Source: Opitutia bacterium Tous-C4FEB
GTDB taxonomy: Bacteria; Verrucomicrobiota; Verrucomicrobiia; Opitutales; Opitutaceae
Direction: 5' to 3'
Length of the DNA stretch: 64,000 bases
Assembly: GCA_002304445.1 (NCBI GenBank)
Contig: NEVA01000005.1
Coordinates: 1 to 64,000, forward strand
Within the stretch, counting starts at the first letter, position 1. The number at the start of each line of letters is the position of its first letter. The notes under the pieces were generated by a model. The model did not search any database, had not been told where the DNA came from, and was given only the letters and a program-made list of their open reading frames with translations. Of this stretch, positions 1-64,000 are shown piece after piece. The translations under genes and the position numbers were made by a program.

Positions 1-1296
1 TGCCTCGCCACCTTGCCGCTGCTCTGGACAGCCTGCATCATTTTCTCGCGTGCGGTTCATCCGCAATACGTACACGGGAGGGAATTGTTCGACCGCATGA
101 TTCTGACCCTCGCCGAATGCGTGCAGGGCGTAAACGTGATCAAGGGCTTTGCCCGCGAGCGCGAGATGGCCGCCCGTTTTGAGACGGACAACCGCGCCGT
201 GAAAGCCCAGCAGCAGAAAATCTTTTGGCGCGTGAGCACGTTCTCGCCCGCGCTCGACCTGCTTACCCAAGTGAACTTGGTGGTGTTGTTCATCTACGGC
301 GGAAAATTGGTCATCGACGGCGTGCTGCCGCTCGGTACCGGCCTCGTCGTCTTCGCCGGCTTGCTCCAGCAGTTCTCCAATCAGGTTTCCACGACGGCCC
401 AAATCGCGAACGGCGTGCAGGAAAGCCTGACCGGGGCCGGGCGCGTCTTCGAGATTCTCGACGCTCCGCTCGGCGTGCAATCACCCGACCGTCCCCACGC
501 CCTGCCCGTCTGCCGGGGTGCGGTGCGCTTCGAGCACGTCACGTTCGACTACACCGCCGGAAACTCGGTGCTGCGGGGCGTCGACTTCACGGTCGCGCCC
601 GGTGAATGCGTGGCCATCGTCGGCGAAACCGGCTCGGGCAAGTCCGCCCTGCTCAGCCTGATCCCGCGCTTCTACGACCCCGCGGCGGGCCGCGTGCTGA
701 TCGACGGTCACGATATCCGTACGCTCGACGTGCAAGAACTCCGGCGCCACGTCGGCATGGTTTTTCAAGAAAGCTTTCTGTTCAGCGACACCGCTGCGGC
801 CAACATCGGTTTCGCCAAAACCGACGCGTCCTCCGAGGAACTGATCGCCGCCGCCCAGGCGGCCCGCGCCCATGACTTTATCATGGCCTTGCCCGAGGGC
901 TACGACACCGTGCTCGGCGAAAGCGGCGTCGATCTCTCCGGCGGCCAACGGCAACGGCTGGCCATCGCCCGGGCACTCTTGGCCAATCCCTCGATTTTGT
1001 TGCTCGACGATCCCACGGCCGCGATCGACCCGGAGACAGAGCACGAGATTCTGGGTGCAATCGAAAATGCCATCGCCGGCCGGACCACGTTTGTGGTCGC
1101 CCACCGCCTGAGCACGTTGAAGCGGGCCGACCGCATCATCGTGCTGCAGCGGGGCCGCATCGTCGCCGCCGGCACCCACCAAGAACTCCTGCACCGCGAG
1201 GGAGCGTATCGCCGCGCCGCCCTTTTACAGATGGTCGATGACGAGAGCCGGGCGCTGCTCGTTGAGGAAAACGGCCAAGTGGAGGCTGCGTTATGA
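1..1296 (+). CDS. ABC exporter subunit A, TMD-NBD (5' end outside window)
   Basis: This is one half of a heterodimeric ABC exporter with a transmembrane domain followed by a nucleotide-binding domain. The reading frame is open to base 1, so the N-terminal membrane part lies outside the window. The visible part has the end of the TMD, Walker A GETGSGKS (about 622-645), a canonical LSGGQRQR signature, and Walker B ending LLLDDP. The second Asp replaces the usual catalytic Glu. Its stop overlaps the start of the next gene by 4 bp (ATGA), so the two subunits are probably translationally coupled. In families such as TM287/288 this Asp marks the subunit that carries the degenerate ATP site. The substrate (lipid, peptide or drug) cannot be read from sequence. 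Confidence 0.93.
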   Translation, partial: CLATLPLLWTACIIFSRAVHPQYVHGRELFDRMILTLAECVQGVNVIKGFAREREMAARFETDNRAVKAQQQKIFWRVSTFSPALDLLTQVNLVVLFIYGGKLVIDGVLPLGTGLVVFAGLLQQFSNQVSTTAQIANGVQESLTGAGRVFEILDAPLGVQSPDRPHALPVCRGAVRFEHVTFDYTAGNSVLRGVDFTVAPGECVAIVGETGSGKSALLSLIPRFYDPAAGRVLIDGHDIRTLDVQELRRHVGMVFQESFLFSDTAAANIGFAKTDASSEELIAAAQAARAHDFIMALPEGYDTVLGESGVDLSGGQRQRLAIARALLANPSILLLDDPTAAIDPETEHEILGAIENAIAGRTTFVVAHRLSTLKRADRIIVLQRGRIVAAGTHQELLHREGAYRRAALLQMVDDESRALLVEENGQVEAAL

Positions 1297-3158
1297 GCCT
1301 GCTCGCCGCCGTTGGCATCCAACCGAGCAAGGGCTTCTCCGCCGCCGAGGGGGAACCGTCCGCTTTAGACTGGCGTATTCTGCGCCGCATCCTCACCCAC
1401 ACCCGGCCCTACGCGGCCAAGCGCAACACGATCTTTGCCCTCACCGTGGCCCGCGCGATCCAGAAACCCGCGCTGGCGTGGGCGATCGCCGCGGTCATCA
1501 ACGGTCCAATCACCGGCGGCGACTACGGCGGAGCGGTCTGGGGCGCCGCGGGGTTCTTCGCGTTGGCCCTGGTGACGGAGCTCACCTTTCACTTCCGGCA
1601 ACGGCTCCAGTTGGAGCTGGGCGAGGCCGTCGTCCACGATTTGCGCAACGATGTTTTCCGCCAGTTGCAGCGCATGCCGCTCAGCTATTTCAACAAAACC
1701 AAACTCGGGCGCATCCTCGGCCGCGTCATCACCGACATCGAGTCGGTGCGCCGCGGGGTGCAAAATGTGTTCTTCTTCAGCCTGATGCTTTTCGGCCAGA
1801 TGGCCGGCGCGGCGGCGCTCATGCTCTACTACAACTGGGCGTTGTTCTGCGTGCTGCTCGCCGTCGGACCGCTCGTCTGGCTGACCAACCGCCACTTCCA
1901 TCCCCGCCTCAGCCACCACTCGCGGGCCGCCGCCGAGAGCCAGAGCCGCCTCACCGGTTCCGTGGCCGAAACCGTCAAGGGCATGCGCGTCATCCAGAGT
2001 TACGCCCGCCAGCGCGAATCCGACGACCGCTACGGCCGCCTCATCGATCGCCATTCCGACAACAACGTGGGCCTAGCCAACGAGTCGTCCCTTTACCTGC
2101 CGCTGCTGGACCTCCACAGCCAGGTGTTCCTCGCCGCGCTGCTCGTGGTCGGCGGCTACGGGGCGTTGCACGGTTTCGCCGGCATGGAGATCGGGAGCCT
2201 GATCGCCTTTTTCTTTCTGCCGTCGCTGTTTTTTCAGTCCCTCCAACACCTCGGCAACCTTTACACGCAGGCCATCACGTCGATGGCCGGAGCCGAACGG
2301 GTGTTCCAACTCCTCGATCTCAAACCCGATTGGACCGACGCTCCCGGGGCCGTCGATTTGCCCGACCCTCGCACTGCCCGCAGCCCCGCGCGAGCCCCGT
2401 CCGGCTCGACCGTCGTCGATCGCACCGGTGCTCGGGTCGAATTCCGCGACCTCTCGTTTGAGTATGAACCCGGACGCAGGGTGCTCAACGACCTCTCCTT
2501 CACGGCCGCGCCCGGCGAAACCGTCGCCCTCGTCGGCCACACCGGCAGCGGCAAGACGACCATCGTCAACCTGATCGCCAAATTCTACCTCCCGACCTCC
2601 GGCGAGATTCTGATCGACGGCCAAGAAATCCGCACCCTGCGCGGGGAATCGCTCCGCAGTCAGATGGGCATCGTCCTGCAGACCAATTTTCTCTTCACCG
2701 GTACGGTGATGGAAAACATCCGGCTCGGCCGGCCCGAAGCGACCGACGCCGAAGTCCGCGCCGCCGCCACCAGCCTCGACTGTCTCGACCTGTTGGAAAG
2801 TTTACCGCAGGGCTTCGCGACGGAGGTCGGCGAACGCGGCACCAGTCTCTCCCTCGGCCAGCGTCAATTGATCTGCTTTACCCGCGCGCTCTTGGCCAAC
2901 CCGCGCATTCTCATCCTCGACGAGGCGACCAGTTCGGTCGACACCATCACCGAGAGCCGGTTGCAACACGCGCTCGACCGGCTGCTGACCACGCGCACGA
3001 GTTTTGTCGTGGCGCATCGGCTGAGCACCATCCGCCGCGCCGACCAGATTCTGGTCCTTGAACAAGGCTGCATCGTCGAACGGGGACCTCACCTGCAATT
3101 GCTGGCGCAACGCGGCGCCTACCACGCGCTCTACCGTCAGTTCGCGCTCGCCGAGTGA
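1293..3158 (+). CDS. ABC exporter subunit B, TMD-NBD
   Basis: This 621-residue full-length half-transporter has a six-helix TMD (about residues 45-330) and an ATPase domain (about 375-615). Walker A is GHTGSGKTT near residue 415. The signature is LSLGQRQL, which departs from LSGGQ, while Walker B LILDEATSSVD keeps the catalytic Glu. Together with subunit A this gives one consensus ATP site (B Walker motifs with A signature) and one degenerate site. A segment rich in Pro, Ala and Arg (about 355-370) links the TMD and NBD. It starts at the ATGA overlap with subunit A. Its 3' end overlaps the convergent histidine kinase gene by 22 bp. Confidence 0.95.
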   Translation: MSLLAAVGIQPSKGFSAAEGEPSALDWRILRRILTHTRPYAAKRNTIFALTVARAIQKPALAWAIAAVINGPITGGDYGGAVWGAAGFFALALVTELTFHFRQRLQLELGEAVVHDLRNDVFRQLQRMPLSYFNKTKLGRILGRVITDIESVRRGVQNVFFFSLMLFGQMAGAAALMLYYNWALFCVLLAVGPLVWLTNRHFHPRLSHHSRAAAESQSRLTGSVAETVKGMRVIQSYARQRESDDRYGRLIDRHSDNNVGLANESSLYLPLLDLHSQVFLAALLVVGGYGALHGFAGMEIGSLIAFFFLPSLFFQSLQHLGNLYTQAITSMAGAERVFQLLDLKPDWTDAPGAVDLPDPRTARSPARAPSGSTVVDRTGARVEFRDLSFEYEPGRRVLNDLSFTAAPGETVALVGHTGSGKTTIVNLIAKFYLPTSGEILIDGQEIRTLRGESLRSQMGIVLQTNFLFTGTVMENIRLGRPEATDAEVRAAATSLDCLDLLESLPQGFATEVGERGTSLSLGQRQLICFTRALLANPRILILDEATSSVDTITESRLQHALDRLLTTRTSFVVAHRLSTIRRADQILVLEQGCIVERGPHLQLLAQRGAYHALYRQFALAE

Positions 3159-4966
3159 GGCGCCTGCGGTAGCGACACCGTGAAGGTGCTCCCCGCCCCG
3201 GGCTTGCTCTCAACCACGACCGTGCCGTTCAGGGCTTGGGTAAGGTGCTTCACGATGCTCAAACCCAGACCGGTGCCGCCCGCACCCCGCGCCCGGGATT
3301 TGTCCACACGGTAAAAGCGTTCGAAAATCCGCTCGAGGTGCTCCGCCGCGATCCCGATGCCCGTGTCCATCACCACGACGTGCACCAAGCCCGAAGCCGC
3401 CACCGCCGAAAGCCGCACCGTCCCGCCTGGAGGCGTGTGCGTGACCGCGTTATGTAGGAGGTTGTTGAAAATCAGAAACAGCGATTCGTCGTTGGCCGAG
3501 ACCGAGACCGGCGGTTCCGGTAACTCCCACTCGAGCGACACCCCTTTCTTCTGCGCCACTTCCGCAAACGTCTGCACGCAGTCGTCCAAGATTTTCACGA
3601 GCTCCACCGGGTGGCTCTCCAAAACCTCCCTTTCCGATTCAAGCCGGGAGATGATCAAGAGATCCTGCACCAACCGGCTCAGTCGCTCGTTTTGGTTGCC
3701 GATTTTCCCGAGAAATCGCCGCCGCAACGCGGCCGGCATCGCTTCGTCTTCCACCAACGAATCCACGAGCGTCGCGATCGCCGTGAGCGGAGTTTTTAGC
3801 TCGTGCGAAACATTCGCCGTAAACGTGCGCCGCACTTCCTCTAGGCGCCGGATGGACGTAAGGTCGTGCAGAACCAGCAGCACGCCAAACGGTCCTCCGG
3901 CAGCGTCGCGCAGCGGTGTGGCGTCCACCCGCAGCACAAGATCTTGCGGATGCCCCGTGATGCGCACCTCGCGCACGACGCGCTCGTTGGCGGCGAGCGC
4001 CTCCTCGTAGGGCTCGCGCACGGCGGCGAGCCGCACCCGTTCCCGAAACAGCTGGCCGCCCGACGCGCTGTCCAGGCCCAGCAACCGCGCGGCCACGTCG
4101 TTCATGTAGGCGATCGTTTCGCGCGCGCTCACCGCGATCACGCCGTCGGCCATGACCGCCAGTAGCGCGGCCAAGCGCTGCCGCTCGCGCGTCTCACCAG
4201 CGACCCGGCGCTGCACTTCGCCGGCCATCTGGTCAATCGTCGCGGCGACCACGCCGATTTCATCGGCGCGCTTCATGCCGATGCGTTCCTCAAAATTGCC
4301 CGCGGCCAATCGCCGGCAGATCGCCCCGATCTCGGCCAGCGGCCGGGTCATGTGCTGGGCAAAGAAGAACCCGAGCCCGAGCGCGATCAGGACGTTAAAC
4401 GACGTCCCCGCGATCACGCGGTCGCGCAATTCGATCTGCCGCGCGGTCAACCCGGTCAGCGCTAAACCGAGTCGCACGTAGCCGATCATTTCGAAATCGA
4501 GCAAGATGGGCACCGCGACGAACAGATGCTCGACCTCGGCGCCCGGCAGAACGCGGGTCGCACGGCCGACATTGAAATGACGGGCACCGCGAAACTCGGG
4601 CAGTTCCAGCGCGGCGCTGCCCATGCCGGCGCCGAGCGTCGGGGCCGACTCGGCCGCAATGGTGCCGTTCGCAAACAGAAGGGTGAGATGCATCCCGGTG
4701 TCCCCGGCGACCTCGGCGACTTGGCGCTCCAGTTGCTCCGACCAAAGGTGCGCCGGATTGGTCGCTTCGAGAGAAGCCAACATGCGCGCCGTCCGCTGGA
4801 GACTTGCCTCGGTGTCCCGCAGCACACCGCTCCGCAGCGCACTCAGGACGAGAGCTCCGATGACCAGCGCGGAAACCAGCACCAACCCCGAATAGCTCAG
4901 GTAGAGCTTCCAAAAAAAAGCGCCGCGTTTCGGCCCGGGCGGCGAACTCTCGCCGACCCGCTTCAC
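3137..4966 (-). CDS. Sensor histidine kinase, PhoR-like
   Basis: This 609-residue membrane sensor kinase has TM1 at about 18-44, an extracytoplasmic sensor segment of about 140 residues, TM2 at about 186-206, a HAMP linker, a PAS region (about 265-370), a HisKA domain with His388 in the motif SHELKTPLTA, and an HATPase domain (N box near 501-510, DTGIGIA 534-540, GTGLGLS 564-570). The HAMP-PAS-HisKA order resembles PhoR-type kinases. Its start overlaps the stop of the response regulator gene (ATGA), so the two form an operon read leftward. The assignment to phosphate sensing is only by resemblance: no pst or phoU genes lie nearby, and the ligand is unknown. Confidence 0.93.
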   Translation of the reverse strand: MKRVGESSPPGPKRGAFFWKLYLSYSGLVLVSALVIGALVLSALRSGVLRDTEASLQRTARMLASLEATNPAHLWSEQLERQVAEVAGDTGMHLTLLFANGTIAAESAPTLGAGMGSAALELPEFRGARHFNVGRATRVLPGAEVEHLFVAVPILLDFEMIGYVRLGLALTGLTARQIELRDRVIAGTSFNVLIALGLGFFFAQHMTRPLAEIGAICRRLAAGNFEERIGMKRADEIGVVAATIDQMAGEVQRRVAGETRERQRLAALLAVMADGVIAVSARETIAYMNDVAARLLGLDSASGGQLFRERVRLAAVREPYEEALAANERVVREVRITGHPQDLVLRVDATPLRDAAGGPFGVLLVLHDLTSIRRLEEVRRTFTANVSHELKTPLTAIATLVDSLVEDEAMPAALRRRFLGKIGNQNERLSRLVQDLLIISRLESEREVLESHPVELVKILDDCVQTFAEVAQKKGVSLEWELPEPPVSVSANDESLFLIFNNLLHNAVTHTPPGGTVRLSAVAASGLVHVVVMDTGIGIAAEHLERIFERFYRVDKSRARGAGGTGLGLSIVKHLTQALNGTVVVESKPGAGSTFTVSLPQAPHSASAN

Positions 4967-5652
4967 GGCTGGGAAAAGAACCGGTAACCCACACCGCGAA
5001 TCGTCTCAATGTGTGCGCGCGCCGCGCCCAACTTGCGCCGGATCGCCCGCACATGGACGTCGATGTTGCGGTCGATCACCACGGCGTTGTCGCCGATGAT
5101 CTGGTTCAGCAACTGGTCACGGGAGAACACCCGGCCCGGATTCCCCGCCAGGAAATGGAGCAACCGGAATTCCGTCGCGGTCAGCACGATGCGGTCGCCG
5201 GCATGCGTCACCTCGTAGCGCAGCACATCGATCAGGAGATCACCGCAACGGATGACATCGCGCGACTCCTCTTCCCGAAGACGCCCCCGGCGCAAGACCG
5301 CTTTAACCCGGGCGATCAGCTCGCGGGTCTTGAACGGCTTGGTAATGTAATCATCCGCCCCAAAACCCAGCCCGACCAAGACATCACTTTCGTCGGACTT
5401 CGCCGTCACCATGATGATGCACGTGCCCTTGACCACCGCATCGCTCTTGATGAGCCGACATAGCTCGATGCCGTCGATGCCGGGCAACATCAGATCAAGC
5501 AGGACCAGGTCCGGCGTTTTCTCCCGGATGAGGTCCATTCCCCGCCGGCCATCGACCTCGCTCCACACCCGAAAACCCTCGTGCTTGAGACTGTGCGAGA
5601 GCGCCTCGTTGATGTCGGTCTCGTCCTCGATGATCACAACCTTCGTCGGCAT
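4963..5652 (-). CDS. OmpR/PhoB-family response regulator
   Basis: This 229-residue regulator has a receiver domain (acid pocket E9/D10, phospho-acceptor Asp53, Thr83, Lys105) and a C-terminal winged-helix DNA-binding domain of the OmpR/PhoB type. It is the first gene of the operon with the kinase downstream, and its stop codon overlaps the kinase start. It should be phosphorylated by that kinase and bind promoter DNA. I looked for a Pho-box-like direct repeat in the roughly 140 bp between it and the tRNA and did not find a convincing one, so the regulon is unassigned. Confidence 0.94.
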   Translation of the reverse strand: MPTKVVIIEDETDINEALSHSLKHEGFRVWSEVDGRRGMDLIREKTPDLVLLDLMLPGIDGIELCRLIKSDAVVKGTCIIMVTAKSDESDVLVGLGFGADDYITKPFKTRELIARVKAVLRRGRLREEESRDVIRCGDLLIDVLRYEVTHAGDRIVLTATEFRLLHFLAGNPGRVFSRDQLLNQIIGDNAVVIDRNIDVHVRAIRRKLGAARAHIETIRGVGYRFFSQP

Positions 5653-5795
5653 ACCACAGGAAGGAGCGCCAAGCCCGTCGGACCCGCAACCGCGTGGCGT
5701 TACGATTGGGTCAATTCAAGATTCTGTAAGCTACCGCGTTGATTGGGCGCACCACCCGCGAGAGCTGAACCTATCGCACCATGTTTCCTATAAAT

Positions 5796-5870
<75 letters not shown>

Positions 5871-5946
5871 GAAAACCGAGAGCGGAACGTGCAGACTCCC
5901 GCCGGAAAATCCAAGCAAAAATCCACACCCCTGCCCAGACAGCGTT

Positions 5947-6657
5947 TTATGGGCGCGTCGCGCTACCCGGACTGTCGATCAAAAGGCGGGACTGCACCTC
6001 GGCCGAACCCCGGTAAAACGGCGGCAAAAGGACCAGCAACGCGCGTTCGCCCCGCCGCAATTCGACGGTGCCGGCGTAAGCTAGGAGACTGCGATTTTTC
6101 ACCGTCGTGCGCAAAACAACCGCGGCGGAGCGAGCGATGGGCACCGCCGGGTTGAGCCCGGTGGCGAGCGAAGTGGCCCTGTCGCCCACCGTGCCCGCCA
6201 GCGCGAACCCACTCAGATTCAAAATCGAAAGCGTGCCCGCGGCTTGGCGCACCGCCGAGTCGTCGAGGACATAGGTTTGATAACGCAGCCCCGCCGCCGG
6301 GGCCGGGTCGAGTGGCACCAACAACAGAAGTGCTTCGGTGATTTCCAGCGGGACAGTTGCCTCAGCGATCACGCTCTTGGTCACCGCATCGGTGATCCGC
6401 AGAGGCATCGCGCCACGATACTCATAGCGCGGCGAACGGGCGGTCGGATAAAGCACGAGGGGCGTTGCCGCCTGCCCGGTGCGGGGGATGTAAGTGAGGC
6501 CGGCCGCGGCGCGCGGCGAGACGACGGTGAAGCGCACCCGTTGCTCGGCCGGAGCCGATTCGGCGCGGACGACGAACGGGGCGAACAGAACAACGAGCGC
6601 GACCAGAGCCATCCCTACCCCGAGCCCGGCAATCAAAGATCGGCGCGCGTGAGCCAT
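5947..6657 (-). CDS. Membrane-anchored exported protein at end of pseudopilin operon
   Basis: This 236-residue protein has an N-terminal hydrophobic segment (about residues 8-30) that could be a signal peptide or a single membrane anchor. The remainder is predicted by eye to be mostly beta-rich and extracytoplasmic. I do not recognise a family. Its start overlaps the end of the large pseudopilin-like gene by 25 bp, so it is the last gene of the leftward operon and probably works with the pseudopilins at the cell envelope. It has no prepilin motif itself. The sequence ends in an Arg/Pro-containing tail. Confidence 0.85.
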   Translation of the reverse strand: MAHARRSLIAGLGVGMALVALVVLFAPFVVRAESAPAEQRVRFTVVSPRAAAGLTYIPRTGQAATPLVLYPTARSPRYEYRGAMPLRITDAVTKSVIAEATVPLEITEALLLLVPLDPAPAAGLRYQTYVLDDSAVRQAAGTLSILNLSGFALAGTVGDRATSLATGLNPAVPIARSAAVVLRTTVKNRSLLAYAGTVELRRGERALLVLLPPFYRGSAEVQSRLLIDSPGSATRP

Positions 6658-9653
6658 CGGAAGGATACGACCTTGAAGCGGCGGCCGTAGGTCTTGTTCG
6701 CCTCGCGGGTGAGATCGGCCGGAGCGAGCGTCGCGTCATCGGCGGGGTCGAAATACTCGGGCGTGCGTTGGACGGTCGCTTCGGCCCACGCCCGGCCCTC
6801 GGTGGCGCCGGTCGCGGGATTCACCGCTTCGCCGTAGGTGCGAATGACGAAGGTGTCGGAACGCGGGAAAAGCACGGGCGCGAGCGCCGTCATGATGTCG
6901 CCTTGGGTGAGAAACTGGGAGGAGAACTCGATCGGGTTGCCGGCGGCATCGACGTTGATGGCCGCGTCGGCGATGGCCTTTTCCAAGAGACTGATCTGCC
7001 CGCCGGCAGCATCGAGGGTGTCCTGCGCCGGAGAGAGAAACTCGGCCAGCGAACGGAACGGTCCACTCGCGGCGTGTCGGGCCCGGACGAGCGCGACGAT
7101 CTGCGCGGCGAGCGCGGTGACTTTGTCGGCGTCGAGCGTGACCATGCCTTGTCGGAAAAGATGGGTGTTGGCCGCAGACGTGTTGCCGGCCCCGGCGGCG
7201 AAACCGGGCTCGGCCTTGTAAGTCTCCTGCGCCGACTGGGAGAAACGGAAAAACTGCGCGTCGCCCGATTGCACCGTCGCCGGGGTCTCGCCGGTTTCGG
7301 CGGCCGTGCCGGTGGCGCCATCGGCATCGAGATAATTGAAAGCAGCAGCAGGAAAGCGCACGGACCGGAGGACAGCGGCCCACGCAGCGACGTTGGTCGA
7401 GTTAACGTTGAACGCGCCGCCTTGGAGCAGGAGCTTTGACGAGCGAGCAGTGGGAGCCGTGCGCAGATCCTCGACGGTTGTCGACGTGCCGGTCGCCAAA
7501 CGCGGGGCGACGCGGAGCAGGGGGTTGGGCAAAACGAGAGCGTTGCCCTCGGTCGAGGGAGTCACAGTCGGCGTAAGACCGGAAAAGAAGAACCGATCAA
7601 AAAGCTGGGCGGCCGGGGTGCCGTTGATGTCGGCGGTTGCGCCCCAAGAGTTGCCGACGGAAAACGGCCGCGCGCCGGGAAGAGCGAGGTGCTGCAGCGC
7701 GCCCATCGAGAGCAACGGACCACGCGGCAGTTCGAAGACTGGGGCGTCTTCGTTGTAGGTTAGGCTGTCTACCGACCGGTCCAAAAGCCGATCCACATAG
7801 ACGGAAGTCTCGAAGTCTTCTGCGTAAGCGGCCGGGGATTCGCCTTCGGCTCCATAAGCAAAAACGGCCTTTGGGACCACGAGTTGCCGCGGGTCAGAAT
7901 CCTCCGAAGCCAGCCACTTTGGAGCTTCGGAACCCTCGCGCAGCCTGAAAACATATACGAACTGCGTCGAACTGCGCCGAAAGGGCCGAGAATTCGTCGC
8001 GAAACTAGAAAAAGGTTGTGACTCAAATTCAGCCAGCGGGACATCGCCGCCACTTCTTTGAGCGAAGATTTTCACCGTGATAGTTGTCGCTGTGCCCTCT
8101 AAATGCCCGAAGGCATCACCGTCTACGGACTCCGAGAGGCCACGAACCACGCCGCCGTTGCTTTCTCCCGGAGCTGTGTAGGACTTTGAATAAAATTGAG
8201 ACGGGTAGCCGTCCGGCGGCACTGCGCCGGAGAGTTCCTGAATCGACCGCCAGTTGTAGACCCGACCCGGAAGCCAAGATAGTCGATCGATTCCTGATCG
8301 ATCTGCCGGCGCGGTCGAATCCCAAGGCAAAAGCATCTTGAATGGCGACGTTACTCCGCCCCCGCTGAACAAAGATTGCAGCGAAAAATCAGTTACCACC
8401 CCGCCCGAGGGTTCGTCGTTGATCACACGTATTTGCGGCAGCCCGGTGACCTCCACGCGTAAATTGGATTCAGGCACGAACGAGGCGGTATAAGGATTCC
8501 AAAGTGCGATTTTCCAAAACGCTCGGACCTCTAAAGCACGAGTTGCTGCGGACTCCCCTTCCGTGCGGACATTAAACGAAAGCAGGAAGAAACTGAGGAC
8601 AGGTGAAATTGCCGGCGGGCCGGGCTGCATCACATAGCGACGCCGGAGCGACTCCGGCGTGATCGCCGGGATCGGCGGGAAAGCGCTGATTGCGGAGGCT
8701 TCGGGGCTCTCCATGTATGTCGTGTAATCGAGCCACGCCTGCGCGCTCGCGCCGAGGAGCGAAGGGTCGATTGAGAGGTCGCGCTTCAGGCCCGTGCCAG
8801 CGGTGTCGGCGAGGACGTTGAAATTATTGGGCGACCAAGCGGCGAAATTCGCCTGAAGGGTGGCCAGACCGACTGCGGTTCCGCCAGGTGTCCGGAGGAA
8901 CGCGAGTTGGTTGGCGGCTTTCAGATTGGGCACGAGCAAAGCGTTGACGGCATCGCGCGGTTCAAAGTTGGCCGGGCCGGCTCCGAGCGAGATCTGCTGG
9001 CGAATGCGACTGCGGAGTTCCGCGGAATCAAACGGGGCATAGTCAACGCCGTCCGTGGTGTCGCGCAGGCCAACCGGGGCTTTCACTCCCTGATCACCGA
9101 TCCACCAGGCGTAGCGGCCGATGGTGGCGGCCGTCGCGCCCGCTTGGCCCGGGACGCCGACGGAGGTCAAAGCGACGAGTGGCGCGAGTACGGCGTTGGC
9201 GGCGCCAGTCGTCTGACGACCGACCAGCTCGACAGTGCCGGTGCCGGGCGCGGTGGGAGTACGGGCCAAAGGATTGAGCTCGTTGCCGCTCACGAGCCAC
9301 GAAACCGGGTCCGCACCGGAGGCGATCGCATCCCAAACCCCGGCATAGTGGCGCGTGCTCGAGCTGCCGCCAAACGAGTCGGCGGTGGCCGTCACTCGGG
9401 TGTCAGGACCGGCGTGCTTCTGGAGCTGAGCGAGGGCAAGGTCGAGGGCGAGCTGGGCGTTTTGACGGGCTTGAGCTTGTTTTTGAAAATTACCGGCGAC
9501 GGCGGTTTCGATTTTCGTGTAGCTGGCGAGACCGACGAGCAGCAGCACCACAAACGCGAGTAACGTGAGCGTGATGAGCAGCGCAAAACCGCGGGAGCGC
9601 CGCGGACGGGGCGCACGTTGAGAGCTGTGGGTTGAGAGTTGAGAGAGAGGCAC
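6633..9653 (-). CDS. Large prepilin-like protein (Verru_Chthon cassette protein A-like)
   Basis: With a GTG start at 9653, two bases after the previous stop, this encodes 1006 residues. After a basic leader the sequence runs RGFALLITLTLLAFVV, a type IV prepilin-like N-terminus in which the usual Glu at position +5 is missing, as in GspK/PilX-type tip proteins. The large remaining part is extracytoplasmic. An open frame continues upstream to 10352, but that part is out-of-frame sequence of the neighbouring pseudopilin gene and was removed. The size and position match what I know as the Verru_Chthon cassette A family. It is translated in series with the other pseudopilins, and is a candidate tip or adhesin-like subunit of a pseudopilus. 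Confidence 0.88.
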   Translation of the reverse strand: MPLSQLSTHSSQRAPRPRRSRGFALLITLTLLAFVVLLLVGLASYTKIETAVAGNFQKQAQARQNAQLALDLALAQLQKHAGPDTRVTATADSFGGSSSTRHYAGVWDAIASGADPVSWLVSGNELNPLARTPTAPGTGTVELVGRQTTGAANAVLAPLVALTSVGVPGQAGATAATIGRYAWWIGDQGVKAPVGLRDTTDGVDYAPFDSAELRSRIRQQISLGAGPANFEPRDAVNALLVPNLKAANQLAFLRTPGGTAVGLATLQANFAAWSPNNFNVLADTAGTGLKRDLSIDPSLLGASAQAWLDYTTYMESPEASAISAFPPIPAITPESLRRRYVMQPGPPAISPVLSFFLLSFNVRTEGESAATRALEVRAFWKIALWNPYTASFVPESNLRVEVTGLPQIRVINDEPSGGVVTDFSLQSLFSGGGVTSPFKMLLPWDSTAPADRSGIDRLSWLPGRVYNWRSIQELSGAVPPDGYPSQFYSKSYTAPGESNGGVVRGLSESVDGDAFGHLEGTATTITVKIFAQRSGGDVPLAEFESQPFSSFATNSRPFRRSSTQFVYVFRLREGSEAPKWLASEDSDPRQLVVPKAVFAYGAEGESPAAYAEDFETSVYVDRLLDRSVDSLTYNEDAPVFELPRGPLLSMGALQHLALPGARPFSVGNSWGATADINGTPAAQLFDRFFFSGLTPTVTPSTEGNALVLPNPLLRVAPRLATGTSTTVEDLRTAPTARSSKLLLQGGAFNVNSTNVAAWAAVLRSVRFPAAAFNYLDADGATGTAAETGETPATVQSGDAQFFRFSQSAQETYKAEPGFAAGAGNTSAANTHLFRQGMVTLDADKVTALAAQIVALVRARHAASGPFRSLAEFLSPAQDTLDAAGGQISLLEKAIADAAINVDAAGNPIEFSSQFLTQGDIMTALAPVLFPRSDTFVIRTYGEAVNPATGATEGRAWAEATVQRTPEYFDPADDATLAPADLTREANKTYGRRFKVVSFRWLTRADL

Positions 9654-9655
9654 GC

Positions 9656-10759
9656 TCAGAGGGGTTCGGCGCGGAGGACGATCCGGCGGGTGAAGACGCG
9701 GGAGTTGGCGCGGGCGAGGTCCCACCAGTAGGCTTGGGGCGTCACGCCCGGCGGAGCGAAGACCGTCTGCGTGATGCTCTCGTAGCCGCGAATCAGGTCG
9801 GCGCCTTTTTCGGTGAGGATGCGCACCGAGACATCGATCACGTCCGGCATCCGGTTGGCGAAAGAGTCGGAGCTGTTGCCGCCCGGAGGCACATTCGCGA
9901 GGTAGGTCAGCGGAGTGTTCGCCGGCACGCCGGCGGTGTTGGCCGGAAACACGAGCCGTAGCCCGCCCACTGTCGCGGCATCGCGCACGTAGAAACGCAC
10001 GCCGAAATCGATGACGTTGTCGGCAATGACCGAGTCGAGCGTGGGCGCGCGCACGGTGCGCGGGTCGCCGTTGGCCCCGGTGTTGCCGGCGGCGGGAGTC
10101 GTGCGCGTGTAAGCCGTGGCCGTGATGTTTCGCCCGGCCTCCAGCGTGCCCAGCGCGGTGCCGTTGAGCGCAGGGCGGACTTGCGCGCGATGCAGGAGGT
10201 AACGCCGCGCCGCCGCCGCCGTGGTCGCCGTCGACGCGATGCGGCGCACAATTTGGTAGCTCACGGCGACCGGGGCCGAGGCGTTGACGGCAAACGGCGC
10301 GGCGCCGGTGTTTTGGTTCGTGCCCCGGGCGGTCGTATAAAAACGGAGCCACGTGCCGGCGACGCCGAAGCGGTTGGCATCAGAGGAAAAGTCGGCCGCG
10401 GTCATACTCAGCGAAAGCGCGGCGGGCTTGGCGCGGGCGGGGTTTTGGTCGTTTGAAATCCAATTCGGGATGCCACCGGGCGCGTTTTGCACCGTCGCGG
10501 CGAGCCACGTGTTACCGTCGTCTTCGAAGTGCGCGGACTGCAGATCGAGCGTGAGCTGATCGAGCACGATCCGGGCTTGGGCCTCGGTCGTAAGCCGGCC
10601 GGACGTGCGGGACCAGAAGCCGGCGACATCGCCGACGACGACCGCAAGAAATCCCGCCAGCAACGCCGTGATCGTCGCCGCCACGAGCAATTCCAGCAGC
10701 GTGAAGGCGCGGCGCGATTCTGGCGTCCGAGGGGCAAAACGGCGTGAGCACTGAGTCAT
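9656..10759 (-). CDS. Prepilin-like protein (Verru_Chthon cassette protein C-like)
   Basis: This 367-residue protein starts at ATG 10759 and has a class III signal segment RRAFTLLELLVAATITALLA, with Ala rather than Gly before the processing site and Glu at +5. The body has the GspJ/PilW look: a long N-terminal helix followed by a mixed domain. The upstream extension of the open frame to 11041 is a shadow of the next gene. The start lies 5 bp after the stop of the B-like gene, and the stop is 2 bp before the A-like GTG, so the genes are tightly coupled. It is inferred to be a minor pseudopilin. Confidence 0.88.
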   Translation of the reverse strand: MTQCSRRFAPRTPESRRAFTLLELLVAATITALLAGFLAVVVGDVAGFWSRTSGRLTTEAQARIVLDQLTLDLQSAHFEDDGNTWLAATVQNAPGGIPNWISNDQNPARAKPAALSLSMTAADFSSDANRFGVAGTWLRFYTTARGTNQNTGAAPFAVNASAPVAVSYQIVRRIASTATTAAAARRYLLHRAQVRPALNGTALGTLEAGRNITATAYTRTTPAAGNTGANGDPRTVRAPTLDSVIADNVIDFGVRFYVRDAATVGGLRLVFPANTAGVPANTPLTYLANVPPGGNSSDSFANRMPDVIDVSVRILTEKGADLIRGYESITQTVFAPPGVTPQAYWWDLARANSRVFTRRIVLRAEPL

Positions 10760-10764
10760 CGTTT

Positions 10765-11454
10765 TCAACGTTTCACGGCTCCGGCGACGAACAACGAAAG
10801 CTTCGAACTGTGGTCGAAACGCACGGCGCCGGCCGGGTTGGCGCCGACCTGTTGCGCGCCCGCGCCGGAGAGCGCCACGAAGGCCGGCCAGCGGATGCGC
10901 GCGGTGTAGGCGATGAACGCGGCGGTGGCATCGGGGTTCACGGGCGGATCGGCGGCGGGATCGCCCGGGGGCGAGAGCGTCTCGTTGCGAATGAGGGCGA
11001 TTTCGAAAAATTTCTCCCGGTTGGAGTTGGGCGTACCCCACACGGTCGTATCGGCGAACGTGCCGATTTTGGTGCCGTCGCGATTGGCGAAGAGGAGCTG
11101 CGGGTCGCGGGCGATGTCGTAGTCGGCCCGCGCGTTGTCAGCGGTGAGTTCATGGCCGCCGGCGGCGGTTGATTTCTTCAACAACGCCGTGATGGCGGCA
11201 AACGGTTCTGCGTCCGCCGGAACCACGCGGCGCTGCAGGTCCGCGGCGAGGGCCTGGGCCACCGCGGCGGCGGCTTCAGCTTCGGCGTTGGCGGAAACGG
11301 ATTTGGCGGCCGGAGCGAAGAGAGCGAGAATCGCCACGATGCCGATCGCAAAAACACCGACGGCCACGACAACTTCGAGCAAACTGAAGGCCGAGCCGCG
11401 CCGCCGACGGCGTGGCGGTGAGAAGCGGGAAGCTGAGAGTTGAGCGGCAGGCAC
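10765..11454 (-). CDS. Prepilin-like protein, GspI/PilV type (Verru_Chthon cassette protein B-like)
   Basis: This 229-residue protein starts with GTG at 11454, 6 bp after the previous stop. Its basic leader is followed by SAFSLLEVVVAVGVFAIGIV, a prepilin helix with Ala at -1 and Glu at +5. The EVVVAVGVFAIG pattern is typical of GspI/PilV minor pseudopilins. An Ala-rich helix continues to about residue 75, with a C-terminal domain of about 150 residues. It is part of the leftward cassette. No secretion ATPase or secretin is adjacent. Confidence 0.88.
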   Translation of the reverse strand: MPAAQLSASRFSPPRRRRRGSAFSLLEVVVAVGVFAIGIVAILALFAPAAKSVSANAEAEAAAAVAQALAADLQRRVVPADAEPFAAITALLKKSTAAGGHELTADNARADYDIARDPQLLFANRDGTKIGTFADTTVWGTPNSNREKFFEIALIRNETLSPPGDPAADPPVNPDATAAFIAYTARIRWPAFVALSGAGAQQVGANPAGAVRFDHSSKLSLFVAGAVKR

Positions 11455-11460
11455 GACGGG

Positions 11461-12195
11461 TCAGAAGCTCGCGGCTTCGTTGACGTAGGTCACGGCCCCG
11501 GTAGCCGGGCGGATGATGAGGCCGCGCACGGCGCCGGGATTGTTGAAAAGAGGCAGATTGGTCGCGGACGGACTCGCAGTGGCGACCACGAGCTTGGGGT
11601 AAGGTTGGCCACCTAGGAGCTGGGTATCCGCGCGCAGAGAACCGTTGGGCAAAAACTCGATCCAGTAGGAGGTCCCAAAGGCAGGAATCAGCGGCGTGTT
11701 GTTCACCGTGAGCGTAAAAGGAGCGATCGAGTTCAGCGTCGAGCGCGGCGCGGGATTCGTGGGCCAGATCACGCCGGTCGCGAGGAATCCTGTAATCACG
11801 GGCGGAACAATATAAATGCCGCGCGGCAAGGTGAGCGCGGGGCCGACGGGTTCCCAAGTCGTGGCGGAGCCGGGAACGACCGCGCGCACGAGCTGAACCT
11901 GCCGCAAGAAGCGCGCAGCATCGCCGAGCGGGGGCCGAACCCCGTAAAAAAGCAGACGCGTCTCGGTTTGCCCGATCGCGGCGTTGGCCCGCGCCTGGCC
12001 GACCAGCGAAGCGAGTTGCTGCTGCGCGGTGGCGAGCGAGCGGCCGCTGCTGTCGCCGAGCGCGAGACTGACGCCACCGACGAGCACGCCGATGAGCCCG
12101 ACGACGATCAAGAGTTCGAGGAGGGTGAACGCCCGGGTGCGCGCCGACGCAGGCGCGCGGCGGGCCAAAGCAAAAGCTGACGGACGAAGCCTCAT
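11461..12195 (-). CDS. Prepilin-like protein, GspH type (Verru_Chthon cassette protein D-like)
   Basis: This 244-residue protein starts at ATG 12195, which overlaps the previous stop as ATGA; a TTG two codons upstream is less likely. After an Arg/Ala-rich leader comes TRAFTLLELLIVVGLIGVLV, with Ala at -1 and Glu at +5. The helix continues with many small residues (QQQLASLVGQARANA), as in GspH/FimT-type minor pseudopilins. The leader of about 24 residues is long. It matches by size and position the D member of the four-gene cassette. Confidence 0.88.
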   Translation of the reverse strand: MRLRPSAFALARRAPASARTRAFTLLELLIVVGLIGVLVGGVSLALGDSSGRSLATAQQQLASLVGQARANAAIGQTETRLLFYGVRPPLGDAARFLRQVQLVRAVVPGSATTWEPVGPALTLPRGIYIVPPVITGFLATGVIWPTNPAPRSTLNSIAPFTLTVNNTPLIPAFGTSYWIEFLPNGSLRADTQLLGGQPYPKLVVATASPSATNLPLFNNPGAVRGLIIRPATGAVTYVNEAASF

Positions 12196-12938
12196 TTCCA
12201 ACTGAGAATGAGGTCGGCCTCCGTCGTCGAGCCAGGGGGCGCGGAGTAAAAGATGACGCCCGCGTGCACCCCGCCGGTGGTGCCGACCGGTAAGGTCGCG
12301 GCGCTGACGCGGATCACCGTGGTGCCGCCGGCAACGGTCACCGGCGGAAAGCCTCCCGCGGTGTCGCTGCCGTTGATGACGCTGTTGAGATTGCTGTCGG
12401 TGACGCAGGCGATGGAGGTGTTGTAGAACGCGTCGCGGACGAAGTTGAGCTGATTGGCCGCAGCCCGACCGGCGGTGATGTCGGCTTGGGAAACAAAGTC
12501 GTTCTCGACGAAGTTAATAAATTGGATGCGGCGAGTATTTTGATTCTGCGGAGGGGGGGGATTGCCTGTCCGGGGCGCGGGCCACGGGGTCGACGGATCG
12601 CGAAACCGGCCGGTGAGAATGTCGTGAAATAGGTGGGGCTGCCGGCTGTTGGTGGAAGTGCCGAGCGGATTGACGAGCTTCTGCGCACCGGTGGCGGAGA
12701 GCTGCGGGTAGGCGCCATATTCCTGCCGGAACGCTTCGAAGGCGGAAGTCCAGGCGCCGAACTGAGCGCGGACCTTGGCCTTGTTAGCGGACTTACGCGC
12801 ACCGCCAGCGGTCGGAATGATGATCGCGGCAAGAATGCCGATAATCGCCACCACGGTCAGAAGCTCGATCAGGGTAAAGCCGTGGTGCTTTTTCACTCGG
12901 TGACTTGATTGCAAACTACGGAGATCAAGAAGGTTCAT
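12192..12938 (-). CDS. Major-pseudopilin-like protein (GspG type)
   Basis: This 248-residue protein has the classical prepilin site HHGFTLIELLTVVAIIGILA (Gly at -1, Glu at +5), followed by a GspG-like helix and the sequence FRQEYGAYPQ, which is typical of the GspG family. Its start overlaps the previous stop as ATGA (12935-12938). Of the six pilin-like proteins here, it is the one with a fully canonical PilD cleavage motif, so it may be a main subunit of the fibre. It is longer than usual GspG (about 140 residues), with the extra length in the C-terminal half. Confidence 0.9.
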   Translation of the reverse strand: MNLLDLRSLQSSHRVKKHHGFTLIELLTVVAIIGILAAIIIPTAGGARKSANKAKVRAQFGAWTSAFEAFRQEYGAYPQLSATGAQKLVNPLGTSTNSRQPHLFHDILTGRFRDPSTPWPAPRTGNPPPPQNQNTRRIQFINFVENDFVSQADITAGRAAANQLNFVRDAFYNTSIACVTDSNLNSVINGSDTAGGFPPVTVAGGTTVIRVSAATLPVGTTGGVHAGVIFYSAPPGSTTEADLILSWK

Positions 12939-13651
12939 GGAAGTTTGTCGGCGTAAAGGTTATCGGCATTGAAGCCTGTCGATTGGGCGGTGCCGGAATA
13001 AAGTCCAGTTCGAGGAGTGAATCCAGTATCCGTCGTGCCGGCTCCGGTGCTTCCAGATCCGAGTCTTCCGTCAGGGCCGGCCGAATACAACACATACGCC
13101 GGTGCTCGCCAAGGGCTCTGCAGTCCGGGCGGAAGCGGCAGTTTGTAATAGTAAAGATAACGGTTTCCCCACGGATCGAGAAAACTGGTCGCGATAACGG
13201 GCTTCAATGGCGGCGAGCCGGTGGGTTGGGCGATAAAGTTGACGTTGTTCCGATAGTTGACCGTCGGTTCGAGGGCGAATTTCTGGAGATCGACGAAGAT
13301 CGGGCCGTTGAGTCGGGTGGCGGCCGTAAATTGGCGCGGAGAGAAAACTCCGGTCAGGGCGTTAAAGAGAGCCGATTGAGCTTGGGTGGCGCCGATGTCG
13401 CCGGCGATGACCGCGGTGGCTTGGCCCAAGGCTCCGGTCTGGGGATAGTCGCCGTAGTGACGCTTATAAGCCTCAAGCGCCTGCGAGAGAGCCGAGAGTT
13501 CGGCCTTGGCCCGGGCGAGCGACGCCCGCTGTTTCGAACCACGCACGAGGCCAAATGTGAGGCTTGAAAGTACTGCGATGGTTGCGATCGCGGTCAGCAA
13601 CTCGACGAGCGTAAAGGCGGGCGCGCAGTGGAATCGACGAACGATCAACAT
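12935..13651 (-). CDS. GspG-like pseudopilin, first gene of the operon
   Basis: Starting at ATG 13651 this encodes 238 residues; an earlier start at 13720 would add 23 residues and run into the acs terminator, so it is rejected. The N-terminus MLIVRRFHCAPAFTLVELLT has a short leader, Ala at -1 and Glu at +5. Later motifs include YKRHYGDYPQ and a C-terminal stretch DPWGNRYLYYYK and YSAGPDGR, all typical of GspG major pseudopilins (calcium-loop region). It is the promoter-proximal gene of the leftward cassette; the operon promoter should lie in 13652-13721. Confidence 0.9.
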   Translation of the reverse strand: MLIVRRFHCAPAFTLVELLTAIATIAVLSSLTFGLVRGSKQRASLARAKAELSALSQALEAYKRHYGDYPQTGALGQATAVIAGDIGATQAQSALFNALTGVFSPRQFTAATRLNGPIFVDLQKFALEPTVNYRNNVNFIAQPTGSPPLKPVIATSFLDPWGNRYLYYYKLPLPPGLQSPWRAPAYVLYSAGPDGRLGSGSTGAGTTDTGFTPRTGLYSGTAQSTGFNADNLYADKLP

Positions 13652-13721
13652 GGGTGCGTCCGATGAAGAGCCAACTCCCGAGCGCGGCAAACGGAAAGTG
13701 GCGGCCCGGAGGTTTCGCACG

Positions 13722-13748
13722 AAAAAACCGGCCCGGGAAGGGACCGGC
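13722..13748 (-). terminator. Rho-independent terminator after acs
   Basis: On the minus strand, GCCGGTCCC and GGGCCGG form a GC-rich stem with one bulged T, followed by TTTTTT. It lies 53 bp past the acs stop and before the first pseudopilin gene, so it separates the two leftward transcription units. Confidence 0.75.
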
Positions 13749-13800
13749 TGTGGTGCTCAACAAGAACGCGACGGGGGCGTCGCGTCTCCATGCGGATGGA

Positions 13801-15759
13801 TCAATCCTCGCTCTGCAAGGCGGCCAAGACGCTGAAATCTTCCAGCGTGGTGGTGTCGCCTTTCACTTCGCCGCCGTTGGCGATTTCTTTAAGGATGCGG
13901 CGCATGATTTTTCCGCTGCGGGTCTTGGGCAGGCTCGCCGCAAAGCGGATCGTGTCAGGCTTGGCGAGGGAACCGATCTCTTTGCCGACGTGGCCACGGA
14001 GGGCTTCCTTGAGAGCGTCGCTGGCGACCTGACCGGCTTTGAGCGTGACGAAGACGACGAGGGACTGGCCCTTGAGTTCGTCGGGTTTGCCGACCGCGGC
14101 GGCCTCGGCAACGGCGGGATGCGAGACAAGCGCGCTTTCGATTTCGGCGGTACCGATACGGTGACCGGAAACGTTGAGCACATCGTCAATGCGGCCGACG
14201 ATCCAGAAGTTGCCGTCTTTGTCCTGACGAGCGCCGTCGCCGGTAAAGTACACGCCGGGCTGGCCGCTAAATTCACTCCAATAGGCTTTCTTGTAGCGCT
14301 CATCGTCGCCCCAGAGCGTGCGCAACATCGAGGGCCAGGGCTGCATGATTGCGAGCTTGCCGCCGGAGTTGCGTGGGACCTCCTTGCCCTGCTCGTCCAC
14401 GACTTTGGCCACGATCCCGAAGAACGGTTTGGTCGCCGAGCCGGGCGTGCAAGCGGTGACGCCAGGCAACGGTGCGATCATAATCGCACCGGTCTCAGTC
14501 TGCCACCACGTGTCCACGATGGGGCACTTCTTTTTGCCGATCATCTTGTGATACCACATCCACGCCTCCGGGTTGATCGGCTCGCCAACGGAACCGAGCA
14601 GCCGAAGCGAATCGAGGCGGTGACGCAGGACGTAGTTATCGCCCCAGCGCATAAAGGCACGGATGGCGGTCGGCGCGGTGTAAAGAATCGTGATGCCGTG
14701 GCGGTCGATCATCTGCCAGAAACGATCCGGCTCGGGTTGGTTCGGCGCGCCTTCGTAAAGGAAGACGGTCGAGCCGTTGGCGAGGAGCCCGTAAACGACG
14801 TAGCTGTGGCCCGTGATCCAGCCGATGTCGGCGGAGCAGAAATAGCGGTCGGTTTCCTTGAGATCGAAAACGTAGTGCGAGGTGAGTTTCGCGCCGAGCA
14901 GGTAGCCGGCGCTCGTGTGCAGCACGCCCTTTGGCTTCCCGGTCGAGCCGCTGGTGTAGAGAATGAAGAGCGGGTGCTCGGAATCGAAGGCTTTGGCTTT
15001 GTGCGAATTCGGCGCGCCGTCCCAGGCATCATTCCACCAGATATCGCGGCCCTCCTTCATCGTGACGGCGTTGTTGCAACGCTTGACCACGATCACCGAT
15101 TGCACGGTGGGCGTGCCCTCGACGGCCTTGTCGACGTTGGCCTTGAGTTCGATGACCTTGCCGCGCCGCCAGCCGCCGTCGGCGGTGATGACGAGCTTGG
15201 CGCGACAGTCATTGATACGGTCCTTGATGGCCTCGGCGCTGAAGCCGCCGAAGATGACGGTGTGAATTGCGCCGACCCGCGCACAGGCGAGCATCGCGAT
15301 CACGGCCTCGGGGATCATCGGCAGGTAGAGCGCGACCCGATCACCGGCCCCGATGCCCATGTTTTCAAAAATATGCGCGAGCCGGCAGACGTGGAAATGC
15401 AGCTGCTTGTAAGTGATCGTGCGGACATCGCCGGGCTCGCCTTCGAAGATCAGCGCAGCCTTGTTTTCCCTGGCCGTACCGAGGTGGCGGTCGATGCAAT
15501 TTTCGGAGACATTCAGTTTGCCGCCGACAAACCACTTCGCATGAGGCGGCTTCCAATCGAGAACCTTTTTAAACGGCTTGCGCCAAACCAGCTGCTCGTT
15601 GGCCTGCCGGCCCCAGAATTTTTCTGGGGAGTTGACAGACTCCGCATAAAGCTTCTTGTAAGCGGCTTCGCTCCCAAGATTTGCTTGGGCTTTGAACTCG
15701 GCCGAGGGCCTGAATGACCGGTGTTCCCGGGAAACTGAGGTAATCGTCTGGTCGCTCAC
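13801..15759 (-). CDS. acsA: Acetyl-CoA synthetase (AMP-forming)
   Basis: This 652-residue enzyme activates acetate with ATP and CoA to acetyl-CoA through acetyl-AMP in the cytoplasm. The ANL-superfamily core [11 protein letters not shown] is present, as are the adenylate-binding region ([11 protein letters not shown]), the hinge/C-domain region ([18 protein letters not shown]) and the near-C-terminal [10 protein letters not shown]-type motif ([10 protein letters not shown]) carrying the catalytic Lys that is acetylated for control in many bacteria. The length is normal for Acs. GTG is the start. It is divergent from rho, with 113 bp between starts, and is followed by a strong terminator. Confidence 0.97.
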
Positions 15760-15872
15760 GATAGTGTTCGATTTTAGGGTTTAAGGACGCGTTGCAGTAA
15801 ATGCGCGCTTCTTATTCTGCTCAGAGTTTTAAGCGTCAAGCATCGGCGCGATTTCCCAATTCGTATTCCGTT

Positions 15873-17318
15873 ATGCAAAGAAAAAAGTCGTTAGCCCGCG
15901 CCAAAGTAGCTGCGCCCGCCGATCCCACCCTGCCCTTAATTTCCGCGCCCAGCCCCGCTGAGCCGGCCGAGGCAACTCCGCCTCCGCCCGCGCCAATCGC
16001 CGCGGCTCCCGCGGTGGTCGCGCCCACTCCACCTCCCGCGATTTTCGTGCCGACGCCGGCCGTGATCGCCCCGCCGGTGATCGCCCAGCCGGTGGTCGCA
16101 GCCACACCTGCAACCCCCGCCGTCGGAGCCACACCAACGACCGCCGCTGCGCCGGTTCCGGTCGCTCCCCCGCCCGCGGCACCCGCCCCGGTTCCATATT
16201 TCGAACGCACGGTCCACGTTGAAGGTGTCCTCGATATCGATCTGAACCAAGGCGGCAATGGCCAGCTTTTGGACATGGCGAAAAACGGCAAGCGTCGCCC
16301 GAGCGACACCTTTGTCCCCAAAGAACTCATCCGCCGTTTCAAGCTGAAGCCCGGCATGATGATCGGCGGCACCGCTTATCCGGCCGAGGGTCGCTTCCCG
16401 AATCCCAAGATGAAATTTATCGAGACCCTCGACGGCGTGCCGTTGGAGGAACGTCGTTCGAAATGGGAATTTCCCGCACTTACGACGATCTCGCCGGACA
16501 AGCACCTTAAGATGGAGCTCAAGGACGGCCGCCTCACTACGCGCGCGGTCGATCTTTTCTGTCCCGTCGGCAAAGGCACCCGCGGACTCATCGTCGCTCC
16601 GCCCCGCACGGGCAAGACCACCCTCCTGCGCGACATGGCGCTCGGAGTATTGGAAAACAACCCCGAGTGCTTCGTGATGGTTTTGCTCGTCGACGAACGC
16701 CCGGAAGAAGTCACCGACTTCAAACGTAGCGTGCCCGCCGAACTCTGGGCCTCGTCGAACGACGAGCAGATCGAGAACCACATCCGCATCGCCGATCTCT
16801 GCATCGAGCGCGCCCGACGCCTCGTCGAGACGGGACGCCACGTCGTGCTCTTCGTCGATTCGATCACCCGTCTCGCCCGTGCCCACAACACGGCCAAGAA
16901 CTCCGGCCGCACCGGCTCCGGTGGCCTCGACGTCCGCGCCCTCGAAAAACCCCGCCAACTCTTCGCTTCCGCGCGCAACACCGAGGAAGCCGGTTCGCTC
17001 ACGATCATCGCCTCCGTTCTCGTCGAGACCGGCAGTCGCATGGACGATGTGATCTTCCAAGAATTCAAAGGCACCGGCAACATGGAGCTCGTGCTCGACC
17101 GCAAGGCCGCCGAGATGCGCCTTTGGCCCGCGATCAACATCGCCGCTTCCGGCACGCGTAAGGAAGAACTCCTGATCGACGCCAAGACACTTGAGGGCAT
17201 CCATTTCTTCCGCCGCGCCCTCGTCGCGCAGAAGATCGAGGAAGCCACTGACACAATGATCGCGCGACTCTCCAAAACCAAGACCAACGCCGAGTTTCTG
17301 AAACTGCTCGCGCGTTAA
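15873..17318 (+). CDS. rho: Transcription termination factor Rho
   Basis: This is a hexameric RNA helicase that ends transcription. With ATG 15873 it has 481 residues; an in-frame ATG at 15801 is possible, but it would lie inside a promoter-like stretch. Residues about 10-105 are almost only Pro, Ala, Val and Thr and have no RNA-binding motif. The RNA-binding domain follows, then the ATPase domain: Walker A PPRTGKTT, then LLVDERPEEVTDF, and the R-loop region. Such disordered N-terminal segments are known in Rho of several phyla. It is divergent from acs. Confidence 0.96.
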   Translation: MQRKKSLARAKVAAPADPTLPLISAPSPAEPAEATPPPPAPIAAAPAVVAPTPPPAIFVPTPAVIAPPVIAQPVVAATPATPAVGATPTTAAAPVPVAPPPAAPAPVPYFERTVHVEGVLDIDLNQGGNGQLLDMAKNGKRRPSDTFVPKELIRRFKLKPGMMIGGTAYPAEGRFPNPKMKFIETLDGVPLEERRSKWEFPALTTISPDKHLKMELKDGRLTTRAVDLFCPVGKGTRGLIVAPPRTGKTTLLRDMALGVLENNPECFVMVLLVDERPEEVTDFKRSVPAELWASSNDEQIENHIRIADLCIERARRLVETGRHVVLFVDSITRLARAHNTAKNSGRTGSGGLDVRALEKPRQLFASARNTEEAGSLTIIASVLVETGSRMDDVIFQEFKGTGNMELVLDRKAAEMRLWPAINIAASGTRKEELLIDAKTLEGIHFFRRALVAQKIEEATDTMIARLSKTKTNAEFLKLLAR

Positions 17319-17419
17319 ACTTCCGCCCGCAACTCACCCAACTTAGCTCTTGCCGCAGACTTGATCGGCTCGGCATCTTTAACCTTCCGCCACTCAGTTC
17401 AGTCCGCCAAAACCACCGC

Positions 17420-19177
17420 ATGCATAGTTTCTCCGAGCAATGTCTCGATATGGCCCGCTCAATGTTGGGCCACAATCTTGAATCCATCCAGCCTGACGGC
17501 ACCATTTTGCCCGCCAACGGCGAGCAATCCCGGCCCGACGAACCCGGTCACGTCGCGCTCGCGCTCGGCGAATTTTACCGCGCCACCGGCGAGACCGCAC
17601 TTAAGGGCCACGATATCGTCGATCTCGCCGCACGCTGCATCACCGCGCAGATGTTCACGGAGCCTCCCGCCGAAAACGGCCTCGCCTACGCTTCGCTCGG
17701 CCTCCTCTGCTTCGGCCCCTCGAAAGAACGAAATCCCGTCTGGGAACGTCTCGTCGACGAGACCCGCGAACGCATCGATAAAGCGCTGCTGCATCGCTCC
17801 GACTACGACAACCATTGGCAGGCGTTCAACGTCGCCAAGGCCGTCGCCCGCTTCTCGCTCGGTCTCTCCAAGAAAGACGAAACCTCCCGCCTCATTGAGC
17901 GCATGGTCGAGCGCATGACCGCCACCAGCTCCGCCGGTTTTTTTGACGACGCGACCGGGCAAGGCATGGGCGGCAACTTCAATCTCTACGGCGTGATGAG
18001 CTTTGTGTTCATCCGCTCCGCTCTCCAACTCCACGCCAACAGCGGCGTGCGCGACCGCAAACTTCCCACCCTCCGCACCTACGCCGAGAAATACATCAAG
18101 ACGATGCCCGACCTCGTCCGCGCCGACGGCCTCGGCTGGGCCTTCGGTCGCGCTGCCGGCGCTTACGGACAGATGCACTGCATCAGTCTGATTTTGCAGG
18201 GTCTCCGCGACGGTTGGATCGCCGACGACCAAAAGATCAAGTATTACGACATCCTCCGCCGGCTGTTCATGTTTTTCTACCAGACTTATCTGGATCAAGA
18301 CCACGGCTTCCTCGATCTGCGCGACGAAGAGCGCACCGCTTACGACGCCCACACGACGCGCATGGCGAACTTCGACGCCGCCCGCTATCTCTGCCAATGG
18401 TCGCGCCTCGCCAAGACCATCCAGATGCCGGTCGGCGGTCCGAAAGTAGACCCCCTCCGCACCAGCGGTCGCTATGTCATTTTCGACAAATCCAACCGCA
18501 AGGAGCAGGGTCTCTTTCTCTATCGCGACGCCGAAAGCGGGATTCAGATGCAGATTCCGCTCGTCAGTGGCGGCGGCCATCTCTCCTCCGACGCCCTGCC
18601 GTTCCCGCACTGCCCCGGCGTCTTCGATTGGCCGAACAACGTCTACGCGCCGATCATGCTGCCCGAGCTGACCTTCGGCAACGATGTCACGATCCCGGCG
18701 TTCTACGGCAAAAACTGCGTCACCGGCCTCGGCCTCAAGAACGCATTCTATTTCCGCTACGAACAGCCCGATCTCATCACCACTCAGGAAGAGTTCGTCA
18801 AAAACCTCGGCAGCGTGAAAGTCCAATGGACGTTCACCGGCACCAAGATCAGTTGCGAATTCGCCTACACCGTGAAGCAGCAGGTCACGCTCGATAAATT
18901 CCGCTACACCCTCGCCATCGCCGCCCCGCACTCGAAATATCACGTCGTCGGCGCCCTGGCGCTCGGTCAAGAAGGCCACCGTTGCACGGTCGCGAAAGAC
19001 GATTTTCAAGCCGTCTGGCAGGAAACTGAAGTGGTCAGCGCCGATCCGACTTATCGGACCAACTACGGCAAGATTCACTTCTTGCAGCACCTCGTGCGCG
19101 ATCACCCCCTGATCATGCGCCCGGGCAACGTGTATCGACTCGCCGTCAATTTCGACCCCGACATCGCTCACGTCTGA
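17420..19177 (+). CDS. Uncharacterised 585-residue protein, possible glycan-active toroid fold
   Basis: No signal peptide is visible. Residues 1-350 look mainly helical, with repeated helical pairs. The stretch GFFDDATGQGMGGNFNLYGV, followed by RADGLGWAFGRAAGAYGQMH, recalls the (alpha/alpha) toroid of DUF2264 and heparinase/lyase-like enzymes. Residues about 360-585 look like a beta-sandwich, as in polysaccharide lyases of that shape. These are impressions from pattern only, and the enzyme function is unproven. It sits between rho and hisF on the same strand, with about 100 bp on each side, so it may have its own promoter. A close match to an established family would be needed before naming it. 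Confidence 0.85.
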   Translation: MHSFSEQCLDMARSMLGHNLESIQPDGTILPANGEQSRPDEPGHVALALGEFYRATGETALKGHDIVDLAARCITAQMFTEPPAENGLAYASLGLLCFGPSKERNPVWERLVDETRERIDKALLHRSDYDNHWQAFNVAKAVARFSLGLSKKDETSRLIERMVERMTATSSAGFFDDATGQGMGGNFNLYGVMSFVFIRSALQLHANSGVRDRKLPTLRTYAEKYIKTMPDLVRADGLGWAFGRAAGAYGQMHCISLILQGLRDGWIADDQKIKYYDILRRLFMFFYQTYLDQDHGFLDLRDEERTAYDAHTTRMANFDAARYLCQWSRLAKTIQMPVGGPKVDPLRTSGRYVIFDKSNRKEQGLFLYRDAESGIQMQIPLVSGGGHLSSDALPFPHCPGVFDWPNNVYAPIMLPELTFGNDVTIPAFYGKNCVTGLGLKNAFYFRYEQPDLITTQEEFVKNLGSVKVQWTFTGTKISCEFAYTVKQQVTLDKFRYTLAIAAPHSKYHVVGALALGQEGHRCTVAKDDFQAVWQETEVVSADPTYRTNYGKIHFLQHLVRDHPLIMRPGNVYRLAVNFDPDIAHV

Positions 19178-19190
19178 GACGTCACTGCTT

Positions 19191-19275
19191 TCGATTCTCG
19201 ATTCTCAGATTCTCGATTCGGTCCGCGACCGCGATTCTGGGAATCGTAAATCGCGATTCAAACTACGAGAATCCC
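19191..19275. repeat. GATTC-rich short repeats before hisF
   Basis: The 99-bp gap before hisF contains repeated TCGATTCTC units (near 19191-19220), then CGATTC/GAATCG forming a 6-bp inverted repeat (near 19231-19246), and another GATTC and GAATC. It lies directly upstream of the hisF GTG. It is not CRISPR-like because spacers are absent. It may be a slippage product or a small regulatory hairpin. Confidence 0.6.
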
Positions 19276-19276
19276 C

Positions 19277-20038
19277 GTGCTCTCCCGCCGCATCATTCCC
19301 TGTCTCGACGTCAACGCTGGCCGCGTCGTCAAGGGCGTGCGTTTTCAGGCTCTGCGCGACGCAGGTGATCCCGTGCAATGCGCCAAAGCCTACGACGCGC
19401 AAGGCGCGGACGAGCTCGTGTTCCTCGACATCACCGCGTCGAGCGACGGACGCAATATCATGCACGATGTGGTGGCCGCCACCGCCGAACAATGCTTCAT
19501 GCCCCTCACCGTTGGGGGCGGCCTCCGCACCGTGGCCGACATCGAAGCCATGCTCAAATCCGGCGCCGACAAAGTCTCCCTCAACACCGCCGCGATCAAA
19601 GAGCACGAACTCATCCGCCGCGCCTCAGACCGCTTCGGTGCCCAGTGCATCGTGGTCGCGATCGACGCGAAACGTGAGCCCGATGGCAAATCATGGCGCG
19701 TCTACACCCACGGCGGCCGCAACGCCACCGACCTCGATGCCGTCGCCTGGGCCCGACAAGCCACCGAATTGGGTGCCGGCGAAATTCTCCTGACCAGCAT
19801 GGACGCCGACGGCACCCAGGCTGGCTACGACTGTGCCCTCACCCGCGCGGTCAGCGACGCGGTGACCGTCCCGGTCATCGCCAGCGGCGGCGCCGGTATC
19901 CTCTCCCATTTTTCCGACGTGATCGCCGCCGGTCGCGCCAGCGCCGTGCTCGCCGCGAGCCTTTTCCATTTCGGCACTCTGACGATCCCGCAGGTGAAAT
20001 CCTACCTCGGCGACCGCGGCGTCCCGGTGCGTCGCTAA
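19277..20038 (+). CDS. hisF: Imidazole glycerol phosphate synthase cyclase subunit
   Basis: This 253-residue (beta/alpha)8 barrel uses ammonia from HisH to convert PRFAR to imidazole glycerol phosphate and AICAR in histidine synthesis. The catalytic acids Asp11 ([15 protein letters not shown]) and Asp130 (VVAIDAKRE) are present, along with the phosphate-binding GGG and GGAG-type loops. GTG is the start. HisH and other his genes are not in the window, so the pathway genes are scattered. It is followed 25 bp later by prfC on the same strand. Confidence 0.97.
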
Positions 20039-20063
20039 GTCCAAGCCGCCACCCTCTCCCGCC

Positions 20064-21719
20064 ATGACGCCCGCACAGGAAATCGCCCGCCGTCGCACCT
20101 TTGCGATCATCTCACACCCCGACGCCGGCAAGACCACGCTCACCGAAAAATTCCTGCTTTACGGCAACGCCATTCACCTCGCCGGCGCCGTTAAGGACCG
20201 GAAAAACCAACGCGCGACCGCCTCCGACTGGATGGAACTCGAGAAGCAACGTGGCATTTCAATCAGCTCGACCGTCCTGCAATTCGATTACGCGGGATGC
20301 GCCGTAAACCTTCTCGATACTCCCGGGCACAAAGACTTTTCCGAAGACACTTACCGGGTGCTCACGGCGGTCGACGCCGCGCTCATGGTCATCGATGCCG
20401 CCAAGGGCGTAGAAACGCAGACCCGCAAGCTGTTCGAAGTCTGCCGCCGCCGCGGTGTCCCGATTTTCACGTTCATGAACAAATGCGATCGGCCCACGCG
20501 CAGCCCGATCGACCTCCTCGACGAACTCGAAAACGTTCTCGGCCTCCAAGCTTCGCCCGTCATTTGGCCGCTCGGCAACGGCCCTCAATTCCGCGGCGTT
20601 TTCGATCGCCGCACGCGCGACGTCCACCTTTTTGAGCGCGTCCCGGGTGGCAAATTCCAAGCGCCCGTCAGCGTCACCGATCTCGACGATCCCGTCGTCC
20701 GGTCGAAAATGGACGACGATACCTACCGCGACGTCCGCGACCAACTCGAGATGCTCGATGGCGCCGGCCACCCTTTCGATCTCGCCGCCGTCCAAGCCGG
20801 CAAACAGACGCCCGTGTACTTCGGCAGCGCCGTGAACAATTTCGGCATTCAACTGCTGCTCGACGGCTTCTTGAAAGACTCCGTCCCGCCCGCCCCACGC
20901 AAATCCGTTTCCGTGCCCGTTCCCGGACTTCCCCAGCCCACCGTGGCCCGCGAAGTGCCTGTCAGCGATCCGAAGTTCTCCGGCTTCATCTTCAAAATCC
21001 AAGCCAACATGGATGCGAAGCACCGCGACCGGATCGCGTTCCTCCGCGTGTGCTCGGGAAAATTCGACCGCGACATGCAGGTTTTTCACCAACGCACGGG
21101 AAAACAAGTCCGCCTCTCCTCCTCCCACAAACTCTTCGGCCGCGAACGCGAAACCGTCGACGAAGCGTGGCCCGGCGATGTCATCGGCCTCGTGGGCCAC
21201 GGCGAGTTTGGCATCGGCGACACGCTCACCAACGACCGCAGCATCACCTACGACGAAATCCCTCGCTTTCCGTCCGAGGTCTTCACCTACATCTCGAATC
21301 CCAACACCGGCGACGCCAAAAAATACCGTGCCGGCGTCGAACAACTTCTGCAAGAGGGCGTCGTCCAATCCTTCAACGCGAAAAACGCCCCGCCCGGCGC
21401 GACCCTCCTTGCTGCCGTCGGCCCGTTGCAGTTCGAAGTCGTGCAATGGCGTCTTCAGAGCGAATACAACGCCGAGTCCCGCCTCACGCCCACGCCGTGG
21501 ACCGTCCTGCGCTGGCTCAAACTCCCGCCCGACCAGATCCCGGGCCCCGGCAAGACCTTTGACTATTCGCGGCTGATCGTCGCCACCGGCGTGAGCTTCG
21601 GCACCGACAAGTTCGAGAACCCCATCGCCCTTTTCCCCAACGATTGGACGATGCGCTATTTCGTGGAAAAGAACCCCGAATTCAAACTCCTCGAAATGCC
21701 GCCCGAGCTGGTCGGCTGA
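20064..21719 (+). CDS. prfC: Peptide chain release factor 3
   Basis: This 551-residue translational GTPase recycles RF1/RF2 from the ribosome after termination. The G1 motif SHPDAGKTT, the switch region, G3 DTPGHKDF and G4 NKCDRP are present, and the sequence DRKNQRATASDWMELEKQRG is typical of RF3 rather than EF-G. The length is typical. It follows hisF closely, and no promoter is evident in the 25-bp gap. Confidence 0.97.
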   Translation: MTPAQEIARRRTFAIISHPDAGKTTLTEKFLLYGNAIHLAGAVKDRKNQRATASDWMELEKQRGISISSTVLQFDYAGCAVNLLDTPGHKDFSEDTYRVLTAVDAALMVIDAAKGVETQTRKLFEVCRRRGVPIFTFMNKCDRPTRSPIDLLDELENVLGLQASPVIWPLGNGPQFRGVFDRRTRDVHLFERVPGGKFQAPVSVTDLDDPVVRSKMDDDTYRDVRDQLEMLDGAGHPFDLAAVQAGKQTPVYFGSAVNNFGIQLLLDGFLKDSVPPAPRKSVSVPVPGLPQPTVAREVPVSDPKFSGFIFKIQANMDAKHRDRIAFLRVCSGKFDRDMQVFHQRTGKQVRLSSSHKLFGRERETVDEAWPGDVIGLVGHGEFGIGDTLTNDRSITYDEIPRFPSEVFTYISNPNTGDAKKYRAGVEQLLQEGVVQSFNAKNAPPGATLLAAVGPLQFEVVQWRLQSEYNAESRLTPTPWTVLRWLKLPPDQIPGPGKTFDYSRLIVATGVSFGTDKFENPIALFPNDWTMRYFVEKNPEFKLLEMPPELVG

Positions 21720-21780
21720 GCGCGCTCCTGCGCTCCGGCTTCGCGCTTGCGCCGAGAATCGCGCCGCGGAATGTCATCGC

Positions 21781-22404
21781 GTGAACTTCCTCCCCCGCCT
21801 GCACCCGCCGCGAGCCCTGTTGGTGTTGCTCACGATGATTGCCCTGCCGTTTTGCCGCGCGACCACGATTATCCCCCCCACGTTTTCCGAACTCGTGGCC
21901 AAAGCGGAAACGGTCGTCCTAGGTGAGGTCACCGCCATTTCAACCGAGCTCCAGACCCGCGGCTCCGAGCGCGCGATCTTCACCCGCGTCACTTTCGCCA
22001 TTCGCGAACCGGTCCTCGGCGTCCCTCCGGCGCTCCTCACTCTGGAATTTCTCGGCGGCACCGTTGGCGAACTCACGATGGACGTCGACGGCATGCCGGC
22101 CTTCGCCATCGGCCGCAGCGAGATTCTATTCGTCCAAAACAACGGCCTCCAGATCTGCCCGCTCGTCGGCATGGCCCACGGCCGCTACCGCGTCGAGCGC
22201 GACCCCGTCACCGGCGTCGACTTCATGAGGCGCGACAACGGCGCCGCCCTTACCAACGTAGCCCAAGTCTCCCTCCCGCTCACCCGCGGCACCCTCACCG
22301 ATACCTTGCAGCGCCTCGGCGGAACTGTCCCGCTCACCCCCGCCGCGTTCATCGCCGAGATCCGCGCCGAGCACGCCCGCCAACAGACCGCCGTCAGCCG
22401 CTGA
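21781..22404 (+). CDS. Small exported protein beside matrixin-like protease
   Basis: This 207-residue protein starts with GTG and has a signal peptide (basic start, hydrophobic LLVLLTMIALP, then a processing region near residue 27). The mature part begins with TTIIPPTFSELVAKAETVVLGEVT and is a compact beta-rich domain. I recognise no catalytic motif. It ends 6 bp before the start of the metalloprotease gene, so the two are co-translated. The pairing suggests a partner, chaperone or inhibitor role, which is inference. Confidence 0.87.
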   Translation: MNFLPRLHPPRALLVLLTMIALPFCRATTIIPPTFSELVAKAETVVLGEVTAISTELQTRGSERAIFTRVTFAIREPVLGVPPALLTLEFLGGTVGELTMDVDGMPAFAIGRSEILFVQNNGLQICPLVGMAHGRYRVERDPVTGVDFMRRDNGAALTNVAQVSLPLTRGTLTDTLQRLGGTVPLTPAAFIAEIRAEHARQQTAVSR

Positions 22405-22410
22405 TCTGCC

Positions 22411-24684
22411 ATGAGTCTTTTCCCGTTACCCGCCCTCCGGCCGGCGTTCCTCGCCTTCGCCTGCGCCTCCGGCCTCCACGCCTTCACCACGACTACCGGC
22501 AGCGCGGTTTGGCCCGACGGGCCCATCGTCATGAACCTCCAGCTCTCGCCCAACGCCCCGCTCAGCGACGGCCAGGCCAACTGGAACGCCGCCGCCGCCA
22601 CCCAGCTCGCCGCGTGGAACCAGCACCTCGTGCGCTCCACCTTTCTCTGGGTCACCGACTCCACCGCACCGGTCGGCAGCGGAAATCTCGCCAACAACGT
22701 CCTCTTCGCCGCCGACAATTTCGGACGGGCCTTCGGCGACAGCACGCTCGCCGTCACGACCTCGTTCCGCATCGGCACCCGCATCATCGAGGCTGATGTC
22801 ACCTTCAACACGAAGTACCGCTGGGATTCCTACCGCGGTCCGCTGCGCGTTGCGGCCGGCTTCAACGCCGAGTTTTCCCGCGTCGCTCTCCATGAGTTCG
22901 GGCATGTGCTCGGCCTCAGCCATCCCGACCAGGCCGGCCAGTTCGTCAACGCCGTCATGAACAGCACCGCCGGCGATGTCGACGGCCTGACCGACGACGA
23001 CAAGGCCGGCGCGGCCTTTCTTTATGCCGCCAACACCGGCGCCGTTGCCCCCGCGATTTTGATCCCCCTCGTCGACCAAAGCCCCGTCCGCGGCGACAGC
23101 GTCGAGTTCTCGGTCGGCGTCAGCGGCACCGCCCCGTTTTCCTACCAGTGGCGTCGAAACAACGTCGTGCAAGGCGTGAGCACCGCAAGCTTCGTACTCT
23201 CTAGCATCACGGCCGCCAGCGCCGGCATGTGGACCGTCACCGCCACCAACAGCCGCGGCTCCGCCTCGAGTTCGATGCTGCTTACCGTCACCGATGGCTT
23301 CGTCGCCCCCACCATCACGACCCAACCGGCCGCCGCCACGAGCCTCCCCGGCCGCAATGTCGTTTTCAGTGTCGCCGCCACCGGCAGTACCCCGCGTCTC
23401 TACCAATGGCGGAAAGATGGCGCCAACTACGGCAACTCCAGCGCGAGTGACACCCTGACCATCGCCGACGTGCAGGCCTCCGACGCCGGCCGCTATTCCG
23501 TGGTCGTTAGCAACAACGGCGGCACCGCCACCAGCGCCGAAGCTGTCCTGACGGTGAGCGCCAGCTCGGTAGCCCCCGCCTTCACGTCCGCCCCTACCTC
23601 CCACACCGTATCCGCCGGCAGCACCGTCGTATTCTCATCTCTCGCCGCCGGCACGCCGACGCCGACCTATCAATGGCGGAGAAACGGCACCATCATCTCC
23701 GGCGCCACATTGCCGAACCTCGTGCTTTCCCGCGCCGATCTTTCCGCAGCCGGCATCTACACCTGCACGGCGACCAACTCCGCCGGTTCCGCCACCAGCA
23801 ACTCCGCCACGCTTTCAATCGCTCCCGCCGGCACGGAACCCAGCCGACTCGACGGCTTGTCCGTCCTCACCACCCTCGTGACCGGCGAACCTTTTTTCAC
23901 GGTCGCCACCGTGATTGGCGGTGCGGGTACCGTCGGCCTAAAACCGCTGCTGGTTCGCGCCTCCGGGCCAACGCTCGGTTCGCCGTCCTTCGGCATTCCC
24001 GGCACCCTGCCGGATCCACGGCTCGAGCTCTTTTCCCCTCCAACCTCCCTCGCGACCAACGACAATTGGGGCACGCCGGCAGCCAACGTTCCCGGCATCA
24101 GCGCCGCGATTGCTTCTCGCGCCATATTCCCCTTTTTCGCCGCGAACTCGCGGGACGCCGCGGTCTACAATTCCGGCCTTCCCGCCGGTAACTATACCGT
24201 GCAGGTGGGCGACACCGGCGGCGGCTCCGGCTTAGTGTTGGCCGAAATCTACGACGCCGGCACCGGTGCATTTACTGCCACTACGCCCCGACTGGTCAGC
24301 GTCGCCGTATTGAAGGCTGTGCCGGCCGACGGTCTGGTCACGCTGGGCTTCAATATCGGCGGCACCACCGCCAAGACCGTGTTGATCCGAGCGCTCGGCC
24401 CCACGCTTGGCGCGCTGTTCAACTTACCCGACGCGATGCCGGATCCGCGAGTGGCACTGTTTGCCGCCGGGGCGACCACGCCTTTCGCGGGCAACGACAA
24501 CTGGGGCGGCGACGCCCAAATTCTCGCTGTCAATAATTTGGTGACGTTCCCGCCCGCCTCGGCTGCGAGCCGCGACGCGATCATGGTCATCACGCTCAAT
24601 CCCGGTGGCTACACCGTTGAGGCCCGACCCGTCGTCGGATCGACCGGGGGCAGCGTCTTGGCCGAAGTCTACGAGCTTCCCTAA
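22411..24684 (+). CDS. Exported matrixin-like zinc metalloprotease with Ig-like domains
   Basis: This 757-residue protein has a signal peptide (about 1-24), a catalytic domain with the zinc motif HEFGHVLGLSH (His161, His165, His171, Glu162; HExGHxxGxxH as in M10 matrixins), three Ig-like domains (about 213-470; each with a YQWRR/YQWRK strand), and a C-terminal region (about 475-757) made of two related copies of about 135 residues. Both copies carry GPTLG, DPR, NDNWG and a GG.VLAE.Y ending. No prodomain cysteine switch was noticed. It probably acts outside the cell or at its surface; the last duplicated part could be a sorting or adhesion unit. Confidence 0.92.
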   Translation: MSLFPLPALRPAFLAFACASGLHAFTTTTGSAVWPDGPIVMNLQLSPNAPLSDGQANWNAAAATQLAAWNQHLVRSTFLWVTDSTAPVGSGNLANNVLFAADNFGRAFGDSTLAVTTSFRIGTRIIEADVTFNTKYRWDSYRGPLRVAAGFNAEFSRVALHEFGHVLGLSHPDQAGQFVNAVMNSTAGDVDGLTDDDKAGAAFLYAANTGAVAPAILIPLVDQSPVRGDSVEFSVGVSGTAPFSYQWRRNNVVQGVSTASFVLSSITAASAGMWTVTATNSRGSASSSMLLTVTDGFVAPTITTQPAAATSLPGRNVVFSVAATGSTPRLYQWRKDGANYGNSSASDTLTIADVQASDAGRYSVVVSNNGGTATSAEAVLTVSASSVAPAFTSAPTSHTVSAGSTVVFSSLAAGTPTPTYQWRRNGTIISGATLPNLVLSRADLSAAGIYTCTATNSAGSATSNSATLSIAPAGTEPSRLDGLSVLTTLVTGEPFFTVATVIGGAGTVGLKPLLVRASGPTLGSPSFGIPGTLPDPRLELFSPPTSLATNDNWGTPAANVPGISAAIASRAIFPFFAANSRDAAVYNSGLPAGNYTVQVGDTGGGSGLVLAEIYDAGTGAFTATTPRLVSVAVLKAVPADGLVTLGFNIGGTTAKTVLIRALGPTLGALFNLPDAMPDPRVALFAAGATTPFAGNDNWGGDAQILAVNNLVTFPPASAASRDAIMVITLNPGGYTVEARPVVGSTGGSVLAEVYELP

Positions 24685-24750
24685 ATCCGCCCCGGCGCTT
24701 GACTCACCTTTGGCGCTCTGAACACTCCCCCTCTTCACCACACTATATCC

Positions 24751-24858
24751 ATGGGCCAACAACTGAATAAGCACATCAAACGTAAACGCCGCGCCGCCTA
24801 CAACAAGCGCCGCAAGCTCCTCGCCAAGAAGACCGGCAAGGCCAGCGCCAAGAAGTAA
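24751..24858 (+). CDS. 35-residue highly basic small protein
   Basis: This is an ATG-to-TAA gene of 36 codons between the protease and rimO genes. The product starts MGQQLNKHIKRKRRAAYNKR and ends with KASAKK. It has 10 Lys and 5 Arg among 35 residues and no acidic residue. A strong terminator begins 30 bp after its stop, which fits a real single-gene unit. Size and charge suggest an RNA- or ribosome-associated protein, similar in type to bTHX or short L-type ribosomal proteins. Homology is unproven. Its place just before rimO, which acts on S12, is suggestive. Confidence 0.75.
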   Translation: MGQQLNKHIKRKRRAAYNKRRKLLAKKTGKASAKK

Positions 24859-24888
24859 CGCCGTTTCCGGCTTCAGTTTTCCCCGACG

Positions 24889-24917
24889 AAACCGCGGCCA
24901 ACGCCGCGGTTTTTTGT
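24889..24917 (+). terminator. Rho-independent terminator after small basic gene
   Basis: AACCGCGGC and GCCGCGGTT form a near-perfect stem with a CAAC loop, followed by TTTTTT, on the plus strand. It ends the transcription unit of the 35-residue protein and lies ahead of rimO, which must then be transcribed from its own promoter. Confidence 0.85.
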
Positions 24918-24970
24918 TCGTGAAAATACCGGACGTTTCAACCGTTCTCCGTCACTTCTCCGCTCAGCCC

Positions 24971-26386
24971 ATGATCAAAGTCAGTCTCATCTCCCTCGGT
25001 TGCGCCAAAAATCTCGTCGATAGCGAGATCATGATCGGTCATCTGCACCAGGCCGGAATGGTCGTCATTCCCGAGGCGGAGAAAGCCGATGTCGTCATCG
25101 TCAACACGTGCTCGTTTATCGACTCCTCAAAGGAGGAATCCATCGGCCACATTTTGGAGGTCCACCAGAACCGCGGCATGAAGAAGCGCCGCAAAGAGCA
25201 GAAACTTATCGTCGCCGGCTGCATGTCCCAGCGGTTCTCCAAGGATTTATCCTCGTCGCTGAACGACGAAGTCGACGCCTTCATCGGCCTCGATCAGGTC
25301 ACCAAGGTCGCCCCAATCATCGAAGGTCTTTTCGCCAAGGAACGCGCCGCCGTCCATGTTGCGGAGAACTTCGTCACAGCCCGTTCGACTTACATCCCGG
25401 ACTTCAATACCCCTCGTTTTCGACTCACTCCGAAACACACCGCCTACGTCAAGATCGCCGAGGGCTGCAACCATCCCTGCACTTTCTGCATCATCCCGCA
25501 GATCCGGGGCCGCCATCGCAGTCGCACCGTCGAGAGCGTCGTCGCCGAGGCGCGGCAGCTCGTAAAAGAAGGCGTGAAAGAACTCAATCTGATTTCCCAG
25601 GACACGACCTTCTTCGGCATGGACACGTGGGAGCAGCGTCCCAATCCGCGCACGCCCGTGGACTCCAGCCGCGGCACCGCACTGACGACGCTCCTGCGCC
25701 AACTCAACGCCATCGAGGGCGACTTCTGGATTCGCCTGCTCTACACGCACCCCGCGCATTGGAGCGACGAGCTCATCCAAACCATCGCCGAGTGCCCGAA
25801 AGTCGCCCGCTACATCGACATTCCCCTCCAGCACATCTCCGACAACATGCTCGGTGCCATGCAGCGCGAGACCAGCGGCGACTATATCCGCGGCCTCATC
25901 AAGCGCATCCGCGCCGGCATTCCCGGCATCGCGGTGCGCACCACGTTTATTGTCGGCTTTCCCGGTGAAACCGAGGCCGACATCGCCGAACTCGAGACGT
26001 TTATCCGCGAAACCAAATTCGAACGCCTCGGCGTTTTCCGGTATTCGCAAGAGGAAGGCACGCGTGGCGCCAAGATGGAGAACCAAATTCCCGCCAAAAC
26101 CAAAGAGGCCCGTTGGCACCGTCTGATGAGGCTTCAGCAAGCCATCGCCGCCGAGGTCAGCAAGAGTCGCGTGGGCGACACGATCAAAGTGCTCGTAGAA
26201 GAAGTCGGAGTCGCCCGCGGCGATGCCGACGCGCCCGACATCGATGGTCGCGTTTACGTGCCGCGAGAATTGCCCGTGGGCGATTTCGCCGAGGTCAAGA
26301 TCACCGGCTTTCAGGACTACGATTTGCTGGCGCTCCCGGCCGGCGAAAAGCCCGCGTCCTTCAAGGTTCCCAAGCAGGCCCAGTGA
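24971..26386 (+). CDS. rimO: Ribosomal protein S12 methylthiotransferase
   Basis: This radical SAM enzyme methylthiolates an Asp of ribosomal protein S12. Starting at ATG 24971 (an in-frame start further upstream would lie in the terminator) it has 471 residues: a UPF0004 domain with Cys11, Cys47 and Cys84 for one cluster, the radical SAM motif CNHPCTFC (Cys166, Cys170, Cys173), a TIM-barrel and a C-terminal TRAM domain. The N-terminus SLISLGCAKNLVDSE is characteristic of RimO rather than MiaB. It is followed at 3 bp by a lipoprotein gene. Confidence 0.96.
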   Translation: MIKVSLISLGCAKNLVDSEIMIGHLHQAGMVVIPEAEKADVVIVNTCSFIDSSKEESIGHILEVHQNRGMKKRRKEQKLIVAGCMSQRFSKDLSSSLNDEVDAFIGLDQVTKVAPIIEGLFAKERAAVHVAENFVTARSTYIPDFNTPRFRLTPKHTAYVKIAEGCNHPCTFCIIPQIRGRHRSRTVESVVAEARQLVKEGVKELNLISQDTTFFGMDTWEQRPNPRTPVDSSRGTALTTLLRQLNAIEGDFWIRLLYTHPAHWSDELIQTIAECPKVARYIDIPLQHISDNMLGAMQRETSGDYIRGLIKRIRAGIPGIAVRTTFIVGFPGETEADIAELETFIRETKFERLGVFRYSQEEGTRGAKMENQIPAKTKEARWHRLMRLQQAIAAEVSKSRVGDTIKVLVEEVGVARGDADAPDIDGRVYVPRELPVGDFAEVKITGFQDYDLLALPAGEKPASFKVPKQAQ

Positions 26387-26389
26387 GTT

Positions 26390-26890
26390 GTGATCACGGC
26401 TCGCCAGCTCCGCGCTTTGGCCGCGTGTGCAGCGCTCTGCTTCTTTGCCGGCTGCCAAAAAGCTCCGCTGGACGAAAAAGTCACCGCCCGCGATGACTTC
26501 ATTTTTTCGCTTTGGTTGGGCAAGCAGGGCAGCGGCTTGCTCCCCGAGGATCGGGCCGACCTGCAAGATGCCATCAAGCACCTGAAGCTCGCCCTCATGA
26601 CGAGCAGTCCCGGCCTCTCTTCAAAGCAACTCGCCGATCTGCTTTACGCGCAAATCTCCGGGCGTACCGTCCGGGAAATTGTTTCGGTGAGTCTCACGCT
26701 GCAGCACGACCGTCTCGCCTCCGAAATTGCCGCATTGGTGGATCGCGAGCGCCGCTACGCCGAGATCGACCCTTCCAAGCTGGGCCTCGACGCGGCCGAG
26801 TTTCTTGAGGGATTCAAAGAACGCATGGCCAAACGCCGCGCCGAGATAGAACGGCTCGAGGCCCGCCGCGTTCAAATCGTGACGCGCTGA
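26390..26890 (+). CDS. Small lipoprotein
   Basis: This 166-residue protein starts with GTG and has a lipobox CFFAGC with Cys22 as the predicted lipidation site. The mature region is helical, with many charged residues and a coiled-coil-like C-terminus (MAKRRAEIERLEAR). No enzymatic motif was found. It lies 3 bp after rimO and converges with mpl, leaving only 6 bp between stops. The function is unknown. Confidence 0.83.
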   Translation: MITARQLRALAACAALCFFAGCQKAPLDEKVTARDDFIFSLWLGKQGSGLLPEDRADLQDAIKHLKLALMTSSPGLSSKQLADLLYAQISGRTVREIVSVSLTLQHDRLASEIAALVDRERRYAEIDPSKLGLDAAEFLEGFKERMAKRRAEIERLEARRVQIVTR

Positions 26891-26896
26891 TAACGC

Positions 26897-28327
26897 TCAC
26901 GCCCGGGCCGCGGTCACGTAGCGTCCGATGATCCCGTCAAACGATCCGTTGCTAAAAAAGGCGACCACCCTCGGTCCTGAGACCGGCAACGTATCGGCCG
27001 TCAGCAGCGTCAACAGCGCCGGGTTGCTGGCGGCGGTGCGCGCGGTCAGTCCCTGCGCTTCCAAGTGTTGCACGACCGCTTCTGGGTCGAAGCGCTCTTC
27101 TGGTTTCAGTTTCTCGGGCCGGTCCACGACGCCGAGATAAACTTCGTCGGCCAATGCGAGAGCCCGGGTGAAGCCGGCTTCCATCGCCTTTGTTCGTGCC
27201 GTATTGCTGCGCGGCTCAAACACCGCCGTCAGTTTCGCGCCCGGATAACGCGCCCGGAACGACTGCAACGTTTCCGCCAAAGCCGTCGGGTGATGCCCGA
27301 AATCTTCGATCACCGTCAGCGCCGGCGTGCTTAGCAAAATCTCCTGCCGTCGTTTTACCCCGCGGAATTTTCCAAGCGCATCGAGCGCGAGTCCGGTGGG
27401 ATTCGGTTCCGCCCCCGGCGCCAACAACGCCAGACCAACCGCCGTCGCGGCCATCGCGGCATTGCGGGCGTTAAACAGGCCCGGCTGCGACCACGTCACC
27501 TCTGTCCAAGGCGTCCCCCGCCAGACGAGACCGAAACGCACGCCCTTCGCACTTTCGGCGAAGTCCACGATTCGCACATCATTTTTTTCACCCACGCCCA
27601 CACGCACCACCCGCGTCCAGGCCAGCGTCCCGAGCGCGGCAATGTTCAGGTCGTCCCCATTGATCACCACATAGCCAGTGCGCGGCACGATCCGCGTCAG
27701 GTGCAAGAAGGTCCGCTGCACGTCGGCCAAATCGCGAAAAATATCCGCATGATCGAACTCCAGATTATTGATCACCGCGATGTGCGGCGCGTAGTGGATG
27801 AACTTGCTGCGCTTGTCGAAAAACGCGCTGTCGTATTCGTCGCCCTCGATCACAAACGGATCTCCCGTCGCGCCCAAATGGTTCCCCACCGGCGGATCTT
27901 GCGGCACGCCGCCGATCAGAAAGCCCGGATCACGCCCCATGGCCCGCAGCAAAAACGCCGCCAGCGCCGTCGTGGTGGTCTTCCCGTGCGTGCCGGCGAT
28001 CACGATATTCTTGCGCCCCTTGAGCACAAAATCCGCCAGCAACGCCGGTAACGAGGTAAACGCCAAAGCCCGCGTATCCAGCAGCCACTCGACCTCCGCG
28101 TTGCCCCGCGACATCGCGTTCCCGATGACCACCAGGTCGGGGGCCAACTTGGCCAATCGCACCGCGTCATAACCCTCGTGCAACGCAATCCCCGCCTCCG
28201 CGAGCACCGTGCTCATCGGCGGATAGACGGCCGTGTCGGACCCGCTCACTTCGTGCCCCGCCGCGCGCGCCAGCAACGCCGCGTTGCCCATCGCCGTTCC
28301 GCAAATGCCCATAAAGTAAATCCGCAT
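26897..28327 (-). CDS. mpl: UDP-N-acetylmuramate:L-Ala-gamma-D-Glu-meso-DAP ligase
   Basis: This cytoplasmic murein-recycling ligase joins recovered tripeptide to UDP-MurNAc using ATP. Starting at ATG 28327 gives 476 residues: an N-terminal Rossmann-like nucleotide domain with MGICGTAMGN, the ATP-binding P-loop AGTHGKTTTT (about 111-120), a central Mur ligase domain with EGDEYDSAFFDKRSKF, and a C-terminal domain. The DEYD...KF pattern and the start distinguish Mpl from MurC. It diverges from the TonB receptor gene (44 bp between starts). Confidence 0.94.
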   Translation of the reverse strand: MRIYFMGICGTAMGNAALLARAAGHEVSGSDTAVYPPMSTVLAEAGIALHEGYDAVRLAKLAPDLVVIGNAMSRGNAEVEWLLDTRALAFTSLPALLADFVLKGRKNIVIAGTHGKTTTTALAAFLLRAMGRDPGFLIGGVPQDPPVGNHLGATGDPFVIEGDEYDSAFFDKRSKFIHYAPHIAVINNLEFDHADIFRDLADVQRTFLHLTRIVPRTGYVVINGDDLNIAALGTLAWTRVVRVGVGEKNDVRIVDFAESAKGVRFGLVWRGTPWTEVTWSQPGLFNARNAAMAATAVGLALLAPGAEPNPTGLALDALGKFRGVKRRQEILLSTPALTVIEDFGHHPTALAETLQSFRARYPGAKLTAVFEPRSNTARTKAMEAGFTRALALADEVYLGVVDRPEKLKPEERFDPEAVVQHLEAQGLTARTAASNPALLTLLTADTLPVSGPRVVAFFSNGSFDGIIGRYVTAARA

Positions 28328-28371
28328 GGGAGTTTTGTTGACCGCCTCTCCGGCAGAATCCACCCGAATCT

Positions 28372-30426
28372 ATGCCTCGCTCGTTTCGCATCTCGGGGAC
28401 ATTCGCTACCCTCTGTATCACAACGGTAATCGCCGCCGCCGAAGCCCCGCCTATCGCGCTCGATGATTTTGTCGTCACCCCGAGCCGCTTCGGGATTTCG
28501 AGCCAGCCCGTCGTCGCCGGCGCCACGCTCACCGCAGCGGATCTCACCGCCCTGCCCCAGCTCGGCGAAGATCTTTACCGCACCATTGCCCGCCTCCCCG
28601 GCCTTGCAGCCGACGACTTCACCGCAAAATTCTGGGTGCGCGGCGCGCCCAACGCCCAAGTGCTCGCCCGCTTCGACGGCGTCGATTTGATCGAGCCATT
28701 TCACCTCAAGGACATCGACGGTGCGCTCTCCATCGTCGATCTCCCCTCGATCGCCCGCGTCGATCTGGTGACCGGGGGGTTCACCGCCGAGTTCGGCGAC
28801 CGCCTCACCGCAGTGCTCACGATGGAATCCACCGGCGGCGCGACCCTGCAGCCCCGCACTTCCCTCGGCCTGAGCCTTACCGGCATCAGGGCTTCGAATC
28901 AGGGCACGTTTGCGCAGAGTCGCGGACGTTGGCTGGCCGCCGCCCGTCGCGGTTACCCCGACCTCGCACTCAAAGTGCAAGGCCGTGACGACGAGCTCGA
29001 TCCGCGCTACTACGACGTCACCGCCAAGGTTGAATATGATCTCACGCCCGAGCACACGCTCGCGCTGCACGTCCTGCACGCCGGCGATACGTTGACGTTC
29101 AAGAAATCTGGAGATCCGGATCTCAACAGCGACTACGCGAGCAACTATCTCTGGGCCCGTTGGCAGGGCCGCTTCGGCGAAAATCTTTCAGGGGAAGCCG
29201 TCCTCGCCTACAGGCGCCTTGATTGGTATCACCGCGGGCTGGGTCAATTCGACAACCGGTTTGCCCTCGATCTCAGCGACGACCGCGATCTTTCCGCCGT
29301 CAGCCTCCGGCAAGATTGGTCGTTGCTCTTGGGTACCAAAGCTCTGCTTCGCGCCGGGCTCGACGCCCAAGCCGGAAAGGCCAACTACCGCTACGATCTT
29401 GAGCGCGACGAATCCGTGGTTGCCAACGGTGCCCAGACAACCGTGCGCCGCAGCCTGCATGCCAAAATTGCCCCGACCTCCGACGACCTCGGCACGTATG
29501 CTGCGCTGCGCCTCCAGCCGGTTTCGCCGCTCGTCCTAGAGCCCGGCCTGCGCTTCGACGACCGGAGCCGTACCGGTGACCGCGACATCAGCCCGCGCTT
29601 CAACGCCGCACTCTCGCTCGGCTCAACCACTCTGCGCGCGGCTTGGGGCATCTATCGGCAATCGCAGGGTCTGCACGAGCTCGCCATTGCCGACGGCGAC
29701 ACCCGCTTCCGTCGCGCCGAGCAGGCCGAACACCGCATCCTCGGCCTCGAACACGCTCTGCCGGCCGGTCTCGCTTTCCGGCTTGAAGCCTATCAACGGC
29801 GCATGACGCGCCTTCGTCCCCGTTGGGAGAACCTCGACAACAGCTACAACCTCTTCCCGGAAGTGCAGACCGACCGGGTCCGCCTTGACCCGAGTCGCGG
29901 TGACGCCCGCGGCATTGAAATCCTGCTCCGTCAGCGCGTCGGTCTCCGTTTCAACTGGAGCGCCAGCTACGCCCTCGCCGGCGCCGAAGAGACCGTTGCC
30001 GGGCGCGATTTGCCGCGGGCGCGCGATCAGCGACACACCATTTACCTCGACGCGAGCTATTCGCCTTCGCCCGCTTGGCGATTTAGTGCCGCATGGAATT
30101 ACCACACGGGCTGGCCGACGACTCCGTTCACTTACCGGTGGGTCACCCTCAACAACAACCGCCGCGTGATTGTGCGCTCCACCGGTGAACCCTACAGCAC
30201 CGAGCTTCCGGCCTATCATCGTCTCGATTTGCGTATCACCCGGCTCTGGAAACTCCGCCACAGTCAGATCACGGCCTACCTCGACCTCTTCAACGCCTAC
30301 GACCGCGTCAACTCCTACGGCATCATCCGCGATCTCACCGTGCAGGGCACCTCCATCATCGTCACTCCGCGCCCGCGCGAGATGTTGCCCATTCTCCCCA
30401 GCGCCGGCGTCACCTGGGATTTCTGA
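28372..30426 (+). CDS. TonB-dependent outer membrane receptor
   Basis: This 684-residue protein has a signal peptide (about 1-24), a TonB-box-like stretch DDFVVTP (31-37), a plug domain (about 45-165) and a beta-barrel ending with the typical final aromatic Phe (TWDF). It resembles siderophore or vitamin receptors in plan, but is short for the SusC class and has no neighbouring SusD, periplasmic binding protein or exbBD. The ligand is unknown. No Fur box was recognised in the 44-bp upstream gap. Confidence 0.9.
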   Translation: MPRSFRISGTFATLCITTVIAAAEAPPIALDDFVVTPSRFGISSQPVVAGATLTAADLTALPQLGEDLYRTIARLPGLAADDFTAKFWVRGAPNAQVLARFDGVDLIEPFHLKDIDGALSIVDLPSIARVDLVTGGFTAEFGDRLTAVLTMESTGGATLQPRTSLGLSLTGIRASNQGTFAQSRGRWLAAARRGYPDLALKVQGRDDELDPRYYDVTAKVEYDLTPEHTLALHVLHAGDTLTFKKSGDPDLNSDYASNYLWARWQGRFGENLSGEAVLAYRRLDWYHRGLGQFDNRFALDLSDDRDLSAVSLRQDWSLLLGTKALLRAGLDAQAGKANYRYDLERDESVVANGAQTTVRRSLHAKIAPTSDDLGTYAALRLQPVSPLVLEPGLRFDDRSRTGDRDISPRFNAALSLGSTTLRAAWGIYRQSQGLHELAIADGDTRFRRAEQAEHRILGLEHALPAGLAFRLEAYQRRMTRLRPRWENLDNSYNLFPEVQTDRVRLDPSRGDARGIEILLRQRVGLRFNWSASYALAGAEETVAGRDLPRARDQRHTIYLDASYSPSPAWRFSAAWNYHTGWPTTPFTYRWVTLNNNRRVIVRSTGEPYSTELPAYHRLDLRITRLWKLRHSQITAYLDLFNAYDRVNSYGIIRDLTVQGTSIIVTPRPREMLPILPSAGVTWDF

Positions 30427-30440
30427 CCGCGCCCGCCGCG

Positions 30441-32687
30441 CTACATCAAACTCACCGGATCCACGTCGATCACCTGCGTCAGATCATCCGGCCAGGCGAA
30501 TTCGCTCCGCAGCTTCGACAGCTCCCCGATCACCTGCGTCACGCCCGCGACGAAATACCAGATCTGCCAGCGATACTCGTCCTTGATTTTCTCAATCGGA
30601 CAAGGGGAAGGCCCCCGCAACTCCACCCGGGCCCCAAACGTTTTCTCCACCAACTTCGCCCATTGCTCCGCGAAGAACTTCAGTTTTTCCGGATTCGGCC
30701 CGCGAAACAGATGGTGGATCAGGTGCCGGTAAGGCGGATAATTAAAATCCTTCCGCAGCTTCAACTCCGCCGCCGCGAACCCCGCGAAGTCCGCGTGCCG
30801 TGAGAACTGGATCGCCTCCGCCTGCGGCGTGAAGGTTTGCACCACCACCTCGCCCGCGCGGTCCCCGCGCCCCGCCCGCCCCGCTACCTGCACGAGCAAC
30901 TGAAACGTCCGCTCGTTCGCCCGAAAATCCGGGATGTGCATCGAGATGTCAGCATCGATCAACCCGACGAGCGTCACATTGGGAAAGTCTAGGCCTTTGC
31001 CGATCATCTGCGTCCCGATCAGCACGTCGATTTTTCCCAGCCGGAAATCGCCGAGGATTTCCCGAAAGCGGTTCTTCTTCACCATCGTATCGGTGTCCAT
31101 CCGCTCGAGCCGCGCCCGCGGCAACACCCGCCGCACCGCTTCCTCCACGCGCTGGGTACCCAAACCCCGCCAACGGATCTCCGGTGCTCCGCAGGCTGGA
31201 CACCGCGTCGGCGCCGCCCGTTGCGAATTGCACAGATGGCACCGCAGCGTCTCATCGCTCCGGTGATAGGTCATCGTGATCGAGCAATGCGGACACTCCT
31301 CAGTGTGCCCGCATTTCGTGCAGAGCATCGACGACGAATACCCGCGCCGGTTGATGAAAAGAATCGTCTGCTCCCGTCGCTCCAGCCGCGCGTGCATCGC
31401 ATCGACGAGCTTGCGCGACAGCGTGGTGAGTCCGCGCTGCTTCATCACCTCGATCTTCATATCGACGACGTCGATGTGCGGCAGCTTGCGGTCGTCCACG
31501 CGCTGCTTGAGTTCCAGCAACTGGTAACGCCCGGCCTGCGCGTTGTGAAAACTCTCCAGCGACGGTGTCGCCGATCCCAGCAGACACACCGCCCCGCACA
31601 GTTTCGCGCGCATCACCGCCACGTCGCGCCCGTGATAGCGTGGCGTCTCGTCCTGCTTGTAGGCCGGCTCATGCTCCTCATCGACGACGATCAAACGCAG
31701 ATTTTGCACCGGCGCGAACACCGCCGAGCGCGCGCCCACCACCACGCGCGCCTCGCCCGTCGCCAGCGCCAGCCAGCCGTCGAGCCGCTCACCTTCGCTC
31801 AGATGACTATGCCACACCACGCATTTGTTGCCCGGCGCGATGGCCTCCAACCGCGAGCGCAAACGGGCCACGGTCTGCGGCGTCAACGCCACCTCCGGCA
31901 CCAAAAACGCCACCCCGCCCCCCGCCTTTAGCACCGTGTCGATTGCATGCAGGTAGACTTCCGTTTTTCCCGAGCCCGTAACCCCGTGCAGCAGGGAAAC
32001 GCCAAACTTCCCGGTCGCCAATCGGGCCGTGACCGCCGCCACCGCCGCCGACTGCTCGGCGTTCAACGCTGGCGGCTGGGCCGCCACGAGTTCCCCCCGC
32101 GAGTGATCATCGACGTAGGCCACGCGCTCGATTCGCTGCGTCGTCTCCAGCAAAACCCCTCGCTTCACCAGTGCGTTCGAGACCGCCGCCGTGAGATCCA
32201 GCCGGCTCAACACGAGTGATTTTTTCTGCGGGCGGAATTGCTGCTCGATGAACTTATAAAGCCGCGCCTGCTGCGGCGCGCGTTTCTCCAGCGCGGCGAA
32301 CTCTTCGCTGCTCAGCCGCTGCCCGATCGCGAGCTGCTTCTCCTGTTTGAGCCCCGCGCCATTGCGCACAGCCACCGGAATCATCGTTTCGATAATCCCG
32401 TCGAGCGGTGCCGCGTAGTAACCGGTCATCCACCGCGCCAGCCCCAGCAAGTCCGGCGGCAAAGCCGGAAACGGATGCAGTACCTGCGCCAGCGCCTTCA
32501 CCTTATCCAAGGGAAAGTCCTTCGGCGCCCCGATCTCCCCCACGATCCCGAGCCGCAACGTCCGTCCGACGGGCACGCGCACCAGCGCCCCCAGTTGTAC
32601 GTCCGCGACCATCGGCTCCGGCACGCGGTAGTGCAGGACCTTGTCGAACCCGGCCAGCGGATGAACCCCGACGAACATACCCGCCAT
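30441..32687 (-). CDS. priA: Primosomal protein N' (replication restart helicase)
   Basis: This 748-residue DEXH-type 3'-5' helicase restarts replication at stalled forks. The N-terminal DNA-binding region is followed by Walker A GVTGSGKT (235-242), the DEEH Walker B, two zinc-binding CxxC clusters (CTKCGHTEECPHC, CHLCNSQRAAPTRCPAC) and helicase motifs V and VI near VQVAGRAGRG. The length is typical. It is convergent with the TonB receptor (14 bp) and divergent from the Fur-like gene. Confidence 0.95.
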   Translation of the reverse strand: MAGMFVGVHPLAGFDKVLHYRVPEPMVADVQLGALVRVPVGRTLRLGIVGEIGAPKDFPLDKVKALAQVLHPFPALPPDLLGLARWMTGYYAAPLDGIIETMIPVAVRNGAGLKQEKQLAIGQRLSSEEFAALEKRAPQQARLYKFIEQQFRPQKKSLVLSRLDLTAAVSNALVKRGVLLETTQRIERVAYVDDHSRGELVAAQPPALNAEQSAAVAAVTARLATGKFGVSLLHGVTGSGKTEVYLHAIDTVLKAGGGVAFLVPEVALTPQTVARLRSRLEAIAPGNKCVVWHSHLSEGERLDGWLALATGEARVVVGARSAVFAPVQNLRLIVVDEEHEPAYKQDETPRYHGRDVAVMRAKLCGAVCLLGSATPSLESFHNAQAGRYQLLELKQRVDDRKLPHIDVVDMKIEVMKQRGLTTLSRKLVDAMHARLERREQTILFINRRGYSSSMLCTKCGHTEECPHCSITMTYHRSDETLRCHLCNSQRAAPTRCPACGAPEIRWRGLGTQRVEEAVRRVLPRARLERMDTDTMVKKNRFREILGDFRLGKIDVLIGTQMIGKGLDFPNVTLVGLIDADISMHIPDFRANERTFQLLVQVAGRAGRGDRAGEVVVQTFTPQAEAIQFSRHADFAGFAAAELKLRKDFNYPPYRHLIHHLFRGPNPEKLKFFAEQWAKLVEKTFGARVELRGPSPCPIEKIKDEYRWQIWYFVAGVTQVIGELSKLRSEFAWPDDLTQVIDVDPVSLM

Positions 32688-32827
32688 GACGCCGCCGCTT
32701 CCCGTGGGAGCAAATTTATTTACGACCGCCGGCCAACCTGTCGGACCGCCGCCGACCAGCCCGACCGACCGTCACCCTCACCCACGAACACATTGACACG
32801 CTCCCACCGCCGCGCCGTGATTTTCCC

Positions 32828-33292
32828 GTGAGCATCCCCGCCGCGCGCGAAAAATTCCGCAGTTTTCTCACCCAAAAGGGCCTCCGCGTGACCAGCCAAC
32901 GCCTCGCGATCTTCGAGGCCGCGTTTGCCCAACCCGAGCATTTCACCGCCGAGCAGCTCGTTGATTTTGCCCGCGCCATCGACGACTCCGTTTCCCGCGC
33001 CACCATCTATCGCACCCTCCCGATCATGACCGAAAGCGCCTTGCTGCGCGAGGTAGACATCGGCTCCGGGGAAAAATTCTACCGCCCCAACGCCGGCACG
33101 CCCAACGCGCAGGTCGCCCAAGTCGTCTGTGTCGACTGCGACAAGATTTTCGAAATCAGCGCGCCGTTCATGGAATGGTATGGCAGCACCGTTTCGACCA
33201 AGCTTGGCCTGACACCCATTTCCCAACGGCTCCAAGTGAGCGCCCACTGCGACGCCTTCCGCCGCGCCGGTTCCTGCCCGCGCCGCACCTGA
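32828..33292 (+). CDS. Fur-family transcriptional regulator lacking usual His cluster
   Basis: This 154-residue GTG-started protein has a winged-helix N-terminal domain ([20 protein letters not shown], then [20 protein letters not shown]) typical of Fur. The C-terminal dimerisation domain has CVDC and a later C-x8-C pair that could hold a structural zinc. The His-rich region that normally precedes the CxxC (HxHHxH) is absent; the corresponding stretch is [16 protein letters not shown]. It may sense metal differently, sense redox state, or be metal-independent. It is followed 24 bp later by the TPR gene. Confidence 0.85.
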
Positions 33293-33316
33293 GCGCGCCC
33301 GCCTCCTCTCCTCTCG

Positions 33317-33691
33317 ATGGCCAAAGATCAGTCTCGCGACGCCGCCTTTGAAATCGCCTTTTTTGAGTCCGTCCTCCGGCGCGATCCCGCTTCCACCGAC
33401 GTCGTCGAACTCCTCGGCGGTCTCTACACCCGGGTCGGCCGCATCGCCGACGGCCTCAAAATGGACCGGCGCTTGGTGAAGCTCCAACCCGCCAACGCGA
33501 CCGCACACTATAATCTCGCTTGCAGCCTCGCTCTCACTCGCCGGCGCGTCGCCGCCCTACGATCTCTGCGTGAAGCAGTGAATCTCGGCTACCGCGACTT
33601 CGATTGGATGGCGCAGGACCCTGATCTCGAAGGCCTGAAACCGTTACCCGCCTTCGTCACCTTGCTCAACCAACTCAAGCCCCAGAGCTGA
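33317..33691 (+). CDS. TPR-repeat small protein
   Basis: This 124-residue protein has two or three tetratricopeptide-like helices (about 25-100), with repeat-like residues in ELLGGLYTRVGRIADGLKMD and AHYNLACSLALTRRRVAALR. No signal peptide is visible. It lies 24 bp after the Fur-like gene and may be co-transcribed with it, possibly as a protein-interaction partner; this is inferred only from position. Confidence 0.85.
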   Translation: MAKDQSRDAAFEIAFFESVLRRDPASTDVVELLGGLYTRVGRIADGLKMDRRLVKLQPANATAHYNLACSLALTRRRVAALRSLREAVNLGYRDFDWMAQDPDLEGLKPLPAFVTLLNQLKPQS

Positions 33692-34339
33692 AGCCCTTCG
33701 AGGCACTTTACCCAGGTGAACCTGCACGCTGGTATTGCCTTGGTCCGCGGCGAGCCGTTGCCTCCTCACGCCTTAAGCAGAGCGCTTCGGTAATCCGTTG
33801 CCCTATCGGAATCGGCTGCCTCGCTTACTGCGCTTCAGTGTCACCCGATTCAGGTCTTTTCTCAGCTCAAAAAATCTCGCGGAAATGGCCGCTCGATTGG
33901 AACCGGTACGCGCATCGGCCGCTCCACGAAGTTCGTCACAACCGGACTGCACGCTTCGGCCAAACCTCCATGAACGTGTAAGACCGCAGGCGTGTTGGAA
34001 AAATTCCCGACGCTCGCCACGAGGTCGAAGATCTTGGCCGTCACTTCGTGGACTATTTCGACCCAACCTACCGTCGGAGATGAGTTAGCAGGAACCTCGT
34101 CAGCCCCGTTGTTGGTGGCGCAATGATCGACGATCTGAGCCGGTGCCGCGCTGAGATGGCCGCGAAAGAGCCTAAAATCGACCATACGTTGGGGTGATTC
34201 ATACGAGCTAGGTCCGAACCGATTTGTTAAACAACCGTTCGCAAATTTCTAGCTAGATGTGATATGCGGATCCCACCGCTACGAAACGGTAACGCGAGCG
34301 CGAGGATTCGGCGACTAGGCTTGGAAACTCTCCGGCTTA
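33692..34339. other. Gene-poor gap with lower GC than surroundings
   Basis: This stretch of about 650 bp has visibly lower GC than its neighbours, especially 34200-34262. Several open frames cross it, but none shows strong codon bias or a recognisable domain. The best candidate is on the minus strand at 33862-34185 and is listed separately. No IS ends, tRNA or clear terminator was seen. It may be a decayed gene or a regulatory or ncRNA region. Confidence 0.5.
33862..34185 (-). CDS. Possible short gene or gene remnant
   Basis: This 107-codon open frame starts MVDFRLFRGH. Its second half (VTAKIFDLVASVG, then LHVHGGLAE) has a natural-looking composition and faintly recalls the PPC/DUF296 fold. 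GC at third codon positions is only moderately raised, unlike neighbouring genes. It could be a fragment of a degraded gene. I cannot distinguish a real short protein from chance. Confidence 0.25.
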   Translation of the reverse strand: MVDFRLFRGHLSAAPAQIVDHCATNNGADEVPANSSPTVGWVEIVHEVTAKIFDLVASVGNFSNTPAVLHVHGGLAEACSPVVTNFVERPMRVPVPIERPFPRDFLS

Positions 34340-34395
34340 TTCAACCCCTCGCGTCGGTCTGATACTTGACGGAAGGGGTTGAACATTTACCCCTT
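34299..34395 (+). promoter_or_regulatory. Leader with mutually exclusive hairpins upstream of cytochrome c operon
   Basis: Three segments can pair in alternative ways: TTCAACCCCT (34340-34349), AGGGGTTGAA (34374-34383) and ACCCCTT (34389-34395). The first two form a perfect 10-bp stem; AAGGGGT (34373-34379) can instead pair with the third over 7 bp. CGCGAGG (34299-34305) can pair with CCTCGCG (34347-34353) and compete with the first. A -35-like TTGACG at 34366 overlaps. This looks like an attenuator or translational switch before the ATG at 34414. Confidence 0.4.
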
Positions 34396-34413
34396 CGATG
34401 GATTGCTCCAATC

Positions 34414-35088
34414 ATGCGTTCAACTCCTCTCCCTTTCATCGCTGTCGCTTTGATCCTCAGCTTCAGCGCCTGCCGCGATCCACAGATCGAATCTTACCGG
34501 GTGCCGAAAGAAAAAGAGTCAGCCACCCCCACAGCGTCCGCCACGGCCCGAACCGCCCCGCCTCAAGCTCCGGCTGCTCCTGCGCCCGCCCCAACCGCGC
34601 CCACGCCGAGCGCCGATGCCAATATGGCCAACACTGCCGTCCGCACCGCTGAGGGCCCGGGCCTCTCTTGGACCGCCCCCGCCCATTGGATCGCAAAACC
34701 GGCCTCGGCCATGCGCAAAGGCACTTACGCCATCACGGGCGAGGCCGGCGCCGCCGCGGAGCTGTCGATCACGGCCTTTCCCGGCTCAGTCGGCGGTGAT
34801 CTCGCCAACATCAATCGTTGGCGCGGTCAGGTTCAACTTCCCCCGATCACTGCCAGCGACTTGCCAAGTGCCACCCGCAAGATCGACGCGAACGGCTTTC
34901 AAGTGACCACCGTCGACTTCGCCGGCACCGCCGCCGGCGCGCCCACCCGAGTCCTCGGGGCGATTGTTCCCGTCGGCGACTCGACTTGGTTTTTTAAGCT
35001 TACCGGCCCGGTCGGACTGCTCGAGCGCGAGCAAGCAACCTTCACTGCGTTTTTACTGACGATCCGCTCCACCGGAGCCCAGCCATGA
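34414..35088 (+). CDS. Lipoprotein at head of cytochrome c biogenesis operon
   Basis: This 224-residue protein starts at ATG 34414 and has a lipobox-like LSFSAC with Cys20. A Pro/Ala/Thr-rich linker (about 32-68) leads to a globular C-terminal domain (about 75-224). It is predicted to be a periplasmic or outer-membrane lipoprotein. Its stop overlaps the resB start as ATGA, so it is translated with ResB and CcsA and may help with haem or apocytochrome handling. I do not recognise a family. A longer in-frame start at 34366 would run through the leader hairpins and was rejected. Confidence 0.87.
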   Translation: MRSTPLPFIAVALILSFSACRDPQIESYRVPKEKESATPTASATARTAPPQAPAAPAPAPTAPTPSADANMANTAVRTAEGPGLSWTAPAHWIAKPASAMRKGTYAITGEAGAAAELSITAFPGSVGGDLANINRWRGQVQLPPITASDLPSATRKIDANGFQVTTVDFAGTAAGAPTRVLGAIVPVGDSTWFFKLTGPVGLLEREQATFTAFLLTIRSTGAQP

Positions 35089-36257
35089 GCGACGTCGCCC
35101 GACAGTTCCGAGACTTCTTCGTCTCGCTAAAGCTCACGATTGTCCTGCTCGCCCTGTCCATCGTTCTCGTTTTTGTCGCGACCCTTGATCAGGTGAACCT
35201 CGGCATCTGGGCCGTGCAGCAGAAGTATTTTCACTCGCTGTTCGTCTTGTGGAACGTCGGGGATGTCCCTGTTCCGGTTTTCCCCGGAGGTTACCTCATC
35301 GGCGGTTTTCTGCTCACCAATTTGATCTGCGCTCAAGTATATCGTTTCAAATTGTCCGCCAAAAAATCCGGCATCTGGCTGACCCACGTCGGTTTCATCA
35401 CGCTGCTCGTCGGAGAGCTCATCACCGGTCTGTGGCAGGAGGAATTCGCCCTCCGCCTCGATGAAGGCCAGACCCGCAACTACGCCGAGAGCTACCGTTT
35501 CAACGAACTCGCCATCTCCGACACAACCGACCCGAACTTCGATGACGTGGTGGTGATCCCGGAAAAATTCGTAGCCAAAGGTGAGCCGATCCAACACCCG
35601 AAACTTCCTTTCCGCGTGGTCCCAAAGGTCTACTACCCCAACGCCGCTCTCGCCCAACGCGACGCCTCATCCCCCACCGCGCCGGTCACCCCCGCCACCA
35701 CCGGTATCGGCCTCCAAGCCCTCGCCTCACCGCTTAAGATGACTTATAAGCAGGACGAGCGGAATGCCCCCGCCGCCTACGTCGAACTCATCGGCCCCGA
35801 GGGAACGGTGGGCACCTGGCTGACCTCAGCCGACCCGCGGTTCCCTCCCCAACGCTTCGACTACGGAGGTCGCTCTTGGAAAATCGCCTTCCGCTTTGAG
35901 CGCAACTACAAGCCGTACTCGCTCACTTTGCTCGATTTCTCCCACGACCGCTACCCGGGCACCGAAATCCCGAAAAACTTCTCCAGCCGAATCAAACTCA
36001 ACACGCCCGACGGCGTCGACGACCGCGAAGTGCTCATCTACATGAACAACCCGCTGCGCTACGCCGGCCTCACCTTCTATCAGGCCGGCTTCGAAAACGA
36101 CGACAAGACGACTATCCTCCAAGTCGTGCGCAACCCCAGTTGGACGATGCCCTACATCGCCTGTACCTTGATGACCCTCGGGTTGATCATCCAGTTCGGC
36201 ATTCATCTTTTTGCCTTTATCGGCCGCCGCCGCCGAGTCGCGCCCGTTGCAGTATGA
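35085..36257 (+). CDS. resB: Cytochrome c biogenesis protein ResB (Ccs1)
   Basis: This 390-residue membrane protein has an N-terminal TM at about 14-36, two more TM segments around 65-120, a large periplasmic domain, and a final TM near 355-380. This is the layout of ResB/Ccs1, one half of the system II haem-handling and cytochrome c assembly machine. It starts at an ATGA overlap with the lipoprotein gene and ends with another ATGA overlap with ccsA. The N-terminal LKLTIVLLALSIVLVFVATL is typical. Confidence 0.93.
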   Translation: MSDVARQFRDFFVSLKLTIVLLALSIVLVFVATLDQVNLGIWAVQQKYFHSLFVLWNVGDVPVPVFPGGYLIGGFLLTNLICAQVYRFKLSAKKSGIWLTHVGFITLLVGELITGLWQEEFALRLDEGQTRNYAESYRFNELAISDTTDPNFDDVVVIPEKFVAKGEPIQHPKLPFRVVPKVYYPNAALAQRDASSPTAPVTPATTGIGLQALASPLKMTYKQDERNAPAAYVELIGPEGTVGTWLTSADPRFPPQRFDYGGRSWKIAFRFERNYKPYSLTLLDFSHDRYPGTEIPKNFSSRIKLNTPDGVDDREVLIYMNNPLRYAGLTFYQAGFENDDKTTILQVVRNPSWTMPYIACTLMTLGLIIQFGIHLFAFIGRRRRVAPVAV

Positions 36258-38164
36258 AAAAATTCATTCCTCTTCTCGTCCTTCTTCTAGGCACGCTCTA
36301 CCTCGGCAGCAAACTGCTGCCCCAGCGCTCCACCTCCGAGTTCAACCTCGCCGGCTTCGGCGACCTCCCCGTCCTGGTCAACGGCCGCATGAAGCCGATG
36401 GACACGGTCGCCCGGAATTCACTCCTCCTCTTCCAAGGCCGCCAAAGCGTCTCCACCGCCGCCGGCGTGAAGACAACTCACAACGCCTGGCTCCTCGACG
36501 TCTTCTTTAACTCGCCGGTCGCCGACTCTTACCGCGTTTTCGAAATCGTCCACCCCGATGTCCTCGCGCTCTTTGAGCTCAAGGCCGAAGACGGCGACGG
36601 CAAAAAACGGTTCTCTTACTCGGATCTCACCAAGAAAATCCCCGAGCTCGAAAAGCAAATCAAGCTCGCCCGGCCCATCGAGTCGGCTCTCCGCACGCCT
36701 TTTCAACGGGCAGTAGTTCAGCTTTACGGCGCTCTCGTCCAATACCAACAGCTCAAGCACACGCTGTCGCCGCCTACCAGCGACGACTACCTAGCCGAGG
36801 TTCTACGCTTCCAGAAGCTCATCCCCGAAGGCGTGGCCGCCGTCCGCGCCAAACAGGCCAACCAGCCCCACGACGAAGCGATCGCCAAGACGATGATCGA
36901 ATTCGGCCAACGCTACCTCTTCATGTCCGAGGTCACCTCCTACCTCGCGATTCCGCCCCCCAACAACGTCGCCGACGACACCGCATGGGTGACTACGGGA
37001 GCGTCCCTCCTCGGTGCCTTTCAACGCGGTTCGGTCGACTCCAGCGTCCTCGCCTACGCCGGCCTCGGCCACGCGTGGCGACTCAACCAACCCGAGCAAT
37101 TTAACAAGATCATCGAGCTCTACTCGGCCCAGATCAACCCGCGCTTCGGCGAGAGAATCCAAAAAGCCGACGCTGAGGCCCGATTCAACGCGGCCGAGCC
37201 GTTCTACGCCAGCATGACGCTCTACGTCTTCGCTTTCTTGCTCGCGATTTTCTCTTGGCTCAAGTGGCCCGAAGTCCTCGGACGCTCCGCGTTTTTTCTC
37301 ACCGGCCTTGCCTGGATCGCAACCACCGCCGGCATCGCGGTACGCATGTGGCTCGAGGGCCGCCCGCCCGTCACCAACCTTTACTCTTCCGCCCTTTTTG
37401 TCGGTTGGGGCTCCGTCGGACTTTGCCTTTTGCTAGAGGCGATTTACAAGAACGCCGTCGGCAGCGTTACGGCCGGCCTCATCGGATTCGCCACGCTGCT
37501 GGTGGCGCACCACCTCTCGCTCGCCGGCGACACGCTTGAAATGATGCGAGCCGTGCTCGATTCCAACTTCTGGTTGGCGACGCACGTCGTCATCGTGACC
37601 ATCGGCTATTCGGCCACTTACCTCGCGGGAGCGCTTGCGATGGTATACATCGTACGAGGACTCTTCACCCGTTCGCTCGATGCCTCGACCGCCGACTCCA
37701 TCAACCGCATGGTCTACGGCATTCTTTGCTTCGCGACGCTCTTCAGCTTCGCGGGCACGGTGCTTGGAGGCATCTGGGCCGATCAAAGCTGGGGCCGCTT
37801 CTGGGGCTGGGATCCGAAGGAGAATGGCGCGCTCATTATCGTCCTCTGGAATGCCCTCATCCTCCACGCCCGCTGGGGCGGGTTGGTGAAAGCCCGAGGC
37901 CTCATGGCCCTCGCGGTTTTCGGCAACGTGGTCACGAGCTGGAGTTGGTTCGGGACCAATATGCTCGGCGTCGGCCTGCACAGCTACGGCTTCACCGACT
38001 CCGGCTTCATGGCCTTGTCGACCTTCATCGTCAGCCAGCTCGCATTCATCGCCCTCGCGGTCGTGCCGCTTTCAAAATGGCGCAGCTTCTCCGCCACTCA
38101 AACCGGTAATGCGGTCACACCTTCCGTCCCAGCAGCTCCTCCGCGTGCGCCAGCGCGCTCTTAG
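36254..38164 (+). CDS. ccsA: Cytochrome c biogenesis protein CcsA (ResC) with N-terminal extension
   Basis: Starting at ATG 36254 (ATGA overlap) gives 636 residues. The N-terminal TM (about 4-20) is followed by an extracytoplasmic domain of about 300 residues beginning with FGDLPVLVNGRMKPMDTVAR, then an eight-TM CcsA-type domain (about 325-615) with the haem-binding WGRFWGWDPKENGAL motif near residue 516 and several conserved His residues. Ordinary CcsA is about 300-400 residues; the extension resembles that of fused CcsA proteins of Bacteroidota. It carries haem to apocytochromes with ResB. Its 3' end overlaps convergent recN by 50 bp. Confidence 0.94.
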   Translation: MKKFIPLLVLLLGTLYLGSKLLPQRSTSEFNLAGFGDLPVLVNGRMKPMDTVARNSLLLFQGRQSVSTAAGVKTTHNAWLLDVFFNSPVADSYRVFEIVHPDVLALFELKAEDGDGKKRFSYSDLTKKIPELEKQIKLARPIESALRTPFQRAVVQLYGALVQYQQLKHTLSPPTSDDYLAEVLRFQKLIPEGVAAVRAKQANQPHDEAIAKTMIEFGQRYLFMSEVTSYLAIPPPNNVADDTAWVTTGASLLGAFQRGSVDSSVLAYAGLGHAWRLNQPEQFNKIIELYSAQINPRFGERIQKADAEARFNAAEPFYASMTLYVFAFLLAIFSWLKWPEVLGRSAFFLTGLAWIATTAGIAVRMWLEGRPPVTNLYSSALFVGWGSVGLCLLLEAIYKNAVGSVTAGLIGFATLLVAHHLSLAGDTLEMMRAVLDSNFWLATHVVIVTIGYSATYLAGALAMVYIVRGLFTRSLDASTADSINRMVYGILCFATLFSFAGTVLGGIWADQSWGRFWGWDPKENGALIIVLWNALILHARWGGLVKARGLMALAVFGNVVTSWSWFGTNMLGVGLHSYGFTDSGFMALSTFIVSQLAFIALAVVPLSKWRSFSATQTGNAVTPSVPAAPPRAPARS

Positions 38165-39782
38165 CCGTCCGGTCGCCCAGCATCCGCGCCAACTCGCTCA
38201 CGCGCGCCTTTCGGTCTGCTTGAATCGGCGCGATCCCGACCACCGCGCGGTCCTTAGATTGATCCTTGGTCACCACCAGATGTGACACCGCCTGCGCCGC
38301 CACCTGCGGCAAATGCGTCACGCAGAGCACTTGGTGGTTCTTCGCTATCCCCGCCATCTTCTCACCCACGACGCGACCGATCTCCCCACCCACGTTGGCA
38401 TCCACTTCGTCGAATACCAACAGGGGCACATCGTCCAAGTCCGCCAGCACCGTCTTCAGGGCCAACATCACCCGCGCAAGTTCTCCGCTCGAAGCGATCC
38501 GGCTGAGCGGCAACGGCGCCTCGCCCACATTGGGTGAAAACAAAAACTCGCACCCCGTGTCGCCCATCGGCCCCGGCTGCGCCAACGCCATCACCCGCAC
38601 CTGAAAATCGGCCTTCTTGAAGCCCAGTTGGGCGATTGCTTTCGCCGCGATTTTACCCAGCTCTTTCGCCGCTTTCTCCCGCACCAAGCCCAACTCTTTC
38701 CCCGCCGCCCGCATGGCCCGCTCCGCCTCGGTGATCTGCTTCTCCAGCCGCGCCAACGCTCCGTCCAAATCGCCCTGCACTTCCAGCCGCCGCTTTAGCT
38801 CGTCTCGCGCCGCGATCACCGCCGTTACTTCGCCGCCGTGCTTCCGTTTCAGCTCCAGCCAAGTATTCATGCGCTCGGTGATCTGCTCGGCCTGTTCCGG
38901 ATCAAATTGCAGCTCCGCTCCCAGCGCCGAGAACTCCGCGCCCAGATCGTTTAGCTCGATTGCGGCCGCCGCCATCCGCTCGGCCAGAGGCCGGCTCGCC
39001 GCGTCGATCAATTCGAGCGCCCGCACCTCTCGCAACAGCCCCGCGATCCGCCCTTGCACCCCGTCGTCCCCCGTCAACCCGCCCGCAATCGCCTGCGTGA
39101 GTTCGATCAACTCCTGCCCGCGATTCATCCGCGAAAAATCCCGCTCCAACGCCTCAATTGCCTCCGTCGATAACTCCAGCGCCTCCATCCGCTTCAAGTG
39201 GTTCTCCAAAAACTCGAGCTGGCTCGGCGACAACTTGGTCTCGCCCAAGATCTGCTCCCGTTCAGCCAGGCGGTCCCGCCACTGGAGATATCTGCCCCGA
39301 TAGGTTGCCAGGGGCTCCGCCGCCCGCCCAAAAAGATCCAACAGTTCCAGCTGACAACTCTCCTTCAGTAATCGGCGCGGTTCGCTCGGTCCGTGAAAAT
39401 CCACCCAGTGCTCCCCCAGCCGCTGCAACGCCGCGAGCGTGGCCAAGCTCCCGTTGACGGTGATTTTGGCCGGCTTTTCCCGGGCGAGACTGCGCTTGAG
39501 CAGCAAGAGCCCGTCCTCGCATGCCGGCAATTCAAGCGACGCCAAAATCGCGTCGATCCTGGCCGCCTTCACGAAAAACAAGGCTGCTTCCACATCACAT
39601 GCCGCCGCACCTTGGCGGATCACGGTTTTATCAGCCCGCTCGCCCGCGAGCAGGCTGAGCGCCCCGAGCAAAATACTTTTTCCCGCGCCGGTCTCGCCCG
39701 TGACCGCAGTGAACCCAGCCTCAAACTCGAGCGACACTTCTTCCAACAGGGCGAGATTCCGAATCCGGAGCGATTGCAGCAT
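38115..39782 (-). CDS. recN: DNA repair protein RecN
   Basis: This 555-residue SMC-like ATPase acts in double-strand break repair. Walker A TGETGAGKS lies near residues 28-36, a long coiled-coil (about 150-370) follows, and the C-terminal part has the ABC signature region (ASSGELARVMLALK) and Walker B (LLVFDEVDANVGG). It shares 50 bp with the convergent ccsA 3' end. No SOS-type operator was recognised upstream. Confidence 0.96.
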   Translation of the reverse strand: MLQSLRIRNLALLEEVSLEFEAGFTAVTGETGAGKSILLGALSLLAGERADKTVIRQGAAACDVEAALFFVKAARIDAILASLELPACEDGLLLLKRSLAREKPAKITVNGSLATLAALQRLGEHWVDFHGPSEPRRLLKESCQLELLDLFGRAAEPLATYRGRYLQWRDRLAEREQILGETKLSPSQLEFLENHLKRMEALELSTEAIEALERDFSRMNRGQELIELTQAIAGGLTGDDGVQGRIAGLLREVRALELIDAASRPLAERMAAAAIELNDLGAEFSALGAELQFDPEQAEQITERMNTWLELKRKHGGEVTAVIAARDELKRRLEVQGDLDGALARLEKQITEAERAMRAAGKELGLVREKAAKELGKIAAKAIAQLGFKKADFQVRVMALAQPGPMGDTGCEFLFSPNVGEAPLPLSRIASSGELARVMLALKTVLADLDDVPLLVFDEVDANVGGEIGRVVGEKMAGIAKNHQVLCVTHLPQVAAQAVSHLVVTKDQSKDRAVVGIAPIQADRKARVSELARMLGDRTAKSALAHAEELLGRKV

Positions 39783-39874
39783 ACAGGCAATGGGCCCAAA
39801 AAATCCTCCGCGATCAAGCGCGAGAACACAATCAGTCGACAGTATCTGCCCAGCCGCGACCTAATCCGCTCGCC

Positions 39875-39913
39875 ATAAAAAACCCCTCAAGAACCACGGG
39901 GATTTGAGGGGCT
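39875..39913 (-). terminator. Terminator after tRNA-Arg
   Basis: On the minus strand, CCCCTCAA and TTGAGGGG (39883-39890 and 39904-39911 on the plus strand) form an 8-bp stem followed by TTTTTT. A run of T on the other side means it could stop transcription both ways. It lies between the tRNA and recN. Confidence 0.8.
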
Positions 39914-39922
39914 TTTCAAAGC

Positions 39923-39999
39923 TGGTGCGGCCATAGGGAGTCGAACCCCAAACCTCCAGATTCGTAGTCTGGCGCTCTATCCAGTTGAGCTATGGCCGC
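39923..39999 (-). tRNA. tRNA-Arg(ACG)
   Basis: This 77-nt cloverleaf on the minus strand has acceptor GCGGCCA/TGGCCGC, D stem GCTC/GAGC, an anticodon loop CTACGAA with anticodon ACG (complement of 39963-39965), a T loop beginning TTCGA, and an encoded CCA. A34 is expected to be edited to inosine by TadA. A terminator follows directly. Confidence 0.97.
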
Positions 40000-40173
40000 A
40001 AAACTGAAGGGAAAAAGAAGCAAGTATTCGTCCGGCAGTGCAAGCGCGAACTTACCCTTCACCCCGCAAGTTTTTCATCCTGTCACGCGGCGCAGCCAAT
40101 CGGGCCTAGGCTCAACAATCGCCCCGCGAGTCCATGAACGCTCCCTGCTCTCTTCCCTCCTGTCCGGGCGGGC

Positions 40174-41898
40174 TCAAACCTCCGCCATGCGCCAATCGAC
40201 CAGCTCAAGCTGCAGGAGTTTGCGATCGTTGAAATGATTCCACGCCAGCTCGACGGCAAAATCCAAGGGGACGCCCAGTGGCGGCATCCGATGCGCCATC
40301 TTCCACGCCACCCCGTGCAGTCGCCGACCTTGTGTATCGTCAAAACTGAAGCGGAAGTGAATGTCTTTAAACGTCACCGGTCTCTGTCTCAGCACCACGT
40401 CCCGAACCCCGAACACCGGCTCCGGGTTACTCTGGCCAAAGGGTTGCATCGCCTCCAGTTCGCCCATCAGGCCGTCACTGATCTGCTCCGCCCTCAGCCA
40501 CACGGCGATCTTCAGCTTGGCCTCGGCAATATCGCCGCCGGCGTGCGCCAGCACCGCCTCGGCGAACCTGCCTCGAAATTCATCCAGCCGCGTTTTCGGC
40601 AACGAGATTCCCACCGCCATGGGATGACCGCCCCAGCTCGTCAGTGACTTGCTGCAAGTGGCCAACACCTCGACCAAGTTCACGCCATCCACGCTGCGCC
40701 CCGAGCCTTTCGCCAAGTCGCCTTCATTGCCGAGCACCACACAGGGCCGGTTGTATTTTCTAGTCACGCGACCGGCCACGATTCCAACCACCCCGGGATG
40801 CCAGTCCTCGCTGAACAACACGATGCCGGGCGACTGCGCATAATGACTCTCGATCATCCGCTCCGCTTCCTCGGTGATGCCACGTTCAATGTCCTGCCGC
40901 TCCCGGTTGAACACCTCCAGCTGCTGTGCGGTGCGCGCACAGAACGTCCGATCCTCACTCAACAAGAGTTCAACCGACAATGACGCATCGGCCAGACGAC
41001 CCGAAGCATTGATTCGCGGCCCCAGCCGGAAGGAGATGTCCGAAGGTTTGATCGTTTGGCCGGGACGAACGCCAGCAATCTCCATCAACGCCCGCAGCCC
41101 CGGACGCTCCGAACCTTCGATGATGCGCAAACCTTGCCTGGCCAGCAATCGATTCTCCCCCATCAGTGGCACCAAATCGGCGATCGTTCCCAGCGCGACC
41201 AAATCAAGCTGGTCGCGCAGCTTGATGCGAAAAGCCACCGGATTGTTTTCCGCCCGCAGCAACTTGAGCAAGCCGTGCACCAGCTTAAAAACCAAACCGA
41301 CCGTGCAGAGATTCCGCCACGCGGCATCCGCGCCAGTTTCATCCGCCGCCACGTGAGGGTTGATCAAGATGCCCTCAACCAGAGGAATCTCCTTTGATCG
41401 GTGATGATCTACGACGAGCACGTCGATTCCCAGACCACGCAGGTAGGCAACCTCTTCATGGGAATTTGTGCCGCAGTCCAACGCCACGAACAAAGCCGGC
41501 CTCTCCGCCTCAAGCGCGCGGTCGATCGCACTGCGCGAAAGACCGTAGCCATCAGCCGATCGCCGTGGCACGACAAACTTCGGATCGAGTCCGAATCGCC
41601 GCAAAATCGTGACCAACAACGCCGTGCTGCTTACGCCGTCGACGTCATAATCGCCCAAAACAACCACCGATTCGCGCCGCGCGATCGCCGTGCGCAAGCG
41701 ATCCGCGCCAGCCTCGAGATTGCGCAGAAGAAACGGATCCCGCAACGCCGCCAGCGACGGCTGGAGGAACTCTGCGGCTGACGCAGGATCCGTGACCCCG
41801 GCCGAAAGCAACAGCTCCGCCAGCACCGGGCTTACGCCGGCGATTTTCCCGAAGGCCGCGATCTGATCAGCCGGGCTCGGCGAATAAATCCAACGCAT
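40174..41898 (-). CDS. recJ: Single-stranded-DNA-specific exonuclease RecJ
   Basis: This 574-residue 5'-3' exonuclease acts in recombination and repair. DHH-family motifs are clear: DYDVDG (83-88), DCGTN (141-145), DHH (164-166), and the DHHA1 motif GGHPMAVG. The length is normal. It is transcribed leftward, 87 bp after the secDF stop, possibly as the last gene of the yajC-secDF-recJ run. This gene order is common in some bacteria. Confidence 0.96.
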   Translation of the reverse strand: MRWIYSPSPADQIAAFGKIAGVSPVLAELLLSAGVTDPASAAEFLQPSLAALRDPFLLRNLEAGADRLRTAIARRESVVVLGDYDVDGVSSTALLVTILRRFGLDPKFVVPRRSADGYGLSRSAIDRALEAERPALFVALDCGTNSHEEVAYLRGLGIDVLVVDHHRSKEIPLVEGILINPHVAADETGADAAWRNLCTVGLVFKLVHGLLKLLRAENNPVAFRIKLRDQLDLVALGTIADLVPLMGENRLLARQGLRIIEGSERPGLRALMEIAGVRPGQTIKPSDISFRLGPRINASGRLADASLSVELLLSEDRTFCARTAQQLEVFNRERQDIERGITEEAERMIESHYAQSPGIVLFSEDWHPGVVGIVAGRVTRKYNRPCVVLGNEGDLAKGSGRSVDGVNLVEVLATCSKSLTSWGGHPMAVGISLPKTRLDEFRGRFAEAVLAHAGGDIAEAKLKIAVWLRAEQISDGLMGELEAMQPFGQSNPEPVFGVRDVVLRQRPVTFKDIHFRFSFDDTQGRRLHGVAWKMAHRMPPLGVPLDFAVELAWNHFNDRKLLQLELVDWRMAEV

Positions 41899-41985
41899 GG
41901 GAATGCTCCGGGGGTGCGCAATGCTCCGATTGCGCCCGTCGCGCCGGCGGTCAGTTCCCGATCGGCGCGCACCACCCCGAACCCG

Positions 41986-44547
41986 TTACTCCGACGCCTT
42001 GCTGGAGCCGCTCCACTCGTATTTCGGAGCGACGTCGGCATGGGCCTCGACGTGTTTCCGATCGCCCTTGTGCCACCAGAAAAACACCGGTGTGGCGATG
42101 AACAGCGAGGAGAATGTCCCGGTGAGCACACCGATCAGCAGGGTGAAGGCGATGTCATTCACCTCCCCCGTGGTTGTGACGATCAGAGTGATAGCGGTAA
42201 GGAAGGTCGTACCACCGGTGATAATCGTGCGCGAAAGCGTGAGGTTCAGCGAGCGGTTGATGATGTCACGCAGCGTACCGCCCGGATTGAGTTTCAGCTC
42301 TTCGCGGATGCGGTCAAATACGACCACGGTGTCATTGATGGAGTAACCGATGATTAGCAAAATCGCCGCTACCATCGACGCGTTGAACTGGCGGTCAAAG
42401 AGGACAAAAATGCCGATCGTGATCAGCAAATCGTGGACCGTGGAGACGACCGCTCCGACGCCAAATCCCATTTCGAAGCGAAACGCCACATAGCCGAAAA
42501 TCAAAACCAAGGCCCAGAAGATCGATTTCCATGCGTTCAACTGGATCTCTTTTCCGACTGAGGCGCCGATCCGTGTTTCCCCGACCATTTCAAAGCCTGC
42601 TTTCGGCAGCGCTTGCTGCAGTTTTCCAACTGCGGGTTTGGCCTCATCAAACGGCGCCGTGACCAACAGCACCTCGCGGGCACCGCCGATCGGTTGCTGA
42701 TAAGAAAATGAAACGTCCTTCAGGTTTTGCTGGGCCGCCGCGCGGTTCAGATCGGCGATTTCAAGTTTCTCCGAGAACTTCAGGGTGACGGTATCTCCGC
42801 CGACAAAGTCGATGCCGTAGATATCTTTGCCTTTGTAAACGACCGTTCCGGCTCCGACGAGAACGATGATCCAAGACGCAATGAAGGCCGGTTTGGCGTG
42901 CTTCAGGAAGTCGATGTTGGTGTTCTGCAAAATCGAGAACATTTTCAGATTCTTGATGTTTGCGCTATAGACCAAGAATTCGAGCAGCAGCTTGCTGATC
43001 ACAACCGCCGCAAACATCGTCGTGAAGATGCCGACGCCGAGCGTGAAGCCGAAACCCTTCACCGAGCCGGTGCCGAGCAGATACATGATGAGCGCGACGA
43101 GGAAGGTCGTCACGTTTGAGTCGAGAATCGCCGACCACGCCTTCTCAAACCCGGCTTCGAGCGAGGCTGCGAGCGATTTACCGAGCTTCAATTCTTCGCG
43201 CATGCGCTCGAAAATCAGGATATTCGAGTCCACGGACATCGCCAGCGTGAGCACGATACCGGCGATACCGGGCATCGTGAGCGTCGCACCGAACGAGGCC
43301 ATCACGCCCAGTGTCACGAGCACGTTCAGACCCATGCCGATCGCAGCCACCAACCCGCCCAAGGTGTAAAACATCAGCATGAATCCGATGGTCAGCGATA
43401 CGCTAACGATAAAGGCGTTGCGGGCGCTGAGGACCGCATCTTTCGCCAAGGTAGGACCGACTTCGTATTGCTCTTTGATGATGAGCGGCAGGTCGAGGGG
43501 GTTGTTCAGGACGTTGGCGAGGTTGATCGCCTCACGGTCCGTGAAGTTGCCGGAAATCACAGCGGAGTCGCTGTTGATCTCCTGCTTCACCGTCGGTGCG
43601 GAATAAAGTTTGCCGTCGAGAACAATGGCGAGACGACCAAGGCGCTGGGCCTGTTGGCCGCCCTCCGCGATGGCGCGGGTAACCTCGGCAAAGCGCTTCG
43701 AACCGTCACTCGTGAATTGCAAGATCACCTCCGGCTTCCCGTAAAGGTCGGGACGGGCGAACGCGCTCGAGATCATCTCACCCGTCATTTCGGGGATGCG
43801 TTTGACGAAGAGCTCCTCCGTGCCCGATTCGCCACCGCGACCTTCGTAGTCCAAAGTCAAAACCTCGTATCCGGGAGGGGCGTCGAGTGGCGAGGTTGTC
43901 AGCGGAGACTGGTTCGGGTTGACGATCCGGAACGCGAGCTGTGCCGGCTTCTTCACGTTGTCGACCACCTCAGGGTTATCCTTGGTGTTGATATCGGGCA
44001 GTTGCACTTCGATACGGTTATTGCCCAGCGGGCGGATCACCGGCTCAGCCACGCCGAACGAGTTGATGCGAGCGCCGATGATTTCGATCGCCTTGTTCAG
44101 CTTTTCTTCGCGCTGGTTATCATCTCCTGCCAACCCGCCAGCGGCTTTTTCATCGACCTCGAGCGTGAAGGCCACGCCGCCCTTCAAATCGAGACCGAGT
44201 TGCAGACGGCTCTTGGAGCGACGCAGCAATTCTCCGAGCAAAATTTCGTTTCGCTTTGGAATGTTCTTCAGCGACTCCTCTAGTTTGATCTCGGGAAAGT
44301 AAACCGTGAGATCGATTTTTCGCTCGGTGCCGATCTGCTTCAACGCGACAAATTCGCTGGGAGCGGTGCCAGCCTTTTTACGGGCGGCAGCTTCATCGAG
44401 CAGCTTGGCGAATTCGGCCGGCTTGGCTTTGGCGTGCTCCTTCGCATAGGTCACGAAAGGGACGGCATTGAACGGGATGAGTTCGGCGACCGCCCACGCC
44501 GCGATGAGGGCGGAGAGGACGATTTTCCAGGCGTTGCGTTTGAGCAT
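41986..44547 (-). CDS. secDF: SecD-SecF fusion protein translocase subunit
   Basis: Starting at ATG 44547 gives 853 residues; an earlier in-frame start at 44613 is less likely. The SecD part has one N-terminal TM (about 10-26), a large periplasmic domain with LGLDLKGGVAFTLEVDE, and a cluster of TMs. The SecF part begins near MFSILQNTNIDF and has its own periplasmic loop (IDFVGGDTVTLKF) and TMs, giving about 12 TMs in all. It uses proton motive force to pull proteins through SecYEG. The fused form occurs in several phyla. It follows yajC. Confidence 0.96.
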   Translation of the reverse strand: MLKRNAWKIVLSALIAAWAVAELIPFNAVPFVTYAKEHAKAKPAEFAKLLDEAAARKKAGTAPSEFVALKQIGTERKIDLTVYFPEIKLEESLKNIPKRNEILLGELLRRSKSRLQLGLDLKGGVAFTLEVDEKAAGGLAGDDNQREEKLNKAIEIIGARINSFGVAEPVIRPLGNNRIEVQLPDINTKDNPEVVDNVKKPAQLAFRIVNPNQSPLTTSPLDAPPGYEVLTLDYEGRGGESGTEELFVKRIPEMTGEMISSAFARPDLYGKPEVILQFTSDGSKRFAEVTRAIAEGGQQAQRLGRLAIVLDGKLYSAPTVKQEINSDSAVISGNFTDREAINLANVLNNPLDLPLIIKEQYEVGPTLAKDAVLSARNAFIVSVSLTIGFMLMFYTLGGLVAAIGMGLNVLVTLGVMASFGATLTMPGIAGIVLTLAMSVDSNILIFERMREELKLGKSLAASLEAGFEKAWSAILDSNVTTFLVALIMYLLGTGSVKGFGFTLGVGIFTTMFAAVVISKLLLEFLVYSANIKNLKMFSILQNTNIDFLKHAKPAFIASWIIVLVGAGTVVYKGKDIYGIDFVGGDTVTLKFSEKLEIADLNRAAAQQNLKDVSFSYQQPIGGAREVLLVTAPFDEAKPAVGKLQQALPKAGFEMVGETRIGASVGKEIQLNAWKSIFWALVLIFGYVAFRFEMGFGVGAVVSTVHDLLITIGIFVLFDRQFNASMVAAILLIIGYSINDTVVVFDRIREELKLNPGGTLRDIINRSLNLTLSRTIITGGTTFLTAITLIVTTTGEVNDIAFTLLIGVLTGTFSSLFIATPVFFWWHKGDRKHVEAHADVAPKYEWSGSSKASE

Positions 44548-44631
44548 GTTCGTATTGGTTAAATGGGGATTTAGTTTCCGGCCGCCCTTCGGGGCGCACC
44601 GGATCGAAACCAAGCTGGCGGGAATCGCCGG

Positions 44632-44991
44632 TTACTTCTTTTCCTCTACACCGTTTCTCTTGGTCACCGAGGAAATGAAGCCTTTGGCAATTTCGACCTT
44701 CGTCGTGTCCGAGATACGGACGATGAAACGGTCCTCCTTAACGTTGGTCACAACACCGTAGATGCCACCGGTCGTGAGGACTTCGTCACCCGATTGTAAC
44801 TCGCTCAACATTTTCTCGTGTGCCTTCTGCTTTTTGCGCTGGGGGGCGATAAAGAGGAAATAAAAACCACCCGCGATCAGCGCGTAAAAAAGCAGCATCT
44901 GCCACATCGGGCCCGGACCGGCGGGGGCCGCGGAGGGCGCGGTGGCTTGAGCAAAGTGTGTAAGGGCGGCGAAAGGAGACATATTCGTCAT
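44632..44991 (-). CDS. yajC: Preprotein translocase subunit YajC
   Basis: This 119-residue protein has one TM segment (MLLFYALIAGGFYFLFIAPQ, about 32-51) followed by the YajC domain with KKQKAHEKMLSELQSGDEV and TTGGIYGVV. It associates with SecDF in the inner membrane. It is the first gene of the leftward secretion unit and diverges from speA with only 9 bp between the chosen starts, so promoters must overlap the coding ends or the true speA start is further downstream. Confidence 0.95.
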   Translation of the reverse strand: MTNMSPFAALTHFAQATAPSAAPAGPGPMWQMLLFYALIAGGFYFLFIAPQRKKQKAHEKMLSELQSGDEVLTTGGIYGVVTNVKEDRFIVRISDTTKVEIAKGFISSVTKRNGVEEKK

Positions 44992-45000
44992 TGCGTGTTG

Positions 45001-47028
45001 ATGTTTTTGAAAAAAGAAACACGTAGGAAATCAATTCCCTCTCCGCAAAAGCAAGCCCTATCACCTCCCCGCTCCGCATTGAAAAGCAAAACCTCTTCCA
45101 CCTGGTCCGCCGCAAAGTCTGAAGACCTCTACGGTTTCAAGCGCTGGGGCTCCGGCCATCTCTCAGTTGACGACGCGGGTTTCCTCAACGTCCAACCGCT
45201 CGCCGACGGTCGCGGGATCCGCGCTCTTGACGTGATCAACGAGGCTGTGGGCATGGGCCTAAAGGCACCGTTGGTCATCCGCTTCCAAGACCTCCTCCGC
45301 CACCGGGTCGCCCAGCTGAACGAGGTTTTTCGCAAGGCCATTAAACAAGAGGGCTACAAAGGCTCCTACCGCGGCGTCTTCCCCATCAAGGTCAACCAGC
45401 TGCGCGAGGTCGTCGATGAGATCGTGGCAGCCGGTAAAGAGTTCAATTACGGCCTGGAAGCGGGCTCCAAGCCCGAGTTGATGATCGCCTTGGCCATGCA
45501 CGAGGGCGCCAACCGCCTCATTATTTGCAACGGTTACAAGGACCACGACTACATCCGTCTCGCCCTCTTGGGCCGCAAGCTCGGCAAGAAAATCATCTTG
45601 GTGGTCGAACAGCTCTCCGAACTCGACGACATCATCGCCATCTCGCAAGAGACCGGGGTAAAACCGATGATCGGCTTCCGCGCCAAGCTTCAGACCCGCG
45701 GCGAGGGCAAGTGGGCCATGTCCACCGGCGATAGCGCCAAATTCGGCCTCAACACCGCCGAGATTCTCTTTGCCTGTGAAAAACTGCGCGCCGCCAAGCT
45801 CCAGTCCTGCCTGCGCCTAGTGCATTTTCACATCGGCTCGCAGGTGCCGAATATCATCACGATCAAGAACGCCGTGATCGAGGCGACACGCTTCTATTGC
45901 CAGTTGGCAAAAATGGGGTTCCCGATGGGATTCCTGGACGTCGGGGGCGGCCTCGGCGTCGATTACGACGGTTCGCGCACCAATTTCGAGAGCTCCATGA
46001 ACTATTCGATGGAGGAATACGCCCGCGATGTCGTGTTCAACGTCCGCGAAATCTGCACCGCTTCCAAAGTTCCGGTTCCCGATATTGTCAGCGAGTCGGG
46101 CCGCGCTATCGTCGCTCCCCACTCACTGCTCGTGGTCGAAGTTTTCGAGCGCATTAACAAACGTGAGTCTCTCGGCCAACAGCATCAGCCGAAGGTCAAA
46201 CACAAGGTCGTCGAGGACCTTGAGGTCATGCTCAAGAACAAGACCAAACTCGGCCGCCTAGAACGTTTTCACGACGCCACCCAGAAAAAGGAAGAAGCCT
46301 TTTCCCTTTTTAATCTCGGCTATCTCGACCTCGAAAACCGAGCCGCCGCCGAATCTCTGTTTTGGCAGATCTGCGAAAATATCGCGAAGGAGGGTCAAAA
46401 ATCAGGCTACGAGCCCGAGGAACTCCGCGATCTTTCGAAGCTCCTTGCGGACCAATACGTCTGCAATTTTTCGGTCTTCCAATCGCTCCTCGACCACTGG
46501 GCTCTCAAGCAACTCTTTCCCGTCGCACCGCTCCACCGCCTCACGGAAAAGCCCACCGTCAACGCGATCCTCGCCGACATCACCTGTGACTCCGACGGCA
46601 AGATCAGCAGCTTCATCGATCTTCAGGATACGAAAGATTACATCACCCTGCACCCGCTCAACGGGAAGCCTTACTACCTCGGCATCTTTCTGACCGGCGC
46701 TTATCAAGACATCATGGGCGACCTCCATAATCTGTTTGGTCGCGTCAACGAGGTCCACGTCTTCCTCGAAGATGATGAACCCAACGGCTATTACGTCGAA
46801 GAGGCGCTCAGCGGCAGCCGCATTGCCGATGTCCTCGAGGCCGTGCAGTACCAGCAGGAAGAATTGTGTCGCAAAATGAAGGCCCAGATCGACGCGGCGA
46901 CGAAGAAAGACGTCGTCAAACCGCGCGAGGGCGTTCGCCTGCTCGAACTCTACGAAAGCCAGATGCTCAGCAAAACGTACCTGAACATCGAAACGAAGAC
47001 CGGCCGGAAAAAGAAGCCCGGCGCCTGA
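45001..47028 (+). CDS. speA: Biosynthetic arginine decarboxylase
   Basis: This PLP enzyme converts arginine to agmatine for polyamine synthesis. With ATG 45001 it has 675 residues. The PLP lysine is in PIKVNQ (Lys130), then GLEAGSKPEL, and the later alanine-racemase-like barrel and C-terminal beta domain are recognisable (SDVAESGRAI-type region ISESGRAIVAPH, written here as VSESGRAIV). The first roughly 26 residues look non-conserved; an in-frame TTG at 45079 is a plausible alternative start and would leave room for a promoter between it and yajC. Confidence 0.94.
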   Translation: MFLKKETRRKSIPSPQKQALSPPRSALKSKTSSTWSAAKSEDLYGFKRWGSGHLSVDDAGFLNVQPLADGRGIRALDVINEAVGMGLKAPLVIRFQDLLRHRVAQLNEVFRKAIKQEGYKGSYRGVFPIKVNQLREVVDEIVAAGKEFNYGLEAGSKPELMIALAMHEGANRLIICNGYKDHDYIRLALLGRKLGKKIILVVEQLSELDDIIAISQETGVKPMIGFRAKLQTRGEGKWAMSTGDSAKFGLNTAEILFACEKLRAAKLQSCLRLVHFHIGSQVPNIITIKNAVIEATRFYCQLAKMGFPMGFLDVGGGLGVDYDGSRTNFESSMNYSMEEYARDVVFNVREICTASKVPVPDIVSESGRAIVAPHSLLVVEVFERINKRESLGQQHQPKVKHKVVEDLEVMLKNKTKLGRLERFHDATQKKEEAFSLFNLGYLDLENRAAAESLFWQICENIAKEGQKSGYEPEELRDLSKLLADQYVCNFSVFQSLLDHWALKQLFPVAPLHRLTEKPTVNAILADITCDSDGKISSFIDLQDTKDYITLHPLNGKPYYLGIFLTGAYQDIMGDLHNLFGRVNEVHVFLEDDEPNGYYVEEALSGSRIADVLEAVQYQQEELCRKMKAQIDAATKKDVVKPREGVRLLELYESQMLSKTYLNIETKTGRKKKPGA

Positions 47029-47087
47029 TCAATTCGGCGCCGGGGCTTTGCCACCTGCGTCTCGCGCAGGGCCACAAAAAACCAGGG

Positions 47088-47537
47088 TCAGGCCAACTTT
47101 CCCTGCACCAGTTTACTGACCGCGCCGAAGTCAATCAGCGCCGCATCGGGGTGCGCCTTGAGCGCTCCAATCACTTTGCCCATTTCTTTTTTTGTCGTCG
47201 CCCCGGTGCTGGCGATAGCTTCGGCAATCAGAATATCGAGTTTCGCCGCATCGAGACCCGCCGGCAGATATTTCTGGAGAATTTTGATTTCCACCTCGTT
47301 GGCGGCGACCAAGTCGGCGCGTCCGCCCTTGCTGAACTCAATGTTTGCGTCGGTCAGATTCTTGACCGCCTTGCGCAAGGTTGCGAGCGAGAGCCCATCG
47401 TCGATCTCCTTGTTGCCGTCCATCGCGGCGCGTTTGATCGCGGCGTCGGCCGTGCGCAGCGCCGTCGTGGTCACGCTGTCGCGGGCTTTCATGGAAACAA
47501 TGATGTCGGCACGGAGGGTTTCGTAGATCGAAGTCAT
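47088..47537 (-). CDS. GatB/YqeY domain protein
   Basis: This 149-residue protein starts at ATG 47537 with MTSIYETLRADIIVSMKARD, and resembles the YqeY family (also the GatB tail domain), probably a tRNA- or translation-associated protein of unknown precise role. LRTADAAIKRAA, EVEIKILQKYLPAGL and KKEMGKVIGALK are typical. An extra 14 codons upstream are unlikely to be used. It is convergent with speA. Confidence 0.93.
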   Translation of the reverse strand: MTSIYETLRADIIVSMKARDSVTTTALRTADAAIKRAAMDGNKEIDDGLSLATLRKAVKNLTDANIEFSKGGRADLVAANEVEIKILQKYLPAGLDAAKLDILIAEAIASTGATTKKEMGKVIGALKAHPDAALIDFGAVSKLVQGKLA

Positions 47538-47626
47538 GGCTTCAGCGTGCGCCCGTACCTGCCCTTGTCGAGACGGCAAGCGCGCGCGACCTTGCGCCCC
47601 GCGCTTCCGATCACATCGTCCCTAGA

Positions 47627-47998
47627 GTGAGTCCTCAACCTTCCATCAACGTCCTAGGCGGCCCGCTCAAACCGTGCTCGAACCAACCGCTCACGGGCTT
47701 CTTTCGCAACGGCCACTGCGATACGTGCGCCGACGACCACGGGTGTCACACGGTGTGCGTCGAAGTCTCAGCCGAGTTTCTCGCCTTCAGCCTCGCGGCC
47801 GGCAATGACCTCTCCACGCCGATGCCCGACTACGATTTCCCCGGCTTGCACCCCGGCGACCGTTGGTGCGTATGCGCCGCGCGGTGGCAAGAGGCGCTCG
47901 CCGCCGGAGTTCCTGCTCCGGTCTCACTTGCGGCGACGCACGCCCGTTCGCTCGAAATCGTGCCGCTCGCTCTGTTGCAAAAACACGCCACCGCCTGA
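47627..47998 (+). CDS. DUF2237 family protein
   Basis: This 123-residue GTG-started protein begins with [10 protein letters not shown], then [33 protein letters not shown], and [16 protein letters not shown]. These match the DUF2237 signature with several conserved cysteines. The function is unknown; metal binding is possible from the Cys content. It is followed 19 bp later by the VF530-like gene. Confidence 0.93.
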
Positions 47999-48017
47999 TG
48001 GCTTCCCCGCTTCCCCG

Positions 48018-48278
48018 ATGAACGAACCTCGCCGCCCCTCCAAGGACCCGCTGCACGGCGTCACCCTCGAGGCGATGCTCAACACCCTCGTCGCCCGAAG
48101 GGGCTGGGAAGGACTGGCCAGCCAGACCGACATTCGCTGCTTCAATTTCGATCCCAGCATTAAATCCAGTCTCACCTTTCTGCGGAAAACCCCTTGGGCG
48201 CGCAAAAAAGTCGAGGACCTTTACCTCTATGATTTCCGCCGCTACGGCGAATTCCGACCCGAGCCGTCCACAGATTAA
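48018..48278 (+). CDS. VF530/DUF2132 family DNA-binding-like protein
   Basis: This 86-residue protein starts at ATG 48018 and contains [20 protein letters not shown], then [20 protein letters not shown], which is the signature of the VF530 (DUF2132) family, a small helical fold with suggested DNA-binding activity. It follows DUF2237 closely. The last 4 bp overlap the convergent membrane-protein gene. A longer frame upstream reads out of frame through the previous gene and was removed. Confidence 0.92.
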
Positions 48279-48535
48279 CTCTTGGCGGCGGCCCGTAAGC
48301 TCCGGCGGCCGACTCTGACGCCCCACCCGATCATCAGCAGGCCTGCGGCAAGACTGGCGCCAAACCAGCGCCACACCTCGCCCCGCGAAATCCCCAAAGC
48401 CACCTCGTCCGACGGCTCGAGCAAAATCCAGGCGCTGACCAAATTCAGCGTCGCGGAAAGCACCACCGTCGCTCCGCCACCGATCAACAGAAAGGAAACG
48501 ACCCGGCGTTTGATTGAGGCCACAGTCATCGCCAA
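48275..48535 (-). CDS. Small two-TM membrane protein
   Basis: This 86-residue protein has two hydrophobic segments (about 12-35 and 55-74) joined by a short polar loop and ends in a basic tail. The topology suggests both ends face the cytoplasm. I do not recognise a family. It lies directly after the SYLF gene on the same strand (10 bp), with which it may be co-transcribed. Confidence 0.8.
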
Positions 48536-48545
48536 ATTCCCGGCG

Positions 48546-49124
48546 TCAGTTGTTCAAATCCGCATCCCGCCAATACTTCGTGCCCTGTAAGGTCGCCTGC
48601 AGCGCGATCCCGTTCTTGGTGATCTGATACACCTCAACGTCACTCAACACCGTCGCCGCGCCCGCCGCCGCCGCTCCCTTGTCCCCGGACTGGGCCGCCG
48701 CATCTGCTTGGGCTCCGAAGTCCCAGCCTTGCTCGATGAATTGCGCGAGCTTCTTCTTTTTGCGAAACACAAACACCGCCCGAAAATCCTTCACCCCAAG
48801 ACCGATGCCGAGCCCGCCCGAGGCCATTTTCATAAACACTTCTTTTCCTTTACGATCCACGACGATGCCCTTCCCGCCCGCAACACTCGCGAAAATCAAA
48901 TTCACCCCGACATTTGAAAATACCGCGTAGCCATCCGCTTTATTGATCTTTTGCTTGATCGAAGCGTCCTGCTTGTAGAGTTCGGCCAAGACCTCATCGC
49001 GCATTTTCCGCACCTCATCTTGTTGGTCCTCGATCGTGCCTTTCTTCGCAAACGCCGGACTCGATCCGGCAGTGACCAACGTCAACGCGGCCAACAGGGA
49101 AACGATGCAGTTCAAGGATTTCAT
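48546..49124 (-). CDS. SYLF/YSC84 lipid-binding domain protein, exported
   Basis: Starting at ATG 49124 gives 192 residues. The signal peptide ends near AFA/KK. The following domain has FSNVGVNLIFASVAGGKGIV and the sequence GLGIGLGVKDFRAVFVF, typical of the SYLF (YSC84) lipid-binding fold. It should be periplasmic. A longer start at 49184 is in frame but lacks a plausible signal. It is followed by the small two-TM protein. Confidence 0.9.
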   Translation of the reverse strand: MKSLNCIVSLLAALTLVTAGSSPAFAKKGTIEDQQDEVRKMRDEVLAELYKQDASIKQKINKADGYAVFSNVGVNLIFASVAGGKGIVVDRKGKEVFMKMASGGLGIGLGVKDFRAVFVFRKKKKLAQFIEQGWDFGAQADAAAQSGDKGAAAAGAATVLSDVEVYQITKNGIALQATLQGTKYWRDADLNN

Positions 49125-49243
49125 TCCCCCACCAAATCCAACCCTCCTTTTTCGGCAAGCCCGGGCACGTACAGGCCCGGGCAAAGCTCTTTAGCCTCGC
49201 CTCCGCCCTGCACCCGGCAAAACCCTACCCTTTGCAAAATCCC

Positions 49244-50641
<1,398 letters not shown>

Positions 50642-50711
50642 TTTCACCCGCCGCGCAATTCCGATTCCGGGATTGCCGGCCCACCCAACCCTTCCAACCC
50701 TTTCTAATTTT

Positions 50712-51443
50712 ATGGGACGTCAATGGCTCCACGCAAAGCGCGCGATCGTCAACGAGCGCAAAAGCAAAATCTCTGGTAAGCTGACCAAGGAAATCAGCGT
50801 CGCCGCCAAGCTCGGCGGACCTGATCTCGGGGCCAACGCCCGCCTCTTTGCCGCCGTCGAAAAAGCCAAAAAGGCCAGCGTCACCCGCGACGTGATTGAG
50901 CGCGCCATCAAGAAGGGTGCCGGTATTGGCGACGACAAGATGGTCCTCGAACACGTCGTGTTCGAAGGCTACGCGCCGCACAAAGTGCCCGTCATCGTCG
51001 AGGTCTACACCGACAATCACCAGCGCACCGCGCCCGAGATGCGCGTCATGTTCAAGCGCGGCATCCTCGGCGGCGCCGGCAGCAACAAATTCCTCTTCGA
51101 ACACGTCGGACTCGTCGAAGCCCATCACCCCGTCGCGACGACCGATCTTGAGGCCGCCGCGATCGAGGCCGGCGCCAACGATTTCGAAATCGTGGGCCAC
51201 GACAAAAACGACGACATCCCCGCCGACCACGCCGGCGCCCGCTTCATCACCGGACTCAAGGACGTCCACGCCGTCTCCACCTGGCTTGGAAAAAACGGTT
51301 GGACCGTCGTCACCGCCGAACTCGGCTACCTGGCTAAAAATTATCCCGAGCTCGACGAAGCGGCCCGCATCGAAGTCGGCGAGTTTCTCCATGAGCTCGA
51401 CGACCACGACGACGTCCAACGCGTCTGGGCCGCGTTCAAGTAG
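50712..51443 (+). CDS. YebC/PmpR-family protein
   Basis: This 243-residue protein begins MGRQWLHAKRAIVNERKSK, then ISVAAKLGGPDLGANARLF, characteristic of the YebC/PmpR family, which includes transcription regulators and ribosome-associated factors for proline-rich sequences. The three-domain layout fits the usual length of about 240 residues. It follows asnS by about 70 bp on the same strand and converges with uvrA (15 bp). Confidence 0.95.
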   Translation: MGRQWLHAKRAIVNERKSKISGKLTKEISVAAKLGGPDLGANARLFAAVEKAKKASVTRDVIERAIKKGAGIGDDKMVLEHVVFEGYAPHKVPVIVEVYTDNHQRTAPEMRVMFKRGILGGAGSNKFLFEHVGLVEAHHPVATTDLEAAAIEAGANDFEIVGHDKNDDIPADHAGARFITGLKDVHAVSTWLGKNGWTVVTAELGYLAKNYPELDEAARIEVGEFLHELDDHDDVQRVWAAFK

Positions 51444-51458
51444 GCTCCCGCGGCGACG

Positions 51459-54317
51459 CTATTTCTGCGCGCGCCAGCGCGCCAATGCCGCCCCGGTCAA
51501 CGACCGCGCGCACGCCTCGATCCCTTGGCGCGGCCCCGCGTAGACCAGCTCGCCCCCGTCCCGTCCGCCGCCGGGCCCGAGGTCGATCAGCCAGTCGGCG
51601 AGATGGATCACGTCGAGATTGTGCTCAATCACGATCACGGTGTTGCCCGCGTCGCACAGTTTGAAGAGCAGGTCCATCAGTTTTTGGATATCCACCCAAT
51701 GCAACCCCGTCGTCGGCTCATCGAGGATGTAGAGCGTTGAGCCTTGCTGACGCTTGCTGAGCTCGAGCGAGAGCTTGATCCGCTGGGCCTCGCCGCCGGA
51801 GAGCGTCGTCGAAGATTGGCCGAGGGTCAGATAACCGAGCCCCACGGCGTCGAGCGTCGCGAGTTTGTCCAACACCCGCGGGATCGCGCGAAACAGCGTG
51901 ATCGCCTCGCGCACCGTCATGGCGAGCACGTCGGCGATCGACTTGCCGTAAAACAGGATCTCCAACGTTTCCCGGTTAAACCGCTTCCCGCCGCAACTCG
52001 GGCACGGCGCATAGGCATCGGCCATGAACTGCATATCGAGTTTGATCGCACCGTCGCCTTGGCACCGCTCGCAACGACCGCCGCGCACGTTAAAAGAAAA
52101 CCGGCTCGCTTTGTAGCCGCGCACTTTTGCCAGCGGCACCATCGCAAACAGATCGCGCAACAACCCAAGCAGATCGATATAAGTCGCCGGATTCGACCGT
52201 GGGCTCCGACCGATCGGTTCTTGGTCCACTTGAACCAATTTCTCGAAAAAATCCAAGTTCTCGATGTGCCGGTGTTTTCCCGGCAGCCCGCGGGCACCGT
52301 TCAATTTTTTCGCCGCCGCCATCGCCAACACGTCGTTGACCAGCGTGCTCTTACCCGAGCCCGAAACCCCCGTCACACACGTCAACAACCCCACGGGGAA
52401 CTGCGCGTCGACGCCTTTGAGATTGTGCTCCCGTGCCTCCCGCACGGTGAGCCAAGCGCCATCGGGCTTCTTCACTTTCGCGGTCTTGGTCACCGCCATC
52501 TTGCCCGCCAGAAACGGCCCGGTCCGCGAGAGCGTCGGCGGTAGCGCCGCGCACTGCGCCGGCGTGCCTTGGAACAGAACCCGCCCGCCTTCGGTGCCCG
52601 CTTCGGGCCCCAGTTCAATGATCTCATCGGCCGCGCGCATCGTGTCTTCGTCATGCTCCACCACGAGCACCGTGTTCCCTCGGTCACGCAGCGCGACCAG
52701 CGTCTCGATCAACTTTTGGTTGTCATGGGCGTGCAGCCCGATGCTCGGCTCGTCGAGCACGTAGATCACGCCGATCAGGCCCATCCCGAGCTGCGTGGCG
52801 AGCCGCACGCGCTGTGATTCGCCACCGGAGAGCGTCGCGTAGTCCCGTTCGAGCGTCAGATACCCGAGTCCCGTCTCCAGCAGAAAGTGCAGCCGTTGCT
52901 CGATGCCGATGACCACGTCGCCCAGCGCCGGATTCTCGCGAAAGGCCGCGACCAGTTCCTGCGCAAACCCGTGGGCTTCGCCGATGTCGAGCGTCATGAA
53001 TTCCGGGAACGTTTTGCCTGCCACCCGCACCACTCCGCTTCGCCCGTTCAGTCTCGCGCCATGGCACTCGGGGCATTCCCCGCTCACCATAAACGTCGTG
53101 AGCCGAGCCCGGAAACCTTCGCTGTCGGTGTGCCGAAAACTCTCCTCGAGATCCGCGATCACGCCGGCAAACGGCATCGCCTTCGCTTCGCGCATCCGCC
53201 GCATCTTGAACGCAAACTCACGCTCGCCCGCCCCGTGCAAAATCGCATCACGGGTCTTCTGGGGCAGGTCTTTCCACGGCGTATCGGCGTCAAAGGGCAA
53301 CTGTTCGGCCAACTGCTTCAGCAAGGAGTTGTGCTTCATGATCAAGTTCTTTCCGCCGATGCGCCAGGGCTTGAGCGCGCCGCCGCGCACCGATTTGTCC
53401 GGGTCGGCCACGATCAGCTCCGGCACGAACCGCAGCTTCCGGCCCAGCCCGCCGCAGGTTCCGCACGCACCGTCACTGTGATTGAATGAAAAATGGCGCG
53501 GCGTGAGCTTCTCGAAAACATCCCCGCAGATCTCGCATGCGAGCGACTGGCTGAGCGCCACCTCGCGCCACGGCGCCTCGGCGGTTTTCTGCGCCAGCAC
53601 GATCACCCGATCTTTTCCCTCGCGAAACGCCAACTCCAGCGAGTCGGCGAGCCGGCTCCGTTGGTCCACGGTCGCCAGCAACCGGTCGATGACCAATTCC
53701 ACCGACAACTCCTTCGTGCCCGCACCGGACGGAATCAGTTTGGGATCGTCGAGATTCTTGATCTCGCCGTTGAGCCGTACCCGTTGGAACCCCCGCAGCC
53801 GCACCCGCGGCAACTCATCGCGCAGCACACTCGGCTTCGCCCGCATGAAAGGCGCCAGCAGCACCACCCGTTCTCCGGCACACTCGGCCAGCACGCGCTT
53901 CACATTGTCATCAAGCGAGCGCTGCACCACCCGCCCTCCGTCCTTCGGACAACGTTGTTCACCGGCGAGCGCCCAGAGCAATTGCGCGTAATCTGCGATC
54001 TCCGTCACGGTGGCGATCGTGCTGCGCGGCGAGCCTCCGCCCGTGCGTTGTTCGATCGCCAGCACCGGGGAGAGTCCGTGGATGAAGTCGACGTCCGGCC
54101 GCTTGAGTTGATCGAGCACCTGCCGGGCCTGGGTCGACAGGCTCTCCATGTATTTGCGGTAGCCCTCCGCGTAAATCGTGTCGAAGGCCAGCGAGGACTT
54201 CCCCGATCCGCTCGGCCCCGTGATCACGACTAATTTTCCTCGGGGCACACGCACGTCCAAGTTCTTCAAGTTGTGCTCTCGGGCACCTTTGACGTGAATG
54301 TGGGTGGCGGCCTGCAT
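51459..54317 (-). CDS. uvrA: Excinuclease ABC subunit A
   Basis: This 952-residue nucleotide-excision repair ATPase recognises DNA damage with UvrB. It has two ABC ATPase halves: Walker A GPSGSGKS (34-41) and a second GVSGSGKS, with signatures LSGGESQR and LSGGEAQR. Zinc modules CEIC...CGTC and CERC...CPSC are present. The length is typical of UvrA. UvrB and UvrC are not in the window. It is divergent from the DUF1302 gene. Confidence 0.97.
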
Positions 54318-54393
54318 GAAAGGCGCAGCTTACGCATCCCAGGGCGGCGTCAACGCCCTAAGCGTTTCCGCTCACGCCAAAAGTTAAATCCGT

Positions 54394-54403
54394 GTGAATT
54401 CAC
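54394..54403. promoter_or_regulatory. Palindrome GTGAATTCAC between uvrA and the envelope module
   Basis: A perfect 10-bp palindrome lies in the roughly 206-bp divergent gap, 77 bp upstream of the uvrA start and 121 bp upstream of the DUF1302 ATG. It could be an operator, possibly for SOS-type control of uvrA or control of the module. No standard LexA motif was recognised, so the role is open. Confidence 0.25.
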
Positions 54404-54523
54404 CCTTGAAGCACGCCGCGACGGCGCTTTTGGTCGATGGCTCATAAACCCCTCGTGGCTCTCGGTAAACGGGCACTCCAGCTCATTCGTCCGAGGGCCA
54501 TTCAGCAGAACCCACCATCGATT

Positions 54524-56491
54524 ATGCCCTCACCGCACGTTCGTCTTGCCCTGAAATCCCATGTTCTCGGCGCCCTGGCCGCAGCTTTGACTTCCGCCAT
54601 GTTGGTCGCCCCCGCCTACGCCGCCCCGTTTTCTTACGGCGAACTTAAAGGCAGCTTCGACTCCACGTTTTCGGTCGGAGCGCTTTACCGGCTCAACAAC
54701 CCCAGCCCGACCTACTACGGCACCACCAATTCCTTCGACGGTGTCGCGGGCCTCCAGACCTCGGTCAACGCCGACGACGGCAATCTCAATTACAAGAAGG
54801 GCACGGTCTCACAGTTGCTCAAGGGTTCGCACGACCTCGAACTGCGCTACCGTAATTTCGGCGGTTTTGCCCGCGGCTACTACTTTCGCGATTTAAAAGC
54901 CGGCAACACTGCCCGCACCCCGCTCACCGACCAAGCCCAAGACCGCGTCGAAAAAGGCGCCGAACTCCTGGATGCTTACGTCCTCGCGAAGTTCGATGCC
55001 GCCGATTCGATACCGGTCGATCTTCGCTTCGGCCGCCAAGTGCTCAGCCTCGGCGAAAGCACTTTCATCCCGAACGGCATCAATATCATCAATCCCGTTG
55101 ATCTTTCGAAATTACGTGTTCCCGGCGCCGAACTCAAAGAAGCGTTCCTCCCGGTCAACATGCTCAAGGCCTCCATCGGCCTGACGCAGAATCTCACCAT
55201 CGAGCCGTTTTGGTTGCTGGAGTTCCGCCGCAACGAGATCGAGCCCGCCGGCACCTATTTCTCGACCAACGATTTCGCCAGCCGCGGCGGCAAGAACGTA
55301 TTCCTTGGCTTTGGCAGCCTCGCCGACAACGGCACGTTGGGCGGCATCCCTCGCGACTTCGACCGCGAAGGCGGTAACTTCAATCAATACGGCGTCGCGG
55401 CCCGCTACACGGCCGCCGCCCTCAACGACACCGATCTCGGCTTCTACTACGCGAAGTATCACAGCCGCTCGCCGCTGATCAGCTCCCGCACCCCCACCGT
55501 CCCGATCAACACCGATCTGACTGGTCCCTTGACTGCCGTCTTTATCCGCGCGGGCCTGCCGCCCGCCGCCGCCGCCGCTCAAGCCTCCGGCATTTTCCAA
55601 CTGATCGTTCTCTCGCAGACGAATCCCGCTGCACTCACCCCGGTGCAAATTGCCACCCTCCAAGCCGCCCAAACTCAGGCCGCCATCAACGGCGCCCGCT
55701 CCATCGCCCTCCTCACCGCCGCCGCCACCGGCCGCTACTTCATCGAGTATCCCGAAGGCGTCGATCTGTTCGGCGTCAGCTTCAACGCCGCTCTCGGCAA
55801 GACCGGCATCTCTTGGCAGGGCGAGTTTTCCTTCAAGAAAGACCAGCCCCTGCAAGTCGACGACGTCGAACTGCTCTTCGCGACCCTCTCCTCGCTCAAT
55901 CCAGCCTTCGGCGCCAATAACCAAATTGGCAACTACCTCGGCCAGCTTGGCCGCGAGCTCTCCGGCTTCCGCCGTCACAACGTCTCCACCGCTCAGACCA
56001 CGCTGACCAAAGTCTTCGGCCCCCTGCTGGGCTCGCAGCAATTCACCCTCCTCGGTGAAGTGGGCGGCGTCTGGGCCAACCTGCCTTCGAAAGATTATCT
56101 GCGCTACGACGGCCCCGGCACTTTCACCAGCGCCAACGGCGCCTCCATGATCAACACCGGCAACGGCGCTTTCCCGCCCACGCCGTCGTCCGCCTTCGCC
56201 GATGAATTCTCCTGGGGCTATCAAGCCGCCGGCCGCCTCGATTACACCAATGTCTTCGCCAACGTGAACATTTCGCCGTCTCTCGCGTTCACCCACGACG
56301 TGAGCGGAAACACGCCGCTCCCACTCGGCAACTACGTCGCCAAGCGCAAGAGCGTGAACCTCGGCGTCGAGTTCACTTACCAACAAAAATGGTCCCTCGA
56401 AGTTCGCTACGTGGACTTTTTTGGCGGCGACCGTTACAACCTCCTCGCCGACCGCGACTACGTCTCCACCACCCTCCGCTACTCCTTCTAA
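54524..56491 (+). CDS. DUF1302 outer-membrane-type protein
   Basis: Starting at ATG 54524 gives 655 residues with a signal peptide ending at AYA/AP. The sequence reads as a beta-barrel with repeated amphipathic strands, ending in the aromatic-rich YVSTTLRYSF, and matches the DUF1302 family. A helical, Ala/Gln-rich segment (about residues 320-405) interrupts the barrel pattern and may be a plug. It heads a module with DUF1329, YCF48-like and MMPL genes, which suggests a role in moving a hydrophobic compound across or within the outer membrane. This role is inference. Confidence 0.88.
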   Translation: MPSPHVRLALKSHVLGALAAALTSAMLVAPAYAAPFSYGELKGSFDSTFSVGALYRLNNPSPTYYGTTNSFDGVAGLQTSVNADDGNLNYKKGTVSQLLKGSHDLELRYRNFGGFARGYYFRDLKAGNTARTPLTDQAQDRVEKGAELLDAYVLAKFDAADSIPVDLRFGRQVLSLGESTFIPNGINIINPVDLSKLRVPGAELKEAFLPVNMLKASIGLTQNLTIEPFWLLEFRRNEIEPAGTYFSTNDFASRGGKNVFLGFGSLADNGTLGGIPRDFDREGGNFNQYGVAARYTAAALNDTDLGFYYAKYHSRSPLISSRTPTVPINTDLTGPLTAVFIRAGLPPAAAAAQASGIFQLIVLSQTNPAALTPVQIATLQAAQTQAAINGARSIALLTAAATGRYFIEYPEGVDLFGVSFNAALGKTGISWQGEFSFKKDQPLQVDDVELLFATLSSLNPAFGANNQIGNYLGQLGRELSGFRRHNVSTAQTTLTKVFGPLLGSQQFTLLGEVGGVWANLPSKDYLRYDGPGTFTSANGASMINTGNGAFPPTPSSAFADEFSWGYQAAGRLDYTNVFANVNISPSLAFTHDVSGNTPLPLGNYVAKRKSVNLGVEFTYQQKWSLEVRYVDFFGGDRYNLLADRDYVSTTLRYSF

Positions 56492-56495
56492 TCAC

Positions 56496-56533
56496 TGGGG
56501 CGAGGTCTACGTCCCGCCCTTTAAGCCACGCCC
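56496..56533 (+). repeat. REP-like intergenic repeat, copy 1
   Basis: The bases following the DUF1302 stop read TGGGGCGAGGTCTACGTCCC, then GCCCTTTAAGCCACGCCC. A very similar copy follows the DUF1329 gene (57960-57995). The near-palindromic CCCGCCC and GGGGCG ends suggest a REP-like element. Confidence 0.6.
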
Positions 56534-56563
56534 TTATTTTGTTTCCCGCCCCACCCGTTCTCC

Positions 56564-57955
56564 ATGAAAAAAAATTTTAGTTCTCCTCGTCTCTCCCTCC
56601 CCGGCTCACTCCTTCTCTCCGTCACCCTTTCCTTGCTTGCGACTGCAAGCAGCACCCACGCCGCCGTCTCCGCAGCCGAAGCGGCCCGCCTCGGCGCCGA
56701 TCTGACGCCCCTCGGCGCCGAAACCGCCGGTAACGCCGCCGGCACAATCCCAAAGTGGAACGGCGGGATTCTAACCCCTCCCGCCGGCTACAAAGTCGGT
56801 GATCACCACCCCGATCCGTTCGCTTCAGATCAACCGCGCTTCACGATTAATTCGGCCAACCTCGCCCAACACGAGGCCCAGCTCACCGCCGGCTCCGTCG
56901 CCTTGCTCAAAGCCTATCCGTCGACCTACAAGCTTATCGTCTATCCCACCCGTCGCAGCGTTTCCAATCCTCAGCGGATCTACGACGCCACCAAGGCCAA
57001 CGCCACCACCGCCGTCCTCGCCAACAACGGCAACTCCTTCGAAAAAGCCGTTATCGGCGTGCCGTTTCCGATTCCGTCCCAAGGCCTCGAGGTCATGTGG
57101 AACCATCTCACCCGCTACCGGGGCACCTTCGCCACCCGCCATATCGGCCAAGCCGCTCCTACCCGCGGCGGCAGCTACACCCTCGTCCAATTCGAGGATG
57201 AGTTTCTTTTCAACTACGCCCGCCCCGGAGTCACTTCCGCCCAGCTCGACAACATTCTCGTCTACTACAAACAAGCCGTCGTCGCTCCCGCCCGTCAGGC
57301 CGGCACCATCCTCCTCGCCCACGAGACCCTCGACCAAGTGAAAGAGAAGCGGAACGCCTGGGTCTACAACACCGGACAGCGCCGCGTGCGCCGCGCTCCC
57401 GACGTCGCCTATGACAATCCCGGCACCGCCGCGGACGGTATGCGCACCAGCGATCAGTTCGACATGTATAACGGCGCCCCCGACCGCTACGACTGGAAGC
57501 TCGTCGGCAAAAAGGAAATGATCGTCCCCTACAACTCCTACAAGTTGCACAGCGATTCTCTGAAATACGCCGACATCCTGAAACCCCTTCACATCAACCA
57601 AGACCTCGCTCGCTACGAACTTCACCGCGTCTGGGTTGTCGAGGCCACGCTCAAGCCCGGCGCCGCTCATATCTACAAACGCCGCACGTTCTACGTCGAC
57701 GAAGACAGCTGGCAGATTCTCGCCGTCGACCAATACGATTCCCGCGACCAGATGTGGCGCGTCTCCGAGGCCCATTGCATCAATTATTACGATGAGCAGA
57801 CGTTCTGGAGCACCCTCGAAGCCCACACCGACCTCGTCGCCGGCCGTTACCTCGTCTTCGGCTTGGACAACGAGAAAAAAATGTATGATTTCAACGCGAA
57901 GCGCACGCCGGCCGACTACACCGTTGACGCGCTCCGACGCGACGGCGTCCGGTAA
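56564..57955 (+). CDS. DUF1329 exported protein
   Basis: This 463-residue protein has a signal peptide (basic MKKNF start, hydrophobic LLLSVTLSLLATASSTHA) and a DUF1329 domain starting LGADLTPLGAETAGNAAGTI and PKWNGGI. Such proteins are related to the LolA/LolB-type fold family of outer-membrane lipid-handling proteins. It is the second gene of the module, between two REP-like repeats. It probably binds a lipid or hydrophobic ligand in the periplasm; this is inference. Confidence 0.9.
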   Translation: MKKNFSSPRLSLPGSLLLSVTLSLLATASSTHAAVSAAEAARLGADLTPLGAETAGNAAGTIPKWNGGILTPPAGYKVGDHHPDPFASDQPRFTINSANLAQHEAQLTAGSVALLKAYPSTYKLIVYPTRRSVSNPQRIYDATKANATTAVLANNGNSFEKAVIGVPFPIPSQGLEVMWNHLTRYRGTFATRHIGQAAPTRGGSYTLVQFEDEFLFNYARPGVTSAQLDNILVYYKQAVVAPARQAGTILLAHETLDQVKEKRNAWVYNTGQRRVRRAPDVAYDNPGTAADGMRTSDQFDMYNGAPDRYDWKLVGKKEMIVPYNSYKLHSDSLKYADILKPLHINQDLARYELHRVWVVEATLKPGAAHIYKRRTFYVDEDSWQILAVDQYDSRDQMWRVSEAHCINYYDEQTFWSTLEAHTDLVAGRYLVFGLDNEKKMYDFNAKRTPADYTVDALRRDGVR

Positions 57956-57959
57956 AGTG

Positions 57960-57995
57960 TAGGGCGCGTCTCCGACCCGCCCTTTAGCGCCGCCC
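57960..57995 (+). repeat. REP-like intergenic repeat, copy 2
   Basis: TAGGGCGCGTCTCCGACCCG, then CCCTTTAGCGCCGCCC, similar to the copy at 56496-56533. AGGGCG and CGCCCT can pair as a 6-bp stem. The placement just after both genes of the module suggests mRNA stabilisation or processing. Confidence 0.6.
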
Positions 57996-58014
57996 GATCT
58001 CCGTCCCGCGCTTC

Positions 58015-59001
58015 ATGTCTATTCGTTCACTCACGCGATTGAGCCCGATGTCCCCATCGGGCTTTTTCGTTGTCGCCCTCCTCGTCGCCTTGCTTTCCAC
58101 CCCGCTCCCCGCCTCTATCCCGCTCACGTCTGCCCCAAGAATGCTGCTCTTGGCCGGCACCTACGCCGGCCCGACCGCGGTCCTGGCCGTCGGCGAACGC
58201 ACCACTATCCTCCGCTCCACTGATTCCGCGGGCACGTGGCGCCCGGCCGCCGTCCCCGCCACCCTCTCCGCGACACTCACCGGCATCACCGTCGCCCCCG
58301 ACGCTCTAAAGGGTTGGGCCGTCGGCCACGACGCACTCATCCTCGCCACCTCGGACGCCGGCCTCACCTGGCGAAAATCGTGGCAAGGCGACGACCTCAC
58401 CGCCTCGTTTCTCGACGTCCTGGCCCTCGATGACCGCCACGTCATCGCCATCGGCGCCAACGGCCTTTGCCTGGAAACCCGCGACGCCGGCGCCACCTGG
58501 AAGCGTCGCAAACTCATCGACGACGATCTCCACCTCAACCGTCTCACCCGCGGCCCCACTGGCACCCTCTACATTGCCGGCGAAAGCGGCACGTTGCTCC
58601 GCTCCGTCGACTCCGGGGCTACGTGGCAACCGATCGAGTCTCCTTACGACGGTTCCTTCTACGGTATCCTCCCGCTCGGCCCGACCTCCCTCGTCGCCCA
58701 CGGTCTGCGCGGCCGCATTTACCGCTCATCCGACGACGGCCGGGTTTGGGAACTCGTTCCGCTCGCCGACCGCGTGCTGCTGGCCGCCGCCATTAAACTT
58801 AAAAACAACCAACTCCTCTTTGCCGGCCAAGCCCGCGCCTTTTTTACGAGTCGGGACGGCGCGCGCTCCATCGCGCCGCTCAATGTTCCTTTCACCTCCG
58901 CCGTCGCCGCCCTGTTGGAGCTGCCCGACGGTCGCATCCTCGCCTTGGGCGAAGGCGGCGCCACGGTCTTCGACGTGACCGCCTCTCCCGCCACGCCATG
59001 A
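58015..59001 (+). CDS. YCF48/BNR-repeat-like exported protein
   Basis: This 328-residue protein has an N-terminal hydrophobic segment (about 17-34) and repeated DAGATW/DSGATW/SDAGLTW motifs at about 55, 98, 143 and 185, as in BNR or YCF48 beta-propellers. Its stop overlaps the MMPL start as ATGA. In other bacteria YCF48-like proteins often accompany MMPL exporters and DUF1302/DUF1329 proteins. A structural or assembly role at the periplasm is inferred. Confidence 0.88.
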   Translation: MSIRSLTRLSPMSPSGFFVVALLVALLSTPLPASIPLTSAPRMLLLAGTYAGPTAVLAVGERTTILRSTDSAGTWRPAAVPATLSATLTGITVAPDALKGWAVGHDALILATSDAGLTWRKSWQGDDLTASFLDVLALDDRHVIAIGANGLCLETRDAGATWKRRKLIDDDLHLNRLTRGPTGTLYIAGESGTLLRSVDSGATWQPIESPYDGSFYGILPLGPTSLVAHGLRGRIYRSSDDGRVWELVPLADRVLLAAAIKLKNNQLLFAGQARAFFTSRDGARSIAPLNVPFTSAVAALLELPDGRILALGEGGATVFDVTASPATP

Positions 59002-61340
59002 CCGAACGTTTCGCTACTTGGCTCTTTCGCTGGCGCACTCCCTTGCTCATCGGCTTTGCGCTGCTCACCGGCGTGATGGCGTGGTTCGCCGCCCAACTTC
59101 GCGTCGATGCGAGTTTCAACAAATCGCTTCCCCTCGACCACCCCTACATCCGCACGTTCACCAAACATCAGGCCGAGTTCGGCGGCGCCAACCGCGTGCT
59201 CATTGCGCTCGTGCCGGCCAAAGGTGATATCTTTACCCCTGAGTTCTTCGCCACGCTCAAGACCGTTACGGACGAGGCCTATTACGTCCCTGGCGTCGAC
59301 CGCTCCCAAGTCCAGTCGCTCTTCACGCCCAACGTCCGCTTCATCGAAGTGGTCGAAGACGGTTTCGCCGGCGGCAACGTCATCCCCGCCGACTTTACTC
59401 CAACCGCCGATGGCTTCGCCAAAGTCCGCGAAAACATCATCAAGTCGGGAAAACTCGGCCAGCTCGTCGCCAACGATTTTACCGGCGCCATCGTCTCCTC
59501 CTCGCTCCTCGAAATTGACCCCGCCACCGGCGAAAAACTCGACTATATCAAAGTCTCCGCCGCCCTCGAAAAAATCCGGGACCGGGTCACCGCCGATTCC
59601 AAGGGTGCCGTTTCCGCCCACATCATCGGGTTCGCCAAAGTCATCGGCGACATCGCTGACGGCGCCCGCGGCGTCATCACACTTTTTGGCGTTTCCATCC
59701 TCGTGACCGCACTCCTCGTCTGGCATTACGCCGGCCGCTGGAAACTCGCCCTCGCGCCCGTCCTTTGCTCCCTCATCGCCGTCATCTGGCAACTCGGCGC
59801 TCTCACCGCTCTCGGCTACGGCGTCGATCCGTTTTCCATCCTCGTGCCGTTTCTCGTCTTTGCCATCGGCGTCAGCCACGGGGTTCAGAAAATCTGTACG
59901 TTTCGCAACGAGATCTTTCTCGGCCACGACGGCCCCACCGCCGCGCGCAACGCTTTCATCGGCCTCTTCGTCCCCGGCATGGTCGCGCTTTCAACCGATA
60001 CCATCGGCTTCCTCACGATGCTCGTCATCAAGATCGAGACGATCCACGAGCTCGCCATCACCGCCAGCCTCGGCGTCGGCGTCATCATCATCACCAACTT
60101 TTTCCTTCTCCCCATTCTGCTTTCGTATCTCCGCCTGCCGAAAAGCTACGCCGACTGGGTCACCCGCCGTCGGGCGCGTACTGACCGTTTTTGGACTTGG
60201 CTTGCCCGCAGTCTGCGCCCCCGCCCCTCCATCGCCATCACCGTGGGCTGCCTCGCTCTCGGCGTCTGGGCTTGGTTCAAGGCCGGCGAGATTCGCATCG
60301 GCGACACCCATGCCGGCGTCCCCGAACTTCGTCAGGATTCCCGTTACAACCGAGACAGCCGACTCATTACGGAGAAATTCAGCATCGGCGTCGATATTCT
60401 CTCCGTCATCGTCGAGACGATCCCCAACGGTTGCGTCGATCACGAGGTCGTCACCCTGATGGACAAATTTGAAGGCCACATTCGAGAGGTCCCCGGAGTC
60501 CAATCAGTCGTCTCGCTCACCTCGGCGGCCAAAGTGATCAACTCCGGTTTCAGCGAGGGCTCGCTCAAATGGCGCACCCTGTCCCGCCAGCCCCAGACGC
60601 TGGCGCAGTCCGTCTCGCCCATCGAGACCTCCACCGGCCTGCTCAACGCCGATGCCTCGGTGATGCCCGTCCTCATTTTTCTATCGGACCACAAAGCCGA
60701 AACGCTCCGCGCCGTCACCGATGCGGTGAAAAAATTCGCGGCCGAGAACCCTTCGCCCAAAGCCAGCTTTCTCCTCGCCAGCGGCAACGCCGGCGTAATG
60801 GCTGCGACCAATGAAGTCGTCGCCGCCGCCGAGCGGCCCATTCTCTACTGGGTCTTCGGCGCCGTGATCGCGCTCTGCCTGATTACCTTCCGCTCCCTCC
60901 GCGCCACGCTTTGCATCATCGTCCCTCTCGCGATCGTCAGCTACCTCGCCTATGTGGTCATGGTCTACTTGGACATCGGTCTCAAAACGTCGACCCTCCC
61001 GGTCGTTGCCCTCGGCGTTGGCATCGGCGTTGACTACGGCATCTATCTTTTCGCCCGGCTCGAGTCCGCCCTGAAAAACGGCGAGTATTTCGAAGATGCG
61101 ATGATCATCGCCTACAAAGATACCGGTGCCGCCATCGTCTTCACCGGCCTCACCCTCGCGGTCGGCGTAAGCCTCTGGGTCTTCTCCGATCTGAAATTCC
61201 AAGCCGACATGGGCATCCTCCTCACTTTCATGTTCGTCGTGAATATGGTGGGCGCCATCATCCTCCTCCCGGCGATGGCCCGCTGGTTCTGGCACCATCA
61301 CAACGGACCCACCGCGGCCCCTTTTTCAATGCGCAAGTAA
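58998..61340 (+). CDS. MMPL-family RND transporter
   Basis: This 780-residue membrane protein has two halves, each with one TM, a large extracytoplasmic loop and further TMs, about 12 TMs in all (first TM about 13-33; clusters about 220-380 and 600-760). It is of the MMPL class of RND exporters, which move lipids or other hydrophobic molecules. It begins at an ATGA overlap with the YCF48-like gene. The substrate is unknown. Confidence 0.92.
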   Translation: MTERFATWLFRWRTPLLIGFALLTGVMAWFAAQLRVDASFNKSLPLDHPYIRTFTKHQAEFGGANRVLIALVPAKGDIFTPEFFATLKTVTDEAYYVPGVDRSQVQSLFTPNVRFIEVVEDGFAGGNVIPADFTPTADGFAKVRENIIKSGKLGQLVANDFTGAIVSSSLLEIDPATGEKLDYIKVSAALEKIRDRVTADSKGAVSAHIIGFAKVIGDIADGARGVITLFGVSILVTALLVWHYAGRWKLALAPVLCSLIAVIWQLGALTALGYGVDPFSILVPFLVFAIGVSHGVQKICTFRNEIFLGHDGPTAARNAFIGLFVPGMVALSTDTIGFLTMLVIKIETIHELAITASLGVGVIIITNFFLLPILLSYLRLPKSYADWVTRRRARTDRFWTWLARSLRPRPSIAITVGCLALGVWAWFKAGEIRIGDTHAGVPELRQDSRYNRDSRLITEKFSIGVDILSVIVETIPNGCVDHEVVTLMDKFEGHIREVPGVQSVVSLTSAAKVINSGFSEGSLKWRTLSRQPQTLAQSVSPIETSTGLLNADASVMPVLIFLSDHKAETLRAVTDAVKKFAAENPSPKASFLLASGNAGVMAATNEVVAAAERPILYWVFGAVIALCLITFRSLRATLCIIVPLAIVSYLAYVVMVYLDIGLKTSTLPVVALGVGIGVDYGIYLFARLESALKNGEYFEDAMIIAYKDTGAAIVFTGLTLAVGVSLWVFSDLKFQADMGILLTFMFVVNMVGAIILLPAMARWFWHHHNGPTAAPFSMRK

Positions 61341-61385
61341 CCCGGCGCCCTGCGCCGTCCGATTACGCCCACGCCCGCCTTGATC

Positions 61386-63476
61386 ATGTTCACGCGCCTC
61401 CTGCTCGTTACCATCCTCATCGGCCCCGCGTTAGCGGCCGGGAACCCCGACTGGTCCGTCTATCTCGGCGACAAGCAGCGCTCGCTCTATTCTCCGCTCG
61501 CCCAAATCAACCGGGCCAACGTCGACCGGCTCGCCGTCGCGTGGAGCTACGACACCGGAGAAAAAGGCGAATACCAGGCCAACAACCTCATCATCGGCGG
61601 AGTCCTTTACACCGCCACCCCAAGCCGGCGCGTCATCGCGCTCGATGCCGCCACCGGACGCGAACGCTGGATTTGGGACCCCGCGCAAACGCCCGCCGGC
61701 GCCGGCGGGCGACGCCAACGTGGCCTCGTCTTTTGGCAAAACGAGACCGGCGGCGAGCAGCGTCTCTTCACCGCCGTCGGCAATTTCCTTTTCGCCCTAG
61801 ATCCCGCGACCGGCCGCCCCCTGCCTGATTTCGGCACCGCCGGCGCGATCCCGCTCAGTTTCGCATCCGAGACCGAAGGCACCCATCGCGTCGGGCTCAA
61901 CACCCCCGGCGTCACCTACCGTGATCTGCTCATCGTCGGCGGCTTCGGCGGTCCCGGCGCCGTCCGCGCCTTTGATGTGCGCACCGGCGCCCGCCGCTGG
62001 ATTTTTCACCTCATTCCGCGCCCAGGCGAAGTCGGCCACGATACCTGGCCGGCTGACGCCTATAAAACCGCCACCGGAGCGATGCCGTGGTCCGGCCAAT
62101 CGCTCGACGAGGCCCGTGGAATTGTCTACGTGGCCACGAAAACCGCCGAACCGGATTTTTACGGCGCCGACCGCCTTGGCCAAAATCTCTTCGCCAACTC
62201 CCTCGTCGCCCTCGACGCGGCCACCGGAAAACGCCTCTGGCACTATCAAATCGTTCACCACGACCTCCTCGACAAGGACCTGCCGTGCGCCCCGATCCTG
62301 CTCACCGTCACGCACCGCGGCAAAAAAATCGACGCCGTCGCCCAAGGCACCAAGCACGGCTACCTCTTTGTTTTCAATCGCGTCACCGGCGAGCCGCTCT
62401 GGCCGATCGAGGAAAAACCCGTGCCCGCCTCTACCCTGCGCGGCGAACACGCATGGCCGACCCAGCCGTTCCCCACCAAGCCGGCCCCGCTCACCCGCCA
62501 AGCTTACACCGAGGCCGACGTTTCCACGATCTCCCCCGAAGCGCGCGCCCTCACCACCGACCGCATCCGCCTCTCGCCCAATTTCGGCCCTTTTCCCGCG
62601 CCCAGCCTTACCGAGACGATTATGTTTCCCGGCTTCGACGGCGGCATGGAGTGGGGCGGCGGTGCCGTCGATCCCGCTGGCGTCTACTACGTCAACGTAA
62701 ACGAGATTCCTTGGTTGCTCCAGATGGTGGAGACGCGCCGCCCCGACGGCACCCCGCTCCCGCGCGGCGAGCGCGACTACCTCGTCCACTGCGCCGCCTG
62801 CCACGGGATCGACCGCAAGGGCCTCCCCGCCGCCGGATTTCCATCCCTGCTCGACATCGAGAAACGCCGCACGTCCGCCGAGATCGCGCACATCACCCGC
62901 AACGGTTTCGGCCGGATGCCCGCCTTCGACAAAATCCCCGAGCCGCAACGCGAAGCGCTCCTCGCTTACGTGCTCGGCCAGCCGGCGGCATCAGCGAGCG
63001 GACGGCCCGACGAAGCGTCCGCGAAAAAATCCAACGACAAAACTCCGCCCTATGCCTTCGGCGGTTTCCGCCGCTGGACCGATCAGGCCGGTTACCCCGC
63101 GATCAATCCGCCGTGGGGCACACTCAACGCCGTCGATCTCAACACCGGCGAGCTCAAGTGGAAAGTGCCGCTCGGCGAATACCGCGAGCTTTCCGCCAAA
63201 GGCATCCCGCCCACCGGCACCGAGAACTACGGCGGCCCCGTCGCGACCGCCGGCGGCCTGCTCTTCATCGCCGCCACGGCCGACGAGACCATCCGCGCCT
63301 TCGACCAGACTACGGGCAAGATTCTCTGGCAGGCGCCGCTCCCGTTCGGCGGCAACGCCACTCCGAGCACCTACGCCGTCGCCGGCCGCCAGTATGTTGT
63401 GATCTCGGCCGGCGGCGGGAAATCCGGCCGCCCCGCCGGCGGCATGATCGTCGCCTTCGCTTTGCCTTCGCCCTGA
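61386..63476 (+). CDS. PQQ-dependent dehydrogenase with inserted cytochrome c domain
   Basis: Starting at ATG 61386 gives 696 residues with a signal peptide. Eight-bladed-propeller PQQ motifs (such as AATGRERWIWDP and LDAATGKRLWHYQ) are present. A cytochrome c segment is inserted before the last blades: CAACHG (62790-62804) with a later GRMPAFDKI Met ligand. Propeller repeats then resume (LNTGELKWKVP). The enzyme oxidises an alcohol or sugar in the periplasm and passes electrons to its own haem. It lies 45 bp after the MMPL gene, so it may belong to the same module. An upstream TTG at 61380 is also possible. Confidence 0.93.
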   Translation: MFTRLLLVTILIGPALAAGNPDWSVYLGDKQRSLYSPLAQINRANVDRLAVAWSYDTGEKGEYQANNLIIGGVLYTATPSRRVIALDAATGRERWIWDPAQTPAGAGGRRQRGLVFWQNETGGEQRLFTAVGNFLFALDPATGRPLPDFGTAGAIPLSFASETEGTHRVGLNTPGVTYRDLLIVGGFGGPGAVRAFDVRTGARRWIFHLIPRPGEVGHDTWPADAYKTATGAMPWSGQSLDEARGIVYVATKTAEPDFYGADRLGQNLFANSLVALDAATGKRLWHYQIVHHDLLDKDLPCAPILLTVTHRGKKIDAVAQGTKHGYLFVFNRVTGEPLWPIEEKPVPASTLRGEHAWPTQPFPTKPAPLTRQAYTEADVSTISPEARALTTDRIRLSPNFGPFPAPSLTETIMFPGFDGGMEWGGGAVDPAGVYYVNVNEIPWLLQMVETRRPDGTPLPRGERDYLVHCAACHGIDRKGLPAAGFPSLLDIEKRRTSAEIAHITRNGFGRMPAFDKIPEPQREALLAYVLGQPAASASGRPDEASAKKSNDKTPPYAFGGFRRWTDQAGYPAINPPWGTLNAVDLNTGELKWKVPLGEYRELSAKGIPPTGTENYGGPVATAGGLLFIAATADETIRAFDQTTGKILWQAPLPFGGNATPSTYAVAGRQYVVISAGGGKSGRPAGGMIVAFALPSP

Positions 63477-63565
63477 TCGAAGCCATTCGCCGGACCAGCC
63501 CGCACCTCCGCCCGCGTCCTTTCCAGTCTCGTCAACTCCTGCGGCATTATCTCATCGTCGTTCCC

Positions 63566-64000
63566 ATGTCCGACGAGCCCACGCCTTCCGCGCCCGACTC
63601 CGCTTTCCTCACCCCGAGCCAACGCCGCACCGTCGGCTTCACCCTCACCCTCGCCGCTGTCTTCGGTGCCATCGCCCTGATCATCAGCGGGGTCATCGTC
63701 CTCGGCCGCATGGTCAGCTACTTCTCCAGCGTCCTCTGGCCTCTCGCCGTTGCCGGCGTCCTCGCCCTCATTCTCCGTCCGATCGTCGATCTGTTTGTCG
63801 GTCGGCTCAAACTTCGCCGGCCCGCTGCGGTCACCTTGCTCTACGGCTTGGCCTCCCTCGTTTTCGCGGTTTTTCTTCTTTTGCTCCTCCCGCCCCTCAT
63901 CGACCAACTACTCACCTTTATCACTTACGTCCCGACGCTCTGGGCCAACGCGGGAAACTACATCGAACGCAACTACCCTGACTGGGGCGCGCTGGCCCAA
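63566..64000 (+). CDS. AI-2E/PerM-family membrane protein (3' end outside window)
   Basis: The window ends inside this gene, which starts at ATG 63566; about 145 codons are visible. After a hydrophilic start (MSDEPTPSAPDSAF) comes a run of TM segments: VGFTLTLAAVFGAIALIISG, then SSVLWPLAVAGVLALILRPI, followed by VTLLYGLASLVFAVFLLLLL. This is the layout of the N-terminal part of AI-2E/PerM-family transporters. It is on the same strand as the PQQ dehydrogenase, 89 bp later. Confidence 0.85.
   Translation, partial: MSDEPTPSAPDSAFLTPSQRRTVGFTLTLAAVFGAIALIISGVIVLGRMVSYFSSVLWPLAVAGVLALILRPIVDLFVGRLKLRRPAAVTLLYGLASLVFAVFLLLLLPPLIDQLLTFITYVPTLWANAGNYIERNYPDWGALAQ

Follow-up and report, generated by a model that had tools for sequence, protein, structure and literature searches.

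Four consecutive genes in the window (the whole stretch of DNA that was analysed, 64,000 nucleotides), here called A to D, match ameABCD in their four protein families and in gene order and, on this basis, may be assigned to a known kind of system, the AmeABCD type. We consider it probable, with real room for doubt, that they form an AmeABCD-type transporter for hydrophobic or amphiphilic molecules that carries an attenuating hairpin and entered the Opitutales once, and that the PQQ dehydrogenase gene behind them came later and is separate. AmeABCD was characterised in 2018 in Castellaniella defragrans, where mutation affected how well cells grew on monoterpenes or tolerated them (PMC6394551). 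The first-pass annotation had held that the substrate and mechanism of such gene sets were undescribed, a view that this work overtakes. According to the available portion of that paper, the two systems agree in families, order and predicted locations, and its authors already saw composition and order conserved in the AmeD lineage; they differ in setting, the Castellaniella genes lying on a monoterpene-metabolism island and the window cassette beside uvrA (PMC6394551).

The locus and its proteins

The first-pass annotation described five same-strand reading frames with short gaps, the YCF48-like and MMPL genes overlapping, and named their products DUF1302, DUF1329, YCF48-like, MMPL and PQQ proteins. 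All five are present as described (Table 1), and the Pfam matches for all five names are far over cut-off. C and D overlap by 4 bases, and gaps of 72 and 59 bases separate A from B and B from C. Gene A has an alternative in-frame start (ATG at 54437), and for the dehydrogenase the TTG at 61380 is just as possible a start as the ATG at 61386. No sigma-70-like promoter was detected at the locus, against 1.4 expected from shuffles.

Table 1. Features of the cassette and its surroundings (positions in the window)
Feature	Position	Strand	Evidence
uvrA, divergent, left-hand neighbour of the cassette	51459..54317	-	Family search; adjoins A in 39/40 fetched family loci
Gene A, DUF1302 outer-membrane beta-barrel with signal peptide (AmeA-like)	54524..56491	+	Pfam PF06980, E=1.4e-152
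Gene B, DUF1329 periplasmic LolA-like carrier (AmeB-like)	56564..57955	+	Pfam PF07044, E=3e-156; LolA_like, 1.4e-9
Gene C, YCF48-like periplasmic beta-propeller (AmeC-like)	58015..59001	+	Pfam PSII_BNR, E=7.9e-20; third position in relatives
Terminator-like hairpin, 10 bp stem and T run, between B and the body of C	58041..58064	+	RNA fold
Gene D, HAE3-like RND/MMPL inner-membrane pump (AmeD-like)	58998..61340	+	Pfam MMPL, 4.8e-29
Exported PQQ dehydrogenase, neighbour of the cassette	61380..63476	+	Pfam PQQ, 1.1e-178; Cytochrome_CBB3, 1.8e-11, within the PQQ match
AI-2E family transporter gene	63566..64000, continues to contig position 64720	+	Pfam PF01594, E=1.6e-49

When the sequences of A and B were compared with solved structures, no convincing match emerged, the top one being 9tp6 (LolA3) at E=0.075 for B; fold searches, unlike these, gave matches for both (families absent from the fold listings are not counted as excluded). 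The AlphaFold model of A (pLDDT 87) is a porin-type barrel, with a top VIA Z of 23.2 for OccK2 and about 20 for AlgE. As modelled, A is an outer-membrane barrel, as expected of an AmeABCD member, and a fold of the porin type says nothing on what passes through it. In the model of B (pLDDT 86), residues 170-463 match LolA3 (Z 19.9) and the DUF1329 protein 4z48 (Z 18.7). By its Pfam LolA_like match and predicted fold, B is a member of the LolA superfamily, which again agrees with an AmeABCD system. The Lol system, which comprises the LolCDE ABC transporter and LolB, thus has the carrier fold in common with B; the window differs in having an RND pump in place of LolCDE and a barrel in place of LolB, and B has about 170 extra N-terminal residues.

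The relatives of D include the RND proteins MmpL4/5, MmpL3 and HpnN. Its best NCBIfam match is HAE3 2A067 (E=4.2e-47; 160.7 bits, below the cut-off of 351.9), and the two HpnN models also stay below their cut-offs (83 bits against 751.85 for TIGR03480; 31.4 against 1100 for NF052374). The DY motif is found in one transmembrane half of D only, the other half carrying SHxxQ; the residues concerned, S293-H294-Q297 and D679-Y680-Y683, are invariant in all 89 aligned rows. No D-like pump other than D itself was found in the source genome at E<=1e-5.

Distribution and descent of the cassette

Among the best 80 named-genome loci of at least 592 confirmed relatives, 54 have the plain order A-B-C-D, as read from plus-strand ORF positions with no gap limit, and these come from the Gamma- and Alphaproteobacteria, Desulfobacterota, Nitrospirota, Acidobacteriota and Opitutales. 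The recurrence of this order across phyla excludes a chance origin of the arrangement. The other 26 loci show 11 AB, 4 B, 4 BCD, 3 ABC, 2 ABBCD, 1 ABCDAB and 1 BBCD, which gives three further loci where the four genes keep their order and a B or AB is present in addition; four of the 15 loci that show AB or B alone (L133, L161, L198, L209) end no more than 610 bases past B. L073 has the order A-B-C-D; its apparent C-D gene fusion and apparent order "UABDC" are both artefacts that arose when a tblastn match was extended past a stop codon following residue 310.

The co-occurrence of the first four genes, stated in the first-pass annotation for Gammaproteobacteria such as Pseudomonas and Marinobacter, therefore stands in general, and fares unevenly for the two genera named. 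Some P. aeruginosa plasmids carry A-B-C-D, but all eight Pseudomonas loci among the best 80 show A-B without C-D (L209 ending 610 bases past B), and the best 80 include no record with Marinobacter in its title.

Within the window's family, uvrA lies beside A in 39 of the 40 fetched loci, which represent 39 of the 111 matching genomes and are biased to long contigs. The cassette is mostly present as a single copy, with second full-length DUF1302 copies in two genomes (G018, G044). The system is dispensable, since 89 of 200 family genomes lack a DUF1302 match, and among the 147 that are more complete, 63 do. The trees of A, B, C and D each place the Opitutales on one side of one branch (support 73, 95, 98 and 100, respectively), and patristic correlations among the four are 0.67-0.90; these trees are quick LG+G4 searches that raised long-branch warnings, made from the 84 of 109 rows in which all four genes were long enough, and the comparison with uvrA used 18 of 32 loci. 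Together, the uvrA adjacency and the four trees suggest that the Opitutales cassette arose by a single entry and then passed on mostly by descent, in line with the shared history that had been suspected for the first four genes. It should be mentioned that, in the RND tree, named Opitutaceae records nest among those of the window's family, which agrees with the earlier impression of a verrucomicrobial chromosome.

The hairpin between B and C

The RNA of positions 58036-58075 folds at -20.5 kcal/mol (z -5.1), the stem falling within the annotated start of C. By the criterion used, a counterpart after B is present in 24 of 39 family loci (shuffle mean 2.3) and in 28 of 55 non-Opitutales cassettes (shuffle mean 1.6) and absent from 15 and 27, respectively, related loci being entered as separate rows. 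Because the positions after A and C are mostly coding, the shuffles are the fairer control for these counts. The family hairpins comprise about eleven differing stems, as judged by eye. The recurrence of this hairpin across phyla has apparently not been reported before; the available portion of the AmeABCD description mentions neither the hairpin nor an Opitutales clade (PMC6394551).

Judged from the sequence, the hairpin would act by attenuation and predicts channel and shuttle in excess of the pump. In the benzene degrader ORM2a, the proteome spectra listed in the available part of the report (porin 106, DUF1329 158, YCF48 65, MMPL 60) fit a greater abundance of A and B than of C and D (PMC13101534). 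The "Nanopod" cluster of this organism encodes the four together as in the window and was well detected in proteomes; it differs in that DUF1329 and YCF48 are separated by two additional genes, and its host is an anaerobic member of the Desulfobacterota (PMC13101534).

Direction and cargo

In the mechanism that we propose, transport would start at the inner membrane, from which D, an RND pump that runs on protons and is docked to the propeller C, would take up a hydrophobic or amphiphilic substrate; B, a soluble LolA-like carrier, would ferry it across the periplasm; and A, a porin-type barrel, would let it through or into the outer membrane. The hairpin behind B would raise the abundance of channel and shuttle over that of the pump. 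The cassette would have entered the Opitutales line once and then stayed next to uvrA, passed on for the most part by descent, and the PQQ dehydrogenase would be a later single-gene insertion behind D, working separately. The analysis establishes the content, order and distribution of the genes, the folds predicted for A and B, and the hairpin at the level of sequence; the formation of a complex, the class of substrate, the attenuation and the separate work of the dehydrogenase are what we infer, and export appears more likely than import. We know of no experiment on this system in any member of the Verrucomicrobiota.

The hydrophobe role proposed in the first-pass annotation fits what the available portions of three studies report (PMC6394551, PMC10866462, PMC13101534). 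In Pseudomonas putida, PP_0765/PP_0766 (DUF1302, DUF1329), required for growth on Tween 20, are linked functionally to PP_2018/PP_2019, a periplasmic protein and an efflux transporter; these were proposed as a novel transport system, encoded, by gene number, at two loci rather than in one cassette as in the window (PMC10866462). DUF1302 and DUF1329 proteins are also listed for Delftia nanopods (PMC3110197, available portion).

The same cassette might instead import, with A admitting a hydrophobic nutrient, B carrying it to C-D, and D passing it through or into the inner membrane to be catabolised. As far as the available portions go, growth was lost or reduced in mutants of P. putida on Tween 20 (PMC10866462), of C. 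defragrans ameB on limonene, myrcene and perillic acid (PMC6394551), and of a Delftia DUF1329 gene on phenanthrene (as cited in PMC13101534). Such growth defects fit uptake as well as efflux. By our reading, seven of 12 annotated plasmid stretches (of 13 opened; L128-L131, L258-L260) have CoA ligase, acyl-CoA, CoA-transferase or ring-/carbon-degradation genes near the cassette, but around the family cassettes no catabolic genes are evident among ORFs inspected by eye, and the RND pumps that we know of move substrates outward. Deletion in Castellaniella, moreover, raised Nile Red influx and lowered tolerance (PMC6394551, available portion), and we regard import as a minority possibility, with a little over a quarter of the weight.

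Since the cassette is kept beside uvrA, for the most part by descent, its substrate in the Opitutales may be either a toxicant common in the environment or an endogenous lipid. The latter is a special case of the AmeABCD-type explanation, in which a hopanoid-, carotenoid- or ornithine-lipid-like molecule would be exported to the outer membrane as a housekeeping function. The mostly single copy beside uvrA and the LolA type of carrier B would suit it, as would the hopanoid transport by the HAE3 relative HpnN noted in the available part of PMC6394551. The absence of the cassette, by DUF1302 match, from 89 of 200 family genomes, the second copies in G018 and G044, and the HpnN score far under cut-off speak against it, and we give this special case a quarter of the weight. 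We hold equally doubtful a bolder version, in which the cassette is a distinct trans-envelope lipid conveyor: an RND pump with DY in one half would feed a LolA-type shuttle, the AB/CD terminator, with its differing stems in several phyla, would set a high shuttle-to-pump ratio, and the Opitutaceae would keep a housekeeping version beside uvrA for an endogenous lipid.

The neighbouring PQQ dehydrogenase

The haem-carrying PQQ dehydrogenase that had been seen attached to the four genes is indeed present, its haem domain (461-531, CxxCH at 471-475) lying inside the PQQ propeller, which resumes at 580-678. This internal position does not fit a type II quinohaemoprotein alcohol dehydrogenase, which has its cytochrome c domain at the C terminus. 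In an alignment read from the rows of the window, E. coli and L117, D298 and K325 correspond to D466 and K493 of the E. coli Gcd catalytic domain, which we take to be the catalytic Asp and Lys; both residues are conserved in all 37 aligned rows, among which the window appears twice, once as L084. The protein differs from Gcd in lacking the N-terminal membrane domain in this alignment, in not keeping H262 and in the cytochrome c domain within its propeller. Against PQQ_membr_DH (TIGR03074) it scores 428 bits, missing the cut-off of 832.65, with the match starting at model position 154. The PqqC model matched none of 13 genus or 150 family genomes, and control genomes gave no match either, so absence is not implied.

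As a part of the cassette, the dehydrogenase is not conserved. It follows D in the window and in its sister genome G008 only, that is, in 1 of 36 judgeable family loci (in 4 of the 40, L046, L057, L063 and L082, nothing or fewer than 150 bases lie behind D). In the genus relatives L047-L050, D is followed after 49-67 bases by the AI-2E gene with the gap empty; G005 has an HNH-domain ORF at this spot, and other genera have other ORFs. No homologue was found at phmmer E<=1e-20 in the stretches examined of the best 80 named loci. Around the nine closest relatives outside the genus there is no cassette gene, and sulfatases are nearby in 4 of the 8 whose neighbours were inspected, a listing that did not include L242. 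Judged from these neighbourhoods, the dehydrogenase looks like a recent neighbour outside the conserved cassette, and a five-gene PQQ module as a conserved unit is rejected. Coupling of hydrophobe transport to oxidation by this enzyme, the other half of the proposal in the first-pass annotation, is on these counts very improbable, even though the gene lies 39 bases after D on the same strand with no terminator-like site between, is under purifying constraint (dN/dS 0.12, window versus G008), and finds a weak hint in plasmid pUM505, which carries pqqF behind a gene for an AraC-type regulator and upstream of an A-B pair.

Significance

The DUF1302/DUF1329/YCF48/RND cassette is widespread and has been the subject of few studies. 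Its discoverers compared AmeABCD to an HAE1-like export channel, and the hairpin offers a testable prediction of stoichiometry that separates a shuttle mechanism from such a channel. In the Opitutaceae, a largely vertical cassette at a fixed site would be a good genetic background in which to ask what the cargo is and in which direction it moves.

Organization of the Cassette and Its Known Relatives

The first-pass annotation had described five same-strand genes in which the YCF48-like and MMPL genes overlap, and the ORFs and Pfam searches bear this out. The genes for DUF1302 (A), DUF1329 (B), a YCF48-like protein (C), an MMPL/RND pump (D) and a PQQ dehydrogenase (P) lie on one strand of a 194 kb contig in a 3.76 Mb draft, with strong Pfam support for all five names, a 4-base overlap between C and D, and a gap of 39 bases between D and P.

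Positions of the features in the window and of one ORF from a related locus
Feature	Position	Strand	Remarks
uvrA	51459-54317	opposite to cassette	upstream of cassette
ORFs A, B, C, D, and P	54524-63476	one strand	
Terminator-like hairpin and T run	58041-58064		behind B; strong
D (MMPL/RND pump)	58998-61340		SHxxQ at residues 293-297; DYxxY at residues 679-683
AI-2E transporter gene	starts 63566		downstream of P
HNH-domain ORF of genome G005	L045:2815-3579	-	between D and AI-2E gene, at the spot of P in the window

The annotation had also held that substrate and mechanism were undescribed, which does not stand, because the ameABCD operon of Castellaniella defragrans has been characterised with monoterpenes (PMC6394551; this and the other papers are cited here from excerpts). 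Its first gene encodes an outer-membrane protein of the DUF1302 family, and genes for a DUF1329/LolA-superfamily protein, a YCF48-like (COG4447) protein, and an RND pump of the HAE3 type follow in turn: the same four families in the same order as A to D. Its deletion lowers tolerance to monoterpenes and raises the influx of Nile Red, an ameB insertion mutant grows more weakly on monoterpenes, and the authors describe the composition and order of the cassette as conserved in the AmeD lineage (PMC6394551, excerpts). In Pseudomonas putida, growth on Tween 20 linked PP_0765 (DUF1302) and PP_0766 (DUF1329) to PP_2018 and PP_2019, and a novel transport system with these proteins as components was proposed (PMC10866462, excerpts). 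In one benzene-degrading member of the Desulfobacterota, a cluster of porin, DUF1329, YCF48, and MMPL proteins was well detected (PMC13101534, excerpts). For DUF1302 in Opitutaceae or Verrucomicrobiota, we found no description in the openly licensed literature.

Distribution and Probable Descent at the uvrA Site

DUF1302 matches occur in 12 of the 13 genomes of the genus, 111/200 genomes of the family, and 33/387 drawn from the phylum; outside the family, only two genomes of the phylum sample have strong full-length matches (G309, of the same order, and G469). Among 40 family loci fetched from 39 genomes, 39 carry A-B-C-D in order (the contig of L063 stops inside B, and a contig end cuts off part of D in L046 and L082), and 39 have a divergent uvrA adjoining A, the exception being L064, a second copy in genome G018. 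A DUF1329 alignment, run against named genomes, yielded 592 confirmed relatives; the best 80 of these include 54 plain A-B-C-D cassettes, in Gamma- and Alphaproteobacteria, Desulfobacterota/Myxococcota, Nitrospirota, Acidobacteriota, and Opitutales. This supports the co-occurrence of the four genes, which the annotation had placed in Gammaproteobacteria. In these best 80 of 592, a strong uvrA match beside A is confined to Opitutales loci, 7 of 10 having one. Of the remaining three, L155 starts too near B, and uvrA was not found in the upstream stretches of L178 (7.0 kb) and L201 (4.6 kb). L211 has a weak uvrA-like match more than 4 kb away. In L260, from the Vibrio alfacsensis plasmid pYa108, the first two genes are swapped, with DUF1329 ahead of DUF1302.

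The phylogenies of the four proteins point to a shared history. The Opitutales rows, among which are named Opitutaceae, form one set of 35 rows in the RND tree (support 99). For 84 rows having all four genes, the Opitutales fall on one side of a single branch in each unrooted gene tree (support 73, 95, 98, and 100 for A to D), and the patristic distances of the genes correlate at 0.67-0.90; within the family, those of the four genes correlate with uvrA at 0.69-0.85 (18 loci). This grouping and these correlations fit a single entry into the Opitutales line followed mostly by descent at the uvrA site, as far as unrooted trees can indicate. Genome G018 has two cassettes, L064 (G018:C25) and L075 (G018:C22). 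In the RND tree, the one lacking uvrA, L064, clusters with rows from other genera, a placement suggestive of transfer inside the family.

Predicted Structures and Probable Direction of Transport

The model of A (pLDDT 87) is a porin-type barrel whose best fold matches are Occ channels (OccK2, Z 23.2 over 307 residues, rmsd 3.1), with AlgE also matched at Z about 20. In the model of B (pLDDT 86), about 170 N-terminal residues precede a LolA-like domain at residues 170-463, which matches LolA3 of Porphyromonas gingivalis (Z 19.9) and the DUF1329 protein 4z48 (Z 18.7), compared with Z 8.9 for LolA of P. aeruginosa. D is an RND protein with MmpL5 and MmpL4 as its best solved relatives and HpnN and MmpL3 ranked lower. 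In all 89 cassette pump rows, the two transmembrane halves carry different motifs, SHxxQ and DYxxY, whereas in the alignments with MmpL4 and MmpL5 both halves of these pumps show a DY against the DY half of D.

In the proposed mechanism, the pump would pass a hydrophobic molecule to the LolA-like shuttle (B), and from there on to the barrel (A). Known RND pumps move their substrates outward, which favours export rather than import as the probable direction. The Castellaniella mutant, which took up more dye (PMC6394551, excerpts), argues for the same direction. Either uptake or efflux could underlie the growth defects seen with hydrophobic substrates. By our own reading of the annotation, 7 of the 12 plasmid cassettes with annotation have catabolic genes nearby, an arrangement that speaks for uptake, or for tolerance during catabolism, in those plasmids.

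The PQQ Dehydrogenase as a Neighbour

The annotation had joined transport to periplasmic oxidation in one module. This interpretation is partly supported: what stands is a conserved four-gene hydrophobe transporter of an already known kind (54 plain cassettes in the best 80 of 592), with the dehydrogenase as a recent neighbour. The proposed coupling is not supported, since P follows D only in the window and in sister genome G008 (95% identical), which amounts to 1/36 of the fetched family loci with enough sequence behind D. In four genus members (L047-L050), the AI-2E gene follows D after 49-67 bases; the HNH-domain ORF of G005 has a lower third-position GC, and other genera have assorted ORFs at this spot. 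The spot thus takes up genes, P being one such arrival. Long minus-strand ORFs directly behind D in L051, L054, L056, and L068, loci from several genera, have N-terminal regions that look, by eye, MacB/FtsX-permease-like.

P belongs to a protein family that is large in these bacteria, with matches at E<=1e-60 in 82/200 genomes of the Opitutaceae sample. Copies 76-81% identical are present in nine genomes from other genera, and tblastn on stretches of up to 18 kb around them found no homologues of A, B, C, D, or uvrA. Of eight of these nine whose surroundings were inspected, four (L243, L244, L247, and L248) have a sulfatase gene within a few ORFs, hinting that the substrates may be sugars or polysaccharides. 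The residues matching D466 and K493 of E. coli Gcd are kept in 37/37 aligned rows, the window being counted twice, and the inserted cytochrome domain keeps its CxxCH and methionine in 36 of these rows, the last row having a gap there. The dN/dS of 0.12 between the window and G008 indicates constraint, and P is probably a working enzyme. It is tied to the transporter by nothing except position; one hint of a link is the Pseudomonas aeruginosa plasmid pUM505 (L254), which carries a gene annotated as pqqF ahead of an A-B pair, with an AraC-type regulator gene in between.

A Recurrent Hairpin between B and C

A single criterion, used on the 150 bases surrounding every gene end, finds a terminator-like hairpin after B in 24/39 family loci, against 2/40, 5/39, and 2/37 after A, C, and D; shuffled sequences gave a mean of 2.3 (maximum 7) after B and means of 0.45, 1.4, and 1.2 after the others. 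In the best 80 of 592 relatives, it follows B in 4 of 10 Opitutales loci and in 28/55 non-Opitutales cassettes (shuffles: mean 1.6, maximum 6), where A, C, and D give 1/51, 7/53, and 16/49. Across the window, the family loci (L044-L083), and the named loci (L132-L211), the hairpin behind DUF1329 thus recurs across phyla, with stems unlike between lineages. This recurrence suggests selection for partial termination, which would leave A and B more abundant than C and D. Semi-quantitative spectra from the benzene degrader (106 porin, 158 DUF1329, 65 YCF48, and 60 MMPL, with two extra genes between) point the same way (PMC13101534, excerpts). The window's hairpin overlaps with the opening codons of C and contains an alternative start of this gene (58048), so translation may also be affected. 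The excerpts of PMC6394551, PMC10866462, and PMC13101534 describe cassette-type systems with no mention of the hairpin. The points worth keeping are the uvrA locus of the Opitutaceae and this hairpin; the rest is an ordinary system of a known kind.
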